The translations under genes and the position numbers were made by a program. The notes under the pieces were generated by a model that saw nothing but the letters and a program-made list of their open reading frames with translations, did no database searches and was not told the DNA's origin. A stretch of 64,000 nucleotides of DNA from Synergistaceae bacterium (lineage in GTDB: Bacteria; Synergistota; Synergistia; Synergistales; Synergistaceae): contig JAISZL010000098.1 in NCBI GenBank assembly GCA_031269245.1, positions 41,794-105,793 of the forward strand, in the 5' to 3' direction. Below, piece by piece: positions 1 to 64,000 of this stretch (position 1 is its first letter; every line of letters begins with the position of its first letter).

Positions 1-1323
1 TATGATTTTCTTTCGGACGATATCTCGCTTGAGGATGAGTCGTTGGAGTTATATGAGGATATGGCTCGTATGGGCATCGAACGGGGATTTCTGGAGGAGT
101 GTGAGTCAAAGACGCACCTGGCGTCTTATCAAAAGTACAAGAGGGCAGGCTGTCGCTATATAAAAAGCGTACAGTGGTCGATAACCAACGCGTGCAACCT
201 GAGATGCCGCCATTGTTTCGTCAACGCCTCAGATGTAAGACAGGAGGAATTGTCCCTGCAAGACTGCCTTCGCATCATCGATCAGCTTGAGAGCGCAAAC
301 GTGGCGGCGGTATCGCTCACCGGAGGAGAACCTCTTATACGGGAGGACTTTTGGGATATCGTCGACGCGCTTTTAGAAAAAAGAATAACCGTAACCGATC
401 TTTTCACAAACTCTCTTCTCGTAGATGAGTGTTTCCTGGATGAATGTTCGAAAAGGCACCTGTCGTGGGTTTTCTGCATCAGCTTCGACGGAGTCGGATG
501 TCACGACTGGCTGCGGGGAATGGATGGCGTCGAGTCGCGTGCAGTGGATGCGATAAAGCGTATAAAATCCGCGGGATTCCGGGTCGCGATAAGTTCCGCT
601 CTTCACAGAGACAATCTGGCGTCCCTATGCCCAACCTATGAGCTATTGAAAGAACTCGGCGTCGACGCATGGAAAATGTCCCCTGTGATGCACACCGGGC
701 GCTGGGTTGAAGAGGCGGATAAACGAATAATAGGCGTTACGAGCCTTTATGATTTATTTCTTGATGTTATTGGCTGGTATCGTCATGACTCCATGCCGAT
801 GGCACTCTCATTGGGTGGTTTTTTCACCTGCTTGAGAGGCCGCAGTGAGTGGAGCTCTCCATATCATAGGAATGCCGGGACCGAGCGCTCGCTGAACCTG
901 CCGGTCTGCGGAGCGTGCAGGACGCATATTTATCTTGCGTCAAACGGCAGGGTTCTGCCATGTATCCCTACGGCCGGAACATGTTTGGAGGAAGATGCTC
1001 CCAATATCATGGATGTTCCTCTCACAGAGATATTGGGCAGTTCGAAATTTTTCGAGCTTATTGATACGCGCCTTGGCGCGTCGTTCGAACAGAATCAGAT
1101 TTGCGCTGATTGCGAATTTCGCCTCGAATGCGGTCCATGCAGGGCCTCGGCTCTGCATGAAACCGGTCATTTTTACGGCCCGGACAAATCGGCTTGTGTT
1201 TACTGGAATGGGGGTTATCCAGAGAAAATAAAGCGTGTTTTCGAAACGTCTCAACATAGCGGAAGGCGCCCTGCTTCGGCGGATACGAGCCGCTTGAGTA
1301 TATCAATGAATTTGGCGCGGTGA
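1..1323 (+). CDS. Radical SAM protein with SPASM-like C-terminal cysteine domain (5' end probably outside window)
   Basis: CNLRCRHC radical SAM motif, GGEP motif, C-terminal Cys cluster (CGAC...CADCEFRLECGPC). Frame is open from base 1 (YDFLSDDISLEDESLELYEDM...); the ORF-track start at 43 is a TTG. Confidence 0.8.
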   Translation, partial: YDFLSDDISLEDESLELYEDMARMGIERGFLEECESKTHLASYQKYKRAGCRYIKSVQWSITNACNLRCRHCFVNASDVRQEELSLQDCLRIIDQLESANVAAVSLTGGEPLIREDFWDIVDALLEKRITVTDLFTNSLLVDECFLDECSKRHLSWVFCISFDGVGCHDWLRGMDGVESRAVDAIKRIKSAGFRVAISSALHRDNLASLCPTYELLKELGVDAWKMSPVMHTGRWVEEADKRIIGVTSLYDLFLDVIGWYRHDSMPMALSLGGFFTCLRGRSEWSSPYHRNAGTERSLNLPVCGACRTHIYLASNGRVLPCIPTAGTCLEEDAPNIMDVPLTEILGSSKFFELIDTRLGASFEQNQICADCEFRLECGPCRASALHETGHFYGPDKSACVYWNGGYPEKIKRVFETSQHSGRRPASADTSRLSISMNLAR

Positions 1324-1340
1324 AAGTGCTATAATTTTTC

Positions 1341-1535
1341 CCGAAACCACAGGCAAGACCGCTGGGCTCTGCCCCGAACCCCGCAGGGGAACCAGTCCCC
1401 TTGACTCCGTTATCATTTTTCACCCTACGGGTGAAAATAAAAATGTAAAAAGGGTCCAGGGAACTAGTTCCCTGATGGGTGCGGGCGGCGCTTGCGGTTT
1501 CGATCCTGCGGTTTGAGGTTTTTTGCGCTATCACA
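1341..1535. repeat. Dispersed multi-hairpin intergenic repeat, copy A
   Basis: Reverse complement matches 28155-28345 nearly end to end; contains ttttcaccctacgggtgaaaa, cagggaactagttccctg and aggggaaccagtcccctt palindromes. Confidence 0.75.
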
Positions 1536-1553
1536 AGGAGGTTGAGACGCATC

Positions 1554-2963
1554 ATGGCTCGAAATTTCTCGAACACCAGGGGCTTCGTCGTCGCGGCGGC
1601 GTCCAGCGGAGTCGGCAAGACCACTGTGGCATCGGCGATATGCCGTATTCTGAGGGACAGGGGATACGTCATCCAGCCGTTCAAGACCGGGCCGGATTTC
1701 ATCGACCCGACATACCTCACGCTGGCGGCCGGGAGGGAGTGCGGAAACCTCGACGGGCACCCGTGCCCGGACCTGATGCCATATCTCTACGCGGAGGGGT
1801 GCGGCTCGCATCGCATCGGCAGTGAGGCGGACATAGCGGTGGTAGAGGGAGTGATGGGGCTGTACGACGGGCTGGGCGCGGAGGGGCTTTACTCCACGGC
1901 GTGGCTCGCCAGGACGCTTGATTTGCCGGTCGTGCTGCTGGTGAGCGCGCGGGCGGTCGCCGCGAGCGTCGCCGCTGTGGTCAAGGGATTCGCGTCACTC
2001 GAGCCTCTGGCGCCCCAGATAACGGGCGTGATAGCAAATCAGGCCTCGGGGCCGGAACACGCGGAGCTGATCGGCGAGGCCGTGTCGAAGTTCGCGGGGA
2101 TCCCTCTGATCGGGTGGCTGCCGGCGATCCCCGGTGATGGGTTTTCCTCGCGCCACCTCGGGCTCGTCCCGGCGTTGGAGCGCGTAGGGACCGAGGAGAC
2201 GATAGAGCGGTGCGCCAGGGAGCTCGCGAGCCGGCTGGATGTCGGCGCGCTACTCGAGATGGCGCGTCTGCCGAGCGGGCGGTACGAGGCGCCGGAGATA
2301 GAGACGGCGCCGGCGAAGCCCGACGGCTCGCCCGTCCGGGTGTCGGTGGCGTCCGATGACGCGTTCGGCTTTCACTATCGCGAGAACTGGAGCCTGCTGG
2401 AGAGACAGGGCGCGGAGGTCTCCATGACGTCGCCGCTGCGCGACGACGCGCCCCCGGAGGACACCGACCTTTTGATTCTGCCCGGGGGCTATCCGGAGGT
2501 GTTCTCCGGCCAGCTGTCGGGCAACGCGAAATACATGGAGTGGATAAGGGATTTTTCGCGCAGGGGCTTCATATACGCGGAGTGCGGAGGGATGCTGTAT
2601 CTCGCCCGCGGCATGGAGTACGAGGGCGTGACGAGAGGCATGGTGGGCTTGATCGACGCTGACGTCAAGATGACCAAGGAACTGCGGCACTTCGGGTACG
2701 TGGAGGCGGCCGCCGTCCGGGACAATTTGCTGTTTAAGAGCGGGGACTCGCTGCGCGCTCACGAATTCCACTACTCGAAACTGGTAGGGGAGGCCCCCGC
2801 GGCGTTCTCCGTCCGCAAGTCGTCCGGGAAGGGCGAGGCGTGGACTGACGGCTTTGTCATGATGGAGGGCAGGGGGCTGGCGACCTACCTGCACATAAAT
2901 TTTTACTCCTGCCCGGGGAACTCCGCGAGGATGCTAAGTCTTGCGGCTGGGGGCCGAGGCTGA
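1554..2963 (+). CDS. cobB: Cobyrinate a,c-diamide synthase (CobB/CbiA)
   Basis: ASSGVGKTT P-loop, FKTGPDFIDP, GLYDG, C-terminal glutamine amidotransferase Cys (AECGGMLYL). Internal ATG at 1554 follows an aaggagg SD. Confidence 0.9.
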   Translation: MARNFSNTRGFVVAAASSGVGKTTVASAICRILRDRGYVIQPFKTGPDFIDPTYLTLAAGRECGNLDGHPCPDLMPYLYAEGCGSHRIGSEADIAVVEGVMGLYDGLGAEGLYSTAWLARTLDLPVVLLVSARAVAASVAAVVKGFASLEPLAPQITGVIANQASGPEHAELIGEAVSKFAGIPLIGWLPAIPGDGFSSRHLGLVPALERVGTEETIERCARELASRLDVGALLEMARLPSGRYEAPEIETAPAKPDGSPVRVSVASDDAFGFHYRENWSLLERQGAEVSMTSPLRDDAPPEDTDLLILPGGYPEVFSGQLSGNAKYMEWIRDFSRRGFIYAECGGMLYLARGMEYEGVTRGMVGLIDADVKMTKELRHFGYVEAAAVRDNLLFKSGDSLRAHEFHYSKLVGEAPAAFSVRKSSGKGEAWTDGFVMMEGRGLATYLHINFYSCPGNSARMLSLAAGGRG

Positions 2964-4040
2964 CTCCGCGGCGTCGCCTCGCAGCTCTTCGCTCACTCTC
3001 TCGAACAGGGGGAAGGTGTCGGAGAGCAGGTGCATCATCAAGGGGTCGAAGTGACGGCCCGTCTCGTCGTATATGATGGACATGGCCTCGTCGTGGCTCA
3101 ACACCCCTTTGTACGGGCGCTCCGACGTGAGCGAGTCGTAAATGTCGGATACGGCCATTATCCTGCCTGAGATCGGTATGTCGCTCCCCGCGAGCTTGTT
3201 CGGGTAGCCGGAGCCGTCCCACCACTCGTGGTGGGAGACGACTATCTCGCGGGCTACGTGCAGGAACGACGAGTCGTCCCCCAGGTTCTCTATCGCGTCG
3301 CTGATCATCTGCGCGCCGAACGTAGTGTGTTTCTTTATCTCGTCGAACTCCTCCGGCGTCAGCTTCCCGGGCTTGAGCAGGATGCTGTCGGAGATGGCGA
3401 CCTTGCCAATGTCGTGCAGCTTGGAGGACTTGACGATGTGCTCGCCGTACTGGGGGGTTATTATGTAATTTGGGTGTTTTTTGTTGAACAGGCAGTCCAC
3501 AACGAGCTGCGTGTAGGTGGTGGTGCGGACTATGTGCCCTCCCGTCCCGCTGTCGCGCCAGGCGGTCACGCCGGCCAGTATGTCCAGGATGGAGTCCTGT
3601 GTGTTGCGGAGCTGCGCGGTTTTTTGTCCTACCAGGGTCTCAAGGCGCTTGCGGTAGTCCTCCAGCTCTATGTGGAGGTTGACGCGCGCCATGACTATCC
3701 CCGTCGTGATCGGCTTCAAAATATAGTCGACTGCCCCAAGGTGAAGGCCGGCCTCCTCCTTGTCGCGTCCCTCCTGGGCCGTGAGGAATATGACAGGGAT
3801 CGACTGGAACCTCGGGTCGTCCTTCAGTCTCTTTATCATCTGATATCCGTTCATCTCCGGCATCTCGACGTCAAGCAGGATCAGGTCGGGGGAGTTGCGC
3901 TCCAGGAACGCGAGCGCCCTGCCGCCTGACGGCGCCGCGTACACCTTGTACTTGGGCTTCAGTATCTCCTGGAGCATCCGCAGGTTCGTGGCGTCGTCGT
4001 CCACGACGAGAATGCTGTGCTCCTCAGGGTTGGCGCTCAT
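2934..4040 (-). CDS. Response regulator with HD-GYP domain (putative c-di-GMP phosphodiesterase)
   Basis: REC domain ([23 protein letters not shown] in LKPI) plus HD (LHDIGK) and [11 protein letters not shown]. Confidence 0.9.
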
Positions 4041-6772
4041 TTTTCCCCTCCCAGCGCGCCGCCTGTCTCGAGTATCGCTTTTATCAAGTTGGCGGCCAGG
4101 TCGTAGTTGAAGGACTCTATCGCTGCCCTCGTCTGGAAGAGCTTCCTGTCCAGGTCGATTCCGTAGCTCTCGCTGGTTATCCTGTCCATCAGCTCCAGAG
4201 CGTCGTCGTGTTCCAGTGCGTCCAGCAGCGATTGGGCGTACTCCAGCATACTGCGGATCATCTCCACGTTCCCCGCTGACTTGGTCTCGTCGACCTGGAA
4301 CTTTCTCTCGGATACGATTTCGCCTATGAACGAGAACAGCTCATCCATCTTCTTGGCGAAGTCGCCGAAGTTGTCCTCTATGTACCCGTAGCCCTCCGAT
4401 ATGGTGGCCATCTCCAGATACCTGGCGTCCTCGGATATCTCCATCGCGCCTATGTTGGCCAGGGAGCTCTTGCAGGAGTGTATGTCTATCCTGAAGCTGT
4501 CGTAGTTTTTGTCCTTCACGTATGCGGCCATGTTCAGCATCTTCAGCGGGATGCTGGTCATGAAGGCATTGACCACCGCGATGTACGCGCTCTCGGAGCC
4601 GCCTATATTGGCCAGCGCGGTCTTGGTGTCCAGCATCCCGCTGAGGCGCGAGACCACCGAGTCCCCGCTTTTCGCCTCGGCGCGTTTTTTCTCGGTCTTC
4701 ACCGCCGCGACCTTGCTCTCCGGCAGCCACTTGATGAGGATCCTATTGAGCTCCGGTATCTCGATCGGCTTGCTCAGGAAGTCGTTCATGCCGCAGGAGA
4801 GGTATGTCTCCTTCATGCCGACGAGGGCGTTGGCGGTCAGCGCTATTATCGGCGCCTCCCGCGTCCAGCCGGGCATCTCCCTCATCATCTTGGTGGCCTC
4901 GATGCCGTTGATCTCGGGCATCATGTGATCCATGAATATTATGTCGTACTGGCGCTTCTTGACCATCTCCAGCGCGTCCTTGGCGCTGTCAGCCGTATCC
5001 GGCTCAATCCCGTACTGGCGCATCAGCTCGCTCGCGACCATCAGGTTTATGTCGTTGTCATCGACCAGAAGAATCTGGACGTCCCTGAACGTGAACGCGT
5101 CCATGACTCTCTCGTCGCCGCCGGCTCCGCGGCTGACGGCCTTTTTGCTGTTGATCGCGTTCGCCATGCCCATCACGAGGAGCGGCTCGAAGAACACGGC
5201 GACGTTCCCCCGGGTGTTCTGCTTCGCCGCCACCCTTATGTTTTTTATCGCTATGACCTGGCAGTCCTGCGGCACGTCGCGCATCCTGCCGGCCAGCATG
5301 TCGTTCCCGAAGTCGTATCTGTATATGAGGTGCGTGTAGAAGTTCTCGGCAAGCAGCAGATCCAGCGATTTCTCGTCCATGCAGATGTCGCGGTTCACCC
5401 CCATGTCCTCCAGCATCCACCCATACTCGTTTGCGTGGATACCGTCGGCCAGGACCAGCACCCTCTTGGAGAGCGGGCTCAGGACGGATGCCAGCGACAT
5501 GCTCGACGCCGCGCGGAGCTCCACGGAGAAGAAGAACGAGCTGCCTTTGTTCCACTCGCTAACCACCTCCAGCTTGCCCCCCATCTTGGAGACCAGCCTG
5601 CTGCTGATCGAGAGGCCCAGTCCCGTTCCCCCGTTCGTCCCGTTCTCCTCGATACCGCCGGCGACGAACGGGGAGAATATTCTGGAGAGCTCTTTCTCCT
5701 TGATTCCGATCCCGGTGTCCGTCACGGAGAACGAGAGCGACACGCCATCGCCCCTCGCTGGCTTGCACGATATGCTGAGTTCGACGTGTCCGCGCTCGGT
5801 GAACTTGACCGCGTTGTTGAGCAGGTTGAGCAGCACCTGCTTCAGCCTGAGGTCGTCGCAGATCAGCGACGAGGGGATGCGGGGGTCTATATGGGCGGCA
5901 AACTCCAGTCCCTTCTCGGACGCCTTCAAGTAAACGAGGCTCGCTATGTCGGTCAGCATGGAGCCGACGTCCGTCGCGGTCTCGGTCAGCTCGAGCCTGC
6001 CGCTCTCTATCTTCGAGAAGTCCAGCAGGTCGTTTATTATGGCAAGCAGCGAATGGGACGCGTTCGTTATGCTCTGCACGTAGCCCCTCTGCATGTCATC
6101 GAGCCTGGTCAGCAGAAGAAGATCGCTCATCCCCTTTATGACGTTCATCGGAGTGCGGATCTCGTGACTTATGCTGGCCAGGAACGTCGTCTTGGCCCTG
6201 TCCGCGGCCTCGGCCCTGTCTATCGCGTCGGCGAGCTCTGTCACATCGTGCAGCGCCGCGACGACGCCGATGCGATCACCTAGGGAGTTGGCGGCGGGGG
6301 AGATATACACCTCCACGCGCATCTGCTCGCCGGACGCCGCCTCGATTCTGTCGCTGAAGTGGATGTCGTCCGCGCCGCCCATGACGTCGTTGAAGTGGGC
6401 CGTCATTTTATCGATCCATCCCTCGGAGGCGATACGGGAGAAGAGCTTTTTGAAGGGCACGCCATACATGGCCCTCTGGTCGGCGCACGAGAGCGTCCTC
6501 ATCAATTTGTCGGTGCCCGCCACATACCTCAACTGCCGGTTTAACGCAAAGATCATCGCGGGGGACGCGCCAAGCAGCAGCCGGTTGTATATGGACTGCA
6601 GTTCGCTCTCCCTGTCGGCTCCGGCCGCGCGGCGCGACAAACCACTGGACGCGTTCCGGGCGATGTGACATCCCTCGCCCGAAGCATCCTCTTTCCTCCT
6701 GTTCAGGTTGTACTCCGAGATGGTATCCGCTATTTCGCCGTCGCTGAAACTCTTATCGCCGTCTTCGCTCAT
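4037..6772 (-). CDS. Hybrid sensor histidine kinase (PAS-HisKA-HATPase-REC-HPt)
   Basis: [15 protein letters not shown]-box, HATPase ([20 protein letters not shown]), REC ([23 protein letters not shown]), HPt-like [12 protein letters not shown]; stop overlaps the start of the HD-GYP gene. Confidence 0.9.
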
Positions 6773-7085
6773 AGTCTCCCTGATCGTGTATGGCACGCCG
6801 TCTTTCGCTCCGCGCCGCGTACCTCGAAAATGTCGCTCTCCGTTGACACTCCATGCGCGCACTGAAAGAGCGGCAACCGAGGGCAATACACATTATAACA
6901 GCAGAATAAAAATAACTCAAACTTCTTAACTTCGCACCCTGGACTTGCGTGGCAGACGCATCAAACTGACCCAATCAAGATCAGGAGATAATTATCATTC
7001 CAGCGCCCTCGGCGGGTGAATATGAAACCGGGGAGGAATTCAGGAGGGGACATCCTCCCCGGCATTGGGCAACGGCTGATCGCCT

Positions 7086-8471
7086 TTAGAACTTCAGGTC
7101 GTACTTCGCCGGGTCCAGCTTGTCGCAGTCGGGCACAACCTCTTCGGCCAGCTCCTCCAGGGTGTCGGGCAGGGAATAGACATCTGCCGTCAGCTTCCCA
7201 AGCCACTCCCGCTCCTTCTCGCTCAAGACGAGGCCGCCTTCCTTGGAACCCTTTTCTATAGACAGCAGCGCCAGCTCCGCCGCCTTCCTCACCCTGTTGT
7301 AACAGCCGGTCTCCGCCACGATCCCCTTGGAGATCCCGAGCACGACGTCGGGGCGCAGTATCCAGGCGTGAGGATCGAGATAGCAGTCCGAGTCGGCGTG
7401 AAGGTCCCGCAGTATAAGGGCCTCTTTTTTGCCCCGCGCGGAGGCCGCGTTCATGAGGCGGCAGTCGTAGGCCAGCAACTCGAAGTACGCGACGGGCGCG
7501 CTCCCGCTCAAGAGATGCACGTTCTGGACCGACTCGTTCGACCAGAGGTCCGCGACACAGATGGCGATATTGCCGCAGGCGCTCAGGTGCGCGCAGGACG
7601 CGGAGCGGCCCTCCATCGAGATCGGGTTGCCGCTTATCGCCTTTATGTACGGGCCCTCGTAACCGCAGTCCTTGTCGGGTCCCTTCGCCCCGACCTCCAT
7701 CGCCACGAGGCTCCTTACGGCGCACATCACGCGGTCGGCCGCCGCGAACACGCGCGGGATGTAGTTCTTCTCCGCCAGCACCATCGCGGTATTAGCGAGG
7801 CCGCACGCCGTGTCACCGGCCGGGATGGCGCCGTGTCTGCCCGCTATCTCGACGATCGCCGTCCAGACCTTCTCCATGTCCAGGCATGAGAGGGCCGAGA
7901 GGGCGAACACCGCCCTTTTGATGTCACAGAACATGAGCGCGTCGTCGTGGACCTCCTTGCCGCCGATCGTCTCTATGGCGAGGAAATCCGCGCCGGCCGC
8001 GGCGCATCCCTCGAAGGCGGCCATAGTCTCGTCCCACCGCTTTCCGTGCCACATATGCTCCAGGCCCTCGCCCTCGCGGTTATCGTTCGGCGTTATGCGC
8101 ACAGCGCCCTTTATCCCGCACTTGTCCTCGTGCTCCTTTATAATGTCAACGATGGTCTTGCAGACCTCGACCGCCCACTCGGGCCTGAACGTCATGTCGG
8201 GCAGCGTCTCGATCTCGGCCACGAAGCCGGGGACCTCGAGATCCCTCGCTCGGTTGCACGTCCCCGTGATGATCCGCTTGTAGTGCTCTATGGCGTCGGG
8301 CCACGTTTCGTCCGTCAGGGGCATCGTGGGAAGGGTGAAGTTCAGCTCGGGGTATATGGTTCCGCCGCCGATTACCATCCCGTTTTTAAGGCTGACCGGG
8401 TTTTTCGCCACGCCGTAGACGAAATCGTCGAGATCAGAGTAGGCCGTCGTTCTGTACTCATTCCTTGCCAT
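7086..8471 (-). CDS. mtaB: Methanol--corrinoid methyltransferase (MtaB family)
   Basis: Full-length MtaB-like protein (MARNEYRTTAYSDLDDFVYG...AIETIGGKEVHDDALMFCDI...GDTACGLANTAM...MEGRSASCAHLS). Start at 8471 with gaggaat SD upstream. Confidence 0.85.
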   Translation of the reverse strand: MARNEYRTTAYSDLDDFVYGVAKNPVSLKNGMVIGGGTIYPELNFTLPTMPLTDETWPDAIEHYKRIITGTCNRARDLEVPGFVAEIETLPDMTFRPEWAVEVCKTIVDIIKEHEDKCGIKGAVRITPNDNREGEGLEHMWHGKRWDETMAAFEGCAAAGADFLAIETIGGKEVHDDALMFCDIKRAVFALSALSCLDMEKVWTAIVEIAGRHGAIPAGDTACGLANTAMVLAEKNYIPRVFAAADRVMCAVRSLVAMEVGAKGPDKDCGYEGPYIKAISGNPISMEGRSASCAHLSACGNIAICVADLWSNESVQNVHLLSGSAPVAYFELLAYDCRLMNAASARGKKEALILRDLHADSDCYLDPHAWILRPDVVLGISKGIVAETGCYNRVRKAAELALLSIEKGSKEGGLVLSEKEREWLGKLTADVYSLPDTLEELAEEVVPDCDKLDPAKYDLKF

Positions 8472-8800
8472 ACATGGATTCCTCCTCGGTTTTATCCTGC
8501 TTGGTTTGAATTGTGTTGGCGCATAGCGGTTTATTCTGTTGTTGACTCGCGGGTCGCTGTGATGCCCTGATGCCGCGGAGTCCTTTTGAGAAGAACTCTC
8601 CGTTCCGGGGCTGCCTCCCCTCCTCTCCTCCAGCGATCCGGCTGGGACATTTTCACTTGCGGCTTGCGCGCGCATGACACGCAGCGCCGTTCTTGTATAA
8701 ATTAACGCGGGAAGCCGGGCGCTTTCATACCCGGCTTCCCGGTAAGCAAAGAAGGAGTTGCTTGGAACGCTAAAACATCGTGGTGGGCGATGTTAAAGCC

Positions 8801-8840
8801 AAAAATAAAGAGGGAACCGCCTCAATACGCGGTTCCCTCC
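8801..8840 (-). terminator. Rho-independent terminator between cobalamin riboswitch and mtaB
   Basis: Minus strand ggagGGAACCGCgtattgaGGCGGTTCCctc followed by tttattttt. Confidence 0.8.
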
Positions 8841-8894
8841 GTCGATTTCGGAAGATGACGTCCGTGCCCGCGCACTGTCATATATTCCTCCTCG

Positions 8895-9060
8895 AAATCA
8901 GTCTCCTGGCTCTCGTTCATCCTACTCCCGCGACTTCCCGGCATGTCATCCATACCAGTGTCCTTACGCGGTTTCGTCCCGATTACAGTGGCGGGGCCGC
9001 CCCGGTCTCTCACCGGATTCCTGTTTGTTTCGAGGGTGTTCCCTATTTAGTTGCTACGGA
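8895..9060 (-). promoter_or_regulatory. Cobalamin riboswitch upstream of mtaB
   Basis: Minus strand: ggaatccggtgagagaccggggcggccccgccactgtaatcgggacg...gccgggaagtcgcgggagtaggatgaacgagagccaggagac. Confidence 0.88.
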
Positions 9061-9242
9061 AATATTACACCCGGAGAGGACTTTTGTCTATAGCCCGCAA
9101 CCGGCACGCGTATAGATCAAAAATCTTCCCTATATTTCGCGGCTGCACCATAATTTATTTTTCATGTTGACAAAATAACAGGGAGGGGTGTAGGATTATT
9201 TTGAGAGACAAAAGAGGCATAAATATAAAGAAATATTCCGCA

Positions 9243-9410
9243 CCTTAACAACGGAAGTTAGACATCGAGGAATCTGGTGAAACTCCAGGACGGCCCCGCC
9301 ACTGTGATCGGGACGAAACCGTGTGCGTAAGCGAGCCACTGCCATTGAGAGACCCTGGCGGGAAGGCGCGGGAGTAGGATGAACGAGAGTCAGGACACTC
9401 GGAGGGATAC
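9243..9410 (+). promoter_or_regulatory. Cobalamin riboswitch upstream of btuF-like gene
   Basis: ggaatctggtgaaactccaggacggccccgccactgtgatcggg...gccactg...gggaaggcgcgggagtaggatgaacgagagtcagga matches B12-box riboswitch core. Confidence 0.92.
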
Positions 9411-9450
9411 GTGCGAAGGGCACGGAATGTCCATCTCAGTGCCATTGGAG

Positions 9451-9486
9451 AAGACCCTCGCACGCGCGGAGGGTCTTCTTTTTTTG
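9451..9486 (+). terminator. Rho-independent terminator of the btuF leader
   Basis: AAGACCCTCgcacgcgcgGAGGGTCTTctttttttgg. Confidence 0.88.
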
Positions 9487-9621
9487 GTTTCGCGTCAGGT
9501 CAGTCAGTTGTCGAGTTGGATATTAGCGTGTGAACCGCGCCGCGATTAGCCAAAGCGCGGTAAGATCGCTGGTTCGCTGCCGGGTGCGGGCAGAGCCCGC
9601 GATCTTACCTCCAGATAAGGA

Positions 9622-10515
9622 GTGATCGTTATCAAACGCGTGTTTTCGAGACCCTTTCTCGCTTTAATCGCCATCGCCTCTCTGTGCGCCGCAAACCGCG
9701 CGGCCTCAGCCGCCGTGCCCGGGAGGATATTGTCTCTGGCTCCGGCGGCGACGGAGATAATCTTCGACTTGGGACTAGGGGACAGGGTGATCGGCGTCAC
9801 CGAGTACTGCTCCTGGCCGCCGGAGGCGAAATCGAAGCCGAACGTCGGCGACATGATGCATGTGAACATGGAAGCACTCGTCTCGATGAGCCCCGACATC
9901 GTCGTCATCTCCGATATGAACGCGCACATAGGAAATCAAATAGAGTCCCTCGGATACCCGACCGTCATCGTCAATCAGGACAGCTTCGAGGAGATTTGCG
10001 GCTCCATGCTGCGGGTGGGCGCGGCCTGCGGGATAGCGGAGGCCGCGAAAAAACGGGTGGCCGAGCTTCGCGGCGCCGTGAACGATCTCTCGATGAAACC
10101 GGACGGCAAAAAACAGCGCGTGCTGGTGGTGGTAGGCAGGGACGTGGGCGACACGTCCTTCAAGAAAGTTTACGTCGCCGGTCCAAGATCGTTTTACAAC
10201 GACCTGCTGACCCGCTCCGCCTCGGTGAACGCGTTCCCCGACGACTTGCCATATGCCAGCATCTCCCAGGAGGGGCTCCTGCGCATCGACCCGGACTTCA
10301 TAATTGAGCTGGTGGGCGAATACGGCATGACGAACGTGGACACGGGATCAATACTGGCCCAATGGGAAAAGGTAAAGGGCCTCCGTGCCGCGCGGTCCGG
10401 GAACGTGGCCGTCATACGCGGAGACTTCACATTCAGGGCAGGCCCCAGATACCCCCTCATTTTGGAGTCCTTCAAGAGGGTAATCCACGATGGAACGAGA
10501 GAAATCAGGCGGTGA
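9622..10515 (+). CDS. btuF: Cobalamin/helical-backbone metal ABC transporter substrate-binding protein (BtuF-like)
   Basis: Signal peptide, PGRILSLAPAATEIIFDLGLGDRVIGVTEYCSWPPEA...VNMEALVSMSPDIVV; located downstream of a B12 riboswitch. GTG start. Confidence 0.82.
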   Translation: MIVIKRVFSRPFLALIAIASLCAANRAASAAVPGRILSLAPAATEIIFDLGLGDRVIGVTEYCSWPPEAKSKPNVGDMMHVNMEALVSMSPDIVVISDMNAHIGNQIESLGYPTVIVNQDSFEEICGSMLRVGAACGIAEAAKKRVAELRGAVNDLSMKPDGKKQRVLVVVGRDVGDTSFKKVYVAGPRSFYNDLLTRSASVNAFPDDLPYASISQEGLLRIDPDFIIELVGEYGMTNVDTGSILAQWEKVKGLRAARSGNVAVIRGDFTFRAGPRYPLILESFKRVIHDGTREIRR

Positions 10516-10594
10516 AAAAACAACGCGCCGCCTATATAATGACGCTCACCCCGTTCCACCCGCTCGCTCTTCATCCGCGCATGAAGATAGTCAC

Positions 10595-11500
10595 TTACTG
10601 TCCTCCGCGCAATATTTTAGATATCTCCTCCATGGCCGGCCGATAATTCGGGTTGATGCCCAGCGCGGTGTTGAACCAGGCTTCGGCGAGGCTGGGGTTC
10701 CCCAGCTTCAACGCGCACATGCCCGCCCAGTAGGGGGAGAGGTAGTTGCCGTCGTAGTTGGCCGCCTGCCGCGCGAACGAGTTGAACGCCGCATCGTAGC
10801 GTTTCCTCGAGTACATGTCCCACGCCTGCCTGTGCTGGATCTCCAACGCGTACACCTCGACCTGGGAGATGGGGAACGTCCTCGCAAGCCGCAAGTCGGT
10901 GATCAAATTCACGTCGAAGTCATACGGCATAACCCAATAGTTCGGAGGATACGGAACCTCGGGCTGAACTGGCAGGCTCGAGGGATACACCAGTGCGGGG
11001 GCAGGCGGCGGCACAGGGGCGGGAGCCGGGGCTGGTGCGACACGGATCCACCTGCCGTTGTGGCCCGGCACTTGAGGTTTTTCCGGGGTCGCGTAAAACG
11101 CCGCGAACTTCAAATGATTCGCGCTCGCGGACGATATCGGCATCACCCTGTCCCCCCGCTGTATCACCCAGCCCTGGCTCGGCGACACCACCTTGCACAC
11201 ACTGGACGACGTCGAGACGCTCTCCGCCTTGAGAACCGCCACCGGAATTTTGTAATGTCCTATCGGGAGGCCATCCTCGCCAAAAAAATCCCCCCCATAG
11301 TAGTAGACGATGAAAAATTCCCCTCCCTTCACGCCGTCCGCCACACCCAGACTTACTGTGTAGGACTCGGCGGCGATCGCGTAAACGTGGCCCTCCGGCG
11401 TGCCGGATCTCTCCCACTCAAACTCGCCGACTGCGTCAGCCGAGATTGGGAGAACCATGAACAACAGAAAAATAATCGACGTCCAAAACGCTCTCATCAT
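10595..11500 (-). CDS. Secreted protein with FlgT-C-like domain and C-terminal TPR
   Basis: Signal peptide; WVIQRGDRVMPIS domain and C-terminal MYSRKRYDAAFNSFARQAANYDGNYLSPYWAGMCALKLGN...INPNYRPA resemble the protein at 36133-37593. Confidence 0.6.
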   Translation of the reverse strand: MMRAFWTSIIFLLFMVLPISADAVGEFEWERSGTPEGHVYAIAAESYTVSLGVADGVKGGEFFIVYYYGGDFFGEDGLPIGHYKIPVAVLKAESVSTSSSVCKVVSPSQGWVIQRGDRVMPISSASANHLKFAAFYATPEKPQVPGHNGRWIRVAPAPAPAPVPPPAPALVYPSSLPVQPEVPYPPNYWVMPYDFDVNLITDLRLARTFPISQVEVYALEIQHRQAWDMYSRKRYDAAFNSFARQAANYDGNYLSPYWAGMCALKLGNPSLAEAWFNTALGINPNYRPAMEEISKILRGGQ

Positions 11501-11507
11501 TATTGAC

Positions 11508-12173
11508 TCACTTCGACTCCGGGGCCGGAGGATAATAACGATACCTCGATGGATCGAACAAAGGCCCGTCCATCGGAGCGCCGGGCTCGGACATGTAGTT
11601 GGGAGCTGACGAGTTCGGAGCCGCATCCGTTTGCGGAGCGACCGGAGACGGCGCGTAATTCGGTGCGGGCGCGTTCGGAGCCGGATACCCCCGCAGTGCG
11701 TTCGGACTCGGAGCGTAGTTCGGAGCGGGCACGTTCGGAGCCGGATACTCCCGCGGTGCGTTCGGACTCGGAGCGTAGTTCGGAGCGGGCATGTTCGGAG
11801 CCGGATACCCCCGCGGCACGGCGGGCATGTTCATAACAGGCTGCGCTTGCGGCGCGCTCATCAGTGGATCGTAGCTGTACATCAAAGCGTTCAGGATCGG
11901 GTAAGCTTGCGGCGCGCTCAACATCTGCGTCCCGTGATAAGTGGCGACTCTCATATACTTGGCCCTCGTCGCGGAGACGGGAAACACCCTGCCACCGCTT
12001 TGGATCACCCACTTAGTGTTCGTCGGCGCGATGGTGGGGCCGGCTGACGGAGCCTCGCTCACATTCACATACATCACCCCCTCGCCAAATGCCGCGGCGG
12101 CAGGGAGACTATACGCGCTGACAAATATGTTGAGCGAAAGAGCTAAAAAAATCGCTCCCCACAGCGGTTTCAT
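11508..12173 (-). CDS. Secreted Pro/Asn/Tyr-rich repeat protein
   Basis: ATG at 12173, signal peptide MKPLWGAIFLALSLNIFVSAYS; WVIQSGGRVFPVS motif shared with 10595 gene; 20-aa tandem repeats. Confidence 0.65.
   Translation of the reverse strand: MKPLWGAIFLALSLNIFVSAYSLPAAAAFGEGVMYVNVSEAPSAGPTIAPTNTKWVIQSGGRVFPVSATRAKYMRVATYHGTQMLSAPQAYPILNALMYSYDPLMSAPQAQPVMNMPAVPRGYPAPNMPAPNYAPSPNAPREYPAPNVPAPNYAPSPNALRGYPAPNAPAPNYAPSPVAPQTDAAPNSSAPNYMSEPGAPMDGPLFDPSRYRYYPPAPESK
11655..11830. repeat. About three copies of a 60-bp in-frame tandem repeat
   Basis: ttcggactcggagcgtagttcggagcgggcacgttcggagccggatac(t/c)cccgcggtgcg, encoding YPAPNxPAPNYAPSPNAxRx. Confidence 0.9.
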
Positions 12174-12192
12174 ATGAATCTCCCCCTCCCCG

Positions 12193-12549
<357 letters not shown>

Positions 12550-12715
12550 CTTCGCTTACCCCTTTCAAACTTGCAATATATTTGATACCTCATGAACTAA
12601 TTATATCAAAAACGCGCTTGATTCGCAATATGATGCGGGCGATACAAACCAACTAAAAATCAGTGTTTTGCCGCAATTTTCACCGCTCGGCCATGAGTTC
12701 CAATCATTTTGCCGA

Positions 12716-13954
12716 TCAACGCTCAGCCCGCTCGATATCGGCCTGAGCGGCGCTTTGCGTATACCGCTCCATCGCCCGCTTCTCCGCTCTCACAGCCGCA
12801 TCCATGATATCGACGTTCCCCATCCACATGTAACGCATGTGCGATGCGCTCGCCGCGAGCGACGGAGTGTCCGCCTCGTTCCACACATACCCTCTGTCGT
12901 ACAGAACTTCGGCGATGCTCGCCTGAGCCCTGCAAAGTATGTCGTCGTACCTCTCCTTTCCCTCGAAAGCGCCTCTTATGTCCTTCCTCCTGACCCTCGC
13001 CCACTCATCCCCGGTCCAGAAGTAGACCTCGTAAGGACGCTCGCCCTTCCACGCGATGGGGACCCTCGGCTCCATCAGGATACCCATCCTGTCGACCCTG
13101 AAGCGCCAGCGCGATATCTCGTTCCACCGCTCGCTCTGCATCCACGCGACTGTGGCCCCCAGCGGCTCAGGAGGATAAGGCATATATTGCAGGTACGCCC
13201 CCGTGATAGGGTCTACTCCACCCGGCTCGATCGATGAATCGGCGAACCCCCCGCCTTGAGGGCGCTCCGCCTCGACAAGGATGGGGAACGATATCACCAC
13301 GGGCTCCAGGAGAAGGTTCGCGGGCATCGGGGGTTTCACAGGAAGCACGGACATGGACGGACGGGGCTCCTTCCTCTGGGACTTTGTGAGACGAGGCCTC
13401 GGCTCAAGGCCGCTTGGGGTCTTCACGAGGTCGGCGTAATACGGTTCTATCTCGAGGGCAATATTCGACGCCAGCTGGGCCCTGTCGTAGTCGCCGAGGG
13501 CGTGATGAGCCCTGGCTATCATATACCAGCCGTCCGCGGAGTGCGGGTTGGCGTCGAGAAACCCCTTCAGCACGTTGATGGCGCTCTGAAATCTCCCGTT
13601 TTCGACGAGGTTGCGGCCGATCGCCAGTGTTCTGTTTATCATATCCTCGCTCGCTGCCCTGGCCATCTCCTCAGCCTCGCGGAGTCGAGCTTCGGCCGTG
13701 GCCTTCTTTTCCTTTTCCTTTCTCTGGGCCCTCTCGCGAGCCCTCCTTGCCGCCTCCGCCTTGCGCTGGCGCTCGCGCGTCGCCGCCTCGTCTTTCTCCC
13801 GGCTAACCTGTGTGTCGCCGCTCACCGGTCGCTCAGGGATGCTCTCGTCCGGCGGCGAGTATCTGTCCGCGCTCGAAGGATTCACCAGCGCGAACGTGAA
13901 ATATACGGCGCACAACAGCGGTGACAGGAAAAGAATAAAAAACCTTCTCATCAT
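12716..13954 (-). CDS. Secreted TPR-containing protein with basic/coiled-coil segment
   Basis: ATG at 13954, signal peptide MMRRFFILFLSPLLCAVYFTFAL; TPR-like RFQSAINVLKGFLDANPHSADGWYMIARAHHALGDYDRAQLASNIALEI. Confidence 0.6.
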   Translation of the reverse strand: MMRRFFILFLSPLLCAVYFTFALVNPSSADRYSPPDESIPERPVSGDTQVSREKDEAATRERQRKAEAARRARERAQRKEKEKKATAEARLREAEEMARAASEDMINRTLAIGRNLVENGRFQSAINVLKGFLDANPHSADGWYMIARAHHALGDYDRAQLASNIALEIEPYYADLVKTPSGLEPRPRLTKSQRKEPRPSMSVLPVKPPMPANLLLEPVVISFPILVEAERPQGGGFADSSIEPGGVDPITGAYLQYMPYPPEPLGATVAWMQSERWNEISRWRFRVDRMGILMEPRVPIAWKGERPYEVYFWTGDEWARVRRKDIRGAFEGKERYDDILCRAQASIAEVLYDRGYVWNEADTPSLAASASHMRYMWMGNVDIMDAAVRAEKRAMERYTQSAAQADIERAER

Positions 13955-14011
13955 TTCAGCCTTGGCCCCCTTCTCGGCATCGTCTGAGCCCAATTTGCAA
14001 TCAAGCGTCTA

Positions 14012-14100
14012 TTGAAATCCTCAAAACCGCGGGATCAAAAACCGCAGGCTCCGCCCACACCCGCCAGGGAACCAGCTCCCTGGACCCTCTCCGTTTTTAA
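14012..14100. repeat. Dispersed intergenic repeat, partial copy C
   Basis: cctcaaaaccgcgggatcaaaaaccgcaggctccgcccacacccgccagggaaccagctccctggaccct matches the left half of the 28155 and 33770 copies. Confidence 0.65.
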
Positions 14101-15074
14101 AAATCGCTCTTTGCCGCGCGCGGGCCGTAAAGAGGCATCGACAGCGCGTCGCCCAGCTGGATCGGAGCGTCGCGCGACTCCTTGATGACCTCTACCACGG
14201 CGTCGCGGCCCTTGACGAATATCACCCGCACGCGCCCCACTATCTGCGGGAAGTGCATCTCCGGGGTCTCGGGCGCGACCGTGCGCACCGATGACGCCCG
14301 CGTCACGGAGAGTATGTCGCCCACCATCACGCTGTCCTCGATGCCGAGGTCGATGTGGTATATCCTGTCCGTTTTCCTCTTCGGAGCCGATAGCGAGCCG
14401 TCGACGCGCTCAGCGCGCGCGACGATGCGTCCAACCACGCGATAGCCGTTATAGCCGGCCAGCACGTCGTCCAAGGCTTCGTCCATAGCGTGGCGCAGCG
14501 CGGGCCAGTACGGGCTCTTCTCGAACTTCTCCCAATAAATAGGCCCCCGCTCCATCACGTCGTTGTACAGCACGTAGTACCTGTCGTCCGTCTCGCGCGT
14601 CACGATGTCGTAGACGAGCCTCTTCGCCGCGTTGTAGACGTATATGTGCAGCGCGAAGTTCCAATGGACCTTGGAGCCCAGCGTGTCCTTCTTGCTGTAG
14701 TCGAACTGTTCGAGGTTTACCTTTATGAAGAGGTCGTTGCGGGACGAGCCCGCCATATCCCAGTAGTCCGGGGTTTGCCCCGCCACCCGCTCCGCGTTCA
14801 CGCGGGGTATCTCACGCATCCGTCTCAGCATGTAGTTCGACATCTTTTCCGACAGTATATCCCCCGGGTAGTACTTGCTCCCCCAGACGCGGAACTCCGT
14901 GTTGTTGGCAACGGGCGTCACGAGGGCAACGGAGACGCGCTCTCCCCTGTCGAGCGCGATGGCCCAAGCCCAGTCAGGCGGCATGGCGCGGAGTACCGCC
15001 GCCGTCATAATAACCAGGGCCGCATGGGTTATGACCGCCCTCGTGAATTTTATGGGACACGCTCCAGATTTCAT
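14097..15074 (-). CDS. Secreted protein of unknown function with C-terminal FlgT-C-like domain
   Basis: N-terminal hydrophobic signal; C-terminal IDLGIEDSVMVGDILSVTRASS...GRVRVIFVKGRDAVVEVI...IQLGDALSMPL. Confidence 0.5.
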   Translation of the reverse strand: MKSGACPIKFTRAVITHAALVIMTAAVLRAMPPDWAWAIALDRGERVSVALVTPVANNTEFRVWGSKYYPGDILSEKMSNYMLRRMREIPRVNAERVAGQTPDYWDMAGSSRNDLFIKVNLEQFDYSKKDTLGSKVHWNFALHIYVYNAAKRLVYDIVTRETDDRYYVLYNDVMERGPIYWEKFEKSPYWPALRHAMDEALDDVLAGYNGYRVVGRIVARAERVDGSLSAPKRKTDRIYHIDLGIEDSVMVGDILSVTRASSVRTVAPETPEMHFPQIVGRVRVIFVKGRDAVVEVIKESRDAPIQLGDALSMPLYGPRAAKSDF

Positions 15075-15229
15075 CGCACTTCACCCTCCGCCTCCGCGCC
15101 GTATGGTCATGCTACCAGTATCGGCGGTCGGGCGGCGGATAGTGAGAGGGCGCGGAGCATTCGCCGGAGAGTGTTCAAGAAAACGTCAATTTATTGCCAT
15201 GCGCCTTCGGCCATCTAATCAGAGATACC

Positions 15230-16771
15230 TCAAATTCCCGCGATCTCCGCTATCAGCTCGAGGTCCAGTTCGCGCTCCATCTGGTCGGCCAGGTCGTCGA
15301 GCGCCATGTCGACGGACTTCCGATAGTCGAGCTTCGCCGCGCCGCGCCCTTCGCCTCCCCTGAACATCGCTAGGAACTTCGCGCGGTACGAGTCGCTAGT
15401 GAAAAGCCCGTGGATGTAGCAGCCTCGCACCAAGCCGTCCTCACGGACGGCGCCCTCCGGGATTCCATCCAAAACCACCATAGGGCGCTCCCGCTCCGGT
15501 CCCTCCGTCATGCCCATGTGTATCTCGTAGCCCGAGACGCGGCAGCCATCCGGCGTGTCCGCGGTAAATCGCCGCAGGGTCTTCTCGCGCGACATGACCG
15601 TCCTCACGTCAAGCAGCCCAAGGCCGCGCGTCGTCGCCGGCTCAGGGTTCTCCACGGCGTCGGGGTCGGAAATCTCGCTCCCCAGCATCTGATAGCCGCC
15701 GCATATGCCTACAACCATGCCGCCCCTGTGAATGTGCGCCGCGATGTCCGCGTCCCAGCCCTGCCGTCTCAAGTGCTGGAGGTCCGCTATCGTGGACTTA
15801 GTGCCAGGTATTATTATGAGATCACCATCGCCCGGCACGGGGTCGCCCGGCTTGACGAATGACAGCCTCACGTCCTCCTCCGCCGCGAGCGGATCGAAGT
15901 CGTCGAAGTTGGATATGCGCTGCAATCCGAGGACATATACCCTGATCCTCCTGGCGCCGCCCGCGTCACCCGGCGTCGCTCTTCCGAGTGCCATTGAGTC
16001 CTCCGCCGGGAACTTCGCCGCTCCCTCGAACCACCGCAGGATGCCCGCGCATGGCAGTCCAGTATGCCGGCCTATTATATCTATCGCGGGGGTCAATATC
16101 TCCCGGTCCCCCCTGAATTTGTTCATCATATACCCGCGAAGCAGAGGCCGCTCCGAATCCAGCAGAAGGCAGTGCGAGCCGATGACCGCGGCCAGCGCCC
16201 CCCCCCTGTCGATATCGGCGGCCAGGACGACCGGGACGCCGGCCTCAACGGCGAAGCCCATGTTCGATATATCGCCGTCACGCAGGTTGACCTCCGCTAT
16301 ACTCCCGGCGCCCTCGACGAACACGATATCCGCCTGGGCGCAGAGCCTGCGGAAGCTGTCCATGACGTCCGGCATCAGCTTGTACCTGTACTGGATGTAG
16401 TCCCGCGCGCTCATCGTGGCGCGGACATGCCCCTGGACCACGACCTGGCTCCCGTGGTCGGTCTCCGGCTTCAAGAGCACCGGGTTCATGTCGGAGACCG
16501 GCTCGACGCCGCACGCCACAGCCTGCAGCGCCTGAGCGCGGCCTATCTCCCCGCCGTCTGTGGTGATGGCGGCGTTGTTCGACATATTCTGCGGCTTGAA
16601 CGGCATGACTCGCATCCCTCGCCTGGAGAATATCCGGCAGAGCCCGGCGACGATCAGCGACTTCCCGGCGTCGGAGGCGGTGCCCTGTATCATGAGGGAC
16701 GGCGTTCCGGCGGATCTCACAGCTCCATCTGATTTTACGGCAGCCTTGTCCACAGACATATCCTCTCCCAA
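15230..16771 (-). CDS. cobQ: Cobyric acid synthase (CobQ/CbiP)
   Basis: SLMIQGTASDAGKSLIVAGLCRIF, FKPQNMSNN, GIDRGGALAAVIGS-type region, GTKSTIADL, GICGGYQMLG. Confidence 0.93.
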   Translation of the reverse strand: MGEDMSVDKAAVKSDGAVRSAGTPSLMIQGTASDAGKSLIVAGLCRIFSRRGMRVMPFKPQNMSNNAAITTDGGEIGRAQALQAVACGVEPVSDMNPVLLKPETDHGSQVVVQGHVRATMSARDYIQYRYKLMPDVMDSFRRLCAQADIVFVEGAGSIAEVNLRDGDISNMGFAVEAGVPVVLAADIDRGGALAAVIGSHCLLLDSERPLLRGYMMNKFRGDREILTPAIDIIGRHTGLPCAGILRWFEGAAKFPAEDSMALGRATPGDAGGARRIRVYVLGLQRISNFDDFDPLAAEEDVRLSFVKPGDPVPGDGDLIIIPGTKSTIADLQHLRRQGWDADIAAHIHRGGMVVGICGGYQMLGSEISDPDAVENPEPATTRGLGLLDVRTVMSREKTLRRFTADTPDGCRVSGYEIHMGMTEGPERERPMVVLDGIPEGAVREDGLVRGCYIHGLFTSDSYRAKFLAMFRGGEGRGAAKLDYRKSVDMALDDLADQMERELDLELIAEIAGI

Positions 16772-16855
16772 AGTAGAATATTTTGCTCAAAGACCAATTT
16801 GTGGTCAATCGAGCCGCAAAACTGATCTCCCGCGCAATGACACGCGTCATACAGC

Positions 16856-18031
16856 CTATCTGACCTCGACAACCCGCGTCAGCGACCGGATTATGTCGAA
16901 ACCATCCCACGTCACTCCGATGTCCAGGGCCGCGCCCACCGGGACGATTCTGTCGATGCCCCTCAGCGAGTTGTCGGCGGCGAAGCGCGAGAGCGAGGTT
17001 TTTTCCACGCCGAAATAAGTCAGCGTCTGCCACTTGCTCGTGACGTGAGGGACGATAGATTCTATGCCGTCAGCCTCGTATTCAAAGAAAAGGCCGAACC
17101 GCCCGCGAAGATTCTCGGCGCCGTCCAGCGAAGCGAGTTTCAGCCTGTAGATCAAATTCCCGTGCCGGACGACTGATTCAATGCCGCCGCGCGCCAGGAA
17201 GCCGCAGAGCGCGGAGTACTTGTCCATCGCGCGTATCGGCGCCAAGTCGTACTTGCGCGCGCCGCGCTCTATGGCGCTCCAAAACCTCTCCCTTGCCTCC
17301 GGTGATCTTTGCGGGCCCGCGAGCCACATGATCAGGCTCGGCGACGAACACGCGTTCTGATCAACCAGATACGTGTCGTTGTAAAAATTATCCGCAAGAC
17401 GAGCCATCTCGGCATCGCCAATCTTCATCACAGCCCCCTCGTCAATGACGCAGAACGAATATCGGTCGGCAAACGAGATCTCGACAGTCCTCGGCGGAAT
17501 CGGAACACTCCTTATGCCCCTGATCGTCTCGTCTCCGCCCCACACGACGCGGGCGTCGCAGCGCTCGGAGAAAAACCGCGTCGTCTCGTCGCATCGTTCG
17601 TACCTGACCATCGCAACGCGCCGCTTGAATCCCGAGAACTCCGGCTTCCCCAGCAGCGAATTTATCGCTCCGCACACTATATCGACCTGCGGCCAGGGTT
17701 TGGTCGGGACGCGGACGACGTTGGAGTTGCCGGACAACACGCCGAACGCGAGGGAGAACGCGAAGTTGATGGGGATGTTGGACGGCGTGATGTGGAACGC
17801 AATCCCCCTGCCGAGCCTGACGTCCGACGAGCCGAAGTCCGACTTGAGACGCGCTGTGTTAGCCCTGCGGCAGAAGAACGCGAACGACGCCACGTCTGGG
17901 AAATCCCTCCGCCGCAGCAACAGATCCGACAGCGCCGCCAAGAACGAACAAGCCTCGTCGGAATACGGCCTCTGCGGCTTGGCCTCGGGTATGCCGCAGC
18001 CGACAAGGTAGGTCGCGTTATCCTCTCTCAT
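16856..18031 (-). CDS. luxC: Acyl-CoA reductase, LuxC family
   Basis: HITPSNIPINFAFSLAFGVLSGNSNVVRVPTKPWPQV; VDQNACSSPS catalytic Cys region; adjacent LuxE. Confidence 0.82.
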   Translation of the reverse strand: MREDNATYLVGCGIPEAKPQRPYSDEACSFLAALSDLLLRRRDFPDVASFAFFCRRANTARLKSDFGSSDVRLGRGIAFHITPSNIPINFAFSLAFGVLSGNSNVVRVPTKPWPQVDIVCGAINSLLGKPEFSGFKRRVAMVRYERCDETTRFFSERCDARVVWGGDETIRGIRSVPIPPRTVEISFADRYSFCVIDEGAVMKIGDAEMARLADNFYNDTYLVDQNACSSPSLIMWLAGPQRSPEARERFWSAIERGARKYDLAPIRAMDKYSALCGFLARGGIESVVRHGNLIYRLKLASLDGAENLRGRFGLFFEYEADGIESIVPHVTSKWQTLTYFGVEKTSLSRFAADNSLRGIDRIVPVGAALDIGVTWDGFDIIRSLTRVVEVR

Positions 18032-19097
18032 ATGTGTCGCCGCACCCCCTGACCTCAGCCTGAGCTATGCGGCCCTTGACGGCGAAGGTTCGCCCGAGCC
18101 TGCCGCATGGGCAGTCGTCGACGCCGGTCACGAGCCCGGCATCCTCCGTCAGGATACTGTGGCCGGGATAGCTCACAGGCAGCAGGGACAACACCTGTAT
18201 CAGCCCTTCCTCTCCGACCCGGCAGGGAGAGAAATCCCCATGACGCCTCACTATGACGTCGGAGAACAGGGAGCAGTGCAGCCGCCCCTCCTCGCACTCC
18301 ATGAATATCGACCCGGTCTGCTCGACCATGCCGTAGTAGTTGTGGACGCGCGAGACCCCGCAGACAGAACGCAGCGCCTCCTTGAACTCATCGGAGCTCA
18401 CCGCCGAAGCTCGCAGCTTCTTCCAACCCCCGCCGTGCACGAGTATCCCTCCCTCGATGGGCAGCCACCTGCCGGATTCAGCCAGGGCCTTGCAAAAATG
18501 CTCCCATATCATGAATGTGAAGCCGAAGAGCAGCACCTTTTCGCCCCTGTGGCGGTCCAAAAAAGCCTCCATCGCCTCGAAGTTCAGCCTCATCTCCCCG
18601 TCCAGGGCATACGTGACGTCCCGCCCCAACATCGAAAAACCCAATATCCCAGCGCCGCGCGCGGAGAACATCTTTCGGTCCTTCAGCAACTCGCTCGAAT
18701 CAATGACGAGCATGGGCAGACGGTGCCCTCCAAGGAAATCGGACGTTATCCTGACGAGCGCCTTGGTCTGGCGCGCCGACGTCTCGCGGTCCAGGAATAT
18801 CTTCGACACGCTCTGCCCGGTGGTCCCGGACGATGTCATGGTCTTCACGATATCCGACCTGTCCGCGCTCAATAGCTCGTGTGATTTAAAAATCCTGGCG
18901 GGCAAAAACGGAAAGTCCGAAACGCCGCACGGCCGCTTCGGGTCAAAGCCAAGCCCCTGAACGATCTTTCTGTAATCGTGACACCGTTCGAAGTGGTACT
19001 GGGTAATGTCCGCCATAGCTCCTTCGAAGAGGGCGTCCTTGTCCCTCTCCCCGAGCGAGAACGGGGGCAGCGAGGCTATCTCGTCAAACTGAAACAT
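18018..19097 (-). CDS. luxE: Acyl-protein synthetase, LuxE family
   Basis: FPFLPARIFKSHELLS, MTSSGTTGQSVSKIFLD, HNYYGMVEQTGSIFMEC, DDCPCGRLGRTF. Confidence 0.85.
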   Translation of the reverse strand: MFQFDEIASLPPFSLGERDKDALFEGAMADITQYHFERCHDYRKIVQGLGFDPKRPCGVSDFPFLPARIFKSHELLSADRSDIVKTMTSSGTTGQSVSKIFLDRETSARQTKALVRITSDFLGGHRLPMLVIDSSELLKDRKMFSARGAGILGFSMLGRDVTYALDGEMRLNFEAMEAFLDRHRGEKVLLFGFTFMIWEHFCKALAESGRWLPIEGGILVHGGGWKKLRASAVSSDEFKEALRSVCGVSRVHNYYGMVEQTGSIFMECEEGRLHCSLFSDVIVRRHGDFSPCRVGEEGLIQVLSLLPVSYPGHSILTEDAGLVTGVDDCPCGRLGRTFAVKGRIAQAEVRGCGDTYERG

Positions 19098-20520
19098 CCG
19101 CCTGCCCTCCCTCCAGCTCGGAGTAAAGCACCTTCCCCGACGGGCTCCGCGGGATCCTCTCCACCCTCACGACGGAAAAACCGGCCGGGCTTATGCCGGT
19201 GCGCAGCGCGGCATACCGCTTAAAGGCTCCGATGTCGCCCGAGACGGCGTATATCGTCAGCGCGTCGTCGACGCCGCCGCACGCGCAGTCGACGCCGGAT
19301 TTCTTAAGCAGCCGCTCGACCTCGTCGAGGTTGACGCGATTGCCGAATATCTTGAGAAAGCGCCTCCTCCTCCCCACTATATAGTAAAACCCGTCCTCGT
19401 CGAAATAAGCCATGTCCCCGGTCTCGAGCACGCCGCCGCGCTCGTCGCCGCGCGCCAAGTCGAAGCGGTTCTCCGCGTAGCCAAGCGTCACGTTGTCCCC
19501 TCTGTAGATCAGCTCGCCCACCGTTCCGGGCTCATCTATGACGCGCCCGTCGCCGCCCTTCAGCGAGAGCTCCCCGCCTGGTATCGCCACCCCGATGCTG
19601 CCAGGCTTCGACGGCGCGCTCTCCCACGGCAGGTAACTCATGCGGGCCGTGGCCTCCGTCTGGCCGTACATCACTATGAACTTCATCCCCTTGCCGCCGC
19701 AGGTGCCGATGAACTCGGCGCACATTTCGGGGGCCAGTTTTCCCCCAGCCTGAGTCAAATACCTCAGCGACGGTATATCCATGCGTCCGAAGCGCAGTTT
19801 TTTCAACATCTCGTAAGTGTACGGGACACCGCCGAACGTCGTAGCCGAATGCGCCTTCAGCGAATTCCAAAACTCTCTCTCCATCAGCGTCCTGTCCGTC
19901 ATGATCAGCGAGGCCCCCGCGCGGAGGTGCGTGTTGATTATGGAAAGCCCGTATGTGTAGCTCATGGGCAGGGTCGTTATCGCCCTGTCGCCGTCCGAGA
20001 TATTCAGATACTCCACGATGGAGCGCGTGTTGCTCGATATATTTTTGTAGGACTGCCTGACGAGCTTCGGGCTCCCGGTGCTGCCGGAGGTCGTCAAAAG
20101 CAGCGCCAGCTCGGGGTTGACGTCGTAGTCGCGCGCGCACCCGGTTTCGACGAGCCGGTAACCGCCCAGCTTGTACACGGATGGAGCGCACTCTAGGGGG
20201 GAGTCGTTCGGCATGAAGACGTATGACGGGCGATACGCCTCCTTAAGGCAATGATACGCCTCGCCATTTATGGAGTCGTTTATAAGAAGCGGCACAGCGC
20301 CGCGCCGCAAAAATCCCACGTAAGCCGCCACGGACTCGGCGTCGCCGCGGCACATCTGGAAAACGACGCAACGAGGCTCAACCCCGGACGACAGCCCGTC
20401 AGCATCGCCTATCAACTCAGCGTACGTGACCGCGCCCCCCGACTCGGTTATAAGGGCCGTCCTCTCGCTGAACTGATTCAATGAATGGAAAAATATTTCG
20501 CTCACTGGATTTATACTCAA
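19084..20520 (-). CDS. AMP-dependent acyl/aryl ligase (ANL superfamily)
   Basis: LLTTSGSTGSPKLVRQS, YGQTEATARMSYLP, GDMAYFDEDGFYYIVGRRRRFLKIFG, PRSPSGKVLYSEL. Confidence 0.88.
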   Translation of the reverse strand: MSINPVSEIFFHSLNQFSERTALITESGGAVTYAELIGDADGLSSGVEPRCVVFQMCRGDAESVAAYVGFLRRGAVPLLINDSINGEAYHCLKEAYRPSYVFMPNDSPLECAPSVYKLGGYRLVETGCARDYDVNPELALLLTTSGSTGSPKLVRQSYKNISSNTRSIVEYLNISDGDRAITTLPMSYTYGLSIINTHLRAGASLIMTDRTLMEREFWNSLKAHSATTFGGVPYTYEMLKKLRFGRMDIPSLRYLTQAGGKLAPEMCAEFIGTCGGKGMKFIVMYGQTEATARMSYLPWESAPSKPGSIGVAIPGGELSLKGGDGRVIDEPGTVGELIYRGDNVTLGYAENRFDLARGDERGGVLETGDMAYFDEDGFYYIVGRRRRFLKIFGNRVNLDEVERLLKKSGVDCACGGVDDALTIYAVSGDIGAFKRYAALRTGISPAGFSVVRVERIPRSPSGKVLYSELEGGQADVSV

Positions 20521-20551
20521 TAAAAATAAAAGGCAAACGCTGACGGCATGA

Positions 20552-21523
20552 CTAAATGCCTCGCCAAAATCCCCTGATTTTTCCAGCTATCAGTTCCCCT
20601 GTCAAGCCATGCTTCTCCAGCAAATACTGGTAATCCCCCGACTTGCCGTAGCTGTCGGGAAGCCCTATAAATAATTGGGGGAAGGCGTTCCTCAACGTCG
20701 ACTTGCGTTCGGCGACGGCGCTCCCCAGACCGCCGATCACGCTGTGCTCCTCGACAGTGACGATTGGCCCCTTCAATGCGGCCTTGTCAACCGCCGTCAC
20801 ATCTAGCGGTTTTACCGTATGCATATTGAAGACGGACGCCGAGATGCCGTCACCTTGCAGAATTTTCGCGGCTTCAATGCTGTGATAAACCATCGTGCCA
20901 TTTGCTATTATCGTGAGATCGTCGCCGTCGCGAAGCTTTATGGATTTTCCAATCGAAAATTCGTAATCGCTATCGTAAACGACGGGGTTGTTGACTCCGC
21001 CCGTGAGCCGGATATACGCGGGACCCTTCAGTTCCGCCGCCGCAAACACCGTCTTGAATATCTCGGCCCCGTCGGCTGGACAAAGAACAGTGACGTTAGG
21101 TATGGAGCGCATCGCGCTTATGTCCTCCAGGCCGTAATGCGAGTTGCCAAAATGAGCCATTGAAAGCCCGCTGCTGATACCTACAGCCTTCACGTTCAAA
21201 CTCATGCACCCCAGATTAACGCGCACCTGTTCCCCTGCTCTCATTGATATAAACGGCGCGAAAGACGTTGCAAAAACAGTCGCGCCATCATGTGCCATTC
21301 CTGCAGCTATTCCTATTAAATTCTGTTCTGCTATCCCAACGTTGAAACATCTGTCGGGATATGCTTTGCAAAAACGATCCAACCCTGACGATATGATGAG
21401 ATCAGCCGATAAAACATATATATCATCCCGTTGTGCGGCAAGCTCCAGCATCGCGGCCCCGAAAACGGCGCGAGAGCCCATTTTAGACCATACCCTGCTA
21501 TTTATCAGTGTTATTGCAGTCAT
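20552..21523 (-). CDS. Transketolase, C-terminal (Pyr + C) subunit
   Basis: DRCFNVGIAEQNLIGIAAGMAHDGATVFATSFAPFISMRAGEQVR; VTVEEHSVIGGLGSAVAE. Confidence 0.88.
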   Translation of the reverse strand: MTAITLINSRVWSKMGSRAVFGAAMLELAAQRDDIYVLSADLIISSGLDRFCKAYPDRCFNVGIAEQNLIGIAAGMAHDGATVFATSFAPFISMRAGEQVRVNLGCMSLNVKAVGISSGLSMAHFGNSHYGLEDISAMRSIPNVTVLCPADGAEIFKTVFAAAELKGPAYIRLTGGVNNPVVYDSDYEFSIGKSIKLRDGDDLTIIANGTMVYHSIEAAKILQGDGISASVFNMHTVKPLDVTAVDKAALKGPIVTVEEHSVIGGLGSAVAERKSTLRNAFPQLFIGLPDSYGKSGDYQYLLEKHGLTGELIAGKIRGFWRGI

Positions 21524-21526
21524 ATG

Positions 21527-22357
21527 CTATGATACCCCAATCTCAAGGATGGCCTTCTCGTATAGAGACTTCGTCAACCTGTTATGGTGCCAATCCTTAT
21601 TGTTTTCCATAAAAGATATGCCTTTACCCTTCACAGTTTTGGCGATGACAACTTTTGGACGCCCGTTTATATCTCTCTGCGCGATGGTGTGATACAGGCT
21701 AGAAATATCGTGCCCGTCCACCGACACAGTATCCCATCCAAACGCCCTGAATTTTTCCGGCATGGATAACATATCCATTACCTGACTGCTCTCGCCATCC
21801 GACTGCATCGAGTTGTCGTCGACAATAGCGGTCAGGTTGTCAAGCTTAAACTGCGAGGCCGACATTGCCGCTTCCCACACCTCCCCCTCGTTGCACTCCC
21901 CGTTGCCGAGCAACACGTAAGTGTTAAAAGTCTTTCCGCGCAACTTAGAGTAAAGCGCAATACCCACAGCCATGGACAACCCTTGACCCAAACTGCCATT
22001 TGAAGATTCGATACCAAGATTCGCGTTCATGACCGTAAGAGAGGTAAGATCTGTTTCATTGTGCTGAAATGTCTCAAGCAGTCGCAACGGGAAAATTCCT
22101 GCTTGGGTCAATGCCGCATAAAACCCCAGCACCCCATGCCCCTTGCTCAATATAAATCTATCCCTGCCAGCGTTCGTAGGGTCGGCGACGTCGAAATTCA
22201 TCACCGCCCCGTATAGCGTCGCCATTATCTCAACTATGGACAGCCCTCCTCCAAGATGGGTGCTGCTGCCGCACTCATAGGCCATGTCAAGAATGTTGCG
22301 CCGCATCGTGCTAGCCATAATTTTTATTCGGGTTTCGTCAAAAACTTTATGATTCAT
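21527..22357 (-). CDS. Transketolase, N-terminal (ThDP-binding) subunit
   Basis: SKGHGVLGFYAAL, SLGQGLSMAVGIAL, LLGNGECNEGEVWEAAMSASQFKLDNLTAIVDDNSMQSDG. Confidence 0.88.
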   Translation of the reverse strand: MNHKVFDETRIKIMASTMRRNILDMAYECGSSTHLGGGLSIVEIMATLYGAVMNFDVADPTNAGRDRFILSKGHGVLGFYAALTQAGIFPLRLLETFQHNETDLTSLTVMNANLGIESSNGSLGQGLSMAVGIALYSKLRGKTFNTYVLLGNGECNEGEVWEAAMSASQFKLDNLTAIVDDNSMQSDGESSQVMDMLSMPEKFRAFGWDTVSVDGHDISSLYHTIAQRDINGRPKVVIAKTVKGKGISFMENNKDWHHNRLTKSLYEKAILEIGVS

Positions 22358-23097
22358 TTTAGCCCACCATCCACGCGAATAGTCTGCCCCGTGATGTAAC
22401 TCGATAAATCTGACGCCAGGAACAGAGCCGTATCGGCAATTTCCGACGGCAAACCCACGCGTCTCAAATCCAAGCTGTTTTTCGTTTCCTCAAGAACTAC
22501 GGACGGGAGAGTCGCCAGCATATCCGTCTCGGTTACGCCAGGCGCTATGCAGTTTGCGCGCACACCTAACTCCCCCAATTCGGCGGCGATCGACTTCGTC
22601 ATAGCGATAACAGCTGCTTTGGACGCGCCATAGGCGGACTTTCCAGGGTTGCCGTCCTCTCCGGCCGTTGAAGCGATGTTAATGATACTGCCTGATTTCT
22701 GCTTCACCATGAACTTCGATATATATTGAATAAGGAGAAACACTGAAAAAAAATTAACCTCGAACTGCTCTCTCAGCGTCACCTCAGTGGTCATGTTAAA
22801 AAGGGCGTTATGCGTAACCCCCGCGTTGTTGACCAAGACATCAATCTCGCGTTTATCCGACATCAGCCCTTTCACGAAGGCCTTCATGGAGGCGCCGTCG
22901 GTCATGTCGAAGAAAACCGGCCATATTTCGACGCCATATTTATCGGCGGCGGACCTCATCTCCTCCGTAAATTCCGGGGAGTCGCTTCGCGCGTGAGCGT
23001 ATATGTCAGCCCCATTGGCGGCAAACGTCTCGACCACCGCTCTTCCAATACCCCTTCTCGTCCCGGTTATGATCGCGGTTTTACCCTTCAGCAGCAT
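22354..23097 (-). CDS. SDR oxidoreductase (FabG-like), intact C-terminus
   Basis: TGTRRGIGRA, NNAGV, SAYGASKAA, SSYITGQTIRVDGGLK. Confidence 0.9.
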   Translation of the reverse strand: MLLKGKTAIITGTRRGIGRAVVETFAANGADIYAHARSDSPEFTEEMRSAADKYGVEIWPVFFDMTDGASMKAFVKGLMSDKREIDVLVNNAGVTHNALFNMTTEVTLREQFEVNFFSVFLLIQYISKFMVKQKSGSIINIASTAGEDGNPGKSAYGASKAAVIAMTKSIAAELGELGVRANCIAPGVTETDMLATLPSVVLEETKNSLDLRRVGLPSEIADTALFLASDLSSYITGQTIRVDGGLK

Positions 23098-23825
23098 GTC
23101 CTGAACCCCCCGCGTCTATCCAATGCCGCCGTCAACTCTAGATAGAGTATCGCGCCCGCGACTTCGCCGGGAAGCCCGATGCGCTTTAACTCGCTTTTTG
23201 AAATCATGCGAGACCTGATATCCTCCGGCAGGGTATCGGTCATCGCGGTTTTGATCACTCCAGGCGCAAGCGCGTTGACACGAATGTCCTTCGGCGCCAG
23301 TTCCGAGGACATGGTCTTTGTCGCGGCTATCAGCGCGGCCTTCGATGAAGCGTAGGACAACTGCCCCGGGTTGCCGTCCAGCGCCGATATGCTTGAGATA
23401 TTTATCACGCTGCCGCTCCCTCCCCCCTTGAGCATGAGCCTGGTTATATATTGTGCGAAGAGTATCTGCGAAAATAAATTTACCGCGAATGTACGTTTCA
23501 TCTGCTCCATAGTCACCATGTGAAAGAGCGCGTCAAAATTCGCCCCCGCGACATTGACCAAGATATCGATCGATTTTTTGGATTTCTGGATAAATTTGGC
23601 CCCTTCCTTCACGGCATCTTCGTCAAGAAGGTCAAAATACACGGGCGTTATGGACACCCCGCAGTTCCCGGACAGTTCCAAGACGTATTCCGCAAACCGC
23701 TCATCCTCCCGCTGGCAGCACGCGAATACGTCAGCGCCGTTCTTTGCGAAAGTTTCAAGCGCGGCCCGCCCAATGCCTCGCAAACATCCAGTGACAACGG
23801 CGGTTTTCCCCTTCAGCAGAAGCAT
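23088..23825 (-). CDS. SDR oxidoreductase (FabG-like), aberrant C-terminus
   Basis: TGCLRGIGRA, NVAGAN, LSYASSKAA; ends ILYLELTAALDRRGGFRTCC, while RVDGGIG* is readable in another frame. Confidence 0.8.
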   Translation of the reverse strand: MLLLKGKTAVVTGCLRGIGRAALETFAKNGADVFACCQREDERFAEYVLELSGNCGVSITPVYFDLLDEDAVKEGAKFIQKSKKSIDILVNVAGANFDALFHMVTMEQMKRTFAVNLFSQILFAQYITRLMLKGGGSGSVINISSISALDGNPGQLSYASSKAALIAATKTMSSELAPKDIRVNALAPGVIKTAMTDTLPEDIRSRMISKSELKRIGLPGEVAGAILYLELTAALDRRGGFRTCC

Positions 23826-23833
23826 CCCAAAAC

Positions 23834-24079
23834 CTACAGGTCCACTTCGTACTTTTTGATAATCTCCCTGCCCTTTTCAAACGAGGAGAAGTCTATTATG
23901 TCATCAGTTTCGAGCATGATCTCAAAGCAATCCTCGATCAGCGCCATCAACACCATGTGCCCCGCCGAATCCCACTGCGCTATGGATTGGTACTCCAGCG
24001 GCCGGACGTCCTCATCGTCCCGCAGCGCGAACGCCTTGACGAAACACTCTGTATATTTTTCAACATTTGTCACAAACAA
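23834..24079 (-). CDS. Acyl carrier protein
   Basis: About 80 aa acidic protein with phosphopantetheine-type WDSAGHMVLMALIEDCFEI. ORF-track start is TTG; a GTG start at 24073 is equally plausible. Confidence 0.75.
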   Translation of the reverse strand: MFVTNVEKYTECFVKAFALRDDEDVRPLEYQSIAQWDSAGHMVLMALIEDCFEIMLETDDIIDFSSFEKGREIIKKYEVDL

Positions 24080-24199
24080 TCACCTCAAAATATATTGTAC
24101 GCAGATGATACGGTCAATTTCTCACGCAGTCAAACGAAACCGTCCGGTGTTGCCGCGGAAGCGGGGGCAAACACAGGCGGGCACCGAGCCTCCCTCGAA

Positions 24200-25180
24200 T
24201 TACAAATCGCTTCCGATTCCCATCTCCACAGCCTTGCAGAAAATCTTGTGCGCTATCACGATGTCGAGCGTGGCGAACCCCACCGTCTTCATCACGGTTA
24301 TCTGGCTCTTCGACGTCCTGCCCTGGGCCCTGCCCAATATGAGGTCCCCCAGCTCGCCCGCTATGTCCTCTCTCTTGAACTTCCCCTCTTTCATGGGGAT
24401 CAATATGTCACCGGCCTCCGCCATTATCGCCTCCATGTTGTCCACGAATACCCTGCCGGCGCGGCGCATTATCGTCTCGTCCAGCTCGCGCTTGTGCGGT
24501 TCGTAGGTCCCGACGCCATTGACGTGCGCCCCCTCCTTCACCCGCCCTCCGTCGAACACTGGGCTCAGGGTGGTGGTGGCCGTCGTTATCACGTCCGCGC
24601 CGTCGACCGCGGCGTCAGGCGACGGCGCCCGGACGAGCCTGGCCCCCATACGCTCCGCCATCGCCGACGAACGCTCAATGAAGGGCGCTATTCTTTCGCG
24701 CGCCGCGTCGTATATCCTGACCTCGCGGATCTTCTTGACAGTGAGCATCGCCTCCAACTGGGACATCGCCTGTCCGCCGGTGCCGAACAGCGCCCCCGTT
24801 TCGGCGTCATCGTTGGCGAGCAGCTCGGTCGCGAGGCCCGACACGGCGCCGGTCCTGAGCCTTGTCAGCTCCGTGCCCTCGATGATGCAGTCGACCAGCC
24901 CCGTCTCCGGGTCGAGAAGCAGGACTGTGGCGCCGACCGCGGGCAAGTTCCTCCCGACGTTGCCCGGGAAGGTCGAGACGATTTTGATCCCTATCCTGGG
25001 GAACGATGAGACGCAACCCGGCATGAAGGACGACAAACCCCTCCCCTCGACGCTGAAACTGGTCCTGACGGAGAGAACAGCCTTGCCCTCAGTCTGAAGA
25101 ACGAACGCCTCCCTGTCGGATTCGATCGCGTCCCGCATGGTGAAAACCCTTCTTATGTCATCCGCGCTTATGACCAACAT
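24200..25180 (-). CDS. Ornithine cyclodeaminase / mu-crystallin family protein
   Basis: FMPGCVSSFPRIGIKIVSTFPGN, GTELTRLRTGAVSGLATELLA, GTGGQAMSQLEAM; ATG at 25180. Confidence 0.85.
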   Translation of the reverse strand: MLVISADDIRRVFTMRDAIESDREAFVLQTEGKAVLSVRTSFSVEGRGLSSFMPGCVSSFPRIGIKIVSTFPGNVGRNLPAVGATVLLLDPETGLVDCIIEGTELTRLRTGAVSGLATELLANDDAETGALFGTGGQAMSQLEAMLTVKKIREVRIYDAARERIAPFIERSSAMAERMGARLVRAPSPDAAVDGADVITTATTTLSPVFDGGRVKEGAHVNGVGTYEPHKRELDETIMRRAGRVFVDNMEAIMAEAGDILIPMKEGKFKREDIAGELGDLILGRAQGRTSKSQITVMKTVGFATLDIVIAHKIFCKAVEMGIGSDL

Positions 25181-25236
25181 GGCGTCACGTCCCTTCCGCT
25201 GGCTTTTTATAATGTGAAGGACAAGACCACGGGGCG

Positions 25237-28071
25237 CTAACCCGCGCTCCGCTGTCCCTCCAGGTATTCGAGCGCATCGGCGCAGCGTCCGCAGACCTCC
25301 CGCGCCCCGACCTCTGGCCTGCGCTTCCAACAACGCGGGCACTTCCCGTCGGGGCTCTTGCTGACTCCTACGACGATGCCGGTCGCCTCGTCCCTGTACG
25401 TCACGTCGGCGGGCTCCTCGGACGTGACCTTCCTGAAGCTCGACACTATGGATATTGTCTCCCAGTCGCCGTCAGGCACGCTGGCGGCCAGATCGCCCCA
25501 CTCCTCACCGAACTCGGCCCACACGGACGCGTCGAGCGCGTGCCCTATCACGCCCCGCGACCGCGCGCTCTCGAGCGCCCTCAGCACGGCACCGCGCGCT
25601 TCAACCACCCTCTCCCAGCGGAGCCTTATACCCTCGTCCAGACCGTCCGACGGAGGCTCCGGCCAGAACGCCAGGTGCACGCTCTCGGGCAGGGATCCGT
25701 CCATCTTGCGCATCTCCCGCCATATCTCCTCGGACGTGAAGCAGAGCACGGGGGCTATGAGCTTCGTCATCGCGGAGAGAACCTCCCACATCACTGAACG
25801 GGCGCACCTGCGCGCGTTCGAGTCGGCTCGGTCCGCGTAGAGCTTGTCCTTCGATATGTCTATGTAGAACGACGACATCTCGTTGTCGCAGAACTGATGG
25901 ATCTTGGACAGGGGGAGATGGAACTCGCAGCCGTCGAAGTCCTCGGTGCACTTGCGAACGATTGCCGCCAGCTTCTGCAGTATGTACTGATCCACCTCCG
26001 TCAGATTCTCGTGAGGTATGACGTCGCGCCCCGGGTCAAAACCGCTAAGGTTCGCCAGCAGGAAACGAGCCGTGTTCCGTATCCTCCTGTAGGACTCGGA
26101 GAGGTTGGCCATTATCGCGGACGATATGCCTATGTCACCCCTGTAGTCGGTGGAGGCCACCCAGAGCCTGAGTATGTCGGCGCCGTACTTCTCGACTATC
26201 TCCTGGGGGTAGACGGCGTTGCCCAGCGACTTCGACATCTTGCGGCCCCTCTCGTCGACGATGAAGCCGTGCGTGAGCACCGACCTGTACGGCGCCCTCC
26301 CGCGCGTCGCCACGGACGTGAGCAGCGAGGACTGGAACCAGCCCCTGTGCTGGTCGCTCCCCTCCAGATACATGTCGGCCGGGAAACCGAGCTCCGGCCA
26401 GACGTCCGGGCTCTCCAGAACACCCCTGTGGCTGCAGCCGGAGTCGAACCACACATCCATCGTGTCGCCTCCCTTGGAGATGTTCCCGCTGGAGCAGTGA
26501 GGGCAGACGGCCAGGTCCCCGAGCAGCTCCAGCGGAGACGCCTCCCACCAGTAGTTGCTGCCTCTCTCCCTGAACTTGTCCGCGATCGCGCGGGTGCGAT
26601 CGGCGGTCAGTATATCGCTCCCGCAGTCGTCGCAGCGGAACGCGGGCAGGGGCATGCCCCATATCCTCTGCCTGCTGAGGCACCAGTCGAACCTGTCGCG
26701 CACCATGTTGTATATCCTGTCCCTGCCCCACGACGGCACCCACTTGACCTCGCGATCGATGCACTCCAGCGCCCGCTCCCTGAACTTGGAGACATCCACG
26801 AACCACTGGTCGGTGGCGCGGAATATGACAGGCTTCTTGCACCTCCAGCAGTGAGGGTACGAGTGGGTTATCCTGAGGCATCCCAGCAACCTTCCGCTCT
26901 CGGAGAGAACCTTGAAGATGAGCTTGGTCGCGTCCTCCAGCGACAGGCCCCCGACGAGGCCGGTTTCGGGGTGGAAAAAGCCCTTGGTGTCCACCGGGTT
27001 GTATATGTCTATGCCATACCTGACGCCGGTCTCGTAGTCCTCGGCGCCGTGCCCCGGCGCGGTGTGGACGCAGCCGGTGCCGGCATCGAGGGTCACGTAG
27101 CCGGCGAGGACGAAGGGGATCCCGCGGTCGCCGTAAAACGGGTGCGCGGCACTCATCCCCTCCAGGTCCCTGCCCCGCACCCGGTGAAGCTCCGCTCCGA
27201 ACTCCATACCCACGGCCCTGGCCACGTCGTCCACGGTCTCGGAGGCCATAAGGTATGTCTTGTCCCCGGACTCGCGGAACGAATAGTCGAAGTCGGGGTG
27301 GATGGATATAGCGAGGCTCGCGGGCAGAGTCCACGGCGTGGTGGTCCATATTATGGCGCAGACGTCGCGCCCGGATAACCGCGGGAACCTCTCCGACGCC
27401 TCCTTGAACGGGTAGGACACGTAAATCGACGGTGAGCTCTCGTCCTCGTACTCTATCTCGGCCGCGGCTAAAGCCGTCCCGCACTCGACACACCAGAGCA
27501 CGGGCTTACGCCCTCTGTAGACGAGATCCTTGTCCAGCATGTCTGCCAGAACCTCCATCTGCGCCGCCTCGTAGCGGGGGTCAAGCGTGATGTAGGGGTG
27601 CTCCCAGTTCCCCATGACGCCGAGGCGCGAGAACTCCTCAGTCTGCACGCGCGCGTACTTGGAGGCGTGCTCCGCGCAGCGCTTGCGCAACTCGACCGGA
27701 TCTATAGAGTCGGCGGCGATGCCCGAGTCCTTCAGCACCTTGTGCTCTATCGGCATCCCGTGCGTGTCGTAGCCGGGGACGTACGGAGCGAAGTACCCGC
27801 GCAGCCACTTGTATCTCACGATTATGTCCTTCAGTATTTTATTGAGCGCCGTGCCTATGTGGATGTTCGCGTTGGCATAGGGCGGCCCGTCGTGGAGTAT
27901 GAAAGGAACGCGTTCCCCGCGGCTCTCCACGAGCTTACCGTAGATATCTTGTTCTTTCCAGAACTCGAGAAAACCAGGCTCGCGGGACGATAGATTGGCG
28001 CGCATGGGAAAGTCGGTCTGGGGGAGAAAGAGCGTCTCCTTGTAGTCGTTTGGTTTCTTCTCCGATGGCAT
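25237..28071 (-). CDS. ileS: Isoleucyl-tRNA synthetase
   Basis: HDGPPYANANIHIGTALNKILKDII, GYDTHGMPIEHKV, KMSKSLGN, C-terminal zinc-binding CPRCWKRRPEVGAREVCGRC. Confidence 0.97.
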   Translation of the reverse strand: MPSEKKPNDYKETLFLPQTDFPMRANLSSREPGFLEFWKEQDIYGKLVESRGERVPFILHDGPPYANANIHIGTALNKILKDIIVRYKWLRGYFAPYVPGYDTHGMPIEHKVLKDSGIAADSIDPVELRKRCAEHASKYARVQTEEFSRLGVMGNWEHPYITLDPRYEAAQMEVLADMLDKDLVYRGRKPVLWCVECGTALAAAEIEYEDESSPSIYVSYPFKEASERFPRLSGRDVCAIIWTTTPWTLPASLAISIHPDFDYSFRESGDKTYLMASETVDDVARAVGMEFGAELHRVRGRDLEGMSAAHPFYGDRGIPFVLAGYVTLDAGTGCVHTAPGHGAEDYETGVRYGIDIYNPVDTKGFFHPETGLVGGLSLEDATKLIFKVLSESGRLLGCLRITHSYPHCWRCKKPVIFRATDQWFVDVSKFRERALECIDREVKWVPSWGRDRIYNMVRDRFDWCLSRQRIWGMPLPAFRCDDCGSDILTADRTRAIADKFRERGSNYWWEASPLELLGDLAVCPHCSSGNISKGGDTMDVWFDSGCSHRGVLESPDVWPELGFPADMYLEGSDQHRGWFQSSLLTSVATRGRAPYRSVLTHGFIVDERGRKMSKSLGNAVYPQEIVEKYGADILRLWVASTDYRGDIGISSAIMANLSESYRRIRNTARFLLANLSGFDPGRDVIPHENLTEVDQYILQKLAAIVRKCTEDFDGCEFHLPLSKIHQFCDNEMSSFYIDISKDKLYADRADSNARRCARSVMWEVLSAMTKLIAPVLCFTSEEIWREMRKMDGSLPESVHLAFWPEPPSDGLDEGIRLRWERVVEARGAVLRALESARSRGVIGHALDASVWAEFGEEWGDLAASVPDGDWETISIVSSFRKVTSEEPADVTYRDEATGIVVGVSKSPDGKCPRCWKRRPEVGAREVCGRCADALEYLEGQRSAG

Positions 28072-28154
28072 GAAACGAGCCTCCTAAACTCCGTTTGCGG
28101 CTTAATGGAATGTTCGATGCGTAATATTATCATCATAGACCGATAAACACAAAT

Positions 28155-28345
28155 TGCGCGTTTGAACCTCGAAACCGCGGGCGCTGCCCGCGCCCGCCAG
28201 GGAGCTAGCTCTCTGGGCCCTTTTTACGTTTTTATTTTCACCCCGCGGGTGAAAATAAAAACGATAACGGGGTCAAGGGGACCAGTCCCCTTGCGAGATT
28301 CGGGGCGGAGCTCCCTAAGTCTTGCCTGTGGTTTTGGGAAACGCG
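28155..28345. repeat. Dispersed multi-hairpin intergenic repeat, copy D
   Basis: Contains perfect 17-bp-arm palindrome CGTTTTTATTTTCACCCcgcGGGTGAAAATAAAAACG (28227-28263) plus cagggagctagctctctg and aaggggaccagtcccctt. Confidence 0.8.
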
Positions 28346-28366
28346 CTAAGGCTTGACAGAGCCTCC

Positions 28367-29758
28367 TCATTTTCCAACGCAGAAGTTTCTGAATATCGCG
28401 TCCATAAGATCCTCCGGGGCGTCGCCGCCGAGAGGGAGCATCACGCGCTCCGACGCCTCCGCCAAAAGCGAGCCCGCGACGTCCACGCCGCAGGCGCCTT
28501 CGAGCGCCGACTCCGCCTCTCGGATGCACGACTCGGACTCCATCAGGGCACCAATGATCCGTTCGCCGGCCAGCACTCCCTCGGAGAGCGATGCGTCACC
28601 CGCCGCCATGTCGAATATCGCGTCCTTTATCGCGCCGACGCCGTCCCCGGTCAGCGCCGAAACCTCGACGACTCTCTTGAAATGCCCCAGCCGCTCGATT
28701 TCGCCGCGCGAGAGGGCGCGGGGGAGGTCCCGCTTGTTCAGCGCCAGCAGCGAGCTCTTGCCCCGGAGCGCCGACGCGGCCGACAGATCCGCCTCGGCCA
28801 ATGGTACCGAGGCATCGACAACGAGCGCGCAGATATCCGAACCTGAGATGGCGGCGCGGGACCGGGCGATTCCCATGCCCTCTATCACCCCCGCGCCGCC
28901 CGAGAAGCCCACATCATCCCTCATACCCGCCGTGTCTATCAGGCTGACGAAGAGCCCTCTGTGGACGATGGAGACGTCCAGTGTGTCCCTGGTGGTCCCC
29001 GGTATGTCCGTCACTATCGCGCGATCCTCGCCCGATAACGAGTTCAGCAGCGACGACTTGCCGACGTTGGGCCTGCCGATTATCGCGACCCTCACCCCGT
29101 TTTTGAGGATGAGTCCCGCTCGGCAGCGCTCGATCAGATTCCTCGTCCTGCGTCCTATCTCGGAGAGCCTGAAGGCGATCTCGCTTCGTTCATCTCCGCT
29201 GACCTCATCCGGGTAGTCGATGTGCGCCTCGATACCGGCCAGAGCGGAGATCATCTCGCCAGACAGATCCCTGAGCGCCCTCGACAGCTCCCCCTGGAGG
29301 GACCTTGCGGACGAGGCCAGCTCCGCGTCCGTGCGCGCGCGTATCACTCCGAGCACCGCCTCGGCCTGGGCCAAGTCAATTCGCCCGTTCAGAAAAGCCC
29401 TCTTCGTGAACTCCCCGGGCAGCGCCGCCCTCGCCCCGGATTCGAGAAAAACATCCATACACGCCCGCGCCGCGGCGGCCCCGCCGTGGCAATGGACCTC
29501 AGCCGCCTCCTCGCCCGTGTAGCTCGCGCCCTCCTCGAAGCGCACCGCTAAAACCTGGTCTATCATCCGCGCGCCGTCCTGGGCCGCCATGCTGCCTAGC
29601 GCCATACGGCGAGGCGGTTCGCCGGCAATCGGCCCGGCGCCTCGGAAGAACCTGTCCACAAGCCCGACCGAGCCGCGGCCCGACAGCCTAACTATGGCTA
29701 TCGCGGCCTCCCCCCACGCGGTGGCGACCGCGGCTATCACGTCGTCTGAAAAGAGCAC
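28367..29758 (-). CDS. mnmE: tRNA modification GTPase MnmE (TrmE)
   Basis: GRPNVGKSSLLNSLSGEDRAIVTDIPGTTRDTLD, LNKRDLP, C-terminal IFRNFCVGK. Confidence 0.96.
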   Translation of the reverse strand: MLFSDDVIAAVATAWGEAAIAIVRLSGRGSVGLVDRFFRGAGPIAGEPPRRMALGSMAAQDGARMIDQVLAVRFEEGASYTGEEAAEVHCHGGAAAARACMDVFLESGARAALPGEFTKRAFLNGRIDLAQAEAVLGVIRARTDAELASSARSLQGELSRALRDLSGEMISALAGIEAHIDYPDEVSGDERSEIAFRLSEIGRRTRNLIERCRAGLILKNGVRVAIIGRPNVGKSSLLNSLSGEDRAIVTDIPGTTRDTLDVSIVHRGLFVSLIDTAGMRDDVGFSGGAGVIEGMGIARSRAAISGSDICALVVDASVPLAEADLSAASALRGKSSLLALNKRDLPRALSRGEIERLGHFKRVVEVSALTGDGVGAIKDAIFDMAAGDASLSEGVLAGERIIGALMESESCIREAESALEGACGVDVAGSLLAEASERVMLPLGGDAPEDLMDAIFRNFCVGK

Positions 29759-29766
29759 GCGCCCGC

Positions 29767-30585
29767 CTACTCCGACTGAACCAGGCGCACGCCCCTGGAC
29801 GCGAGGCGCCCCTCCGAGAGGGCCCTCTCAAACCCCGAGACCGGGGACGAGCAATCGGCTATCAGAAATATTTCCTGCTCGCGCCCGTCCATCTCCAGCC
29901 TGTCGAGGTAGGAGGCGATCGACGCCTCGACGCAATGGCTCAGCGCCTCCCCGGCGAACGTGACGCTGTCGCACTCGGCCAGGCGCCCGAAAAGGAGCTC
30001 GTTGAAGGCGGTGTCGCCCCACGAGCCGTCAACCCCCTCGAAGACCGAGAACTGCTCCGTGTAGGGGTTCTCCCCCTTGAAGACGAACCTCACCGCCTTG
30101 CCCGACGTCTCCCTCCACGCGCGCAGTGCCTCGCGCACGCTGTCAGCCACCTCTTGCCCCCACGTGGACACTATGCAGTGTTCGGGCCATATCATGAGCG
30201 CGTCTATTTTTTTCTCCGAATAGACGCGAAACAGCTTCTCCGCGTGCGGCTCGTTGTCGCGCGATGCGGCGCGCCACGCGCCGGAGGCGTAGTCCTCGGG
30301 CGAGATCGCGGTGAAGGGCCTGGGGTTGACGCCGCTCCCGTCCACCCAGAATTTGGGGTGGAAGATCGCCAGCGAGTCGTGCGAGTCGAGGGACACGAAC
30401 ACGTCGGAGTACGCCTCCGCGCCGCGCTTTATACGGCGGGCCAGCCGCGACATATCCGCGGCCGCCCCCTCGACGTAGAGGGACCCCCTCTGGTCGCAGA
30501 AGTCATTCTGCGGGTCTATTATCATCAGCGCGTTTTTTCCCATGCCATTCGCCGCCCTTCTCAATATGTCGTTCCATCTCGTCAT
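29767..30585 (-). CDS. Isochorismatase-family hydrolase (nicotinamidase-like)
   Basis: ALMIIDPQNDFCDQRGSLYVEGA, SLDSHD, IWPEHCI, FAGEALSHCVEASI. Confidence 0.8.
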   Translation of the reverse strand: MTRWNDILRRAANGMGKNALMIIDPQNDFCDQRGSLYVEGAAADMSRLARRIKRGAEAYSDVFVSLDSHDSLAIFHPKFWVDGSGVNPRPFTAISPEDYASGAWRAASRDNEPHAEKLFRVYSEKKIDALMIWPEHCIVSTWGQEVADSVREALRAWRETSGKAVRFVFKGENPYTEQFSVFEGVDGSWGDTAFNELLFGRLAECDSVTFAGEALSHCVEASIASYLDRLEMDGREQEIFLIADCSSPVSGFERALSEGRLASRGVRLVQSE

Positions 30586-30610
30586 ATTATTTTACAGGAG
30601 GTTAGCGGGT

Positions 30611-30630
30611 TATTGTACATAGGTACAATA
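30611..30630. promoter_or_regulatory. Operator-like perfect palindrome TATTGTAC-ATAG-GTACAATA
   Basis: 8-bp perfect arms, 4-nt spacer, in intergenic DNA upstream of the isochorismatase-family gene. Confidence 0.4.
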
Positions 30631-30972
30631 AAAAAACTGTAGCCATGCGCAATTGCGTTCACCCGGGTCATATCGTACCATTTACCGCGGTTGGGGGACG
30701 CCTCAAGGGAAAACTTGGGGAAGCGATAGGGCAAACAGCGGAAACGACGTTCAAACGCATCGAGCCCCGAGGGCGGGCCGGCGTCCCAATAAAAAACCGC
30801 AGCCTGGCGAGGCGGCGAGCTATGTGTCCTCGCGCGGTCGCTTGAGCCCATAGATGGGCCCGGCGTAAAATCCGAGCCGGGTTCAAAGTTAGCGAGGCTG
30901 TGCAGAGCCGCATAAAATTAAAGTATATGAAGCCCACAGGTTATGTAACGGCTCATCTCACTCCTTCCCAAA

Positions 30973-31027
30973 CGAACCGAAATCCTCCGTTTCGTCCGCG
31001 CGTGACGAAGCGGAGGATTTCGGTTCG
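30973..31027. repeat. Long intergenic inverted repeat (about 24-bp imperfect stem)
   Basis: CGAACCGAAATCCTCCGtTTCGTCcgcgcgtGACGAAgCGGAGGATTTCGGTTCG. Confidence 0.85.
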
Positions 31028-31076
31028 CCGCCCGGCGCGGGGGAAGAGGCCAGGTTGGGTATACGGCGGCGCCCCC

Positions 31077-33218
31077 TCAGGATGCCTCGGCCATCCTGGC
31101 GGCTCCCTGGTAGTCTATCTTGCCCACTCCTATCTTAGGCATCGAGTCCGTGGCTATTATTTTTTTGGGGAGCGCGAGCTCCGGCAGGCCCTTACCGGAC
31201 AGGGCGGCCCTCAGCTCCTCCCTGTCCGGGGACTCCCGCTCCGTCAGGAGGACTATCATCTCGCCCCGCCCCTCGTCCGGCACGCTGACCACGGCGTGAA
31301 TGTCGTCAGGCCATACCTCCTGTATCGCTTCCTCGACCTGCGCAAGGGAGACCATCTCCCCGCCTATCTTGGCGAAGCGCTTCACCCTGCCCCGGATGGT
31401 CATGAAACCCTCGTTGTCGATGGAGACGATGTCCCCGGTGTCGTAGCCGTCCTCAGGAGGAGGTATGATAGTGCCGTCGGCCTGTATGTAGCCCTTCATG
31501 ACGTTGGGCCCTCTCACCACAAGCCTGCCGGCGCCCTCCACCCCCTCGACCGGCTTCAGGCCCGTCCTCACGCATGGGAGGGGAAGGCCGATGGAGCCGG
31601 GGACGTTGCGGCCAAGCCTGTTCACGCCAACAACGGGCGAGCACTCGGTCACGCCGTAGCCCTCGAGCACCTGGATCCCGAATTTCTGGAGCCATATGTC
31701 CGACGTGGAGTCCCTCAGCTTGTCCCCTCCGCATATGACGTAGCGCATCTCGAAGAAGTCCAAGGGATCGGCGTTTTTGGCGTATCCCGCGAGAAACGCG
31801 TTCGTCCCAAGGAGGACGGTGCCCCTCGCCTCGTATGAGTACTGGGGGATCTTTTTATAGTGGAGCGGGGTCGGATAGAACGCCACCGGCATCCCAGCCG
31901 ACAGCGGCATGATCGTGCCGGTGCACAGCCCGAACGAGTGGAACATCGGCATCACGTCGACCATCACGTCGCGGCTGTTGAAGTCGAGCGTGCTTCGCAC
32001 CTGCGCGGTATTGGCCTGAATATTCAGATGGGAGAGCGCGACTGGCTTCGGCGTGCCCTCGGAGCCGGAAGTGAAGAGCACTACCGCCGTGCGCTCCGCG
32101 TACCTCCGGGCACCAGGGGTTGGGGAGGCGAACCGCGCGCTCAGTGCTATCGCTAGCTTCCGCGCGGTGCCGAGCGCGGACACGCAATCCTCCAGATACC
32201 TGATACCGATCCCGTCCCCCGACAGCTCGTCCGTCAGAGCTTGGAACTTCCCCTCCTCGACGAATTTTCTCGACGTCACGATCTGTCTGACCTTAGCGAT
32301 GCCGCACGCCGCCTTGAGAGAGCGCGCGCCCATAGAGTAGTTGATCATGGCGGGCTCTCTGTCCGCGTGCTGGGCCCCTATTATGGAGGCCAGAGCGATC
32401 AGGGTGTTCGGCAGCATGATGCCGATCCTCTCGCCGGGAGAGCTCATCCCCTCCACTATCCGCTGGAGCAGCGATACCCTGACCATGAACTCGTCCCAGG
32501 TGATCCGTGAGCCGTCCGGCTCTATAGCCATCACGTGTTTGCCTCCCCACAGGCGCCGCTGCTCCAGCATGGTGTCGAACAGGGGCTTCCTGTCCCATAT
32601 ACCCAGCATCATCGTGTCCGCCAGCATCCGCTCTATCCTGCGGCGCGCTGTATAGCGGTTCTCCGCCGGTTCTTTGAGCCCGCCGTCCCCCATGCGCTCC
32701 GCCTCGCCGGAGAGGAGCGTGACCTTCGGCGCCAGCGCGCGGGCGAGCCGTCCCCCCATGCGGGAGAACGGCGTGAACTGCGTGTTGCACGCGCGGGCGG
32801 GGACCACCAGCGCTCCGTTTCTGTCGAGCGCCTCGACGACGGAATCGGAGACCTTCATCAAAATCCCGTTCGTCGTCGGCTCCGGCTCCGGGAACACCAC
32901 CAAAAGGCGCGTCTCCTTGCAGAGACGATCAAAGCGTTTAAGGGCCATCGGGTCGGACTGGTCCACGACCTCGTATCTGAAACAGCCCTTGAAATACCTG
33001 AACCACCTCTTTCGCGCCAGGGAGGGCGATATCGCCACGAGCGGGCGTTCCGGGGAAAACATGCCGAACAGCACGGGGTCTATGTACGACGCGTGGTGCG
33101 GGATCAACACCACCCGCTCGGAGGATGCGAGCGCCCTCGTCAGAGTGTCGAGCTCAATCTCGATCCTATACAGCGCCCTGAGGAATATCTTCATGACAAA
33201 TGCCCACATGTCCATCAC
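31077..33218 (-). CDS. Bifunctional PlsC-like acyltransferase / AMP-dependent acyl-ACP synthetase (Aas-like)
   Basis: N-terminal HHASYIDPVLFG (HX4D) acyltransferase; C-terminal ANL motifs LFTSGSEGTPKPVALSH, GYGVTECSPV, YDTGDIVSIDNEGFMTIRGRVKRFAKIGGEMV. Confidence 0.85.
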   Translation of the reverse strand: MMDMWAFVMKIFLRALYRIEIELDTLTRALASSERVVLIPHHASYIDPVLFGMFSPERPLVAISPSLARKRWFRYFKGCFRYEVVDQSDPMALKRFDRLCKETRLLVVFPEPEPTTNGILMKVSDSVVEALDRNGALVVPARACNTQFTPFSRMGGRLARALAPKVTLLSGEAERMGDGGLKEPAENRYTARRRIERMLADTMMLGIWDRKPLFDTMLEQRRLWGGKHVMAIEPDGSRITWDEFMVRVSLLQRIVEGMSSPGERIGIMLPNTLIALASIIGAQHADREPAMINYSMGARSLKAACGIAKVRQIVTSRKFVEEGKFQALTDELSGDGIGIRYLEDCVSALGTARKLAIALSARFASPTPGARRYAERTAVVLFTSGSEGTPKPVALSHLNIQANTAQVRSTLDFNSRDVMVDVMPMFHSFGLCTGTIMPLSAGMPVAFYPTPLHYKKIPQYSYEARGTVLLGTNAFLAGYAKNADPLDFFEMRYVICGGDKLRDSTSDIWLQKFGIQVLEGYGVTECSPVVGVNRLGRNVPGSIGLPLPCVRTGLKPVEGVEGAGRLVVRGPNVMKGYIQADGTIIPPPEDGYDTGDIVSIDNEGFMTIRGRVKRFAKIGGEMVSLAQVEEAIQEVWPDDIHAVVSVPDEGRGEMIVLLTERESPDREELRAALSGKGLPELALPKKIIATDSMPKIGVGKIDYQGAARMAEAS

Positions 33219-33321
33219 CTCATCAGTAATTGTACATTAAACGCCCGATTGAAATCGAAGTCGGTATGATGCGGCGCGCGCTTCGACGCACGGGCGGCGC
33301 CGCGCTACGCTATATTAAAGA

Positions 33322-33729
33322 TCATTCGTCCTTCGGGCCCGCGTCGCCGTCCTTTTTGAGCGCGGTCTCGGGCAGGATCACCACCTCGCCCTCCTGCGCC
33401 GATTCGTACCATCCATCGCGCCTCTCGCGCCATTCCCTCTCCTCGTTCTCGAAGCGGACGTTGTGCCCGACGCGAGTGCTTCTGTCCGTCCACGCGCGCC
33501 TACCGCCGAACCTGCGCGCGTATGTCCTGGGCGATCTTCCTGGGATCAGGCCAAGCCGCGCGAGTAACATGAATATCATGGTGGTGAGGGTCAGGAATAT
33601 AAAAAACCCGAGTATGAACGGCATCAGGAAGAAAAACGCCGCGAGTATCAATGTCAGGATCAATAGCCCCCGCAAAATCATCCCCCCTACGGCCGGCGGC
33701 CCGTGAGCGCGGGACCGTCGATATTTCAT
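33322..33729 (-). CDS. Small membrane protein of unknown function
   Basis: Start MKYRRSRAHG at 33729; hydrophobic LRGLLILTLILAAFFFLMPFILGFFIFLTLTTMIFMLLARLGL then polar tail. Confidence 0.5.
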   Translation of the reverse strand: MKYRRSRAHGPPAVGGMILRGLLILTLILAAFFFLMPFILGFFIFLTLTTMIFMLLARLGLIPGRSPRTYARRFGGRRAWTDRSTRVGHNVRFENEEREWRERRDGWYESAQEGEVVILPETALKKDGDAGPKDE

Positions 33730-33769
33730 CGCGTTACATGATTGTATCAGAGAATCGAGATTTTCGTGT

Positions 33770-33935
33770 CGAACCTCAAACTGCGGGATCACAATCGTGG
33801 GCTCTGCCCACACCCGCTTTATGTTCACACTGCGGGAGAAAATAAAAATGATAACGGGGTCAAGGGGGCTTGCCCCCTTGCGGAGTTCGGAGCGGAGCCC
33901 CGAGGTCTTGCCTGTGATTCGAGGTTCAACGAAGC
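33770..33935. repeat. Dispersed multi-hairpin intergenic repeat, copy E
   Basis: gaacctcaaactgcgggatc...gtgggctctgcccacacccgc...gataacggggtcaagggggcttgcccccttgcgg...cttgcctgtgattcgaggttc; terminal GAACCTC/GAGGTTC inverted repeat. Confidence 0.75.
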
Positions 33936-34089
33936 GCATTGACAATAACTTAACGCGAACATATTATTATTTTATATTTTACAAGGATTGAGCCTTGGCG
34001 ATCGAAGCCTTGCCTCCGGCGAAACGAGGTAAATTTGCGGCAGAACACGTACCTGAAATATATTACAGTCATAGGGAGGTTATTGATTT

Positions 34090-34953
34090 ATGTTTATGAA
34101 ACGCGCTATCGTGTTGTTAGCTGTTCTCTCCCTCTCGTCTTCCTTGTCCGCACCTGACGTCTCATCCGCGGCGGAACCCTCCCCGGGGGAAGGCGAAGCG
34201 CAGTCCAGCTCCGTGGTGGTCGAACGCGAGCATGGACTGATCGACTGGTCGCGGAATTACATCGAGGCAAGCGGCATGGCGGTCGCGCCGGAGGGTTCGG
34301 GAAGCGCTCAGGGGAAGGCGCTGGCGCGCAGAGGCGCCATAGTTGACCTGCAGCGCAACTTGCTGGAGTTCTTGGGGGGCGTCCAGGTCGACGCGAGGAC
34401 GACGATGGACAACTTCATGGCCGAGGATCGCGTGAGGACTGAGGTGCACGGCATAATCAGGAACATCGAGCTGCTGGACGGCACATGGGACGGCGAGTCG
34501 TACACGGTCACCGGGAGGGTCAGGCTTCCCCAGCTGCTCGCGATCGTCACGCCCAATATCAAGGAGATCGAGGAGAGGGCACCCAGGCCAAAACAGCCGG
34601 CGGCGCCCCCCAAGACCGCCGGAAAATTCACGGGCCTCGTCATAGACGCCCGCCACCTGCAAATAGCGCCGTCCCTGTCGTTCAGGGTGATCGACGAGGG
34701 GGAGCGCGAGGTGTACGGGATAAGTTTCGCCGACCCCAAGTTCGCCGCCCAATCCGGCCTCGCCACATACTACAACAACATCGAGTACGCAAAGGGGGAG
34801 TTGCGGGTCGCCGCGAACCCCATAGTCACAAAGGCGGTGAAGCTGTCCGGGGACGGCGTCTCGATAGTCATACCCAACAGCGCGGCCTCTCGTGTGCGCG
34901 GCAGCTCCTACGACTTCCGCAGGGAGTGCAAGGTCATAATAGTCTGCAGATGA
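34090..34953 (+). CDS. Secreted LPP20/FlgT-N-like protein
   Basis: Signal peptide; YIEASGMAVAPEGSGSAQGKALARRGAIVDLQRNLLEFLGGVQVD pattern; SD aggaggt-like upstream. Confidence 0.55.
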   Translation: MFMKRAIVLLAVLSLSSSLSAPDVSSAAEPSPGEGEAQSSSVVVEREHGLIDWSRNYIEASGMAVAPEGSGSAQGKALARRGAIVDLQRNLLEFLGGVQVDARTTMDNFMAEDRVRTEVHGIIRNIELLDGTWDGESYTVTGRVRLPQLLAIVTPNIKEIEERAPRPKQPAAPPKTAGKFTGLVIDARHLQIAPSLSFRVIDEGEREVYGISFADPKFAAQSGLATYYNNIEYAKGELRVAANPIVTKAVKLSGDGVSIVIPNSAASRVRGSSYDFRRECKVIIVCR

Positions 34954-34977
34954 CGCTGGCATGAGGATGGAGCGTGA

Positions 34978-35451
34978 ATGAGCGTGCGAACGAGAGATCC
35001 GGCCGAATCGGGGAAAAAGCGCTTCCCGCGGGCCGCGCTGGCGGTTCTTCTGCTGGCGTCGGCGGTGATATGCTCCTACATATACCTGCGCCCTGCTGGA
35101 ACGCCGGGCGCGACGCCCGATGTCCTCGCCAGGGCCAACGATTTGATCTCGGAGGGGCGCTATCGCGGGAGGGTCTCCTTAACAGACGGCAGCATAGCGG
35201 CAACCGGGAACGGGGAAATTTTGAACGACACCGCGCAGGGAAGGCTCCTGGCGAAGAGGGCCGCCCTGACGGACGCGAGAAGGAACCTGCTCATGCTGAG
35301 GCATGACGCCATGAACGGCGAGCCGTCGCGCGGCGCCTCCGGGCGCATCGGAACGCACCGCGTGACGTCGGAGCGCGCGTTCGGCGGCACTTACGAGGTA
35401 GAGGTGGAGATGTCGCTGGACGAGTGGCTATCCTCGGATTTCAGCTACTGA
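34978..35451 (+). CDS. Membrane-anchored LPP20/FlgT-N-like small protein
   Basis: N-terminal TM; GSIAATGNGEILNDTAQGRLLAKRAALTDARRNLLML resembles the preceding gene product. Confidence 0.5.
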   Translation: MSVRTRDPAESGKKRFPRAALAVLLLASAVICSYIYLRPAGTPGATPDVLARANDLISEGRYRGRVSLTDGSIAATGNGEILNDTAQGRLLAKRAALTDARRNLLMLRHDAMNGEPSRGASGRIGTHRVTSERAFGGTYEVEVEMSLDEWLSSDFSY

Positions 35452-35483
35452 AAAAATCCTGGACGCACAGGGGAACGGAGACA

Positions 35484-36107
35484 ATGATGACGACGATGAA
35501 AAAATTCAGATGGCACGCGGCCCTTCTGCCCTTCTTTATCCTGCTGGCCGCATGTGCCGACGCGAAACCCTCCATAGCCGTAAGGGCTTTCGACAACAAG
35601 GCCGGCGACGACGCCGAAGCGCCCGCGTCCGCGATAACGGACATGATGGCCACGGAGCTTCACGACTCAGGGATCTTCACCCTGACGGAAAGAGAAAAAC
35701 TCGACTACATCGCGGAGGAGATCCGCCTGGGGCAGTCCGGGCTGGTCGATCCGTCAACCGCACCGGAGCTAGGCAAGATCAAGGGCGCTCAGTACACCAT
35801 GACAGGCGCCATAACCCTGTATTTCTACAACGCGTCGGCGGGAGCCGTCTACGTTCCAGGCATATTGGGGGCGGGCGCGGCCGGGAAGACCGCTTATGTC
35901 ACCATAGACCTCAGGATAATAGACAACGCCACCGGCGAGGTGGCATACGCCGCGGCGGAGCAGGGAGAGGCCAAGCGCGAGGCCGCGGGGCTGCTCACGA
36001 AATTCGGGGGCTTCGCGAGCGGGTCATACGGAGGGATTCTCGCCTCCGCCGCTCGGGACTCTGTCGTGAAACACGCGGACGCGTTAAAGCGGAAGAACTG
36101 GCAATAG
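35484..36107 (+). CDS. CsgG-family lipoprotein-like protein
   Basis: Lipobox-like LLAACA; IAVRAFDNKAGDD, LTEREKLDYIAEEIRLGQSGLVDPSTAPELGKIKGAQYTMTGAIT. Confidence 0.75.
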   Translation: MMTTMKKFRWHAALLPFFILLAACADAKPSIAVRAFDNKAGDDAEAPASAITDMMATELHDSGIFTLTEREKLDYIAEEIRLGQSGLVDPSTAPELGKIKGAQYTMTGAITLYFYNASAGAVYVPGILGAGAAGKTAYVTIDLRIIDNATGEVAYAAAEQGEAKREAAGLLTKFGGFASGSYGGILASAARDSVVKHADALKRKNWQ

Positions 36108-36132
36108 AAAAATATATAAGGAGGGTGCTCGC

Positions 36133-37593
36133 ATGAATCACGGAAATTTCCTCTCGAAAGCAGTCACGGCAGTTATGCTCGTCTTCATTTTCCTCGGTCA
36201 CTTGGAGGCGGCGCCCAGCGGAAGGATCAAGCTCGGCGTCGTCGGGTTCACGAGCAAGGCAAGCGGGGTGAGCCAGGAACAGGCCAGCATCGTCTCGGAC
36301 CTTTTCACCCGCACGCTGGCGAGCTCTCAGACCATATCGGTCATCGAACGCGAACAGATAAACAAAATCGGCGCCGAGCATCGCTTCAACATGTCCGGCC
36401 TCGTAGACCCATCCACCGCTGCGGAGATAGGGCGCATCATGGGTTTGCAATACATGATTCTCGGTTCTGTAACGGAGCTGTCGCAGGGGGCATCGGCAAC
36501 CGGTTTTTCCATAATAGCTCAGGCGCGGCATGAGGCGAGGGCAACCATCGACGCGCGGGTCGTGGACGTAACGACAGCCGAGGTGCTGTATACGTTCGTC
36601 GAGACGGGCAGCGCGTCCGAAGGCGGCTCCGCCATATCCATCGGAGGATTCACGAACGTCGAGGCGACGTTCGGAGGCATAGAGGCGCGGGCGATCGCGG
36701 ACGCTGTCAATCGCATGGCCCACAACATCAGGGGAGAGGTCGGGAACGAATACTCCTATGTGACGTCAAAAAGCGGCAGCGAGGTAAAGATCAACGTCGG
36801 ATCGAGCGTGGGAGTGCAGCCGGGCCATCTGTACCTCGTGTACGCGGACGGGCCCAGCGAGACGGACCCCATCACCGGAAGAATACTGGGCCGCAACAAA
36901 CTCCCCCTCGCGGCACTGAAGGTCAAGACGGTTCAGAGCGGCTTCAGCACTTGCACTGTGGCGGAGGGGACAAGCGGCAAACTGATAGAGCGGGGGGACA
37001 AGGTCTCCCCCATAAGCGCGTCCGAAGCGAAGAGAATGGTCTCGAACAAGGAGTTCCCGAAGAGCCGCCCGGCGAAACGGGCCTCTGAGGACACGTTCAA
37101 CGCCCTGATTGGCGGGGGCGAATCACCGGCAGTAAGCCCAGTCAGCCCGCCCGTCGAGGACTCGGAGACGGGTGATGAGACCCCATCCGAACAGCCCGCC
37201 TCGGCGCCGGCGCGCTCATTCGGCTCGTACAGCATGAGGGAGGTAGCTGGAGTCGATCCCGACAACACGACCGACGCGAAGCTCATCGAAGCGTACAACT
37301 TCATCTCCCCCGCTGAGAGAAACAACCTGGGTATTCAGCATCGCGGCGCATATAAAATGTACTCGGCGAAGCGCTACAAGGACGCGTTCGAGGCGTTTGC
37401 CAAACTTGCCGACGACTGCCCGGGCAACTATCTGTCCGCCTACTGGGCCGGCATGAGCGCCGCCAAGCTAAAGAGCTACAAGGAGGCCGTAAAGTGGTTC
37501 GACAGGACTCTTGAGATCAACCCGAACTATCAGCCGGCCATCGACGGCAGAGCCCAGGCGGAGGGAAAAGACAGCAAGACCAAGAATAAATAG
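36133..37593 (+). CDS. CsgG-family protein with FlgT-C-like domain and C-terminal TPR
   Basis: IEREQINKIGAEHRFNMSGLVDPSTAAEIGRIMGLQYMILGSVTEL; then VGVQPGHLYLVYADG...LIERGDKVSPIS; TPR C-terminus. Confidence 0.75.
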   Translation: MNHGNFLSKAVTAVMLVFIFLGHLEAAPSGRIKLGVVGFTSKASGVSQEQASIVSDLFTRTLASSQTISVIEREQINKIGAEHRFNMSGLVDPSTAAEIGRIMGLQYMILGSVTELSQGASATGFSIIAQARHEARATIDARVVDVTTAEVLYTFVETGSASEGGSAISIGGFTNVEATFGGIEARAIADAVNRMAHNIRGEVGNEYSYVTSKSGSEVKINVGSSVGVQPGHLYLVYADGPSETDPITGRILGRNKLPLAALKVKTVQSGFSTCTVAEGTSGKLIERGDKVSPISASEAKRMVSNKEFPKSRPAKRASEDTFNALIGGGESPAVSPVSPPVEDSETGDETPSEQPASAPARSFGSYSMREVAGVDPDNTTDAKLIEAYNFISPAERNNLGIQHRGAYKMYSAKRYKDAFEAFAKLADDCPGNYLSAYWAGMSAAKLKSYKEAVKWFDRTLEINPNYQPAIDGRAQAEGKDSKTKNK

Positions 37594-37632
37594 TTCCGGG
37601 CAGTGCCCGCGGTTCCGATTCAAGACATTAAA

Positions 37633-37688
37633 TAAGCGCCTCGCATCTTACGGGGGTTCCCAAGGACCCGGACTTCGCGAGGCGCTTA
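37633..37688. terminator. Putative bidirectional terminator/hairpin between convergent genes
   Basis: taagcgcctcgc ... gcgaggcgctta 12-bp perfect arms between the CsgG/TPR gene and rpsA. Confidence 0.6.
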
Positions 37689-37738
37689 AAATCTTAATAA
37701 GCCCTTAAATCAGTGTTTTCTTAAAAAAAGAGGCGGCG

Positions 37739-39316
37739 CTATTCGTTCTCCTTCTCCTTGGCCTTCAGCAGGTCGCCCAACGTCACGGACATCTCCTCAG
37801 TCGGTATCTGAGGGCCGTGATCCCTGCTCTGCCTGCGGTCGGAATCCTCCCGGCGCGGGCGGCGTTCGCGCTCGGAGCCCTGCGCCTCGTCACGGGGATA
37901 GCGTTCGTCGCCGAACTGAAGAGCCTTCACGCTGAGGCGGACCCTCCTCGCGATCGCGTCGATCTCGAGCACGCGAGCGATCACCTCCTGCCCCGTGTGC
38001 AGAACGTCGCTGGGCTTATCCACCCTCGTGCGGCTGAGCTGGGATATGTGTATCAATCCCTCCACGCCCGGCTCCAGCTCCACGAACGCGCCGAAATCAG
38101 CCAGGCGTATGACCTTGACCTCGATATCCTGATCCTTGGCGAAGCGCGACTCGATGCCGACCCACGGGTCGTTGAGCTGTTTGAACCCAAGGCTTATGCG
38201 CTTGCGCTCCATATCTATGTCGAGTATCACGACATTGATCTTCTGCCCGCGCTTCAAAACCTCCTTGGGGTGCTTTACGCGGCTCCAGCTAAGGTCTCCG
38301 ATGTGGATGAGCCCCTCCACCCCAGGCTCGATCTCCACAAACGCCCCGAAGTCGGTCATGTTGGTGACCGATCCCTCAGTCTCTATGCCCTTCGACCAGC
38401 GCTCCGACACGTAGTCCCACGGGTCGGGGAGCGTCTGGCGCAGCGAGAGCGAGATGCGGTTCTTCTCTCGGTCTATGCCGATCACCTTGACCTTCACCGT
38501 GTCGCCCTTGCTCACCAGGTCCTTGGCCTTGGCGTTGCGCTGCCACGCGAGCTCTGTCACGTGGATCAACCCCTCTATGACCCCCAGGTTCACGAACACG
38601 CCGAAGCTCGTGATGCTGCTGACCTCGCCCTCCACAACGTCGCCCTCGTGGACGGTCTCGTAAAACTTCTCACGCTCCGCGCCCATCTCCTCCTCGAGGA
38701 TGGAGCGGCGCGAGAGCACGAAGCGGCGCTTGCGGCGATCGCGCTCTATGACCTTCACCGGAAAAGTCTGATCCACCAGACGGCCGGGGTTTACGACACG
38801 GCCCTCCTCAGCCAGATGCGATATGGGGATGAAACCCTCCAGTCCGAAGCAGTCGACTATGAGCCCGCCCTTGACCTTGCGAAGCCCCTTTACGTCAACG
38901 GTCTCGCTTTTCCCGAGCTCAGACTCGAGCATGTTCCATCTTTCGTCAAATTCGCAACGCCAGCGGCTCAACGCAAGCTGGGCCTCCTCCCCCTGGCTGA
39001 TATTGGTCACCTGGACGCGAACCCTGTCGCCCACCGCGGGCTCCGGCGTGGACTCGACCAAGACGCGGTGTGTCCACTCCTTCCGCGGAAGAAAACCCTC
39101 GCACTTATAGCCCACGTCCACAAGCCAACCATCATCCCTGGAGTCGACCACTGATCCCTCGATCACTTTTCCGCGATGGATGTCCTCGAAGCCGCCCATC
39201 TGCTCCATAAAGCTCTCCATCGTCTCCTCCGCCGCCGGATTTCCCTCGGCCAGGTTGCCCCCGTCGACGCTCGGCACTTGCGTTGCAAATTCTTCACTGC
39301 GGATTTCATCCACCAT
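37739..39316 (-). CDS. rpsA: 30S ribosomal protein S1
   Basis: Multiple S1 domains ([61 protein letters not shown]). Confidence 0.95.
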
Positions 39317-39338
39317 TATCGTAACAGCCTCCTCGGAC

Positions 39339-40172
39339 CTACAGCCTCTTTATTTTCTCTGTTATTTCATTTATAAGCCAGTCGGGCGTGCTACCGCCCG
39401 CGGCCACTCCTATAGATGACTTCCCCCGCATCCACCTCCAGTCAAGTTCGTCAGGATGCTCCACCCATGCCGTCAAAACCCCAAGAGACTCAGCGATTTC
39501 GACGAGCTTCCTCGTATTGGCGCTGTTCTTGCCGCCAATGACGACGATCCCGTCAACCTGAGCTCCAAGCCTCCTTATGGATTCCTGCCTCTCTATGGTA
39601 GCGCGACAAATAGTATTATATACCTTTATCTCATCCGCAAGAAGTACCAGCTTGGAGACAACAGCGGCGAGCGACGCCTCCCATTGCGTGGTTTGGCTCA
39701 GGATCCCCAGGCGCTTGTGGCGTTTTTTCGGATCTATGTCGCTCTCGCCCGATATGACGAGCGACTCGCCCTCTATGTGGCCGAGTATGCCCCTCACCTC
39801 CGGGTGCCTGGAGTCGCCGAGTATCATGACCTTGTAACCCTCGTTCGAGAGGCTCTCGGCCCGCTCCTGCGCTGTGCGCACGAACGGGCAGGTGCCGTCC
39901 TCGACCACGCCGCACCTCTCCCTCATGTACTCCAGCTCGGACTTCGAGGCGCCGTGCGCCCTCACGAACGCAACGGCGCCGGCCGGCACCTCGTCGGCGC
40001 TTTCCGCCACTCTGAGGCCCAGCGCTGAGAGCCTCGCCACCTCCTGAGGGTTGTGTATCGGGCTTCCGAGCGAGTAGACCGTCCCGCGCTCGGCCAGCGC
40101 CCGCTCCAACTGACCTATAGCTCTCCTCACACCGAAACACAGACCCGTCGGGCTCGCAACGACCAAATTCAT
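39339..40172 (-). CDS. ispH: 4-hydroxy-3-methylbut-2-enyl diphosphate reductase
   Basis: [70 protein letters not shown]. Confidence 0.95.
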
Positions 40173-41113
40173 CGGACGCGGGGCCGCCCCATTTTCTCCG
40201 CCATATCCTCCGCCACTTTCTCTAAAGTCGTTTCGGAAAAATCATACCACAATATCGGAGAAAATTGCCTGAACCACGTCATCTGTCTCCTGGAAAAAGC
40301 CTTGGTCGAGCGAACGTCGCCGGCCAGGGCCTCGTCCAACGTGATCTTCCCGTCCGCGTAATCGACGAGCTCCCGGTACCCGAAACCCCGCAAAGCGGGA
40401 AGATCCCGCGAGTAGCCGTTGTCGAGCAGCCACCGCACCTCCTCCGGATAGCCTGAGCGAAACTGCTCGCCAGCGCGGCGCTCTATCCTCTCGAACAGAG
40501 ATTCCCTCGGGGACATAACGCCGAAGTAGGCTATCCCGCGCTCACCTCCTATTTTTTTTTGCGCGGCGTACAGTTCCGTGGCGCTGCGTCCCGACAATTT
40601 GAAGATCTCGAGCGCGCGGACGATGCGAACCCTGTCGTTCGGGTGAATTCTGGCCGCGCTCTCCGGATCGGCGGCGGACAGCTCGCCGTGGAGCGAGCGG
40701 ACTCCTTCGATCTCCGCTGTCCGCTCCAGCTCGCGCCTCAGCCGCTCGTCGCGCGGGAGCGATTCGGAGAGCAAACCGCCCTCCAGGGCTTTGAAGTACA
40801 TAGGGGTTCCTCCGGCCAGGATGGGGACCCTCCCTCGGGACTCGATGCGCCGCGCCGCGGAGAGAGCGCGCTGGACGAAGTCCGCCGCTGTGAATATCTC
40901 GTCGGGGTCGGCCACGTCGATCAGGTGGTGAGGGACGGTACTCCTCTTCTCGCGCGAGATCTTGTCAGTTCCCACGTCGAGATACCTGTAAACCTGCCTC
41001 GAATCCACCGAGATGATCTCTCCCTTTATCATCCGAGCCAGCTCGAACGCCGCGCGGGTCTTCCCAGCCGCGGTTGGACCGACTATGGCGTAAAGCGGCG
41101 GCTCGCGCGTCAT
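40169..41113 (-). CDS. miaA: tRNA dimethylallyltransferase
   Basis: IVGPTAAGKTRAAFELA, SVDSRQVYRYLDVGTDK, GGTPMYFKALEGGL, RQMTWFRQ; start ATGA overlaps mutL stop. Confidence 0.95.
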   Translation of the reverse strand: MTREPPLYAIVGPTAAGKTRAAFELARMIKGEIISVDSRQVYRYLDVGTDKISREKRSTVPHHLIDVADPDEIFTAADFVQRALSAARRIESRGRVPILAGGTPMYFKALEGGLLSESLPRDERLRRELERTAEIEGVRSLHGELSAADPESAARIHPNDRVRIVRALEIFKLSGRSATELYAAQKKIGGERGIAYFGVMSPRESLFERIERRAGEQFRSGYPEEVRWLLDNGYSRDLPALRGFGYRELVDYADGKITLDEALAGDVRSTKAFSRRQMTWFRQFSPILWYDFSETTLEKVAEDMAEKMGRPRVR

Positions 41114-42867
41114 CTCTCGAACCAGCTCTTCAGTTTCTCGCCGGCCAGGAAGATGGTCGTGGGCCTGCCGTGAGGACAGCTGTAAGGGGACCTGCACCGC
41201 TCCAGACGGTCGAACAGATCCATCGCCTCCTCCAGACTCACCGATGCTCCGAGCTTTATAGCGTCGCGGCACGCGGTGCGCGCCCATCGCCACCAGACCT
41301 CTCTGTCGCGCTTCGATGGATCGTCCTCCTCCTCTATACCCCGGATCGCCGAGCGGAGCATCTCCATAGGGGAGAGCCTTCCAAGCCCTCTCAGCACCGG
41401 AACCGACAGCAGCAACGCCTCGCCCGGACCGTCACCGTCGTCCCCAGGGAGCCTGAACGTGAAGCCCATCCCGGCCAAGTCCTCGCGGTGAAGGGACGCC
41501 CCGGCGGCCACGGCTGGGGGGAGTTCCTGCCCGGAGAGCAGGGATTGGGTGTCAATCCTCTTGCCGCTGTACGATGACTCTATCTCCTCGTACAGTATCC
41601 TCTCGTGTGCCGCGTGCGCGTCCACGAGGATCAGCCCGCGCGGGTCGTCGAACACCAGGTATCCTCCCTGTGCCTGCCCGAGGTATCTTCTCACCGGCCC
41701 CAGGCCGGCCTCGGGGAACAGCGTACACTCCCGCGCCGCGGGCCTGGCCGGTTCGTTCGGAGCGGATGAAAAAAACTCCGGGTGCCTTTTGAAGCGTTCA
41801 GGCGCCGGCACGTAGTTTTCGAACGGGCCCGCCGCGGGAGCCGGCGGCGGTGCCGCTGGCTCCTCCCCGCGCACTCTGGCTTCGGAAAATCCCCCGCCGT
41901 CTAGCAGGGCCTTCTCCGCGCACTTGCGCACCATCTCGAACACGCGGTTCGAATTCCTGAAGCGCACTTCGGCCTTAGCCGGATGTATGTTGACGTCAAC
42001 GTCCTCAGGCGGGACCGCCGCCATGACGATCCACTCGCCGTAGATCGACGCGCCTGTCGAGTTCAGGGCCGATCTTATAGTGGCGTCCTGCACCCGCCTG
42101 CCGTTCACGAACGCGGTCACGTTGACGCGCCTGGAACCCAGCAGGTTGTTCCACCACAGCTGAATTCGCGCCTCCTCATCGCCCAGGGCTGCGCGCACGG
42201 AGCGATGCTCTTCGCCCCAAATGGACTTCAGCACCTCGTCCGTTGACTGCGCGTCGCCCAGATCGAGCAGGATCTTCCCATCGTTGGACAGCCTGAAGCG
42301 AGTGCGGGGGCAGACGAGCGCGTAGTCCTGCACTACCTGAACTATGCGCTTCAACTCAGCGGTCGCCCCTTTTAGAAATTTCCTTCTAGCGGGAAGGTTG
42401 TAGAACAGGTCCGCGATCTCCACCCTGGTGCCTTGAGGCGCCGGAACCAGCGAGTGGGACGTCACGACGCCGCCCTCCACCCTTATTACGCCGCCGGACT
42501 CCTCCCCGCGCCTCCTGCTCCGCAGCTCGAACCGGCTAACGGAGGCGATGCTGGACAGGGCCTCGCCCCTGTAGCCGAGCGTGCTCACGTACTCCAGGTC
42601 GTCGAGCGTACGGATTTTGCTCGTGGCGTATCTCTCCACCGCCAGCGGCAACTCGCCATAGTATATCCCGTCCCCGTTGTCCTCCACGGTCAGCAGGGCC
42701 TTACCCCCCTGCTCCAGCGTGACCTTGATGTCCGTGGCGCCCGCGTCGAGCGAGTTCTCCAACAGCTCCTTCGCGGCGGACACCGGCCGCTCTATCACCT
42801 CGCCCGCGGCGATGCGGCTCGCCACGCTCTTCTCTAGCCGCTCTATCGAACCATGCACTCCGCTCAT
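41110..42867 (-). CDS. mutL: DNA mismatch repair protein MutL
   Basis: VASRIAAGEVIERPVSAAKELLENSLDAGAT, TLGYRGEALSSIASVS; C-terminal DRLERCRSPYSCPHGRPT. Confidence 0.96.
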   Translation of the reverse strand: MSGVHGSIERLEKSVASRIAAGEVIERPVSAAKELLENSLDAGATDIKVTLEQGGKALLTVEDNGDGIYYGELPLAVERYATSKIRTLDDLEYVSTLGYRGEALSSIASVSRFELRSRRRGEESGGVIRVEGGVVTSHSLVPAPQGTRVEIADLFYNLPARRKFLKGATAELKRIVQVVQDYALVCPRTRFRLSNDGKILLDLGDAQSTDEVLKSIWGEEHRSVRAALGDEEARIQLWWNNLLGSRRVNVTAFVNGRRVQDATIRSALNSTGASIYGEWIVMAAVPPEDVDVNIHPAKAEVRFRNSNRVFEMVRKCAEKALLDGGGFSEARVRGEEPAAPPPAPAAGPFENYVPAPERFKRHPEFFSSAPNEPARPAARECTLFPEAGLGPVRRYLGQAQGGYLVFDDPRGLILVDAHAAHERILYEEIESSYSGKRIDTQSLLSGQELPPAVAAGASLHREDLAGMGFTFRLPGDDGDGPGEALLLSVPVLRGLGRLSPMEMLRSAIRGIEEEDDPSKRDREVWWRWARTACRDAIKLGASVSLEEAMDLFDRLERCRSPYSCPHGRPTTIFLAGEKLKSWFER

Positions 42868-45503
42868 TTGAACCCCAATATCCTCCTGCTCTTCTTCCTC
42901 AGGCGGGACACCAGGTCGAGCGCCGCCATCGGCGTCATATGGTTCGGGTCGCTCGTCGCCAGCTCCTCGAGCACCCCCTCGCGTTCGACGTCGAAGAATA
43001 TCTCCCGCTGGACGTACTTCCTCGACATGGTCTTCATCTCATTGTCCGAGGACTTGGACGAGCTCTCGAACTCGGTGAGCAGCTCCTCGGACCGGCGCAC
43101 CACGATACTGGGTATCCCGGCGAGGCGTGCCACCTCAACGCCGTATGACCTGTCCGCGGGCCCCTGGACGACCTTGTGGAGGAAGCGTATCCCGCCCCGG
43201 GACTCCTCCACCGCCATGCTGAGGTTCGTCAGCTTTGGGAGCGAGAGGTTTGTCAGCTCGTGATAGTGGGTCGCGAAGAGCGCCTTCGTGCGCCCCTCCA
43301 CGTGGAGGTTCAGGAATTCCACGACGGCCCACGCGATGCTCATGCCGTCGTAGGTGGAAGTACCGCGCCCCAGCTCGTCCAATATCACGAGACTGCGGGA
43401 CGTGACGTGCCTCAGTATATCGGCCGTCTCCACCATCTCAACCATGAAGGTGCTGCGCCCCCGGGCCAGCTCGTCGCGCGCCCCGACGCGGGTGAATATC
43501 CTGTCCATGAGACCGACGCGCGCCCGCTCGGCTGGGACGAACGAGCCGATGTGCGCCATCAGGGCAACCAGCGCCGCCGTCCTGAGATACGTGGACTTTC
43601 CAGCCATGTTGGGCCCCGTGATTATGGCGATGCACCCCGCGTCGGATCGCTCGTCCGGGTCCAGCTCTATGTCGTTCGGAGTGAATGAGACGCCGTGCGT
43701 GCTCTCGACTATCGGGTGGCGCGCGCCCTTGACGGAGAATACCCTGCTCTCGTCCATCTCCGGCCTGACATACGCGTTGTCGCGCGCCGTCTCAGCCAGC
43801 GCGCGCAGAACGTCCAAAGCCGCCGCCGCCCTGGAGGCGGCTTGGCAGAGCGCCCCGCTATCGAGGACTCGCGCCAGGATTTCCCTGTACAGCCCCTCCT
43901 CGCGCTCGCCTATCTCGCGCTCCGCGCGGTAAACTTTACGCTCTATCTCCTTGAGCCGCTCGTTGACGAACCTCTCTCCGTTCGACACCGTCTGACGTCT
44001 CACGTAGTCGTCCGGAACCCTGTCGGCGTAGTTTCTCCCCAGCTCTATGTAATACCCAAAGACCTTGTTTATCCCCACCTTTAGCTTCAACCCCGTTCGC
44101 TCTCTCTCCGACTGCTCGAAGGCCCTCAAGTTCTCCTCGGCGTGGGCTATGGCGTCGCGCGAGCCGTCCAGCTCGCCGTCGTATCCGTCACGTATGACGC
44201 CGCCGGCGCCGAGCGACCTCGGCAGATCGTCCGAGAGCGACGCGCGCAGCAGCGCCGTCAGCTCCAACAGGCACGGCACGCCGTCAAATATCCTGGAGAG
44301 CGGCTCGGACTCGGGCGACGACGCTATCTCGCGTATCCCGGGCAGGGCGGCAAGGGTATCCCTTATGGCCCCGAGGTCGCGAGGGTTCCCCACCTTGAGC
44401 GACAACCTGCCCAGGGCGCGCTCCATGTCGCGGCACTCCGCGAGCGCCGCGGCCAAGCGCCTCAGCGTGGATGGGCTGCCGGCCATCACCTCGACGCAGT
44501 CGTGCCTGAATGCTATGGTCTCCAGATCTGCCCTCGGATGAGATATCCAGTCCCGAAGCAGCCTGCGCCCCATCGGCGTCTTGCACCTGTTCAGCACGGC
44601 GTAAAGCGAAGCACCGTCCCCGTCCAGCAGCTCCAGATTGGCCTGGGTCGTGTTGTCGAGTATCAGCATCCCCTCCGACATGAGGGGGCGTATCTCGTGG
44701 ACGTGCCCCGCTCCGCCGAACTGAGTCTCCTCCAAATACCTCACGGCGGACGCGGAGGCGCCGGAAGCCGGGTCCATGTCGTCGATGCCCATAGCCCGGA
44801 GGCTCGCGATGCCCCAACGCTTGCACAGCCACGCGGAGCCGTATGACGGGGAAAAATCCGCGCGCTCGCGCGTGACGATCGTGGGGCGTGCCCCCTGAAG
44901 CGGCGCGAGGTCCCGGGAGATCCTCTCGAACTCGTCCTCCTGCCCCTTCGGTATCAGAAGCTCGTCAGGTGAGAACGAGAAGAGCAGGGACATGGCCTCG
45001 CCGCGCGAAAATGTGCCAGCCTCCAGCAGTCCGGTACCGGCGGTGAGCAGTGCTATACTCGCCTGATCCCCGTTCAGGACTGCGGCGGCGAGCTTGCCGT
45101 CGCCCGGCGCGTCCTGCGGCACGTAAGTGCCTCGGGTCACGACGCGGACCACCGCGCGCTCGACGAGCGTCCTTCCGTCCGGCTCGGTGAGTTGGTCGCA
45201 CATGGCGACCTTGTAGCCAGCGGCAACGAGCCTCCCCAGATACGCGTCCAGCGCGTGGTGAGGTACGCCTGCCATCGGTATGGCCTTGTCCTGATCACGC
45301 GCCGTGAGCGCTATGTCCAGGACCTCCGATGCTATGACGGCGTCGTCGAAGAACAACTCAAAAAAATCGCCCATGCGAAACAGCAGCAGACAGTCGGGGT
45401 ACTTGTCCTTCCACTCGCAATACTGCTTCAGCATCGGCGTCATCTTGACTCCATAGGGTAATTTCAAGCCAGTGTCCTCGCCATTGTTTCGGATGCGCCG
45501 CAC
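42864..45503 (-). CDS. mutS: DNA mismatch repair protein MutS
   Basis: MTPMLKQYCEWKDKYPDCLLLFRMGDFFELF, ITGPNMAGKSTYLRTAAL, LDELGRGTSTYDGMSIAW. Confidence 0.97.
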   Translation of the reverse strand: MRRIRNNGEDTGLKLPYGVKMTPMLKQYCEWKDKYPDCLLLFRMGDFFELFFDDAVIASEVLDIALTARDQDKAIPMAGVPHHALDAYLGRLVAAGYKVAMCDQLTEPDGRTLVERAVVRVVTRGTYVPQDAPGDGKLAAAVLNGDQASIALLTAGTGLLEAGTFSRGEAMSLLFSFSPDELLIPKGQEDEFERISRDLAPLQGARPTIVTRERADFSPSYGSAWLCKRWGIASLRAMGIDDMDPASGASASAVRYLEETQFGGAGHVHEIRPLMSEGMLILDNTTQANLELLDGDGASLYAVLNRCKTPMGRRLLRDWISHPRADLETIAFRHDCVEVMAGSPSTLRRLAAALAECRDMERALGRLSLKVGNPRDLGAIRDTLAALPGIREIASSPESEPLSRIFDGVPCLLELTALLRASLSDDLPRSLGAGGVIRDGYDGELDGSRDAIAHAEENLRAFEQSERERTGLKLKVGINKVFGYYIELGRNYADRVPDDYVRRQTVSNGERFVNERLKEIERKVYRAEREIGEREEGLYREILARVLDSGALCQAASRAAAALDVLRALAETARDNAYVRPEMDESRVFSVKGARHPIVESTHGVSFTPNDIELDPDERSDAGCIAIITGPNMAGKSTYLRTAALVALMAHIGSFVPAERARVGLMDRIFTRVGARDELARGRSTFMVEMVETADILRHVTSRSLVILDELGRGTSTYDGMSIAWAVVEFLNLHVEGRTKALFATHYHELTNLSLPKLTNLSMAVEESRGGIRFLHKVVQGPADRSYGVEVARLAGIPSIVVRRSEELLTEFESSSKSSDNEMKTMSRKYVQREIFFDVEREGVLEELATSDPNHMTPMAALDLVSRLRKKSRRILGFK

Positions 45504-45604
45504 AGCGACCGTTAAATAATATCACATCATGGCCGCGCGAACGCGTCGGCAACGGCCAAAACGCTCGGTTATACAGCTTGACATAAAGCGGCGCTTCTTG
45601 AAGA

Positions 45605-46456
45605 TCACAGGAAGGAGTACAGCCACAACGAGCAATCCTCGAGCTCGGCCCTGATCCCCGCGTCGCGGATGGACTCGGCGCCGCCAGCTTTGGCCCACGC
45701 GGCGAAGCCATCTCTCGGAAGAGTCGCCGCCGTCCTCAGCAGCAACACCGCTTCGGAGCTGATGGGACTCAGCAGGGCGCGTCCCTCGGAGCCGTCCCTC
45801 GCGCCGCGCAGGCACTCCCCGCATATAAAGCCATCGCTCGACCTCGCCGCGAGGCGCGCGCCACCGATGCGGATCTCCCTCCCGCAGCGCGTGCACCTGT
45901 CGAGCGATGGGGCAAGGCCCCAGAGGTTGGCCCAGCGCCACGCGAACCGCGCGTCTATGAGCAAATGGCTCACGCCGCATGAGAGGTTTTTCATGCTCCC
46001 CCACAGGAGGGAGAGAAGCGGGTCGCTCTCGTGTCCCGTGGGGAGCCTCGACGACAGTTCGAGGCACCACTTCACGGCGGCACACAAAGAGCTCTTCGAC
46101 CTTCTGACGCCTAGGAAGGACTCGCGTATATCAACGCCCTTGAGATACAGTCTTCTCGGGCTCTGATAGAGGCGGAAGACGCCCCACGTCATAGGCTCCG
46201 TTCCGCCGCCGAATCTATTCGAGGTCCCGGAGCCCGGGGCGCTCACCCAAGTCGCCCCGAAGCCGTGCAAAAACAGCAACAACTCCTGCGACCTGCCGGA
46301 GACGTCCCTCCTGCGGAGGACCACGCCGTTCGCCCGGTGATCCCCCTGGGGCAGGCGCTCCTCTCCGAGCGGGATTATCTTCGTTATCTCCGCGGGTATC
46401 CTGCCCGCTCCATCTCCAGGCGAGACCTTCTCCATCCCGGCTTTACCTTGACCCAA
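45605..46456 (-). CDS. recO: DNA repair protein RecO
   Basis: N-terminal ANGVVLRRRDVSGRSQELLLFLHGFG, Cys zinc-binding RCTRCGREI...FICGEC; downstream of era. Start uncertain (ORF overlaps era 3' end). Confidence 0.75.
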   Translation of the reverse strand: MGQGKAGMEKVSPGDGAGRIPAEITKIIPLGEERLPQGDHRANGVVLRRRDVSGRSQELLLFLHGFGATWVSAPGSGTSNRFGGGTEPMTWGVFRLYQSPRRLYLKGVDIRESFLGVRRSKSSLCAAVKWCLELSSRLPTGHESDPLLSLLWGSMKNLSCGVSHLLIDARFAWRWANLWGLAPSLDRCTRCGREIRIGGARLAARSSDGFICGECLRGARDGSEGRALLSPISSEAVLLLRTAATLPRDGFAAWAKAGGAESIRDAGIRAELEDCSLWLYSFL

Positions 46457-47316
46457 AGCTGCAGGAAGACGGGGTGCCCGAAACGCGCCTCCATCTCCAG
46501 ACGCGCCGCGCTGCCGATGGACTTGAGCATCGCCCCGCGCTCCCCGATGACGATGCCCTTCTGCCCGGCGCGTTCGACGATTATGTTGGCCCTTATCTCG
46601 ATCCTCCTCATCTCCGGATACTCGTCGGGGCTCTTGAACTCCTCCGCAACGACGGCGACGCTGTGAGGCACCTCCTGCTCCGTGGACTCGAATATCTTCT
46701 CCCGTATTATCTCCTCCGCGAGGAAACGTTCCGTGGCGTCCATGAGGACGTCCTCGGGATATATGAAGTCACCGTCCGGCAACAGGCGTGACAGCTCCTC
46801 CTCGAGCACGTCGAGGTTCGTCCCGTCCTTCGCGGAGAGGGGTACGAGCGCCGCCGGGCGCAATTTCTCCGCTATGCCGCCGATGTTCCTCCAGAAGCAC
46901 TCCTTGTCGCGCAGGCGATCCACCTTGTTGGCGGCGAGCACCACGGGTACCCCCAACCGTGCGATGCGGCAAACGATCTCCTCCTCCTCGGGCCCCATGC
47001 GACGCCCGGCCTCGGTGACGAAGCAGATGATGTCCACGCGCTCCATCGCGCCCTCCGCCTCGCGCACCATGAACTCCCCAAGCTCGTGCCTGGGTTTGTG
47101 CAGCCCCGGCGTGTCCACTATCACCATCTGGTATTCGCCCTCCGTCAATACGCAACGAACGGCGTTGCGAGTCGTCTGAGGCTTGCTCGAAACCGCCGCG
47201 ACCTTCTCGCGCAGCATCGCGTTCACTATCGACGACTTGCCCACGTTAGGACGCCCGACCAGGGCGACGAACCCGGCGCGGCGTTTTGACGCTGTATGTC
47301 CTCCGTCTTCAGCCAT
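46384..47316 (-). CDS. era: GTPase Era
   Basis: GRPNVGKSSIVNAMLREKVAAVSSKPQTTR, VDTPGLHKPRHELGEFM, ANKVDRL, C-terminal KH GQKGIVIGERGAMLKSIG. Confidence 0.96.
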   Translation of the reverse strand: MAEDGGHTASKRRAGFVALVGRPNVGKSSIVNAMLREKVAAVSSKPQTTRNAVRCVLTEGEYQMVIVDTPGLHKPRHELGEFMVREAEGAMERVDIICFVTEAGRRMGPEEEEIVCRIARLGVPVVLAANKVDRLRDKECFWRNIGGIAEKLRPAALVPLSAKDGTNLDVLEEELSRLLPDGDFIYPEDVLMDATERFLAEEIIREKIFESTEQEVPHSVAVVAEEFKSPDEYPEMRRIEIRANIIVERAGQKGIVIGERGAMLKSIGSAARLEMEARFGHPVFLQLWVKVKPGWRRSRLEMERAGYPRR

Positions 47317-47326
47317 GTTTCATCCT

Positions 47327-47752
47327 TTACGTCATCTCCAGCTTAAATCTATGCGGGAGAAGGAAGTCCAATCTATATATCTCCAAACGGCCGTCCACGC
47401 TCAGGACCACGTCGATCTCAGGGTTGAACTCCGACAGAAACTGCCTGCAAGCCCCACACGGCGGACAGAAGGCCGGGCGCCCGGAGGCCACCGCTATCGC
47501 CAGCGGATGCCTTGAGCCCGCCAGCGCGGCGCCAGCCATCGCGACTCGCTCAGCGCAGAGCGACATGCCGTAGCTCGCGTTCTCGACGTTGCACCCTCCG
47601 ACCACCTTCCCCCACTCCGTCAAGACGGCGGCGCCCACGGGAAAACCAGAGTACGGAGCGTAAGCCCGTCCGCAGCATTCGCGCGCGCGCTCCATCAAAT
47701 CCTCGGGGGAAAGGCCAAATCGCGGCCAGTATTCCGCGACGGGCGAGATCAT
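47327..47752 (-). CDS. cdd: Cytidine deaminase
   Basis: AYAPYSGFPVGAAVLTEWGKVVGGCNVENASYGMSLCAERVAM; PPCGACRQFLSEF. Confidence 0.94.
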   Translation of the reverse strand: MISPVAEYWPRFGLSPEDLMERARECCGRAYAPYSGFPVGAAVLTEWGKVVGGCNVENASYGMSLCAERVAMAGAALAGSRHPLAIAVASGRPAFCPPCGACRQFLSEFNPEIDVVLSVDGRLEIYRLDFLLPHRFKLEMT

Positions 47753-47926
47753 TCACCCACCTCCTCAAACTTAGAAACGTTGATTTATTGTCAATGTCAA
47801 TTTGAAATCAAATGCCTAAAGAGTAAGGATTCAAACCCCTCCGGGACCAGCGCCGCAAAACGCTTAAATGTCGTTTTAGCCCTTTAATCAGCGCTTCATC
47901 AGGCAGGGCTCCGGACTTTGCGGTCA

Positions 47927-49273
47927 TCATCCCGAGGCACGGGGATTTTTCCCTCCCTCGGGCGGTTCGTCCTGAACGGGCTCATCGCCAGCCGTAACGA
48001 ACTCCACGCGAACCTGGAGTATCCTGTGATCGACCACCTCGACCGCGCTTATCCGCCACGGCCCAAAGCTCACCGACTCGCCCTCCTCAGGGAAGTTCCC
48101 CTTCAGTGAGAGCAACATACCCGCCACGGTGTCTACGTCGTCGAACTCGAAGGAGTACCTCAATGTCTCCGACAGCTCGTCGAGGTTGACGTAGCCCTGC
48201 ACCAGATACACGCCCTCGCTCTCCTCCAGGACGTCCGGCGTCTCGTTGTCGTACTCGTCCTGAATGTCGCCGACTATCTCCTCCAGCAGGTCCTCTAGGG
48301 TGACCAGCCCTGCCGTCCCGCCGTACTCGTCGACGACTATCGCTATGTGGGTCCTGGATTTTTTCATGAGCTCGAATGCCTCGTCGGTCTTTATGGTCTC
48401 CGGTATAAAGAGCGTCTTCCTCTGGACCTCGGTCACGCTGACGTCGAGCGTCCCCCGCGACAACGGGCCGAGCAGGTCCTTGACGTATAGAACCCCCGTT
48501 ATCTTGTCCAGCTCCTTCTCATAGACGGGTATGCGTGAGTGCCCGCTCTCCAGAAATATCTCCGACGCACGCGCGACGGTCGTGTCCGCCGGAATCGCCA
48601 TCATGTCGGTTCTGGCGACCATGACCTCAGACACCCTCGTCTCCTCGAACGCTATGACACCGCTGATCATCTTGCGCTCGCCCTCCTCGATCGCGCCCGA
48701 CTCCCCGCTCGCGTTGACCATCACCTCGAGATCCTCGCGGGTCACGAAAGTGCTCAGAGTGTCCAGCCTCAGGCCGGCTATCCTGCCGATGAACCACACC
48801 GAGTGCTGGACGCACCACACCACCGGCCAGAGGATCAAATTGAAAAAAAACAGGATTGGCAAGGAATGATAGAGAACCGGCTCCTTATGCGCTATGGCGA
48901 TGTTCTTAGGCAATATCTCGCAGAATATCACCACGACGGTCGTCATCGTCAGAATGGCTATGAACGGCCCATGGTTGGAGCCGAAAAAGCGCGAGAACAT
49001 GACGGTGGCAACCGCGCTGGCCGCTATGTTGACTATGTTGTTGCCCACCAGCGTTATCGAGAGCGCGCGCTGCACATTGTCGGACAGCCACGCGAACCCG
49101 TTCTTTCGATTCGGGTGGGCGTTCTCCATTACCTTCAGTTTTACCTTCCCTGCTGCCGTTATCGCAGTCTCAGTCGAGCTGAAGAAAAACGACAACACCA
49201 AAAACAACAGCAGCAGGCCGATACTGCCAACCAGATCAGAGTTCACTCCGTCATCAATCCTCCTCAATATCAC
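47927..49273 (-). CDS. CNNM/CorC-type (hemolysin-like) transporter with CBS and CorC_HlyC domains
   Basis: DUF21-like N-terminal TMs, CBS pair (TDMMAIPADTTVARASEIFLESGHSRIPVYE), GTAGLVTLEDLLEEIVGDIQDEYD. Confidence 0.9.
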   Translation of the reverse strand: MILRRIDDGVNSDLVGSIGLLLLFLVLSFFFSSTETAITAAGKVKLKVMENAHPNRKNGFAWLSDNVQRALSITLVGNNIVNIAASAVATVMFSRFFGSNHGPFIAILTMTTVVVIFCEILPKNIAIAHKEPVLYHSLPILFFFNLILWPVVWCVQHSVWFIGRIAGLRLDTLSTFVTREDLEVMVNASGESGAIEEGERKMISGVIAFEETRVSEVMVARTDMMAIPADTTVARASEIFLESGHSRIPVYEKELDKITGVLYVKDLLGPLSRGTLDVSVTEVQRKTLFIPETIKTDEAFELMKKSRTHIAIVVDEYGGTAGLVTLEDLLEEIVGDIQDEYDNETPDVLEESEGVYLVQGYVNLDELSETLRYSFEFDDVDTVAGMLLSLKGNFPEEGESVSFGPWRISAVEVVDHRILQVRVEFVTAGDEPVQDEPPEGGKNPRASG

Positions 49274-49354
49274 GTCTCATGCCCATATTTCGCCCGCCCC
49301 TCCGCAACGCGAAACGCCTTCGGCCGCGGGCGCGATTCCTCATAATTTTATTTT

Positions 49355-49840
49355 TCAAACTCCGCCGACCCTATTGAAATACCCGCTCAAAATTCTGTCC
49401 TGCTCCGCCCACATCTCCTCGCGCCGGTGCTCCGTATCATGGTCGAAGCCGATCAAGTGCAAAATCCCATGTACTACCACCAGCGCCACCTCAACATTAT
49501 AATTGATATCTCGCTCATTCGCGTTTTGGCGCACCACCTCAAGGGACACGACGACGTCCCCAAGCGGAAGATCTCTCCAGCCGTCGGGAGGGACGAACTC
49601 CCCGCCGGTCTCCCACATCGGAAAGGAGAGGACGTCTGTGGACTCGTCCGCGCCGCGATAGCGCGAATTGAGCTCGCGCATTCTCTCGGCGGACGCAAAA
49701 GTCAGCACAACGCTCACACTGCGACAGCGCTCCAGCGTGCCGCCGCCAAGGTAATCCTCGAACTCGCCCGAGAGCGCCTCCAGAAGCGGCGGCGCCGGAC
49801 TGGGGTCCGACTCGCCGGACAGCTCTATCGAAAAGCGCAT
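49355..49840 (-). CDS. ybeY: Endoribonuclease YbeY
   Basis: LNSRYRGADESTDVLSFPM; metal-binding HGILHLIGFDHDTEHRREEM. Confidence 0.94.
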   Translation of the reverse strand: MRFSIELSGESDPSPAPPLLEALSGEFEDYLGGGTLERCRSVSVVLTFASAERMRELNSRYRGADESTDVLSFPMWETGGEFVPPDGWRDLPLGDVVVSLEVVRQNANERDINYNVEVALVVVHGILHLIGFDHDTEHRREEMWAEQDRILSGYFNRVGGV

Positions 49841-49850
49841 TGGAGGCGCC

Positions 49851-51989
49851 TCAATGCCCCGGCTCGGCATCGCGGAGGGACGGGGCGCGCGCCTCCTCCG
49901 GTTTTTGATCGCCCCGCGCGGCCTGTTCGGGCTCCTTCCTCTCCTCCTGTTTCGGCAGGGGCTTCACCTCGCGCGTATGGTACATGGACATCAGCACGTC
50001 GACCATAGCCGTCCTGATGGAGTTCAGGTCCTTTAAGGTGAAGTCCACGTCCACAAATTGGCCTGTCATGATCTTTGAGTTGATGACGTCCTCGACAAGT
50101 TTGTCCAGTTCGGGTCTGCCCGCCAACGGATCCTTCAGCCCCTTCAGCGCGGCCTCCACCGAGTCCGCCAGCATCAAAAGCGCCGTCTCGGGGTGCTGCG
50201 GTGTGGGGCCTGGATAGCAGAAGTCCGCCTTGTCGACGTCTCCCCCGCCCTCCTCCTCTCCCGCGGCAAGCGCCTTCTTGTAAAAGTAGGTCATGCATGT
50301 CCTTCCGTGGTGCTCCGCGATGAAATCCTTTATAGCCCTCGGAAGGCGATATTCGTCAGCCAGCTTCAGGCCGTCGGTCACGTGGCTCTTGATCATCTTG
50401 GCGGACTCGAAGGGGGTTATTCTGTCGTGGATGTTGTTGCCGAACGACTGGTTCTCCACGAAATAATGCGGCCGCTTGAGCTTGCCTATGTCGTGATAGT
50501 ACGCCCCGGTCTTGATCAGAAGGCCGTTCATCCCCAGCCGATCCGCCACCGCCTCCGCCAAGGTGCCCACCGTTACGGTGTGGTGGTACGTCCCCGGCGC
50601 CTCCAGCTGCAGACGTTTCATGAGCGGCTGAGACTGATGGCTCAGCTCGAGCAACCTCAAGGGCGAGATTATGTCGAAAATCGCCTCCCAGAGCGGGATG
50701 ACCGCGACGACGAGGCTACTCCACAGCGCGCAGAGGAGAAGGTACGTCCCCACCAGCTCCCATGAGACCGCCAGCCCCAGTCCCCACCTCACGAAGAGCG
50801 ACGCGCACGTCAGGGAGAGACCAAGGCTGAATATGTTCCTCCAGATCATGATGCGGCTCGATGCCTCCCGCATGAATATGAAGCTCGCTCCGACCGCGAC
50901 CACGCAGAGTATGAAGCCGACGGATATCATAGAGGTCATGCCCTGGAACGCGAGAAGATAGCCTATGATCCCGCCGCCCAGCGCGATCTGGAACGCGAAG
51001 GCCGGCTGCAGGGTCAGAAATATCCAGCCGGTCATGGCGAGCACCGAGAGGGAGTCCACGTCCCACTTGCCGAACCACGCCTGAACGACCCAGTCTATCA
51101 GGAGCAGCAGCGTTATATACACCCACTCGCCGTTGGACGGAGGGCTCTCCTGCTTGCCCCCCAGCCACGTGACCCAGAACGACCAAGCGAACGTCGATAT
51201 GACGACGAAGCTCATGTACTTCCACGGAACATTGGCGCCTGAATACCCCTGCTCGCGGAGCAGTGCCGCTATGTCGGGGGTGACGAGCTGTCCCTTCTGA
51301 ACCAGGATGCCCCCGACGCGTATGTCGGTGGGCGCCGACGTGACGCGCGAGCTGACGTCCTCGCGCAGGCGCTCGGCCATCTCGGCGTCGTCCGCCACCG
51401 TCGGCAGCAGCAGCGCGTCGAGCAGCTGAAAAACGACGTTTTTATTCGCCTGAGGCATCTCGGCGTACCTGAGATGGTCCCATATCATTGCCGCCTGCTC
51501 CGACTTGCTGGCGAACCGATCGTAATTTTTCTCCGCTATGTCGACGGCCGCGCCGATAACCTGAGTGCGGTCGGCCTCCGGAAGCCCCCTTATCACCGAC
51601 GCCAGCTCGGGGGGAGCGAAGTCGAGGCTGCCGTCGTTCTTCAGAGCGGATATCCTCTGTACCACTAATTGCGTCAGCCCGTAGTTCCTGACCCTCACGT
51701 TGACTATTTGGTCGGCGGCCATGCTACGCAGCTCGTTGGTCGCGGCCTTGTCCGCGAATCGAATGGAACTCCTGGCGATGTACGTCCTCGGGGCGGGATA
51801 CCCGGCCATGTAGCTCTCGCCAAGGTCCACGAAATACCACCTCAGCAACACTATCAAACCGGCACTCACAACCAGCACCAGCCTGAAAAGGCTGAGGAAA
51901 ACGACCGGCGCTCCGTCGGAGGGCCTGCCGGCGCCCAGCATGAGCAATTGGAAGAGCCTACGATACGAGTGTCTGTGAAGCTCCGCCAT
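49851..51989 (-). CDS. 7TM-HD family phosphohydrolase (PgpH-like c-di-AMP phosphodiesterase)
   Basis: N-terminal extracytoplasmic domain, multi-TM block, HD domain HHTVTVGTLAEAVADRLGMNGLLIKTGAYYHDIGKLKRPHYF. Confidence 0.88.
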   Translation of the reverse strand: MAELHRHSYRRLFQLLMLGAGRPSDGAPVVFLSLFRLVLVVSAGLIVLLRWYFVDLGESYMAGYPAPRTYIARSSIRFADKAATNELRSMAADQIVNVRVRNYGLTQLVVQRISALKNDGSLDFAPPELASVIRGLPEADRTQVIGAAVDIAEKNYDRFASKSEQAAMIWDHLRYAEMPQANKNVVFQLLDALLLPTVADDAEMAERLREDVSSRVTSAPTDIRVGGILVQKGQLVTPDIAALLREQGYSGANVPWKYMSFVVISTFAWSFWVTWLGGKQESPPSNGEWVYITLLLLIDWVVQAWFGKWDVDSLSVLAMTGWIFLTLQPAFAFQIALGGGIIGYLLAFQGMTSMISVGFILCVVAVGASFIFMREASSRIMIWRNIFSLGLSLTCASLFVRWGLGLAVSWELVGTYLLLCALWSSLVVAVIPLWEAIFDIISPLRLLELSHQSQPLMKRLQLEAPGTYHHTVTVGTLAEAVADRLGMNGLLIKTGAYYHDIGKLKRPHYFVENQSFGNNIHDRITPFESAKMIKSHVTDGLKLADEYRLPRAIKDFIAEHHGRTCMTYFYKKALAAGEEEGGGDVDKADFCYPGPTPQHPETALLMLADSVEAALKGLKDPLAGRPELDKLVEDVINSKIMTGQFVDVDFTLKDLNSIRTAMVDVLMSMYHTREVKPLPKQEERKEPEQAARGDQKPEEARAPSLRDAEPGH

Positions 51990-52962
51990 TGCCCTCATAC
52001 CCGGCGTATTTATCGCGTTTCTCGAAGGACTCGTAGGCCGCTACTATCTTCTGCACAATATCGTGCCTCACCACGTCGTAATTTGTGAGATCGCAAAAGG
52101 CGATCCCCGGAATCCCCTCCAAAATGCCGCCTATTGAGCGAAGCCCGGACTCCTTGCTGCCGGGCAGATCGACCTGGGTGATGTCGCCCGTGACCACCGC
52201 CTTCGATCCAAGGCCGAGCCGCGTCAGAAACATCTTCATCTGCTCGCGGGTCGTGTTCTGGGCCTCGTCCAATATTATGAAACTGCTGCTCAACGTGCGC
52301 CCCCTCATGTACGCCAGCGGGGCGATCTCTATGATGCCCTTCTCAACGTACCTCGTGAAGCGGTCTGTCGGCAGCAAGTCGTAAAAAGCATCGTGCAGGG
52401 GCCTTATGTACGGCTCTATCTTCTCCAGCATGTCGCCCGGGAGATACCCGAGCCGCTCCCCGGCCTCAACCACGGGGCGAACAAGCACGATCCTGTTTAT
52501 GATGGAGGCATTGAGCGCCGCCACCGCCTTGGCCACCGCGAGATACGTCTTACCGGTACCCGCGGGCCCTATCGCGAACACCACGTCATTGCAGTCGATG
52601 GCGTCCACGTACTCTCTCTGCCCCTGGGTGTACGGCCGCACCTGCTTCCCTCTGTTCGTCACGCAAATCGTGCGATCAAGCAGGGCGATCAGGTCCGGCC
52701 TCCTCCCGTCCGCCAGCATGTCCAGGGCGTATCGTATCTCGACGCCCGACGGTCTGGCGCCCCGCGCCGTCATTTCGGCGAACTGCCCTATGAGATCCGT
52801 CAGGCCCTCCGCCATCCCGGAGCCGTCGTCAGGTATGTGAACATCCGCGCCCCTCGCCGTTGCGCGGAGGCCAAGCCTGTCCTCTATGGCCGACAGGATC
52901 TCGTCCCTCGCGCCGAGCACCCTCGACAGGATCTCCTCGGACGGGAGGGTCACGGTCCGCAT
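51958..52962 (-). CDS. phoH: PhoH-family ATPase
   Basis: VFAIGPAGTGKTYLAVAKAVAAL, RPVVEAGERLGYLPGDMLEKIEPYIRPLHDA, ILDEAQNTTREQMKMFLTRLGLGSKAVVTGDITQVDLP. Confidence 0.95.
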   Translation of the reverse strand: MRTVTLPSEEILSRVLGARDEILSAIEDRLGLRATARGADVHIPDDGSGMAEGLTDLIGQFAEMTARGARPSGVEIRYALDMLADGRRPDLIALLDRTICVTNRGKQVRPYTQGQREYVDAIDCNDVVFAIGPAGTGKTYLAVAKAVAALNASIINRIVLVRPVVEAGERLGYLPGDMLEKIEPYIRPLHDAFYDLLPTDRFTRYVEKGIIEIAPLAYMRGRTLSSSFIILDEAQNTTREQMKMFLTRLGLGSKAVVTGDITQVDLPGSKESGLRSIGGILEGIPGIAFCDLTNYDVVRHDIVQKIVAAYESFEKRDKYAGYEGNGGASQTLVS

Positions 52963-52976
52963 GGCGCTCACGGCGC

Positions 52977-53213
52977 CTATGCCCGCACGACCTCTTTGAC
53001 CTCCGGGACCCTGCGCTGAACGACTCCTTCGACCATGTTGCGTATGGTGGCGGCGGCCCCTGGACAGCCAGTGCAAAGGCCGGTAAGCTGAACCTTGAGG
53101 ACTCCGTTCGTCTCGTCAAAACCCAAGAACTCTATGCCTCCACCGTGGGACTCGATAATCGGGCGCACGTCCGACTCCAAAACTCCGACGATTCTCTCAG
53201 CTACCTCCGACAT
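52977..53213 (-). CDS. Possible separately initiated NifU-domain protein (internal start)
   Basis: Minus strand AAGGAGGGTAATTGAAATGTCGGAG: strong Shine-Dalgarno and ATG directly before the NifU domain. Confidence 0.55.
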   Translation of the reverse strand: MSEVAERIVGVLESDVRPIIESHGGGIEFLGFDETNGVLKVQLTGLCTGCPGAAATIRNMVEGVVQRRVPEVKEVVRA

Positions 53214-54062
53214 TTCAATTACCCTCCTTGCGGTTATTTTACCTGACTTTTTTTTGGCGATTTGCCACATCTCCTCCAACTCACGAAGAGACATGGACTC
53301 CATCTCGATGCCGCTATCCCTTGCCATCGACTCCATCTCCCTGAATCGACTCGAGAACTTGGCGTTGGCCTCTTGGAGGGCGCTCTCCGGGTCGATGCCG
53401 AGGTGACGCGCTAAATTTGCCAGCGCGAAGAGCATATCGCCGAGCTCCTCCCTCGACGCACCGGCGTCGAGCCGGTCTATCTCGACCCTCAGCTCGTCCA
53501 GTTCCTCGAGTGCCTTGCTCCTCACCGAAGCTATGTCGCCCCTCTTCCAGTCGAAACCCTTCTTGGCCGCGCGTTCGCTCATCCTGAGCGCGCGCAGCAA
53601 CGCAGGCAGGCCGCGAGGTATGCCGGCCATGGCGGAGCTGTCGGCATCCCGGCCCCTCCTCTCGCCGGCCTTTATCGTCTCCCAGTTGCGGCTGACCTCG
53701 TCCGCGTCACGCACCGTCACGCCGCCGAACACGTGCGGGTGCCTTTTGACCAGCTTGCGGCAGATGGCCTGGCAGACGTCCTCTATGCCGAACATGCTCC
53801 GCTCGGACGCTATCTGCGACACGAAAACCACCTGCAGCAGCACGTCCCCGCACTCCTCCATGATGTCCCTCGGATCTCCGCCCTCTATGGCCTCGACAAG
53901 CTCGTGCGCCTCCTCAAGGATATATCTCCTCAAGGTTTCGAGCGTCTGCTCCGCATCCCACGGGCATCCACCCGGCGCGCGAAGCCTCCTCATTATATCG
54001 GTCAGGCATCTGAAATCACCGGGCCCGAACTCATCCAACGCGATTGCTCCTCTCATGCTCAT
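52977..54062 (-). CDS. mazG: MazG nucleotide pyrophosphohydrolase in frame with a NifU C-terminal (Fe-S scaffold) domain
   Basis: MazG: GGCPWDAEQTLETLRRYILEEAHELVEAIE, tandem EELGDMLFALANLARHLGID; NifU: GGGIEFLGFDETNGVLKVQLTGLCTGCPGAAATIRNMVEGVVQRRVPEVKEV. Confidence 0.9.
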   Translation of the reverse strand: MSMRGAIALDEFGPGDFRCLTDIMRRLRAPGGCPWDAEQTLETLRRYILEEAHELVEAIEGGDPRDIMEECGDVLLQVVFVSQIASERSMFGIEDVCQAICRKLVKRHPHVFGGVTVRDADEVSRNWETIKAGERRGRDADSSAMAGIPRGLPALLRALRMSERAAKKGFDWKRGDIASVRSKALEELDELRVEIDRLDAGASREELGDMLFALANLARHLGIDPESALQEANAKFSSRFREMESMARDSGIEMESMSLRELEEMWQIAKKKSGKITARRVIEMSEVAERIVGVLESDVRPIIESHGGGIEFLGFDETNGVLKVQLTGLCTGCPGAAATIRNMVEGVVQRRVPEVKEVVRA

Positions 54063-54090
54063 ACGCGCATTGTAGCAGATATTTTCGAAT

Positions 54091-57000
54091 TTATTGGGTT
54101 TTCCCGGCGAGAGGAGATTTTTTGCTTGTTTTGCGCACATCACGCAAGAACAGAATAAATCCGCCGAGGGTGTCCATACCGCCGGAACTTCTGAAGCCGT
54201 CCGCCCTCCTGAACCACCCGCGCGGCGCGGGCTCCTCCGTCAGCGGCGCCCGCGGGCCGCACCGGACGACGGTCTCGTCAGAGCCGCACAACACGTCTAG
54301 TATGCCGAAGTCAGGGCCCATTATCCTCATCCTCGACACGTCGAATAAAAACTCGAGCGGGCGCGGCATGGGGCCGAAGCGATCCACGGTCTCGTCATGG
54401 AGGGAGTCGAGCGCGTCCTCCTCCTGAACCCACAGCAGTTTCCTGTAGAGCGCTATCCGAAGGCTCTCGTGAGGGAGATAGTCGCGCGGGATCGCGGATG
54501 GCACCCCGACCTCGACCCGGGTTCGCTCGCGCGCGTCGCCCTTCGCCCTTCTGATCGCCTCCTCCAGGAGATCGCAGTAGCGTTCGAAGCCCACCCTGCC
54601 GAGATTGCCGTGCTGGGCCACGCCGACCAGCTCGCCCCCACCCCTTATCTCGAGGTCTTTTTTGGCGAGCTGGTACCCGGCACCGAACTCGCCCAGGGAC
54701 GCGATGGCATCCATGCGCTCCACCGCCTCCCTCGTCAGCGCCACACCCTCCGGGTGCAGGAAGAGGGCGAATGCCTGCTCGTCGCGGCGGCCCACCCTCC
54801 CCCTGAGCTGGTGCATCTGCGCGAGGCCCAAGTCCTGCGCGTCGCTCACTATCAGGGTATTGGCCCTCGGTATGTCCAGCCCGCTCTCGACTATCGTGGT
54901 GCAGACCAGGATGTCAGTCTCCCCTCCGGCAAATTCGTCCATCGCGTTTTTTAAATCCTTCTCGGGCATCTGTCCGTGTGCCACGGCAACCGCGAGCTTC
55001 GGGAAGAGCCGCCTCACCATCATTGCCTCCCTGTCGATGCTCCGCACCCTGTTGTGCACGTAAAACACCTGGCCTCCCCGCGCGCGCTCCCTCAGCACCG
55101 CGCTCTTGACCAGCGGCTCGGACCACGCCCCAACGGCGGTTATGACGGGCAGGCGTTTCCTCGGCGGGGTTTCGAGCAGAGAGAGGTCCCTCAGACCGGA
55201 GAGCGACATGTGCAGGGACCTGGGTATAGGGGTGGCCGACAGCATGAGCGCGTCCACCGACGGATAGGCGCTCTTGAGGCGCTCCTTGTGCATCACGCCG
55301 AACCTGTGCTCCTCGTCTATTATGACGAGCCCCAGCGATTTGAAGGCTATGTCGGCGCCCAGCATCCTGTGGGTCCCGACCAGGATGTCCACCCTGCCGG
55401 ACGCCGCATCCTCGATTATCTTCCTTTGTTTCGTCGGGAGGACGAAGCGGGAGACGACCTCCACCCTGACTCCGAACTGGTCGAAGCGCGCGCTCCACGT
55501 CTCGAAGTGCTGCTGGGCCAGAAGAGTCGTCGGCGCCATCAGCGCGACCTGCAGCCCCTCGAATACGCACTTCGCTGCGGCCCTCATGGCGACCTCTGTC
55601 TTGCCGAAGCCGACATCCCCTATCAACAGCCTGTCCATGGGGAAGGGACGCTTCATGTCGGCACTCACCTCGCCGATAGCCCTGAGCTGGTCCTCCGTCT
55701 CGCGATACGGAAACGTCCTCTCGAACTCCGCCTCCTGCTCCGGGTCGCCGGTGAACTGGTGCCCCGGCGTCATCTCACGCTTTGCGTAGACATCCATGAG
55801 ATAGCTCGCGGCCAACTCCGCCTGCTCGCGCGCACGCGCGGTCATCTTCTTCCAGTGCCCGCCCCTCAGGTTGTCCGCCGCTGGCTCCACCCCGGGATAC
55901 GTCATGTAGGGGGATATCTTGTGGAAGTGCATCACGGGAATCTTCAGCCTGCGCTCCTCGGCGTACTCCAAAACCAAGTACTCCTGAACTCCGTCCGGGC
56001 TCTCGATCTGCTCGGATCCCATGAACCTGGCCACCCCGTAGTCCTCGTGCACGACCCACTGGCCCGGCATCAGGCGATCCCCCCAGTCGAGCGGGGCCGC
56101 CCTCTCCTTGGACGAGCCAGAGAGTGAAAGACCGGACAGCTCGAGGTCACCGATCACCGCAACCCCTGACGAGGGGTCGTAAAAACCCTCCGACACGGCG
56201 CCCTCCGCCGCGATATAGCCCCTCTCGGCGGCCCATTTTCTGAAGTGCCCGGCCTGAGAGACGACGCAAATCGACACATTTTTGGAGGACAGGCCGTCGC
56301 AGTAGGCCTCCAAATCCCTCCGCCTGCCCCGAAAATTCGGCAGCCCGATTATCCCGGTCCTGCGGTCGGCTCTCGCTATCCCGGAGGATATGCGGAGCCT
56401 AGGATAAAGCCCCAGCATGGCCTCCACTCCGCGCCACTCAAGCCGTTCGTTCCCCTCCAATTCCCGCTCCACGCCAGCCCTGAGCCATGAGTAGTTATCC
56501 GCCGAGTTCTCCAGCTCCGCAGGCTCTATGAGGAGGATGTGCATGTCGGCGGGGAAAAAAGCGTCGAGCGCCGCCGAGCGCCGCGAGGAGAGCGCCCTTA
56601 TATCGCGGCGGCTAAAGCTCCTTATGCTGCGCTGCGTGTCCGTGGCAAAGCACCTAATGCTGTCGATCTCCTCGTCGAAGAACTCCACCCTTATCGGATA
56701 AGCGTCCCTTGGGTCGAAGAAGTCCACGATGCCGCCGCGATGTGTGAACTGCCCCGGCGACCAGACTATATCGACCCTCTCGTAACCATGCCCCGCCAGC
56801 CAGTCTATCAGCCGGGCACGTCCCGTCTCGTGTCCCCTCTCGAGGGCTAAAACGTCGCCCCCTATCGAGAAGGGGCCCATCAAAGCCCCGGGAGTCGCCA
56901 GCATGATGCCGGAGGCATCGGCCCAACGGTACATCGTCTCCCCCCTACCGGCCTTCTGTGCCTCGAACATCGTGGGGGCGTCCTCGTAAGACGCTATTGC

Positions 57001-57282
57001 TATCTCCTCCAGCATCGACACGGCCGGCAGGCCCGACAGCAGGCGGATGGCCTCCGCGTCCGACTGAAAATCGCGGGCCAGCCTGGAGTTGGGCAGAACC
57101 ACGAGCAAAGGCCGCCGGAATCCGCGGCATATCCACGGTCTGGCGGCCCCTGCGGCCGACAGATGAATCAAGCTGTTCCTCCTCCATTCGCCGGCATCCA
57201 GTCGTTCCAAACTATTAGGCGTATAGGGCGCGCAGGGCGCGTTTAACGTGCCCTGCGCCGTCCTGCCCGCATCACTTTTCAC
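54091..57282 (-). CDS. mfd: Transcription-repair coupling factor Mfd
   Basis: CarD-like VVHEDYGVARFMG, helicase motifs DRLLIGDVGFGKTEVAMRAA, IIDEEHRFGV, LSATPIPRSLHMSLSGLRDLS, QLRGRVGRRDEQAFA. Confidence 0.95.
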   Translation of the reverse strand: MKSDAGRTAQGTLNAPCAPYTPNSLERLDAGEWRRNSLIHLSAAGAARPWICRGFRRPLLVVLPNSRLARDFQSDAEAIRLLSGLPAVSMLEEIAIASYEDAPTMFEAQKAGRGETMYRWADASGIMLATPGALMGPFSIGGDVLALERGHETGRARLIDWLAGHGYERVDIVWSPGQFTHRGGIVDFFDPRDAYPIRVEFFDEEIDSIRCFATDTQRSIRSFSRRDIRALSSRRSAALDAFFPADMHILLIEPAELENSADNYSWLRAGVERELEGNERLEWRGVEAMLGLYPRLRISSGIARADRRTGIIGLPNFRGRRRDLEAYCDGLSSKNVSICVVSQAGHFRKWAAERGYIAAEGAVSEGFYDPSSGVAVIGDLELSGLSLSGSSKERAAPLDWGDRLMPGQWVVHEDYGVARFMGSEQIESPDGVQEYLVLEYAEERRLKIPVMHFHKISPYMTYPGVEPAADNLRGGHWKKMTARAREQAELAASYLMDVYAKREMTPGHQFTGDPEQEAEFERTFPYRETEDQLRAIGEVSADMKRPFPMDRLLIGDVGFGKTEVAMRAAAKCVFEGLQVALMAPTTLLAQQHFETWSARFDQFGVRVEVVSRFVLPTKQRKIIEDAASGRVDILVGTHRMLGADIAFKSLGLVIIDEEHRFGVMHKERLKSAYPSVDALMLSATPIPRSLHMSLSGLRDLSLLETPPRKRLPVITAVGAWSEPLVKSAVLRERARGGQVFYVHNRVRSIDREAMMVRRLFPKLAVAVAHGQMPEKDLKNAMDEFAGGETDILVCTTIVESGLDIPRANTLIVSDAQDLGLAQMHQLRGRVGRRDEQAFALFLHPEGVALTREAVERMDAIASLGEFGAGYQLAKKDLEIRGGGELVGVAQHGNLGRVGFERYCDLLEEAIRRAKGDARERTRVEVGVPSAIPRDYLPHESLRIALYRKLLWVQEEDALDSLHDETVDRFGPMPRPLEFLFDVSRMRIMGPDFGILDVLCGSDETVVRCGPRAPLTEEPAPRGWFRRADGFRSSGGMDTLGGFILFLRDVRKTSKKSPLAGKTQ

Positions 57283-57841
57283 CTATCCCCACCGTAAAGC
57301 CCTCCCCCGAGGCGCCGTCCAGCCACCTGGCGAGCGAGCTCCACGCCAGGTCCTCGACGTCGCTCCAGCGGTCTCTCTGCTCCTTCGGGAATTTGCCGAG
57401 CACCCAGTCTCGCATGTCAGCACTCGGTGGAGGGGGTCCGACCCCGACGCGCAGCCTCGGCACGTCCAACGTCCCGAGACCGCCCAGTATGGAGGCCATT
57501 CCGTTGTGCCCTCCGGCGGACCCGTTCTGCCTGTACCTCAGCCTGCCGAAAGGCAGAGCCGCGTCGTCAAACACTATCAGCACGTCGTTAGACGCCACAT
57601 CGTAATACTTGGCGGCCTCGGCGACGGACTTGCCGCTCAGATTCATGTACGTGAAGGGTTTGAGAAAGAGGACTCGGTGTCCGTCAAAAGACGAGGCAGG
57701 CCAAAAAGCCCCGCTGAACTTCATGTGGGGCGCGCCCAGCCCGTTTTTGCCAGTATAAAAATCTATCATCATCCAACCGGCGTTGTGCCGGCTCCACGCA
57801 TATTCAGGGCCGGGATTCCCCAGCCCCACCACCAGTTTCAA
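57272..57841 (-). CDS. pth: Peptidyl-tRNA hydrolase
   Basis: MKLVVGLGNPGPEYAWSRHNAGWMMID, KPFTYMNLSGKSV, GSAGGHNGMASI. Confidence 0.95.
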   Translation of the reverse strand: MKLVVGLGNPGPEYAWSRHNAGWMMIDFYTGKNGLGAPHMKFSGAFWPASSFDGHRVLFLKPFTYMNLSGKSVAEAAKYYDVASNDVLIVFDDAALPFGRLRYRQNGSAGGHNGMASILGGLGTLDVPRLRVGVGPPPPSADMRDWVLGKFPKEQRDRWSDVEDLAWSSLARWLDGASGEGFTVGIGEK

Positions 57842-57851
57842 AGCTACGCCT

Positions 57852-58505
57852 CTATTCCTCTCCGTCCTTGCGCTTGCCCTTGCTCACCACCTCGACCTCT
57901 TTGTCCTCCTCGGCGGAGCTCTCCTCCGCCGCCTCGACAAGCGACTTAGGACGTGTCACCATGACCACCGCCAAGTCCTCGGACGTTATGAACTCCGCGC
58001 TCTCCGGCAGCTGGAGGTCGCGCACGAAGACCTCGCTGCCCATCGCCATCTTCGCTGTGTCGATCACGATCTCGGACGGTATCTCGCGCGGCAGCACGAG
58101 AATTTCGACCTCGCGCAACGGCTGTTCCAGCAACCCGCCCATCTTGACGCCGACGGAGATATCCTTGTTCACCACCCTGACTGGGACCGCCACTTTGACC
58201 TTGTGCCCCTTCACAAGCTGATACATATCGACGTGAAGTATTTTCTGCGTGACGACGTGCCTCTGCACATCGCGAAGGAGAGCCATCTCCACTCGTCCGT
58301 CCGGCATCTCCAGGTCGATCATGTTGGTCTCCCAGTTAGCCGAGTTGGCGATATGAGAGAGCTCCTTAGCGTCCACCGACCCCACCACGCTCCCGCCGTA
58401 CTCAGGACCGTAGAACACAGCCGGGACCACCCCGGCGGCGCGTAGCTTACGGCACGCTCCCTTGCCCATGCTGGCGCGCTTTGTGAATTTGATCTTCACT
58501 GCCAT
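57852..58505 (-). CDS. rplY: 50S ribosomal protein L25 (Ctc form)
   Basis: CRKLRAAGVVPAVFYGPEYG, HVDMYQLVKGHKVKVAVPVRVVN; long acidic/basic C-terminal tail. Confidence 0.9.
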   Translation of the reverse strand: MAVKIKFTKRASMGKGACRKLRAAGVVPAVFYGPEYGGSVVGSVDAKELSHIANSANWETNMIDLEMPDGRVEMALLRDVQRHVVTQKILHVDMYQLVKGHKVKVAVPVRVVNKDISVGVKMGGLLEQPLREVEILVLPREIPSEIVIDTAKMAMGSEVFVRDLQLPESAEFITSEDLAVVMVTRPKSLVEAAEESSAEEDKEVEVVSKGKRKDGEE

Positions 58506-58555
58506 TTATTTCTCCTCCTTAAAAAACATCTATATTATAGTAGTTATTGGCGATG

Positions 58556-59554
58556 TTACTGCTCTTTACGCCTTGGCTTGGGCTGGAAGAGTATGCTGAT
58601 CGAATGGTCCAGGTGAATCCTGCGAATCGCCTCGGCGAAGAGCGGAGCTATCGTCAAGGTCGTTATCTTGCCTATGCGCTTCTCATCGGGCAGCGGGACC
58701 GTGTCGGTCAGCACCATCTCCTCGAAGACCGATTTGCCGATGCGCTCGATGGCCGCGCCGGAGAGGACACCGTGGACCGCGCAGGCGTACACCTTGTCCG
58801 CGCCGTGCCCAACCAGCGCGTTCGCGGCGTTCACTATGCTGCCCGCAGTGTCGATGATATCATCCACCAATACGGCTATCTTGCCGTCAACCTCGCCTAT
58901 CACCTCGTTGACCTCGCTGTGGTTGGCTATGTCGTGGGACCTGCGTTTGTCCACTATGGCCAGTTCGGCGTTTATCTGCTCCGCGAACCTGCGCGCGCGG
59001 ACGACTCCCCCGATGTCGGGCGAGACCACGACGACGCGGCCCTCCTGCAACTGCGCCTTCAATACCCTCTTGAAATGCGATGCCAAAAGCGGGATGCCCG
59101 TGAGATGGTCCAGTGGTATGTCGAAGAAACCCTGTATCTGCCCGGCGTGAAGGTCCGCGGTCACGACTCTGCCAGCCCCCGCTTGCTGCAGCAGGTTCGC
59201 GACGAGTTTCGCCGTGATCGGCTCCCTCGACCGCGCCTTGCGGTCCTGCCTGGCGTAGCCGAAGTACGGCAGCACCACGTTGATCCTGTACGCGGACGCT
59301 CGTTTCAGCGCGTCGATCAGTATCAGAAGCTCCATGAGGTTCTCGTTCACTGGCTGGCACGTCGGCTGAATTATGAAGGCGTCGGTTCCTCGAACGCTCT
59401 CCTGCAGGGCAAGCCCTATCTCCCCGTCGGAGAAGCGGAATATCTTCCTCTCCGACATCTGCATCCCCAGAGCGCCGCAAATGGCCTTCGAGAGATCCTC
59501 GTGCGCGCTCCCTGAAAAAATCTTCATGTCCCTGGAGGCGGATTCCATCGTCAA
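58556..59554 (-). CDS. prs: Ribose-phosphate pyrophosphokinase
   Basis: FSDGEIGLALQESVRGTDAFIIQPT, YFGYARQDRKARSREPITAKLVANLL, VLVDDIIDTAGSI. Confidence 0.95.
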   Translation of the reverse strand: MTMESASRDMKIFSGSAHEDLSKAICGALGMQMSERKIFRFSDGEIGLALQESVRGTDAFIIQPTCQPVNENLMELLILIDALKRASAYRINVVLPYFGYARQDRKARSREPITAKLVANLLQQAGAGRVVTADLHAGQIQGFFDIPLDHLTGIPLLASHFKRVLKAQLQEGRVVVVSPDIGGVVRARRFAEQINAELAIVDKRRSHDIANHSEVNEVIGEVDGKIAVLVDDIIDTAGSIVNAANALVGHGADKVYACAVHGVLSGAAIERIGKSVFEEMVLTDTVPLPDEKRIGKITTLTIAPLFAEAIRRIHLDHSISILFQPKPRRKEQ

Positions 59555-60963
59555 TTCTCCTCGGCTTTCTCTGCCTGGTCACCGGCGATGCTCTTGCGCT
59601 GACGCCAGTTGTCGATGTTGGTCTGGCGCTGGCGGGCTATGGCAAGCGCGCCGTCGGGGATGTCCTTGGTTATCACCGAGCCTGCCGCGGTGGACGAGCC
59701 GTCCCCCATGGAGACGGGGGCCACGAACATCGTGTCGCTCCCTATGAAGCAGTCCTCCCCAATCTCCGTCCGATTTTTCACGACCCCGTCGTAATTGCAG
59801 GTAACGGTGCCCGCCCCCACGTTCGTGCGCTTACCGACGGACGCGTCCCCGATGTACGAGAGATGGGGGACCTTGGCGCTGTCGCCGAGAACGCTGTTTT
59901 TGATCTCGACGAAGCGGCCGATCTTGGCCCCGGCACCGAGGGAAACGCCGTCGCGCATAAAGGCAAACGGGCCTATCTCCGCCCCGTCGCCTATCACCGC
60001 ATCCGATATCACCGACGGCCCTATGACCCGCGCGCAAGCGCCCAGCGTGACGTTCCGCAGCGTGGAGTGCGCGCCTATCCTCGAACCGTCCGAGAGGCTC
60101 GACCTCCCCCATATCTGAGCGCCAGGTTCCACAAAGACGTCCCTGCCGAACTCGACCATGGGGCCGATCCACGCGGAGGCCGGATCCATGCACTTGAGCC
60201 CGTTCAGCATATGCCCCCGCACTATTCTCTTGTTCAGAACCTTGGCCGTCACGGCCAGGTCATTAGGTGTATTCACGCCCAAGAGCTCGTATTTGTCGTC
60301 GCAAATAATGACGCTGACGTCCCCCTCGGTCTCGCCTATGAGCTGCACCGCGTCAGTTATATAGTACTCGTGTTCGTCGTTGCTTATCTCGTTTATCACA
60401 ACGGAGAGGGCCTCAGTGTCAAACAGGTACACGCCGGCGTTGATCTCCTGGATCAAGAGCTCCTCCTCCTGCGCCTCGTCCTCTTCAACGATGCGCACCC
60501 CGCCGTCCGCAAGGCGCTCTATGCGGCCATAGCCCGAAGGATCGTCCGCCATGAAGCTCATCAGAGTACACCTCGGCGCAGATCCGAGGTGCCTGGAAAC
60601 CAGGCTGGAAAGTGTCTCGGGGCGAACGAGAGGCACGTCTCCAGAGAGTACCAGCACATTGTCGTACCGTTTCCACCAATCTTCCGCTACCTTGACCGCA
60701 TGTCCGGCGCCAAGCTGTTCGCGTTGCCATATCACCTCGACCCCCGGCCACTCGCCCTCGATATACTCCTCGACCTCCTCCCCGCGATATCCAACCAACA
60801 CCGCTATGTTCCGCAAACCGGCCGATCGCACGGCGCTGAGAGTGTAATAAATGACGGGTTCCTCGAGAAGCGACTGCAACACCTTCGGTCTGTCGCTGCG
60901 CATCCTGGTCCCCCTGCCTGCGGCCAAAACCAGCACGCCCAACGACTGCGGATTCTCACTCAT
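59551..60963 (-). CDS. glmU: Bifunctional GlmU (UDP-GlcNAc pyrophosphorylase / GlcN-1-P acetyltransferase)
   Basis: VLVLAAGRGTRMRSDRPKVLQSL, EINAGVYLFD, left-handed beta-helix hexapeptides, TNVGAGTVTCNYDG. Confidence 0.95.
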   Translation of the reverse strand: MSENPQSLGVLVLAAGRGTRMRSDRPKVLQSLLEEPVIYYTLSAVRSAGLRNIAVLVGYRGEEVEEYIEGEWPGVEVIWQREQLGAGHAVKVAEDWWKRYDNVLVLSGDVPLVRPETLSSLVSRHLGSAPRCTLMSFMADDPSGYGRIERLADGGVRIVEEDEAQEEELLIQEINAGVYLFDTEALSVVINEISNDEHEYYITDAVQLIGETEGDVSVIICDDKYELLGVNTPNDLAVTAKVLNKRIVRGHMLNGLKCMDPASAWIGPMVEFGRDVFVEPGAQIWGRSSLSDGSRIGAHSTLRNVTLGACARVIGPSVISDAVIGDGAEIGPFAFMRDGVSLGAGAKIGRFVEIKNSVLGDSAKVPHLSYIGDASVGKRTNVGAGTVTCNYDGVVKNRTEIGEDCFIGSDTMFVAPVSMGDGSSTAAGSVITKDIPDGALAIARQRQTNIDNWRQRKSIAGDQAEKAEEN

Positions 60964-61063
60964 TGCCAAACAACACTCCTCTCGAGCGGCTAGCTGCCTG
61001 CGAGGCAGGACAGAGCAAAACAATAAAGAGGAAGCCCTGCGACTTCCCCATCCTCAGTTATTC

Positions 61064-61137
61064 TGGCTGGGGTGGATGGATTCGAACCATCGATGGCGGA
61101 TCCAAAGTCCGCTGCCTTGCCGCTTGGCTACACCCCA
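61064..61137 (-). tRNA. tRNA-Gln (anticodon TTG), CCA encoded
   Basis: Minus strand TGGGGTGTAGCCAAGCGGCAAGGCAGCGGACTTTGGATCCGCCATCGATGGTTCGAATCCATCCACCCCAGCCA; anticodon loop CTTTGGA. Confidence 0.95.
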
Positions 61138-61149
61138 AGGGCAGGGGAC

Positions 61150-61178
61150 ATTATAGCGGTTTTGGCGAAATATGCCAA
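61150..61178 (-). promoter_or_regulatory. Sigma70-type promoter of tRNA-Gln
   Basis: Minus strand TTGGCA-N17-TATAAT ending about 13 nt upstream of the tRNA 5' end. Confidence 0.75.
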
Positions 61179-61363
61179 GGCTTTTTTGCCGCCGCGCAGG
61201 ATAAACCTAAACGCATAGACCACACATAGAGACCCTCTTCAAGAGGCTCAATGCCAAAACCCTTCAAAACTTACTCCAGGTTTCACCATAACACAAAATC
61301 TAACTGTTGATTTCTCTTAACCTGCTGACATTGGTTTTTCATGTGCAAGTTTGAGTGATATTA

Positions 61364-62245
61364 TTAAAAAATATCTTCATAATTACTTTCCAAATAATTG
61401 CTAAATATTTCCGCTCCTTTGAAATTCAGATGCCATATGTCGCCATATGCATAATCCGGCAGAATAAAATTTGAATAGTCCAAGTATCTTATTCCATTGC
61501 AATATGCGGTATAAAAATCATTTAACATCTGTAAATTACCGTATTTTGGGGCATCGTATGTTGGAGCGTTAAACAAAATTAATCTAACATTTTTTTCATT
61601 GCATAAATCAATAATTTTTAATAAATAATCAATTTGATAATCTGAGTATCCAATTTCCACAACCGTATTATTTCCCGTTAATTTTATTTCCTGCTGTAAC
61701 CTATCCCTGTCAAGTTTGAAGTATCCCCCAATACGTAAATCTTTCCATGTTAAAGTATGTTTAGTTATGAATTTTAATATAGGCTTTATACATTTTACCG
61801 GCAATTTAACAACAGCAGAATAGAAAGTTGGATTATTTATAAATATGGATAATTCTTCCGCATGTAACAAAGAAGAATAATTCGGGATGCACCCTAAAAT
61901 ATATCTATCTCCAATAATCAATTCATCCCGCGATTTTTGCGTTGCTCCGCCGTGAAAAGATAGAAGCACGGTATCTATATGAGAGTTTTCGGCAAGAAAT
62001 TTCCGCAGTTTCACATAGGAATATAAATACGCCGTTCCGCCATGGGAAATGTTAAATGAACGCGTAAAAATAGAATCGTCAATCGCGCATTCAGTATGCG
62101 AATCGCCTATAATGAGTATATTTCTATCTTCCGGTATGGCGAAAGACGCCCCGGAAAGAATAAAATAAACAGCGGCAACCAAAACTAGTACTATAGTTAT
62201 GTTGAGGCAAAAGAATTTAAACAAACGCCATAAAAATATTTTCAT
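61364..62245 (-). CDS. SGNH/GDSL-like protein, probable partner of the MBOAT acyltransferase
   Basis: N-terminal TM; GDSHTECAIDDS block I; DIWHLNFKG C-terminal DxxH. Confidence 0.7.
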   Translation of the reverse strand: MKIFLWRLFKFFCLNITIVLVLVAAVYFILSGASFAIPEDRNILIIGDSHTECAIDDSIFTRSFNISHGGTAYLYSYVKLRKFLAENSHIDTVLLSFHGGATQKSRDELIIGDRYILGCIPNYSSLLHAEELSIFINNPTFYSAVVKLPVKCIKPILKFITKHTLTWKDLRIGGYFKLDRDRLQQEIKLTGNNTVVEIGYSDYQIDYLLKIIDLCNEKNVRLILFNAPTYDAPKYGNLQMLNDFYTAYCNGIRYLDYSNFILPDYAYGDIWHLNFKGAEIFSNYLESNYEDIF

Positions 62246-62254
62246 GTTATAATC

Positions 62255-63709
62255 CTAAAATTGGAAGTAAATAAAACCCTGCCCTAGCCCTGTCAGCTCC
62301 AGTGTCATTAACGTAATAACACTGTAAACCAGCCACCTTGCCGCTTTATATCTGCTTTGTATTTTGAACCCATATTCCTCCCTTCTGTTTACCCATTCAT
62401 TAATTATCAAAATAATTACTGATAATATTATGCTTCCGGTTGCCAGTTCTCCAAAAGATTCTATTTTCGGCATTCTCAGAAATGAATCGGAAAACATTAT
62501 TCCAATATATTGCAGCGCGCCGCCAACGCTTTCCGCCCTAAAGAAAATAAAGGCAAATGCCTCAAGTAAAAAAGTTGCGCTCATTGAAAACAACTCCTTT
62601 ATGTTTGGAAATACCCTGTCTTTTGCGGCTATTTCAAGATTTGTCCTGTTTCTTTTTAGCATCAGCAAGGGCATAAAATAAAGAGCGTTGAGGATTCCCC
62701 ATATTACAAACGTCCAGTTCGCGCCATGCCAAAACCCGCTGACAAGAAAAACAAGAAAAGTATTTCTGACAGTGATCAAAAGACCGTTTCTGCTTCCGCC
62801 CAGCGGGAAATAAATATAATCACGAAACCACGTCGTTAACGATATGTGCCATCTCCGCCAGAATTCCGCCATGTCACGCGAAAAATACGGATACGCAAAA
62901 TTTTTCATCAGCCTGAAACCGAACAATTTTGACGTACCGATAGCAATATCCGAGTAACCTGAAAAATCACAGTATATTTGGATAGTAAATAAAATTGCCG
63001 CCAAAAAAAGCGCACTGCCCGGATAATCTTTTAAATTATAATTTTCCCATACTTCGTTAACATACATAGCGCAGCTGTCCGCAACAACCATTTTTTTGAA
63101 GAATCCCCAGAGCATTTGCTTGCAACCGTCAACAGCATGGTCATAGGAAAAGAACCTTTTTACATAAAATTGCGGCAAAAGGTTGGTTGCCCGTTCAATA
63201 GGGCCCGCTACCAACTGTGGAAAGAACGAAACAAAAGCGGCAAATGCGATAAAATCTTTTGTGGGTTCTAGTTTCCTTTTATATACATCAATTGAATAAC
63301 TCATTGTTTGAAAAGTATAAAAACTTATCCCGACAGGAAGTATGATGTTTAAATGATTCACGCTGAATTTTACTCCGAAAAATGAAAATACCGCCGCAAA
63401 ATTTTCAGCAAAAAAATTATAATACTTGAAAAACCCCAAGAATAAAATATTTACAGCTATACTAATCCACAAAAGGATTTTCCGCCTGCATTTATTTTCT
63501 ATTTTTGATAAACAAGCACCAACCAGATAATCGGTTAATGTACTGAATACAATTAGAAAAAGAAAACGCCAGTCCCACCAACCGTAAAAGACATAACTTG
63601 CGATGACAATTAAAACGTTTTGAATCTTTAGATTTTTGCCGGCGGCAAACCAATACAGAAAAAATACTATAGGAAGAAATATCGCAAAATCAATAGAATT
63701 AAAAAACAT
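62255..63709 (-). CDS. MBOAT-family O-acyltransferase (AlgI/DltB-like)
   Basis: LPVGISFYTFQTMSYSIDVY, DFSGYSDIAIGTSKLFGF, RDMAEFWRRWHISLTTWFRDYIYFPLGGSR, SGFWHGANWTFVIWG. Confidence 0.93.
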   Translation of the reverse strand: MFFNSIDFAIFLPIVFFLYWFAAGKNLKIQNVLIVIASYVFYGWWDWRFLFLIVFSTLTDYLVGACLSKIENKCRRKILLWISIAVNILFLGFFKYYNFFAENFAAVFSFFGVKFSVNHLNIILPVGISFYTFQTMSYSIDVYKRKLEPTKDFIAFAAFVSFFPQLVAGPIERATNLLPQFYVKRFFSYDHAVDGCKQMLWGFFKKMVVADSCAMYVNEVWENYNLKDYPGSALFLAAILFTIQIYCDFSGYSDIAIGTSKLFGFRLMKNFAYPYFSRDMAEFWRRWHISLTTWFRDYIYFPLGGSRNGLLITVRNTFLVFLVSGFWHGANWTFVIWGILNALYFMPLLMLKRNRTNLEIAAKDRVFPNIKELFSMSATFLLEAFAFIFFRAESVGGALQYIGIMFSDSFLRMPKIESFGELATGSIILSVIILIINEWVNRREEYGFKIQSRYKAARWLVYSVITLMTLELTGLGQGFIYFQF

Positions 63710-63895
63710 TACTCAAACCTCCGCAGACCTCCGGGAGGTTTGAGAAAACAAAAACAATTAGCTTGTGTCTTGTGTCTGAATATCACGCGCTAGTCTTCGC
63801 CGCATCCAAATAATCTCCTGCACAAGCTCAAGGTATTTATATTATATAGTAAGTATTTGATATAGTCAATAGTAGTAGCAGCAGGGCAACAGCAT

Positions 63896-64000
63896 TTACT
63901 TTTGATCGAAAAGGATCTTCGACAATACGTCCTGGCTGAGAGCGGCTTTGAGCATCTTTTTTCTGGCTCCGAGCCGCTTACGTCCAAGATCGGCCTTCCT
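63896..64000 (-). CDS. C-terminal fragment of a CDS entering from the right edge
   Basis: Open minus frame RKADLGRKRLGARKKMLKAALSQDVLSKILFDQK* terminating at 63896; codon use looks coding but function unknown. Confidence 0.3.
   Translation of the reverse strand, partial: RKADLGRKRLGARKKMLKAALSQDVLSKILFDQK

Follow-up and report, generated by a model that had tools for sequence, protein, structure and literature searches.

The heptamer A AAA AAG is the site of the −1 frameshift in Escherichia coli dnaX. Coding A runs are also known to act at the level of transcription: in Thermus thermophilus dnaX and in insertion sequence (IS) elements, transcriptional slippage on a run of nine As, beyond which the alternative frames soon stop, allows the tract to serve two products (PMC1088944). 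In E. coli and Buchnera, insertions made during transcription of A and T homopolymer runs increase exponentially as the runs lengthen (PMC5574713). In a large share of genomes, it is only at a length of nine that A/T runs show evidence of being selected against (PMC1088944). We compared with these systems a junction between a mazG and a nifU gene in a 64,000-nt stretch of a Synergistaceae assembly (the window, to whose numbering all coordinates refer). Its features, in the order of transcription, are as follows.

54091..57282, minus strand: mfd (transcription-repair coupling factor), the upstream neighbor, identified by its Pfam domains
53214..54062, minus strand: the portion of the fused frame that belongs to mazG, with the 11 residues after the tract counted in (Pfam PF03819; NCBIfam PRK09562/TIGR00444)
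53248..53255, minus strand (T8 on the plus strand): A8 tract, read directly, forming codons AAA AAA AA(G) in the Lys-rich MazG tail
53222..53229, minus strand: Shine-Dalgarno (SD) region of nifU, AAGGAGGG, in which AGGAGG and the ATG are 9 nt apart, common to the closest relative (L032)
52977..53213, minus strand: nifU, a 78-aa NifU/Nfu C-terminal domain protein with a CxxC motif (GLCTGCPG; Pfam PF01106, 2.9e-20)
51958..52962, minus strand: phoH-like gene, the downstream neighbor in the same direction (Pfam PF02562)

On the minus strand, the gene order is thus mfd, mazG, nifU, phoH, a 7TM-HD protein gene, and ybeY. A first-pass annotation had reported that MazG, read straight through eight As, runs into a NifU domain preceded by its own SD sequence and ATG and that one base fewer or more brings an early stop; each of these points agrees with the sequence. 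Direct reading of the minus strand at 53211-53258 gave GCC AAA AAA AAG TCA GGT AAA ATA ACC GCA AGG AGG GTA ATT GAA ATG, which matches the reported text exactly, with precisely eight As at 53248-53255 and AAGGAGG followed by the nifU ATG at 53213. A single frame, already open upstream of the mazG ATG at 54062, continues from that ATG across the NifU domain as far as a TAG at 52977, giving a protein of 361 aa, in which Pfam recovers MazG at residues 39 to 112 (3.7e-36) and NifU at residues 294 to 359 (2.2e-19). The first part scores above the curated cutoffs of the full-length MazG models (PRK09562, 306.5 bits versus 208; TIGR00444, 294.6 versus 148.3) and bears the NCBIfam name nucleoside triphosphate pyrophosphohydrolase. 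The NifU-like (Nfu) domain likewise exceeds its cutoff (PF01106, 72.6 bits versus 27), with CTGC present in the translation, and no other NifU-domain match was found in the assembly; MazG has one additional, weak match, on another contig. When the tract length was changed in silico from A6 to A10, only A8 joined the two genes, while A6, A7, A9, and A10 all ended MazG at a TAA after 273 to 276 aa, 20 to 25 nt short of the nifU start codon. The 2.34-Mb assembly contains a single copy of the 24-nt junction string. We consider it highly improbable that the A8 is a reversible phase switch, alternating by replication slippage between separate MazG and NifU proteins and the MazG-NifU fusion.

We compared this junction with 27 distinct mazG-nifU junctions from the genus and the family; the nearest named records to the window are Synergistaceae metagenome-assembled genomes (MAGs). 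The genes proved to be separate in all 27: mazG ends at a stop of its own, and nifU starts at its own ATG behind an SD-like stretch. Apart from one case of 293 nt, their spacing ranges from an overlap of about 38 nt to a gap of 54 nt. The frame of nifU relative to that of mazG is 0, 1, or 2, so that no frame relation is maintained. In these relatives, MazG stops after a conserved W-x-x-A-K tail that is rich in Lys but lacks a fixed A run; the A-rich codons at the end of MazG are accounted for by this Lys-rich tail. The longest A run at the junction is 3 to 7 nt, and its position varies, so a conserved A tract was rejected as a candidate. The window thus shares with its relatives the gene order, the type of SD and start before nifU, and the Lys-rich MazG end but, owing to the A8 length, lacks a stop in the mazG frame. 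When 188 genomes of the phylum were searched at the protein level, no second fused MazG-NifU frame appeared among the matches listed; weak-scoring matches are not among these, yet a fusion would rank near the top. A conserved long fusion lacking the A tract, raised beforehand as an observation that would count against slippage, was accordingly seen neither in the 27 junctions nor in the matches from the 188 genomes, and a conserved MazG-NifU fusion family was rejected, with no second case in the genus, in the family, or among the phylum matches listed. The same single occurrence weighs against an adaptive bifunctional MazG-NifU enzyme, as does the retention by nifU of its own SD and ATG; a search of the open-access literature, moreover, turned up no paper that treats MazG and NifU together with a fusion; that the frame is open and both domains are intact fits such an enzyme, to which we nevertheless give hardly any credence.

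The closest relative (L032/L007) has the junction GCA AAA GAG GAA AAA TAA followed by AAGGAGGGTAATTATAATG; after its GAG GAA AAA TAA it thus continues with AAGGAGGGTAATT and on to AATG, and the block from SD to start is common to it and the window. If the window is read as A7, its MazG would end CAG GTA AAA TAA, which resembles this GAG GAA AAA TAA. The comparison suggests that the ancestral frame was of the A7 type and underwent a +1 change later, as judged from an alignment of the two stops that is short and ambiguous. Over 52977-54062, this relative is 94% identical to the window in NifU and 73% identical in the adjoining MazG, against roughly 80 and 70 in other relatives; the gap between the two values possibly reflects recombination or uneven constraint.

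From these comparisons, we consider it reasonably probable that the locus is a pair of ordinary neighbors within an operon, brought into one frame in a single lineage by the A8 length state, and that the joining is not programmed. The first-pass annotation had named two alternatives to slippage, a fusion arising recently through 1 nt and an indel error, and the comparison with relatives favors these. The A8 state is known from one assembly, from which a change in the DNA is not separable from an assembly indel or a mixture of strains. That the true tract is A7 or A9, with the genes separate as in the relatives and the A8 an assembly or sequencing artifact or a mixed-strain consensus, is in our view the less likely of these accounts but one to be taken seriously: the fusion is found in one draft assembly only (98 contigs) and nowhere else among the phylum matches listed, and one base restores the usual layout with its spacing of 20 to 25 nt. 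Against an artifact stands the behavior of other homopolymers in the window, where the statistics on runs inside genes were gathered. Frames remain whole across runs of 7 to 9 nt in cobQ (C9), an SDR gene (A8), a CNNM/CBS gene (A8), an isochorismatase-like gene (T7), an acyl-ACP ligase-like gene, and a dltB-like gene. Runs of this size are common and tolerated here and probably correctly assembled, and since these others are in frame, the tract lengths in the assembly look reliable. A generally poor homopolymer quality of the assembly was rejected because the other checked runs keep their frame, as was a suspected break of the isochorismatase-like gene at its T7, where the gene reads on in the same frame. 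Illumina sequencing, furthermore, seldom miscalls a run of eight As. The MAG names of the relatives resemble the naming of a termite-gut survey, and Illumina was the platform of one survey of this kind (PMC9137090), although the membership of the window in it is only supposed.

In the window, 4 A/T runs of at least 8 nt were observed versus about 0.55 expected under a dinucleotide model, and 161 overlapping 8-mer matches were counted genome-wide; A8 is therefore not exceptional in this genome. An A9 run on the coding strand, longer than the junction tract, lies 13 kb away within an intact miaA (40552-40560), whose profile match spans the run with the frame kept. The C9 run of cobQ, which encodes cobyric acid synthase and is likewise intact, is located at 16198-16206.

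The first-pass annotation had further proposed that slippage makes one locus yield three products, namely, MazG alone, the MazG-NifU fusion, and free NifU. In its strongest form, transcriptional slippage at the A8 or a −1 frameshift at A AAA AAG would set the ratio of MazG to MazG-NifU. The tract does resemble the T. thermophilus dnaX and IS tracts in being a coding A run after which the alternative frames soon stop, and both alternative frames do so at once; it differs in being A8, not conserved, and found in one genome only. It also contains A AAA AAG in frame, the same heptamer in the same phase as in E. coli dnaX. The window showed, however, no downstream stem like that of dnaX: in a pseudoknot-free fold of 151 nt, the RNA structure was not unusual (z = −0.77), with no strong stem just after the tract, so that a stimulatory structure for a dnaX-type −1 frameshift was rejected. 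The GGAGGAG lying about 17 nt upstream is part of conserved coding sequence. An A tract with a dual-product layout conserved among orthologs, as expected of programmed transcriptional slippage, was not found in the relatives, none of which conserves tract, frame, or fusion. A/T runs of 8 to 9 nt in other genes of the window lack such a layout. The exponential rise of insertions with homopolymer length speaks for some slippage here, and the published length dependence leads us to expect a little of it at A8, yielding normal-length MazG; the finding that selection against A/T runs shows only at nine in many genomes argues against a functional role. Such normal-length MazG would be a by-product and does not speak for a use of the tract. 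The three-product proposal is not supported by these comparisons, and we regard a functional slippage locus as improbable.

For the favored account of two ordinary genes joined by tract length, the most likely course of events is as follows. mazG, for an NTP pyrophosphohydrolase, and nifU, for a 78-aa Nfu-type Fe-S carrier domain, are codirectional operon genes, and a 1-nt change of tract length within the last Lys codons of mazG would join both frames. Most ribosomes on mazG would then read through to give the 361-aa MazG-NifU, while the strong SD and the ATG of nifU would still allow its independent initiation; both activities would thereby persist, leaving the change nearly neutral. If polymerase or ribosomes slipped now and then at the A8, this would restore only some normal-length MazG, since A6, A7, A9, and A10 all meet the TAA just before nifU. 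That nifU yields free NifU through its own SD and ATG is plausible, and NifU is probably still so produced, but this is simply where translation of the second gene began ancestrally. The locus would then be a small example of a one-base change in a Lys-codon A run fusing two operon genes at no obvious cost. It is a caution for annotators as well: an annotation pipeline would predict one protein of 361 aa and conceal where nifU, the one gene with a NifU domain detected in this assembly, begins.

Long frames containing mazG were also observed elsewhere. Within the same order, four genomes of one family (f7; G051, G059, G066, and G067) have their mazG match inside an open frame of about 820 to 836 codons, and a genome of another family (G054; f10) has it inside one of 1,321 codons; these are possibly further fusions involving mazG or just open frames that happen to be long.
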